Source: Sulfurimonas sp. | GTDB lineage: Bacteria; Campylobacterota; Campylobacteria; Campylobacterales; Sulfurimonadaceae | NCBI GenBank assembly: GCA_027044845.1 | Contig: JALUBM010000273.1 | Span: forward strand, 1-14,227 | DNA: 14,227 nucleotides | Reading direction: 5' to 3' | Part shown: positions 1-14,227 of the stretch, piece after piece | Numbering within the stretch: the first letter of the stretch is position 1 | How the letters are laid out: each line of letters starts with the position of its first letter | Translations under genes and position numbers: made by a program | Notes under the pieces: model-generated | Databases searched by the model: none | Told to the model about the DNA's origin: nothing | The model's input: only the letters and a program-made list of their open reading frames with translations

Positions 1-2
1 AA

Positions 3-245
3 CAAGGTCTATCCCTTGAGGAAGCACTTGCATATGTCATGCACTATGCAGGTTCAGCGATGATTTTAACGACTCTCGTCCTTAGCTGTTCATTTATTGT
101 CTTTGTATTTTCACAATTTATGCTCAATGCAAACTTTGGACTTATTACTGCCATTGCACTGCTTATTGCCGTAGCAATTGACCTGCTGCTGCTCCCTGCT
201 CTCATTAGTAAAATGGAGACAAAAAAGAAGGAAAAGATATGTTAG
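3..245 (+). CDS. RND/MMPL-family exporter, C-terminal fragment (5' end outside window)
   Basis: The reading frame is open from the first bases of the window, so only about the last 80 residues are present; the ATG at 39 is internal. What is visible is the typical end of an RND-superfamily 'predicted exporter': a short amphipathic stretch (SLEEALAYVMHYAG), then a hydrophobic helix after TTLVLSCSF, a short FGLITA loop and a last helix ending DLLLLPALI, followed by a lysine-rich cytoplasmic tail. The AG..I..TTL.L and FGL.TA...A...DLLLLPAL pattern is characteristic of the last two membrane segments of MMPL/hopanoid-type transporters of the inner membrane. The substrate cannot be read from this fragment. 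The stop overlaps the start of the next gene by 7 bases (ATGTTAG), so the two are probably co-translated. The acyltransferase neighbour suggests a lipid substrate, which is inference. Confidence 0.82.
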   Translation, partial: QGLSLEEALAYVMHYAGSAMILTTLVLSCSFIVFVFSQFMLNANFGLITAIALLIAVAIDLLLLPALISKMETKKKEKIC

Positions 246-1984
246 ATATTGAAAAAGCTTACAATAACAATTTTGCAAAATTAAATGCAAAACTGCCAAA
301 AGGTGTCAATAGATTTTTTATTAAGATGTTGCAAAAACTCTTTCATGAAAAAACATTTAATGATATATACGCAAAAAATCACTATCTAACAAATTTAGAC
401 TTTGTAGATAGTATGGTAGAAAATCTGGGTATTCGTTATATGGTGGAACCAAATGAACTTGGCAACATCCCATCAATAGGACGTGTTTTAGTGATTGCAA
501 ATCACATAACCGGAGCATCTGACGCTTTTACACTTGTACAACTTATTGCAAATGCAAGAGAAAACAGAAAAGTAAAACTAATGGTGAATGGAATGCTGAT
601 GGGCGTAAAGCAAGCAGAGGGCATACTCATTCCAGTTGACAATATTAGCGGAAATATTACAAAAAAGAGTTTTCAAGCCATCAATGCAGCACTGCAAAAT
701 GAGGAAGCTGTTGTCATTTTTCCTGCTGGAGTAGTAAGCAGACTCAGTTGGCAGGGCATTAAAGATTTACCATGGAAAGCAAGCTTTTTAAAAATTGCAA
801 AGAAAAATCATACACCTGTTTTACCTATACACATAGAAGCAAGAAATAGCATACTTTTTTACCTTGTTTCACTCATTTTACCAATGAAGTTTAGCGGACT
901 TATGCTACCAAGGGAGTTCGCAATATCGGGTACATTACCACCACTTCATTATCATATAGGAAAGGTCATTCCTCCTGCATCTTTTTGCGATAAAAAAGCA
1001 TCTGTCAATGAGTATGTAGAGATGTTCTATAAACATCTCTACAACTTAGGTACAAAAAGAGGCGAACTGCTACAAACACAAAACACCATCATTCCTGCTA
1101 CGAGTAAAATGCTGCTTAAAGCCGAGGTAGCACGAGCTGAACAACTTGGACGCACATCAGACAATAAACGCATTATATTAGCCGATGTTGAACATACTAC
1201 TTCACTTATTCGTGAACTTGGACGCGCAAGAGAGATCTCCTTTCGTGCCATCGGGGGAGGAACAGGAAAAACAAAAGACAATGACCTCTATGATGACTAT
1301 TATAAACATCTCATTCTTTGGGATGATGAAGATTTAGAGATTGTCGGAGCATATAGAATTGGTGAGACACAAGATATTGTAAAACAGAGAGGGATGCAAG
1401 GCTTATACACATATAATTTTTGTACTTATGAGAAAAATTTTCAGAACTATATTGACAAATCTGTGGAACTTGGACGGAGTTTTATCCTACCAAAATACTG
1501 GGGTTCACGAGCATTAGACAACCTCTGGCAAGGTGTGGGTGCATACCTTGCAAAACATCATAACATTATATATACCTACGGTACAGTTACCATCAATGCA
1601 GATACACCAAAAAAAGCAGTAGCAGCACTTGTATACTTTTACTCACACCATTTTTCTTCTCAAGAAAAAATCATGACAGCTAAAACACCATATATAATGA
1701 GTGAAAAATACAAAACAGAGTTTGATGCACTCTTTCATGCCCCAACATATAAAGAAAATTTTGTCATTTTAAAGCAGTATCTAAAAAATTTAAATACTGC
1801 CATACCTACACTTTTTAAACAGTATACCGAGCTTTATGAAGAGGGAGCTGTACGCTTTTTAGATTTTAGTGTAAATGACGCTCTCCACGGTGTTGTAGAG
1901 GGATTTATTATGGCAGATAACTCCAAAATGAAAGAGTCTAAACGCAAGAGATATATAAAAAAGTTTGAACTTAGTGAAGATTAA
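239..1984 (+). CDS. olsF: Bifunctional acyltransferase (PlsC-like + OlsB-like GNAT), probable ornithine-lipid synthase OlsF
   Basis: This 581-aa protein has two acyltransferase modules. Residues about 60-270 are a lysophospholipid-acyltransferase (PlsC/LPLAT) domain with the NHx5D catalytic motif (N88 H89, D95) and the FPAG motif at 161-164 followed by VSRL and a conserved KASFLKIA segment. Residues about 290-500 resemble the OlsB/hemolysin-type GNAT domain, with AREISFRA, the ELGRSFILPKYWG block and a LWQGVGAYLAKH segment. This order and the length of about 580 residues match OlsF, which forms ornithine lipids in two acylations (N-acylation of ornithine, then O-acylation) and is known from several proteobacterial and Bacteroidetes lineages. 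The start at 239 is supported by GAAGGA at 227-232, six bases upstream. It overlaps the upstream exporter gene by 7 bases. The amino acceptor (ornithine or another amino acid) cannot be told from sequence; a broader lysyl/glycyl-type aminolipid acyltransferase remains possible. Confidence 0.78.
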   Translation: MLDIEKAYNNNFAKLNAKLPKGVNRFFIKMLQKLFHEKTFNDIYAKNHYLTNLDFVDSMVENLGIRYMVEPNELGNIPSIGRVLVIANHITGASDAFTLVQLIANARENRKVKLMVNGMLMGVKQAEGILIPVDNISGNITKKSFQAINAALQNEEAVVIFPAGVVSRLSWQGIKDLPWKASFLKIAKKNHTPVLPIHIEARNSILFYLVSLILPMKFSGLMLPREFAISGTLPPLHYHIGKVIPPASFCDKKASVNEYVEMFYKHLYNLGTKRGELLQTQNTIIPATSKMLLKAEVARAEQLGRTSDNKRIILADVEHTTSLIRELGRAREISFRAIGGGTGKTKDNDLYDDYYKHLILWDDEDLEIVGAYRIGETQDIVKQRGMQGLYTYNFCTYEKNFQNYIDKSVELGRSFILPKYWGSRALDNLWQGVGAYLAKHHNIIYTYGTVTINADTPKKAVAALVYFYSHHFSSQEKIMTAKTPYIMSEKYKTEFDALFHAPTYKENFVILKQYLKNLNTAIPTLFKQYTELYEEGAVRFLDFSVNDALHGVVEGFIMADNSKMKESKRKRYIKKFELSED

Positions 1985-2007
1985 GTATAGGCTTACTAGC
2001 ATTACTA

Positions 2008-2013
2008 TATAAT
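2008..2013 (+). promoter_or_regulatory. Candidate -10 box (TATAAT) for the wza-wzc operon
   Basis: A perfect TATAAT lies in the 62-base gap between the acyltransferase and the Wza gene, 33 bases before the ATG. No good -35 hexamer is found 16-18 bases upstream (GTATAG region), which is common in Campylobacterota sigma-70 promoters but lowers certainty. The ribosome binding site is AAAGG at 2033-2037, nine bases before the ATG. Confidence 0.4.
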
Positions 2014-2046
2014 TTCACAATTTTAAACTTACAAAGGTTATATAAT

Positions 2047-2964
2047 ATGAAGAATTTCTCTTATGCTCTGCTTGTAGCATTAGTGCTTGGATCCTCTGGA
2101 TGCGCTGTAAAAGACTACAATTACTTTGAAAACAATGTTGGTGGAGAAGCAGCTTCAACAGCAAAACATACAAAGTCTACTCCTGATATTTTTGGAGACA
2201 AAAAGCAAAAAAATGTATCTAAAGAATCTTCAGAAAATCTAAACGCAAGTGGCGTAAAAATCATAACAAAAGTAAGTGATGCAGAGTATAAGAAAGAAGC
2301 GATGTTTGAGTGGAAAATCTCTAAAGGTGATAGAATAGAGATTCAGGCATTTAACCAATCTTCAAATGCAAACAATGGACAACTTACACAACTTTTAAGT
2401 AATGGTGGGCAACAGCTCATTACACAAAGATATGGCGATGAAGGAATTTTAGTTCCTGCTGATGGTCGTGTCAATCTTCCTCTTATTGGTTCAGTAAAAC
2501 TTACAGGGCTTACAGAAAAAGAGGCTTCAAAAGTTCTTATTAAACATTATAAAAGATACCTTAGAAACCCTTATGTACATGTAAGAATTTTAAACCAAAG
2601 ACTTTTCGTTGTTGGAGAGGTAAAAAATCCAGGTACAGTACTTGTTACGAATGGAACTATGTCTCTCTTTGAAGCATTGGCAAATAGAGGTGATGTTACA
2701 GACTACGCTGACAAAACAGACATTATGGTTATACGCGGTAGTTTAAGAAATCCTCAAATTAGAAAGATTAATCTTACAGACTTAAATGCTATACGCTATG
2801 CAAGTTTAATCCTGCGTCCAAACGATATTGTCTATGTGCAAGCGCGTGACAGTAAAGCTTCAATGGTCGGTGCACAAGAGAAACTACCTTTCTGGCAACT
2901 CATAGGTGCAATACTTGCTCCGTTTAATACTGCCATAGTATCTTACGGGGTGGTGACTAGATAA
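2047..2964 (+). CDS. wza: Wza-like outer-membrane polysaccharide export lipoprotein
   Basis: The 305-aa protein starts with a lipoprotein signal peptide: a hydrophobic run (residues 6-15) and a lipobox ending SSGC with the acylated cysteine at C19. A low-complexity linker follows. Residues about 87-185 form a polysaccharide-export (Poly_export) domain beginning FEWKISKGDRIEIQAF and including LVPADGRVNLPLIGSVKLTG. About 186-245 is an SLBB-type domain (LFVVGEVKNPGTV). The C-terminus (about 282-303, FWQLIGAILAPFNTAIVSYG) is a hydrophobic/amphipathic helix like the one that makes the outer-membrane alpha-barrel of E. coli Wza; the protein is shorter than E. coli Wza (about 380 aa), so it probably lacks part of one periplasmic ring. 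It likely forms the export channel for a capsule or exopolysaccharide. Its TAA overlaps the ATG of the kinase gene by one base. Confidence 0.92.
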   Translation: MKNFSYALLVALVLGSSGCAVKDYNYFENNVGGEAASTAKHTKSTPDIFGDKKQKNVSKESSENLNASGVKIITKVSDAEYKKEAMFEWKISKGDRIEIQAFNQSSNANNGQLTQLLSNGGQQLITQRYGDEGILVPADGRVNLPLIGSVKLTGLTEKEASKVLIKHYKRYLRNPYVHVRILNQRLFVVGEVKNPGTVLVTNGTMSLFEALANRGDVTDYADKTDIMVIRGSLRNPQIRKINLTDLNAIRYASLILRPNDIVYVQARDSKASMVGAQEKLPFWQLIGAILAPFNTAIVSYGVVTR

Positions 2965-5312
2965 TGAGTACACAAACACAACATAATCCTGATGAGATTG
3001 ATTTAGGAGAGATTTTTAGAGTTTTAAAACGCTATAAGTACTCCATTATCTCTTTTGCAATTATTGCCACTTTACTTGCTGCTGTTTTTGCCTATTTTTC
3101 ACCAAATATATATAGCAGTTCAGCAAGTGTATATGTAAAGGATAGTGGGCGAAATTCACAAGATGATATAATCAATAAAGCTATGGGCATGCAGAGTGCG
3201 AATATTGATAATGAACTTGCAATTTTACAATCATATACCATCGCATCCAAAGCATTAAATCATCTAAATATAGGAACTAGATATTTTAAAAAACATAATT
3301 TACGAACAGTTGAACTTTACCAATCAACTCCTTTTTTAGTAGAACATTCATATTTATCTCTAAAAGCAACACAATCTTTATTTCATATTATACCAATTGA
3401 CTCAAATAGTTTTAGACTTATCATACAGCCTTCTTTAAAGAGCAAAATTATTTCTTATATCAAATCTAAAATTGTACCTTTATCAAAAAAAGATCTTCCA
3501 ATTGTATATAATGCTGTCCATAATTATGGAGAAATCATTAAAACAGAATGGTTTACTATTAAAATACAAAGAATTTATAATTTTAAAGATGAAGAGTACT
3601 CTTTTAGAGTCGATGACAATGAAAATATGGCAGGTTTTATTCTAAACAATCTTTCCGTTAATACAGCCTCTCAATTTGCAACCATCATAGATATTAATTT
3701 TCAAGATACAGTAGCAAATAGAGCCGCAGATATAGTAAATGCCTTAACAAATGCTTATATTGATGACAAACTTGACATGAAAACAAAAAGTGCAAAGAAG
3801 ACTCTACAGTTTTTAGATTCACAAATTGAAGCAATCAATAAAAAACTACAAATGTCTGCAAAAAATCTTGAACATTATAAGATGAAAAACCTTGTCGTTA
3901 CACTTAGTGACAAGGCATCGCTTACCGCAGGAAAACTTTCAGACTTGCAGAGTAAATTGTATGAACTTAATATGCATGAAAGCTTCTTTCGTAATATTGC
4001 AGAGTATATTAAAACACATAACGATATTACAGGTCTTAATTTAGGTGGTTTAAAAAATATAAGTCCAATAATAAGTACCCTATTAATTAAAATTCAAGAG
4101 CAAAATGCACTAAAAAAATCACTCTTAATCGACTATACGGAACAGCATCCTGATGTTATAAAAGTGACACAAAGCTTAGCTTCTATGAAACAAACACTCT
4201 TAGAAACTATTAATTCAAGTATTAGAAATATAGAAGAACAAAAAGTAAGTCTTCAGCATACAATAGATGAAAATAAAAACAATTTAAAAGCTCTTCCTGC
4301 ACAGGAGAGACAACTTACTAGTTTAACAAGAAATTTTTCCGTTAATGAAAAAGTTTACTCCTATTTACTTCAAACGAGAGCTGAAACAGCAATTTTAGAA
4401 TCATCAACTGTCTCAGATACAAGGGTTATTGATCCTGCCATGGTTTTTGATCAACCTATCAAACCAAAAAGATTTCTAATTGTCATTATTGGTTTTATTC
4501 TTGGACTTATTTTAGGAATTGTTCAAGCCCTACTCCGTGCAAAACTTGATAATACCATCAAAACCATAGAAGATGTTGAAAATAACAGCTCTTTAGCAAT
4601 GTATGGTGTTGTTCCGAAATTTGACGCTAAAAAACAGACTAACCATGCTTTCGAAGAGGCTCTTCGTGTAGTAAGAACAAATATTGAATTTCTCCAAAAC
4701 AGTAATAAATCTAAACTTATTACGGTTACTTCTTCTGTTCCTATGGAAGGTAAAACTACTCTCATTTCAGAAGTAGCTAAAATCTTTGCTAAGACACATA
4801 AAACTGCTATTGTACTTGATCTTGATATGCGTCGTGCGAGACTCCATGAGAAGTTCGAACTCTCCAATTCTAAAGGTATGAGCACACTTTTAGCAGGCAA
4901 AGATACTATTAATGATGTCATACAACATACAGACCAAGAAAATTTAGATGTCATCACAGCAGGTCCTACTCCACCAAATCCATCAGAGCTAATAATGTCA
5001 ACGAAGATGAATAAGATTATAGAATTTCTTCTGACAAAGTATGACTATGTATTTTTAGATACTCCGCCGATAGGTCTTGTAAGCGATGCAATGATGCTTC
5101 TTAAAGTATCTGACTTAAATCTTTTCGTAGTCAAAGCAAATTTCTCTAAAAAAGAGTTTTTAGGCAGTATTGAAAGAATTGTTGAAGATCATAAACTACA
5201 TAATTCAGGTATCATCTTAAACGAGGTTATTTTTGATAAAAAATCCGGATATGGTTATGGCTATGGTTATGGCTATGGTTACTCTAACGAATACTACAAA
5301 AATGAAAGCTAA
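2964..5312 (+). CDS. wzc: Wzc-like polysaccharide co-polymerase with BY-kinase domain
   Basis: A 782-aa inner-membrane protein of the PCP-2a type. An N-terminal Wzz-like region begins DEIDLGEIFRVLKRYKY, with the first membrane helix at about 26-45. A long periplasmic part carries coiled-coil helices (about 265-450). The second membrane helix is about 504-524. The cytoplasmic bacterial tyrosine-kinase domain starts near residue 550: EEALRVVRTNIEF, Walker A PMEGKTT (593-599, K597), Walker A' VLDLDMRR (D619, D621) and Walker B VFLDTPP (D699). The C-terminus is a tyrosine cluster (Y763-Y778, eight Tyr), the usual transphosphorylation target that controls oligomer state and polymer length/export. 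It acts with the Wza protein to form the trans-envelope complex. Translation is coupled to the upstream gene through TAATG. The 3' end overlaps the opposing phosphatase gene by four bases. Confidence 0.94.
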   Translation: MSTQTQHNPDEIDLGEIFRVLKRYKYSIISFAIIATLLAAVFAYFSPNIYSSSASVYVKDSGRNSQDDIINKAMGMQSANIDNELAILQSYTIASKALNHLNIGTRYFKKHNLRTVELYQSTPFLVEHSYLSLKATQSLFHIIPIDSNSFRLIIQPSLKSKIISYIKSKIVPLSKKDLPIVYNAVHNYGEIIKTEWFTIKIQRIYNFKDEEYSFRVDDNENMAGFILNNLSVNTASQFATIIDINFQDTVANRAADIVNALTNAYIDDKLDMKTKSAKKTLQFLDSQIEAINKKLQMSAKNLEHYKMKNLVVTLSDKASLTAGKLSDLQSKLYELNMHESFFRNIAEYIKTHNDITGLNLGGLKNISPIISTLLIKIQEQNALKKSLLIDYTEQHPDVIKVTQSLASMKQTLLETINSSIRNIEEQKVSLQHTIDENKNNLKALPAQERQLTSLTRNFSVNEKVYSYLLQTRAETAILESSTVSDTRVIDPAMVFDQPIKPKRFLIVIIGFILGLILGIVQALLRAKLDNTIKTIEDVENNSSLAMYGVVPKFDAKKQTNHAFEEALRVVRTNIEFLQNSNKSKLITVTSSVPMEGKTTLISEVAKIFAKTHKTAIVLDLDMRRARLHEKFELSNSKGMSTLLAGKDTINDVIQHTDQENLDVITAGPTPPNPSELIMSTKMNKIIEFLLTKYDYVFLDTPPIGLVSDAMMLLKVSDLNLFVVKANFSKKEFLGSIERIVEDHKLHNSGIILNEVIFDKKSGYGYGYGYGYGYSNEYYKNES
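5250..5279 (+). repeat. 12-bp tandem repeat encoding the Tyr-Gly tail of the kinase
   Basis: The unit TATGGTTATGGC occurs two and a half times in tandem (5250-5279) and encodes alternating Tyr-Gly (Y763 to G772). The unit is a multiple of three, so slippage would add or remove tyrosines without shifting the frame. Confidence 0.85.
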
Positions 5313-5327
5313 AGCAAGCTTTCATTT
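5300..5327. terminator. Bidirectional hairpin at the convergent wzc/phosphatase stop codons
   Basis: A perfect inverted repeat has 11-bp arms, AAATGAAAGCT at 5300-5310 and AGCTTTCATTT at 5317-5327, around a 6-base loop. Both stop codons fall inside it. The left side is preceded by A residues (5297 onward) and the right side is followed by T/A-rich sequence with a T-run further on, so it could end transcripts from either direction. Termination itself is inferred. Confidence 0.6.
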
Positions 5328-6049
5328 AAAATAGTGTTATTTTTAAATATTTTTTCCATCACCTTATGAGAATTAAGATTCTTCTCTAAATGGTTTAACT
5401 GCCTTTCTTTATGCGTATCACTCCCTACAAAATCTATGAGTCCCTCTTGAGCCAGTCGATTTGCAATTTTTTGCACATCTTTTGAGTAATACCCACTAAA
5501 TGAATTGAGATTAATTTGAAAGAGTAAGCCCTTGCGTTTAAGCCACCTATATTCTTCAAAGTTCTTATGAAAAAACAGATAACGCTCAGGATGGGCAAGC
5601 ACTGGCTTATACCCAGCAGAGATCATCTCAAAAATTGCCGATTCTAAAGATATTGGCTTTTGTGTATAAGAAAGTTCAAATAAAAGATAGTTATTTCCAA
5701 AAGTTAATAAATCTCGTTTAGATAATAACTCCAAAAAATGCTGATCTAAAAAATACTCTGAAGCAACTGCAAGTTCAATATTTATATTTTGTTTATGCAG
5801 TTCATTTTTTAATTCTTCAAGCCCAGATAGAATGTGTTCACTTGTATTTGGATACTTATCTCTCATTATATGTGGTGTAATAACAAGTTTTTTAAAACCT
5901 AACTCTTTTAATTTTTTAATAAGTGAAATAGATTCACTCATACTCTTCGCTCCATCATCTATGCCAGAAATTAGATGCGAGTGAACATCAACAGTATAAT
6001 AATCCACATCTTTATGTGGCTGAAACAAAGCAAATATATTTTTAAACAT
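5309..6049 (-). CDS. cpsB: CpsB/CapC-type PHP-family protein tyrosine phosphatase
   Basis: The 246-aa protein has the PHP metallophosphoesterase signatures of the CpsB/YwqE family: DVHSHLISGIDDGA (H23, H25, D31, D32), a VITPHIMRD block, the ASEYFLD acidic segment, AHPERY, and a C-terminal GSDTHK motif. Family members use divalent metal ions to remove phosphate from tyrosines of the BY-kinase that drives capsule or exopolysaccharide assembly. No signal peptide is seen, so it should work in the cytoplasm on the tail of the adjacent kinase. The gene runs opposite to the kinase gene and overlaps its end by four bases. Its start has a weak AGGA ribosome binding site upstream on the minus strand. 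The two genes are thus expressed from separate promoters, unlike the usual co-directional kinase-phosphatase operon. Confidence 0.93.
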   Translation of the reverse strand: MFKNIFALFQPHKDVDYYTVDVHSHLISGIDDGAKSMSESISLIKKLKELGFKKLVITPHIMRDKYPNTSEHILSGLEELKNELHKQNINIELAVASEYFLDQHFLELLSKRDLLTFGNNYLLFELSYTQKPISLESAIFEMISAGYKPVLAHPERYLFFHKNFEEYRWLKRKGLLFQINLNSFSGYYSKDVQKIANRLAQEGLIDFVGSDTHKERQLNHLEKNLNSHKVMEKIFKNNTILNESLL

Positions 6050-6075
6050 ACACTTTTATATCCTAATTTCTGTTT

Positions 6076-6081
6076 ATTATA
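6076..6081 (-). promoter_or_regulatory. Candidate -10 box for the phosphatase gene
   Basis: Reading the minus strand, TATAAT lies 27 bases before the phosphatase start codon. The -35 region (about 6098-6104, TTTAAG/CTTTAA) is weak and lies inside an inverted repeat. Confidence 0.4.
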
Positions 6082-6107
6082 TTACTTTTTTACTAATCTT
6101 AAAGTAA
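6082..6107. repeat. Inverted repeat in the divergent promoter region, possible operator
   Basis: TTACTTT (6082-6088) and AAAGTAA (6101-6107) form 7-bp arms separated by 12 bases. The repeat covers the spacer and -35 area of the candidate minus-strand promoter and ends 14 bases before the -35 of the plus-strand promoter. Being AT-rich, a match of this size can arise by chance. Confidence 0.3.
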
Positions 6108-6121
6108 CTGATAGGAGTTTC

Positions 6122-6150
6122 TTGTAATTATGATTAATTTATGTTATAAT
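6122..6150 (+). promoter_or_regulatory. Strong sigma-70 type promoter for the 95-aa peptide gene
   Basis: TTGTAA (6122-6127) and TATAAT (6145-6150) are separated by exactly 17 bases, and the -10 is extended by TGT directly before it. This is the best promoter in the window. It is followed by a strong ribosome binding site, GGAGG at 6167-6171, eight bases before the ATG, so the downstream small gene is probably highly expressed. Confidence 0.72.
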
Positions 6151-6179
6151 ATGAGAATTAAAAAACGGAGGATTAATAC

Positions 6180-6467
6180 ATGAAAACGATTGAAAAAAAA
6201 TCGGTAGAAGTCGATGATACAAAGCGTGAATTTATGAAAAAATTTGGAGGTTATGCAGCAACGGCGCCAGTTGGTATGTATATGCTGATGACTCCAAGTA
6301 GTTCAGCTGCACAACAATCTGGCTGTGGTCACAAAAAGATGAGTTGGAAACAAACAAAGCATATGTATAAGCAACACCTCTTCAATGAATATGGAAAGAG
6401 TAAAGGTAAACAGATGTGGCAAGAGAACAAACACTGGTTGCATAAACAGTACAAAGCTAGCTTATAA
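6180..6467 (+). CDS. Small basic exported-type peptide with Tat-like leader, candidate substrate of the adjacent kinase
   Basis: No family with a known function was recognised. The 95-aa protein has a charged N-terminus, then TKREFMKKFG (residues 14-23), a moderately hydrophobic stretch (24-38, GYAATAPVGMYMLMT) and SSSAAQQ. This layout is like a twin-arginine signal, except that the RR pair is KR (K15 R16); cleavage near A43-A44 is possible. The rest (45-95) is very basic and rich in Lys, His, Gln and aromatic residues, with W56, W80 and W86, a single cysteine C49, and repeated K-x-H or H-x-x-K patterns; the protein ends A-S-L with a penultimate Ser94. It has a near-consensus promoter and GGAGG ribosome site and is followed by a stem-loop and then by an RRE-like/HPr-kinase-like gene and a nucleotidyltransferase. 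I infer it may be the peptide these enzymes modify; a simple Tat-exported periplasmic protein is the alternative. Confidence 0.7.
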   Translation: MKTIEKKSVEVDDTKREFMKKFGGYAATAPVGMYMLMTPSSSAAQQSGCGHKKMSWKQTKHMYKQHLFNEYGKSKGKQMWQENKHWLHKQYKASL

Positions 6468-6484
6468 TCATAAAGCTTTATCTC

Positions 6485-6511
6485 AGGGCAAGTATTTCAA
6501 ATATTTGCCCT
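6485..6511 (+). terminator. Stem-loop after the small peptide gene, possible attenuating terminator or processing site
   Basis: AGGGCAAGTATTT (6485-6497) pairs with AAATATTTGCCCT (6499-6511), 13 pairs with one G-U wobble; the innermost pairs would open to give a real loop. It is followed by TAAAAATTTAA rather than a T-run, so it is not a textbook intrinsic terminator. It may stabilise the small upstream mRNA or lower expression of the enzymes downstream. Confidence 0.5.
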
Positions 6512-6565
6512 AAAAATTTAAGATTATTAAATTAAGGATTACATATAAAAATTGTAAATATTACG

Positions 6566-7672
6566 TTGCAGTGTAACTTTTTAAGTGCTTATGTGCTAAC
6601 AGATTCTCTATTAGTATTTTCAAAAATGACTGAGTTTGTATATGGATTTGAGAAAAATGATGCCGCACTTTTTTTAGAGATTGATGTTTTGTTAAGTAAA
6701 GGATATGCTAAAAAAGATATATTTCAAAAATATTCTGAGGTTCCAAAAGAGTTGTTGCGAAGGGTTTACGCTTTACTCTCTTGTCAAGAACTTGACAATA
6801 TTGTTGAATACCAACCAAAAAAGGATTTTGGAACTTTTACAGAAAGTAGTGTCTCCCGTCTCGCCTATACTGCTAATCATGTAAGTTTTCTCATTCACTA
6901 CCCAGATAAGGACCTTTATAACACCATACATCCTGTCATTTCACACTTACAGAGCAAAAAGTTAAAAAAGAGATGTATTAATGTTGATTTTATAAAAAAA
7001 GAAAAAAAATGGCAGATTATTTTTAATGACGTTCCAATTACAGAGTTTAATAAGATTTCAACTTTAGCACTTGGTCTCCAAGAAAATATGCTTATAGCCC
7101 TTTATCAATCCAAGCCGCACCTCATTACCATACATGCAGCAGCTGCTCAATATAATGATAAGTTATTTATTTTACCTGCAGTGAGTGGATCAGGAAAAAC
7201 GACTTTAACAACAGCTTTGATGCATCATGATTTTCGAATTTATTCTGATGAATTGGCCGTAATAAGCCGAAAAGGGAAAGTTTCTGCATTACCTTTTTCC
7301 TTAAATATAAAAGAAGGAAGCTGGAAAATTATAACAACGATGTATCCTGATTTTAACTCAACGGATTATCATATTCGTTTTGATAAACAAAGAGTGAAAT
7401 TTTTAAAGCTTAATCAACAATTTTCTTTAAATAAAAGGAAAAGACCTACACATCTCATTTTCCCTCAATATAAAGAAGGAGCCAAAACAAAACTGATAAA
7501 ATTAAGTGCATGCGAAGCATTAAACCGCATTAAACAGGCGGGCTATCAGCTAGACAAACCATTAACAAAAGATACATTTGAAGATATTTTAACTTATTTA
7601 CTAGCTCTACCGAAATTTTCATTAGAATATTCTTCGTTAACAGAAGCTGTAAATGTTATTAGTAAGCTATGA
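6566..7672 (+). CDS. PqqD/RRE-like domain fused to HPr-kinase-like (HprK-related) kinase
   Basis: Residues about 1-80 look like a PqqD-type RiPP recognition element: a beta-rich start (SAYVLTDSLLVFSKMTEFVYGF), then NDAALFLEIDVLLSKGYAKKDIF, the helix-turn-helix-like 'ld.l..G.s..ei' pattern. Residues about 185-310 resemble the C-terminal kinase domain of HPr kinase/phosphorylase: IHAAAA (H190), Walker A GSGKTT (208-213, K211), YSDE (D228) and a VSALPFSLNIK segment. The proposed role is phosphorylation of a peptide or protein bound through the N-terminal domain; the neighbouring 95-aa peptide is the obvious candidate. The start is uncertain. TTG 6566 has no ribosome site at proper distance, while AAGGA at 6534-6538 points to ATA 6545 or ATT 6551 in the same open frame, which would add IKIVNIT or IVNIT, a plausible first strand. 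The stop overlaps the next ATG by four bases. The kinase call is firmer than the RRE call. Confidence 0.8.
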   Translation: MQCNFLSAYVLTDSLLVFSKMTEFVYGFEKNDAALFLEIDVLLSKGYAKKDIFQKYSEVPKELLRRVYALLSCQELDNIVEYQPKKDFGTFTESSVSRLAYTANHVSFLIHYPDKDLYNTIHPVISHLQSKKLKKRCINVDFIKKEKKWQIIFNDVPITEFNKISTLALGLQENMLIALYQSKPHLITIHAAAAQYNDKLFILPAVSGSGKTTLTTALMHHDFRIYSDELAVISRKGKVSALPFSLNIKEGSWKIITTMYPDFNSTDYHIRFDKQRVKFLKLNQQFSLNKRKRPTHLIFPQYKEGAKTKLIKLSACEALNRIKQAGYQLDKPLTKDTFEDILTYLLALPKFSLEYSSLTEAVNVISKL

Positions 7673-8796
7673 TGATGAATAGAAAAAATGCTTTATTGCT
7701 ATTTTGTACATTTTTAAAATCTTTATCCAAGAAAGAGGTATTGGAATATAGACAAAAAATTATTGATGATAAAATTCCTTGGTTACAACTTATTGCAATT
7801 GCAAATAGTGACTATATGATTCCGCTTCTATATATGGCACTACAAAAAAACTGCCTCTACGATGATATTTTAGATGAACAGTTAAAAGAGTATCTTTATA
7901 CAATATATACTTTCAATTATGAACGAAATAAACAAATACTACAACAGTTAGATGATTTGGTCTCAACACTTTCTCCTTTGGGTATTACACCTTTACTATT
8001 AAAAGGTTCAGCTGTTTTATGTGAAAATGATTATGATGATTTAGGTGCAAGAAGTTTAACAGATATTGATATACTCATTAAAGAAGACGCACTTAAAAAT
8101 GCATTTAATGCATTAGTTGCAAATGGATACCATTTTACTAGAGAGGAAGATAAGCGTACACTTACAAAAGATTTTCATCACATAGAACCAATAAGTAAAG
8201 AAGGCTATCCTTCATCAGTTGAACTACATCGTACCATACTAGGTAAAGGAGTATCAACTTATATGCTCGATTATGAGCAACATATGACTAAAAGTACTCA
8301 TAAAGATTTTGCAGATATTAATATATTAACACCAACCTACCGCCTGTACCATGCATTTTTGCATACAGAACTACAAGATGCAGATTACAAATTTAAAAGA
8401 TTAGCTTTAAGACATTTATTCGATTTTACTGTACTAGTTAAAAAATATGAACAAGAGATAGATTGGAAACTATTAGACCAGTTGGTCACTAAAAAAGAGT
8501 GTAAAGAAATTTTAGAAGATTATCTTTATGTAGTAAATCAACTATTTTCTCTCCAAACACCACTTACTACTACAACAAAAAGAGCACAAAGACATTACCG
8601 TATGGTTTGTAAAGAATTTGAGCTTAGAAACTCATGGTTAGGTTATTTCTATCCTTTATCTGCACAAATTCCCAAACTTTTACAAGCCTATTCTTATAAA
8701 AAACTACAAAAAATTCACTCTTTTAACTCTTATAATGGATATATCATAGCTATTTTCAAACACTTTTATTTTCATATAAAAAGTAAAATCTTCTAA
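7669..8796 (+). CDS. Nucleotidyltransferase-fold protein of the PF14907 type
   Basis: The 375-aa protein has the signature of the 'uncharacterised nucleotidyltransferase' family (NTP_transf_5): LLKGSAVL (K112 G113 S114), a GARSLTDIDILI block with the metal-binding D132 and D134, and SSVELH (E185, H187) as the likely third acidic site. The N-terminal helical part (WLQLIAIANSDYMIPLLYMAL) and the helical C-terminus (ALRHLFDFTVLVKKY) also fit. Such enzymes are predicted to transfer a nucleotide to a substrate; members occur beside HprK-related kinases and PqqD-like proteins, and in some lasso-peptide clusters. The start overlaps the kinase stop as ATGA, so translation is coupled. Three ATG codons in a row (7669, 7672, 7675) leave the exact first residue open. 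The target here is unknown; acting on the small peptide after or instead of the kinase is inference. Confidence 0.82.
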   Translation: MMMNRKNALLLFCTFLKSLSKKEVLEYRQKIIDDKIPWLQLIAIANSDYMIPLLYMALQKNCLYDDILDEQLKEYLYTIYTFNYERNKQILQQLDDLVSTLSPLGITPLLLKGSAVLCENDYDDLGARSLTDIDILIKEDALKNAFNALVANGYHFTREEDKRTLTKDFHHIEPISKEGYPSSVELHRTILGKGVSTYMLDYEQHMTKSTHKDFADINILTPTYRLYHAFLHTELQDADYKFKRLALRHLFDFTVLVKKYEQEIDWKLLDQLVTKKECKEILEDYLYVVNQLFSLQTPLTTTTKRAQRHYRMVCKEFELRNSWLGYFYPLSAQIPKLLQAYSYKKLQKIHSFNSYNGYIIAIFKHFYFHIKSKIF

Positions 8797-8851
8797 AAAA
8801 GTAAATCTATGTTACAATATGTAAACATAATATAGAAAGGGGAATAAAATT

Positions 8852-9565
8852 ATGATTTTTTATAAATATTCAAGAAGAGTAACTTACTTTTTTGTATTTA
8901 TGCTCGCAATTAGTATATCTGGATGTGGTGGTGGAAGTTCAGATACATCATCCTCATCTACGCAAAACTCACTTCCTTCCACCAACAATGTTGAAGAACC
9001 ATTAGTAAGTGCAATTCAATACAAAGATCTTTTTAAATTAATAGATACTCAAAGTGACCAAACAGCACTTATTATGGATGCATACGGAGTCGAAGGCTTA
9101 CACATAGTTTGTTCATCTGCTAATGTACTTAGCAAAAAGAATGGACTTTTTAAATGTAATGACATACCTCTAAATATATACTTAGGTAATTTTAAAATTG
9201 GAACAATTTCAAAATTACCAAACGATAAAATAATCTACACGCAAGATATACTCAATCTACCAAGAGCAGCTACTGTGCATCCTGATGTCACAAAACTTTC
9301 TATGATTTTACAATCACTCGACGAGAATGGAAATTTAGATGATGGTATAAATATTACCCAGGAGAGCATGGAGCTACTTGACAATGAACTAGCAAACTTT
9401 ACAAGCCTGCAAAAAATGACACTTAATGATGTAAATAATGCAATAAACAATGTCATAGAAGCACGCAAAGCAAATGATGTAAATACAAAACTAATAAAAG
9501 TGTCACCCAAAGATGCTCAAATAAATCTCACTAATGCTCTTGCAAATACACCACCAAAAGGATAG
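8852..9565 (+). CDS. Lipoprotein with LLQSLD-DGN type domain, function unknown
   Basis: The 237-aa protein has a lipoprotein signal peptide (hydrophobic residues 10-20, lipobox SISGC, acylated C25) followed by a Gly/Ser-rich linker (CGGGSSDTSSSS). The body shows a pattern seen in many secreted or surface proteins of marine proteobacteria: a 'GLF.C.dIPLNIYLGNFKIGTI' segment, a TQDILNLPRA segment and then KLSMILQSLDENGNLDDGINI (from about residue 148). Two cysteines, C87 and C102, could pair in the periplasm. The C-terminal third is helical and polar. I do not know the function of this domain. A good ribosome site (AAAGGGG, 8836-8842) lies nine bases before the ATG. The gene ends three bases before the large glycosidase-like gene, whose ribosome site is inside its last codons, so the two are co-translated and probably work together at the cell surface. 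Confidence 0.8.
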   Translation: MIFYKYSRRVTYFFVFMLAISISGCGGGSSDTSSSSTQNSLPSTNNVEEPLVSAIQYKDLFKLIDTQSDQTALIMDAYGVEGLHIVCSSANVLSKKNGLFKCNDIPLNIYLGNFKIGTISKLPNDKIIYTQDILNLPRAATVHPDVTKLSMILQSLDENGNLDDGINITQESMELLDNELANFTSLQKMTLNDVNNAINNVIEARKANDVNTKLIKVSPKDAQINLTNALANTPPKG

Positions 9566-9568
9566 ACA

Positions 9569-12500
9569 ATGAACTCAAACAAAAACAAAATTATATTTTC
9601 ACTCTCTACCCTACTCTTAATTATAATGGTGTCTTTTCTTGTATATCAAAAAGAACATAAAAACTTAGCAGCACCCACGCAAACAATAACTAAAAAAAAT
9701 AGCATAAAAGCCACACCATTAAAATATACCGGGTACACACTACTAAATAAGTTCAATAAAGCAACAATAGAAAACTATCCAACCGCTGCAGGTACTTATG
9801 ACCTTGCAACTATGGCATCAAATATAACATCTCAAATGCTTCAGGCATTCTCAACAACAAAAACAAAGACCTTACCTCTTGTAGCAAACTGGAATGTTGG
9901 CATACCTGAGTATAGTGACGGGCTTGACCCACTTTACATGATAAACAGGCTAACAAATGGAGAGAGTCTCATTCCTACATGGAAACTGGATCCATACTAC
10001 AATGACAGCATAGGACTAAGCTACTATGAAACCTCCATCAAAAAAGCTGCTGAGCTTGGACTTCCACTTGTATTTACTCTTCCTTCACCAGAATCAGCAC
10101 TTACAAAAGATGATGTGTACTTTACTATGGACAAGACAAACAACCCAAATGTCATCACACCAAAAGGAATTGTACTACCAAAACTAAGCCCTTTTGGACC
10201 CGACAGCCTCTGGAATGAAGTTGGTGGGCAATGGAGTACAACCTCTTTAATGGCACAACTGCAAGAGTGGTACCCAAATCCTCCTTTGGTTATTTTCATA
10301 GATGAGGACAGTGCCGCCAAGCTCTCTTGGAGTGAACTTAGCAGTTCATCTCGTTACCAAACGCAGTATCCATCGGATGGTAGTGATGAATTTAAACGAA
10401 CACTCATCAATGCTCAGTGGGTAGAAAAATACCGTCAACTGCATCAAGGATTTGTGCAAGGATTTACAAATGATGCATGGAAAAAGAATGCAAAATTTAT
10501 TACCCGTAATCAACTCGCAATCAACATGGGTACATCAAGTGATTGGAAGCAAGATGCAACAACTACAAATTTGCAGGCTAATGTTTGGCCATTAACAGCT
10601 AATGGTCTCACCATAAATTTTGATATTGGTGCGGACAAAGAGCTACTTAACAATCTCCCTTTTATGCTAGATGAGGCAAAAAATATTAATCCTAACTTTG
10701 TTTCCCAACTCAGCATAGATGCGCATCAAAAAATAACCAACCCTAATACTTACAGAGGCTATACGCAACTAGCACTTTGGTTACTTCGACCAAATATAGT
10801 AAGACAAACATCAAATGGAACAACTAAAACAGACATCAATCCTCTTTTTCAGCAAGTAGTTGACTCCGTAGAACTCATTAATAATAATGATATTCTTGCT
10901 GACTTCTGGAAAAATGGAAAACTTGTAACAGCAGGTGATAGTAACTTTAACCTTAATATTCCTACAAAATTCCAAACAGCACCACGAGAATTTTTTCTTA
11001 AAACTGATGCAACAGTACCTGTATATGCATTTGCACTTAAAAAAGGTATAGCGCCTAATCGTGAATGGCTTATATATACTCAGTCTCCTGATGAAAACTT
11101 ATCCAATATTACAATTACTATTCCAACATTTAAAGATGTTACAGTAAATTCAACAGGTATGGGAAGTTTCAATATTATTGCAGAAAATAATACTGTTAAA
11201 TCTTTAAACAACAATACAGATGAGACGTCTGCGGTTAAGGAATTAGTTGATAACTTACTTATAAGCACAAAACAATCTTTAGATAATTTTAAATATGATT
11301 TAGAAACTTTCTCACTAAATAAAACATTTGAAAAAGAATTTTTTGTCAGTACTACTGGCAATGACAACAACCCTGGTACGATTGATAAGCCATTTAAAAC
11401 CATCACGAAAGCAAGAGATAGTGTTCGAGCATATAAAAACAACAATGGTATTCCAAATGGTGGAATTGTAGTATGGATACGTGGGGGTTCTTATTATTTG
11501 ACCAACATTTTAAGATTTACGGCAGATGACTCTGGTTCTAAAGATTCACCAATTGTATATAGTGCTTATAAAAATGAAAAAGTATATCTTATTGGGGGTA
11601 AAAAACTTGACAATAGTTGGTTTCAATCCGTCACATCTGCAGATCCTTTATGGAATAGATTAAATATTTCAGCAAGAGATCATCTTAAATCTATTAATCT
11701 CGCTAAACACGGCATTACAGACCTTGGTACTTTAGAAGAAGACAAAGATAATAGTATAGTGCCACCAGAGCTATTTGACAACAATCAAGCATTAGATCTT
11801 GCAAGATGGCCTGATAGAAATATAACCACAAGATTACAAACAATCAACGATAATATAATCATACTTTTTGGTGATATTACACCAGATGTTACTGGTAGAT
11901 ATATCAAGGAATCTTCTAATCCACCTATTTTTAAACATGATGGTCTAATTAATGGGGTGCAATACTACATCAAAAGAATTGAGAGTACAAAGATATCTGA
12001 TCGTCGTTCATGGGTTATTACTGATGAGAATAATAAAAAATTATGGAGTTATACTCAAGTAGGGTTTAATTTACCAAAAGAATTTATAAATGCATATGCT
12101 GGAAGTAAAGGTATTCCATCTTTACTCAACAAGAATGATAAACAGTTTGGTTTTGCATTTATTTCAAATGGAATAGATGATAAAACATTTCAATATACTG
12201 AAAACAATCCAAAGAATTGGATGAATACTGGTGACATATGGATAAATGGTATGCTTCAATATGCCTGGTCTAATAGACATGCCAAAATTAAAAATATTGA
12301 TAAATTAAACAATCAAATTACATTCCAAAATACACCAACATATGGAATACATAAGGGAAAATCAAAGAGGGCTTATTATTCTTATAATATTCTTGAAGAA
12401 TTGTCAACAGAAGGGGAATATTATATTGATAGAGATACAGCGATAGCATATGTATGGCCACTCGAAAACATTGATAAATCAAATTTCATAATATCTACGA

Positions 12501-13564
12501 ATACACAAACGTTAATCTACCTAGATAACGCATCATCGATTCAGTTTTATGGCTTAACTATAGAAGATGGAAGAAATTCTCTTGTTGAAATAAAGAATGG
12601 ACATAATAACTTAATAGATCATTGTATTTTAAAGAATAGTGGTAAGTGGTTAATCAAAATATCTGGTAGAACTAATGGAATTCAATATAGTGAGTTATCA
12701 GAAGCGGGGGAAGCTGCAATAATTTTGTCTGGAGGAACACGTTCTACACTTATAAGCGGCAATAACTTTGTTAAAAATAATAACATACATGATTTAGGTC
12801 GTTGGCAATGGACTTCTAAAGGTGCTGTAAAGCTTTCTGGCGTTGGTAATATTATAGAGCATAATAATATTTTTAATATAAAACATCAGGCAATCAACTA
12901 TACAGGGAATAATCATAGTATACAATATAATAATATGTATAATATTGAAACTTATTCTGAAGATAGTGGGGCAATATATGCTGGAAGAAACTGGGGGTAT
13001 AGAGGTAATAAAATTAATAATAATTTTATTCATAATCTTATAAATAATTATGGAGCTGCTTATATAAACGGTATATATTTTGATGATTCCTTAAGTGGTA
13101 ATGAAGCAATAGGGAATATCTTTTACAATATTGATGGACATGCAATATATATCAACGGTGGTCGTAATAATATAGTTGAAAATAATATATTTTACAAAGT
13201 AGCTACAGCTTTTCTCAGTACAAATTCAGGATATAAAAGTGTTAACAACATACCTGGAAGTAGTTTTAACTTATTGGAAAAACTACATGCTAACAACATC
13301 AGTTACAATAGTGGGATTTGGGCTCAAAACTATCCAAGACTAGCAAAAATGCCTGATGATTGGGAACAGATTAAAAATAGTAAATGGCTACTTCCAATTG
13401 GTAATGTATTTAAAGATAATATTTTTAAAAATGTATTAAAAACTGCAGAAGGAGTGATGGAAAACAATTTTAATCTTTACAATGAATTTAATAATACAAG
13501 TGTAACGAGTACTGATAATCTTTTATTATCTAATTATAATATAGGTATAGTTACTGTTCCATAG
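9569..13564 (+). CDS. Large membrane-anchored protein: putative glycosidase-like domain plus GH141-like parallel beta-helix
   Basis: The 1331-aa protein has one N-terminal membrane anchor or signal (about 8-26). Residues about 50-530 are a globular domain with alternating strand/helix segments (LPLVANWNVG, AAELGLPLVFTL, PPLVIFIDED, GLTINFDIG), which suggests a TIM-barrel glycosidase; no family was firmly recognised. After an Asn/Thr-rich linker (about 535-585), a second domain starts EFFVSTTGNDNNPGT (590-604) and continues KPFKTITKARDSVR, a GG.YYL.. segment, LARWPDR and long Asn-rich parallel beta-helix rungs, with DSGAIYAGRNWG (D1132) and GIYFDD (D1172, D1173). This resembles GH141-type and related beta-helix proteins that cut or bind polysaccharide. 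Context in an export locus suggests trimming or degrading the exported polymer. AAAAGGA at 9556-9562 supports the start. GC content falls sharply from the first to the second half. Confidence 0.85.
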   Translation: MNSNKNKIIFSLSTLLLIIMVSFLVYQKEHKNLAAPTQTITKKNSIKATPLKYTGYTLLNKFNKATIENYPTAAGTYDLATMASNITSQMLQAFSTTKTKTLPLVANWNVGIPEYSDGLDPLYMINRLTNGESLIPTWKLDPYYNDSIGLSYYETSIKKAAELGLPLVFTLPSPESALTKDDVYFTMDKTNNPNVITPKGIVLPKLSPFGPDSLWNEVGGQWSTTSLMAQLQEWYPNPPLVIFIDEDSAAKLSWSELSSSSRYQTQYPSDGSDEFKRTLINAQWVEKYRQLHQGFVQGFTNDAWKKNAKFITRNQLAINMGTSSDWKQDATTTNLQANVWPLTANGLTINFDIGADKELLNNLPFMLDEAKNINPNFVSQLSIDAHQKITNPNTYRGYTQLALWLLRPNIVRQTSNGTTKTDINPLFQQVVDSVELINNNDILADFWKNGKLVTAGDSNFNLNIPTKFQTAPREFFLKTDATVPVYAFALKKGIAPNREWLIYTQSPDENLSNITITIPTFKDVTVNSTGMGSFNIIAENNTVKSLNNNTDETSAVKELVDNLLISTKQSLDNFKYDLETFSLNKTFEKEFFVSTTGNDNNPGTIDKPFKTITKARDSVRAYKNNNGIPNGGIVVWIRGGSYYLTNILRFTADDSGSKDSPIVYSAYKNEKVYLIGGKKLDNSWFQSVTSADPLWNRLNISARDHLKSINLAKHGITDLGTLEEDKDNSIVPPELFDNNQALDLARWPDRNITTRLQTINDNIIILFGDITPDVTGRYIKESSNPPIFKHDGLINGVQYYIKRIESTKISDRRSWVITDENNKKLWSYTQVGFNLPKEFINAYAGSKGIPSLLNKNDKQFGFAFISNGIDDKTFQYTENNPKNWMNTGDIWINGMLQYAWSNRHAKIKNIDKLNNQITFQNTPTYGIHKGKSKRAYYSYNILEELSTEGEYYIDRDTAIAYVWPLENIDKSNFIISTNTQTLIYLDNASSIQFYGLTIEDGRNSLVEIKNGHNNLIDHCILKNSGKWLIKISGRTNGIQYSELSEAGEAAIILSGGTRSTLISGNNFVKNNNIHDLGRWQWTSKGAVKLSGVGNIIEHNNIFNIKHQAINYTGNNHSIQYNNMYNIETYSEDSGAIYAGRNWGYRGNKINNNFIHNLINNYGAAYINGIYFDDSLSGNEAIGNIFYNIDGHAIYINGGRNNIVENNIFYKVATAFLSTNSGYKSVNNIPGSSFNLLEKLHANNISYNSGIWAQNYPRLAKMPDDWEQIKNSKWLLPIGNVFKDNIFKNVLKTAEGVMENNFNLYNEFNNTSVTSTDNLLLSNYNIGIVTVP

Positions 13565-13782
13565 ATATATAAAAGTTAGTATAATTGAAACTTGGGGATC
13601 GTATAATGGCCTAAAAAATCAAGACAAATAATTCTCTAAGTAAGAGACCGTTTAAAATTCCGTGTCAGTAACTTTTAGTAGCACTTTTTAGTGCTACGGT
13701 CTCTATAATGTACCCCAAAATCAAGACCACTAAATCAAATAATTTAATAGGGGACATTCCACACCGAGACTTGTTTTATTAA
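13565..13782. other. Non-coding interval with nested inverted repeats, possible decayed mobile element or structured RNA
   Basis: No plausible gene is present in these 218 bases between two converging genes. They hold an 11-bp direct repeat AAAATCAAGAC (13615-13625 and 13717-13727), an inverted TTGGGG/CCCCAA pair (13592-13597, 13713-13718), nested hairpins at 13643-13704, three TATAAT boxes (13580, 13602, 13704) and the sequence GGGGACATTCC (13750-13760). The last resembles the GGGGACA-type ends seen next to REP-associated tyrosine transposases, but no transposase is present, so this is only a suggestion. Confidence 0.5.
13643..13704. repeat. Nested inverted repeats (outer 8-9 bp, inner 7 bp hairpin)
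   Basis: AGAGACCG (13643-13650) pairs with CGGTCTCT (13697-13704). Inside, GTAGCAC (13678-13684) pairs with GTGCTAC (13691-13697) around a TTTTTA loop; base 13697 is shared, so the two stems would stack or compete. The hairpin lies between convergent genes and could serve as a terminator or as an element end. Confidence 0.65.
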
Positions 13783-14227
13783 CTATTTAATATTTTTTCT
13801 GATGTAAAATAAAAAAACTTCATAAAGAAATAAAGGAGAGGAAATAAAATTTCTTCTCCACATTCTTTTTGGTTCTTTAAGTAGTCTTCCTAACCATTCA
13901 AGATGTAAGTCTAACCAAATTTGATTCGGTCTCTCAACTGTCCCAGCATAAAAGTCAAATACTGCACCTATACAACTGGCCACTTTAAAATCTAGTTGAT
14001 CTTTATGTTGGTGTAACCATTTTTCTTGTTTTGGGGCTGTCATACCTATAAACAAAACATCTGGTTTAAAAGTATTTATTTCAGAAACTATATATTCATT
14101 TTCTTCTTTTGTAAAACTAGGTTTAAAAGGAGGAGAATAGCTTTTAACCTGAATATTTGGATACTCTTTTTTTATCCGTGCTTCAATTTTACCCAAAGTA
14201 TTTTGCGATGCTCCCATATAAAAGACT
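13783..14227 (-). CDS. WecG/TagA/CpsF-family glycosyltransferase, C-terminal part (5' end outside window)
   Basis: The minus-strand frame is open to the window edge, with ...VFYMGASQNTL leading into the visible part, so the ATG at 14217 is probably internal and the gene starts beyond the window. About 148 residues are seen. They show the hallmark blocks of the GT26 family: DVLFIGMTAPKQEKWL (usually GlGaPkQE), SCIGAVFDFYAGTVERPN (usually VGgafDf.aG...RAP) and LEWLGRLLKEPKRMWRR near the end. These enzymes transfer a sugar such as N-acetylmannosamine (or its uronate) to a lipid-linked intermediate at the cytoplasmic face of the inner membrane, or act as a chain-starting step in exopolysaccharide loci. 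It is the only glycosyltransferase in the window and indicates that the sugar-assembly genes continue to the right. The C-terminal tail FLYEVFLFYIRKNIK is hydrophobic, consistent with membrane association. Confidence 0.92.
   Translation of the reverse strand, partial: VFYMGASQNTLGKIEARIKKEYPNIQVKSYSPPFKPSFTKEENEYIVSEINTFKPDVLFIGMTAPKQEKWLHQHKDQLDFKVASCIGAVFDFYAGTVERPNQIWLDLHLEWLGRLLKEPKRMWRRNFISSPLFLYEVFLFYIRKNIK

Follow-up and report, generated by a model that had tools for sequence, protein, structure and literature searches.

Three adjacent genes of Sulfurimonas sp. probably form a lasso-independent peptide-tailoring cassette, in which an RRE-kinase would phosphorylate a small peptide, a nucleotidyltransferase would carry out a second step, and the leader would be removed. 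They lie in the window, the 14,227-nt stretch of DNA that was analysed. The evidence obtained for the cassette consists of the gene set itself, the co-occurrence of its members, the split of the peptide into leader and tail, the RRE-kinase fusion with its split counterpart, and conserved catalytic residues. The first-pass annotation of this DNA had proposed a peptide-tailoring system, and this proposal is supported by the co-occurrence, the RRE-like domain, a locus with separate PqqD, kinase and peptide genes, and the leader/tail split.

The cassette and its precursor peptide

The features of the cassette are as follows.

6122..6150, + strand: promoter-like TTGTAA-17-TATAAT with extended -10 (consensus scan only)
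6167..6171, + strand: Shine-Dalgarno-like GGAGG 5' of the peptide gene (sequence reading)
6180..6467, + strand: precursor-like peptide gene, 95 aa (ORF; leader kept in relatives)
6222..6317, + strand: conserved leader core KREFMKKFGGYAATAPVGMYMLMTPSSSAAQQ (alignments A4 and A5)
6318..6320, + strand: Ser47 at the leader/tail junction, candidate phospho-acceptor (nearly invariant in A4; role putative)
6321..6464, + strand: variable tail, candidate core, His/Lys-rich in the window (tail versus leader identity)
6545..7672, + strand: RRE-HprK-type kinase gene, start codon uncertain (ATA 6545, ATT 6551 or TTG 6566)
6581..6778, + strand: RRE/PqqD-like N-terminal domain, kinase residues 13-78 (N-domain profile; model)
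6803..7669, + strand: HprK/PEPCK-fold kinase domain, residues 87-375, with H197, GSGKT 215-219 and D235-E236
7669..8796, + strand: PF14907 nucleotidyltransferase gene, ATGA overlap with the kinase gene

The 95-aa open reading frame is a genuine gene: compared with the 12 other leaders of alignment A4, which come from loci of the same kinase, its own shows 46-71% identity. It had initially been described as strongly promoted; the gene stands, and both GGAGG and an extended -10 site are present, but the promoter scan alone is weak. TTGTAA-17-TATAAT is one of two 10/12 promoter-like matches within positions 5900-9000, where the consensus scan, weak by itself, counted 22 promoter-like sites against 16.7 +/- 4.6 in shuffles. 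None of the ten peptides scanned matched a Pfam or NCBIfam family over cut-off.

The leader-like N-terminus noted earlier is borne out by relatives: among 13 of the 15 Campylobacterota peptides (those of L010 and L031 were left out), mean identity is 67% in the leader vs 13% in the tail (78 pairs). A genetically linked precursor with a conserved leader and a variable core, as in RiPPs, is thus present, and some peptides are almost without a core. Tails are diversified and often repetitive, with Gly-His, Arg-Pro, Lys-Pro and Gly-Gln repeats.

A Ser lies within three residues past the AxA site in 25 of 28 peptides; the sites were picked by a script and hand-corrected for L003, L015b and L056a before the count, which omits the four of 32 peptides lacking AxA. 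The window peptide, in which a strict AxA is absent, is among those omitted. The three exceptions are the peptide of L016, with Ser in fourth place, and L054b and L056b, which end in Arg and Tyr, respectively. After AxA, about 0-8 residues remain in seven alphaproteobacterial peptides and in that of L010, so the product does not in all cases comprise a long tail. A C-terminal acceptor Ser had been invoked from lasso-peptide kinases; in this family Ser is not conserved at the C-terminus, and the phospho-acceptor is therefore more likely to lie just past the leader.

The kinase and its N-terminal domain

The listed start of the kinase is TTG 6566; homologues and an AAGGA at 6534-6538 favour ATA 6545 or ATT 6551. 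Against TIGR04352 (HprK_rel_A) the window kinase scores 101 bits over residues 188-375 only, under the 200-bit cut-off, and no protein exceeds this cut-off in 397 genomes of the window's phylum or 150 of the Bradyrhizobium order. The Foldseek and VIA-align lists are filled by PEPCK and HprK chains, with VIA rows covering residues 87-375. These structure matches are uninformative on the N-terminal domain, which was assigned from sequence profiles and from the secondary structure of the model. The N-domain profile matches the lasso RREs TbiB1 (E=5.9e-5) and TfuB1 (E=4.5e-4), and the model has a bbb-aaa secondary structure with block pLDDT of 94-97. A Pfam scan of the window kinase alone finds no PqqD-like N-terminus, but profiles of its relatives do detect one; PF05402, the Pfam PqqD family, is found in 6/22 kinases at E<=0.01, the window kinase not among them. 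By profile and model, then, the N-terminal domain is RRE-like, with a predicted role in leader binding. This agrees with the PqqD-like N-terminus and HPr-kinase-like enzyme of the first-pass annotation, which had named the lack of an RRE fold as evidence that would count against it.

Three domain arrangements were found: the PqqD-kinase fusion of the window, a kinase with a C-terminal PqqD domain in L063, and, in L081, three neighbouring genes that encode PqqD, kinase and peptide separately. The reversed and split arrangements also sit near similar peptides.

The catalytic His, P-loop Lys, Ser/Thr and first Asp are all present in 21/22 kinases at the spacings of BsfK (H-K 21, K-D 17), which was compared by residue spacing and stood outside the alignment. 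Taken singly, His and Lys are found in 21 of the 22 kinases and Ser/Thr and the first Asp in all 22. The second catalytic Asp of BsfK is replaced by Glu in 13/13 Campylobacterota kinases, and its first Gly by Ala in 9/22, including that of the window. The kinases of L007 and L008 have Glu in place of a P-loop Gly, and the L061 kinase is degenerate. A phage or viral origin was rejected: no relative turned up in viral_contigs for the kinase alignment, nor any match in the phage collection for the window kinase.

The nucleotidyltransferase

The third gene, annotated as a PF14907 nucleotidyltransferase overlapping the kinase gene by ATGA, does show this overlap and matches PF14907 (NTP_transf_5) with 123.6 bits against a gathering cut-off of 31.2. 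The family matches 18/18 aligned nucleotidyltransferases at E<=0.01; a sequence search with the nucleotidyltransferase profile gave no PDB relative. PF14907 occurs in 22/397 genomes of the window's phylum, 19 of these 22 being without kinase or leader. As PF14907 alone is the commoner case, the tight link is that between peptide and kinase. The second transfer enzyme usually, but not always, accompanies these two.

Co-occurrence and gene order

Only three of the 397 genomes searched in the window's phylum have the leader, and these are also the three with the kinase (leader in 3/3 vs 0/394); all of them were training rows of the leader profile. In the 150 genomes of the Bradyrhizobium order, the leader is found at E<=1e-8 in 9/9 genomes with a near-full-length kinase vs 0/141, with cut-offs chosen after the lists had been seen and with seven of the nine serving as training rows and two not. 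In G476 and G502, outside this training, the leader lies away from the kinase and both are still present. The suggested check, whether peptide homologues accompany the kinase, was thus answered in the affirmative, and, as far as the analysis reached, neither of the two findings that would have refuted the proposal was made; kinship among rows makes all p-values optimistic.

An intact peptide gene lies directly 5' of the kinase in 12/13 Campylobacterota kinase loci; the thirteenth, L010, has an apparently broken copy in this position and an intact copy 2.6 kb upstream. The peptide adjoins 7/9 near-full-length alphaproteobacterial kinases and lies inside the gene set in five of the six plasmid loci fetched, of 20 matched. 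No peptide was found near the kinase in L068. A protein of about 420 aa, propeller-like by eye, is encoded 5' of several Hydrogenimonas-type kinases and is not found in the window.

TIGR04352 is matched at E<=1e-8 in 15 genomes of the Bradyrhizobium order, six of which (G477, G483, G504, G532, G572 and G588) are without a leader at E<=1e-8. At E 1e-5 to 0.01, the search of this order gave a further 18 leader matches, part of which were examined. In G546 (L081), the site of one of them, genes for a PqqD-like protein and an HprK-like kinase lie beside the peptide; the pair matches TIGR04353 and TIGR04352, both under cut-off, and the genome is without a kinase match at 1e-15. G532 also has a kinase, and in G483 the kinase is encoded elsewhere in the genome; L063 of G483 was left out of the peptide counts because its leader-like reading frame continues into a longer protein. 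L043-L047 and L049-L052, which are weak kinase matches from Alphaproteobacteria, were assessed by pattern inspection only.

Alternative explanations

The conserved N-terminus could instead be a Tat-type signal of a small exported protein that kinase and nucleotidyltransferase decorate without leader-RRE recognition, which is unlikely. A [KR]R motif, a weakly hydrophobic stretch and AxA occur in 28/32 peptides (by script; one misplaced), the 15 alphaproteobacterial leaders of alignment A8 read RR, and TatC is encoded in 12/13 genomes, the exception being the window's own, which is 64% complete. However, KR and not RR is found in 15/15 Campylobacterota leaders, so that the window peptide, too, is without the twin-arginine motif. 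Tat signals of six such Campylobacterota genomes read RR in 20/20 centred extractions (30 loci, of which five gave none and five were off-centre and uncounted), the PF10518 model itself favouring RR. Furthermore, 0/10 peptides scanned reach a Tat model cut-off (best E 0.08 and 0.58 for PF10518, 0.016 for TIGR02811). For leaders with KR, export by the Tat pathway is doubtful.

It is still less probable that the kinase/nucleotidyltransferase pair acts on a glycan, sugar, lipid or protein, with the peptide as regulator or accessory. The window does encode an export protein, a Wzc-like kinase, CpsB and a WecG-type transferase; a polysaccharide export gene is annotated in L067, and L060 has a glycosyltransferase. 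PF14907 also exists without kinase or leader, and the nucleotidyltransferase fold suits small-molecule transferases such as ANT(2''). Against this stand the RRE-like domain, the occurrence of PqqD as a gene of its own next to a similar peptide, and the co-occurrence of peptide and kinase even where unlinked. In tblastn searches of the first 70 fetched loci, many of them short, peptide, kinase and nucleotidyltransferase matched 31, 58 and 38 loci, respectively, but the other seven window proteins matched their own copies or nothing. The polysaccharide locus of the first-pass annotation is real as to its neighbours, but by these matches the setting looks local to the window.

A toxin-antitoxin module, with a MenT/AbiEii-like nucleotidyltransferase toxin held in check by the kinase, is highly improbable, as it leaves peptide and RRE domain unexplained, the kinase has an HprK/PEPCK fold, and the nucleotidyltransferases uniformly match PF14907. 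A degenerate lasso-peptide cluster is the least credible alternative and was rejected: although kinase, RRE and nucleotidyltransferase all occur in lasso clusters, according to PMC10368454 and PMC8498205, and a YxxPxx(L/I) motif, close to YxxPxL, is seen in several alphaproteobacterial leaders, the PF13471 B2-type leader protease was found in only 3/21 genomes, several of them incomplete, and never on the kinase contig. As the initial reading had stated, neither a cyclase, including an asparagine-synthetase-like one beside the precursor, nor a radical SAM gene is found among the ten window proteins.

Proposed mechanism and significance

In the favoured peptide-tailoring cassette, the kinase-fused RRE domain would grip the conserved leader, and the kinase would phosphorylate the Ser just past it, which in the window is Ser47. 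A hexose or a nucleotide may then be put on this phosphate by the PF14907 enzyme. Later cleavage of the leader near the AxA-like site would yield a small decorated peptide with a species-specific tail, which may be exported and would have a biological role.

Tentatively, and with somewhat less than even confidence, the cassette may make ribosomal phosphopeptides, or phospho-glyco- or phospho-nucleotidyl-peptides, of a new class that is independent of lasso biosynthesis and spans Campylobacterota and Alphaproteobacteria. Its RRE-kinase would read a Tat-like leader that also serves as export signal and would mark the Ser that first follows the cleavage site; once the nucleotidyltransferase had capped the phosphate, peptides of diversified tail would leave with their N-terminus modified. 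Current annotation assigns no substrate to HprK-related kinases or to PF14907 nucleotidyltransferases, and PF14907 is named 'uncharacterised'; the present finding offers a candidate substrate family, together with predictions of the binding domain and of the acceptor Ser. If true, peptide phosphorylation would also take place outside lasso clusters, by a protein that combines RRE and kinase in a single chain. In the literature covered, mostly without subscription journals, neither this peptide family nor an RRE-HprK fusion associated with it was recognised.

Comparison with known systems

All 22 kinases match TIGR04352 and 3/22 match TIGR04353 (PqqD_rel_X) of the NCBIfam HPr-rel-A set at E<=0.01; in the window, however, the PqqD part is fused, and the kinase remains below the TIGR04352 cut-off. 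In contrast to the window, whose ten proteins include none, the SynChlorMet cassette relies on radical SAM enzymes; at E<=0.01, 6/22 kinases match its kinase-like ScmC and 1/22 its PqqD-like ScmD. The Tat-target peptides of TIGR02811 are likewise small and Tat-like, and it was a plasmid peptide that matched this model under cut-off; they are named for formate dehydrogenase regions, and a kinase link is absent from the model name.

The systems for phosphorylated and phosphoglycosylated lasso peptides of paeninodin (PadeK), pseudomycoidin (PsmK/PsmN) and BsfK/BsfB1/BsfN share with the window an HprK-like peptide kinase, a PqqD-like RRE, a nucleotidyltransferase homologue and a leader peptide. 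BsfK phosphorylates core Ser3 and the separate RRE BsfB1 greatly speeds this reaction (PMC10368454). PsmN, annotated as a nucleotidyltransferase, puts hexoses on phospho-Ser (PMC9266682). The key residues of BsfK recur at the same spacing in window-type kinases, and its target Ser3 resembles the Ser near the start of the post-leader part of window-type peptides. The RRE is separate in the lasso systems but fused to the kinase in the window system, in which neither B2 protease nor cyclase is seen. Window-type leaders, moreover, are Tat-like, and the tails that follow them are variable, often repetitive and of unequal length.

Gene content of the window

The window opens with genes for an ornithine lipid synthase, a polysaccharide export protein, a Wzc-like kinase and, on the opposite strand, CpsB. 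These are followed by the peptide, the kinase and the nucleotidyltransferase (NTase), which lie where the first-pass annotation had placed them, and then by a lipoprotein-like gene, a 1331-aa protein and a WecG-type transferase. The genome to which the window belongs is 64% complete, and its named relatives point to Campylobacterota as the phylum.

239–1984, OlsF-type bifunctional ornithine lipid synthase (634 bits, cut-off 620)
6180–6467, 95-aa peptide
6545–7672, HprK-like kinase with a PqqD/RRE-like N-domain
7669–8796, PF14907 NTase
9569–13564, 1331-aa protein with a weak beta-helix match; no relative among the first 70 loci retrieved

The kinase gene in the window lacks an ATG start. The starts of kinase homologues fall a few codons 5' of the listed TTG, at or close to the ATA at 6545, and an AAGGA motif at 6534–6538 precedes the candidate starts. 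Homology and this motif together suggest ATA or ATT within 6545–6566 as the putative start; several relatives have TTG at this place.

Linkage of peptide and kinase in Campylobacterota

When 99 relatives were searched for the kinase, three genomes had it, namely the window's own, G062 and G097. The order peptide-kinase-NTase is repeated in the latter two, and the N-termini of the three peptides can be aligned while their tails cannot. With the three kinases as queries, ten loci were obtained from public genome contigs, nine from Campylobacterota MAGs and one from Bradyrhizobium. In the Bradyrhizobium locus and in all but one of the nine MAG loci, an ORF with the leader stands immediately 5' of the kinase; L015 has two such ORFs in tandem. 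The ninth MAG locus, L010, has a seemingly broken copy at this position and an intact one 2.6 kb upstream, and its genome encodes a second kinase, accompanied by a peptide and NTase of its own (L032/L062).

L010 4993–5118, third copy of the leader, seemingly broken, located 5' of the kinase, Sulfurimonadaceae MAG BB26

The leader profile A4, built from 13 leaders, matched exactly the three kinase-holding genomes among 397 of the phylum. All three supplied training rows and two belong to one genus, so the weight of this result rests on the 394 blank genomes. The co-occurrence of peptide homologues with the kinase, proposed earlier as a check, was borne out in these genomes. An additional protein with the same leader is encoded in genome G463, remote from the kinase.

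L031 1477–1998, leader-bearing protein, at most 174 aa long, of which about 120 residues form the tail, Hydrogenimonas GMC4 genome

Kinase and NTase are neighbours in 7 of 9 alphaproteobacterial loci and in 11 of 13 from Campylobacterota, the remaining two of the latter being cut off by the end of the contig. PF14907 is found somewhere in 20 of 21 kinase genomes. It also occurs in 22 of the 397 phylum genomes, 19 of them without kinase or leader, and hence has other partners.

Alphaproteobacteria and plasmids

Among 150 genomes of the Bradyrhizobium order, TIGR04352 matched 15 at E<=1e-8, many of them partially. A wider kinase profile, to which nine of these genomes had contributed kinases, found 11 genomes at E<=1e-15; the match was near full length in nine, and in G532 and G588 it lacked the N-domain. 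The leader profile A8 matched 27 genomes at E<=0.01 and nine at E<=1e-8, a threshold chosen after the list was seen; these nine are exactly those with a near-full-length kinase, and seven of them gave A8 training rows. The other two, G476 and G502, gave none, and their leaders lie away from the kinase, at distances of about 50 kb and 2.1 Mb or on a separate contig. At least one of the 18 weaker A8 matches is genuine (L081 of G546). There, a PqqD-like gene (PF05402, 28.4 bits, cut-off 23.4) overlaps the kinase gene and the peptide follows, all on one strand; the two fused domains of the window are thus separate genes in this locus. In L063, kinase and PqqD domain (PF05402, 54.9 bits) are fused in reversed order, and a leader-like stretch lies within a longer ORF nearby. 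In L060 (G532), an HprK-like kinase that lacks the N-domain precedes a tandem series of related peptides, with a glycosyltransferase alongside.

L081 1429–2914, split form in which consecutive genes encode a PqqD-like protein, an HprK-like kinase and a small peptide, Bradyrhizobium order
L063 3588–4745, kinase with a C-terminal, not N-terminal, PqqD domain
L060 3118–4890, seven small peptides in tandem, SKRETLDxLxKGAAFATPIVASFAMDGL...NGSGV and a few variable residues
L061 2437–3771, kinase homologue with degenerate catalytic residues; the genome retains a leader peptide

A kinase relative was also found in 20 plasmid records, six of which were examined for gene context. The peptide lies inside the gene set in five (Methylobacterium tardum, Rhizobium gallicum, Leisingera aquaemixtae, Sinorhizobium chiapasense and R. 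tropici), and none was found in the sixth, from Methylosinus; in five of the six, kinase and NTase are no more than about 1 kb apart. The Methylobacterium kinase is annotated as 'PqqD family peptide modification chaperone'.

Leader, tail and proposed modification

Comparison of 13 Campylobacterota peptides in 78 pairs gave a mean identity of 67% for the 35-residue leader and 13% for the tail, the latter counted as identical residues over the longer tail; the average for the kinases was 42%. L007 and L008 share 82% in their kinases, 89% in their leaders and 23% in their tails. Repeats such as GHGGHG, RPGRPGRP, KPRKPRK and GQGQGQ are frequent in tails. The tails are not always free to vary, since those of L009 and L013 are 78% alike and Rhizobiaceae-type tails have a GDKNH...GPP pattern in common. 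Of 28 peptides with an AxA site, the choice of which was partly corrected by hand, 25 have a serine among the next three residues; serine makes up 35 of 76 residues in these three positions versus 36 of 780 further on. In the window, the aligned residue is Ser47 (alignment A4).

The lasso-peptide kinase BsfK is described as acting on Ser3 of the core, with an RRE on a separate protein greatly raising its activity (PMC10368454), and PsmN as extending the phosphate in pseudomycoidin (PMC9266682). By analogy with BsfK, the fused RRE would most likely hold the leader and present the serine following it to the kinase. The NTase would then extend the phosphate as PsmN does, and cleavage of the leader near AxA would set the tail free. 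Tat export of the peptide is attractive, but it is countered by the KR of Campylobacterota leaders, where Tat signals from six of the same genomes read RR, and by the lack of a Tat model match for the window peptide. The very short alphaproteobacterial peptides show that a long tail cannot be the product in some species; for these, a short modified stub or a function of the peptide itself has to be considered.

Comparison with known systems

HprK-type peptide kinases, RREs and NTases are known from lasso clusters (PMC10368454, PMC8498205), and TIGR04352 and TIGR04353 (NCBIfam) form a named HPr-rel-A set, so that the single parts are known. Judged by its residues, the kinase of the present set probably works like a lasso kinase. 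The set differs from lasso clusters in that PF13471, the leader protease, matched in only 3 of 21 genomes, on contigs other than the kinase's; the window kinase falls below the TIGR04352 cut-off. None of ten peptides scanned matched a family model above its cut-off, and no description of peptide, RRE-kinase and NTase as a set was found in the literature searched. The split (L081) and reversed (L063) arrangements of PqqD and kinase add to the fused form of the window.
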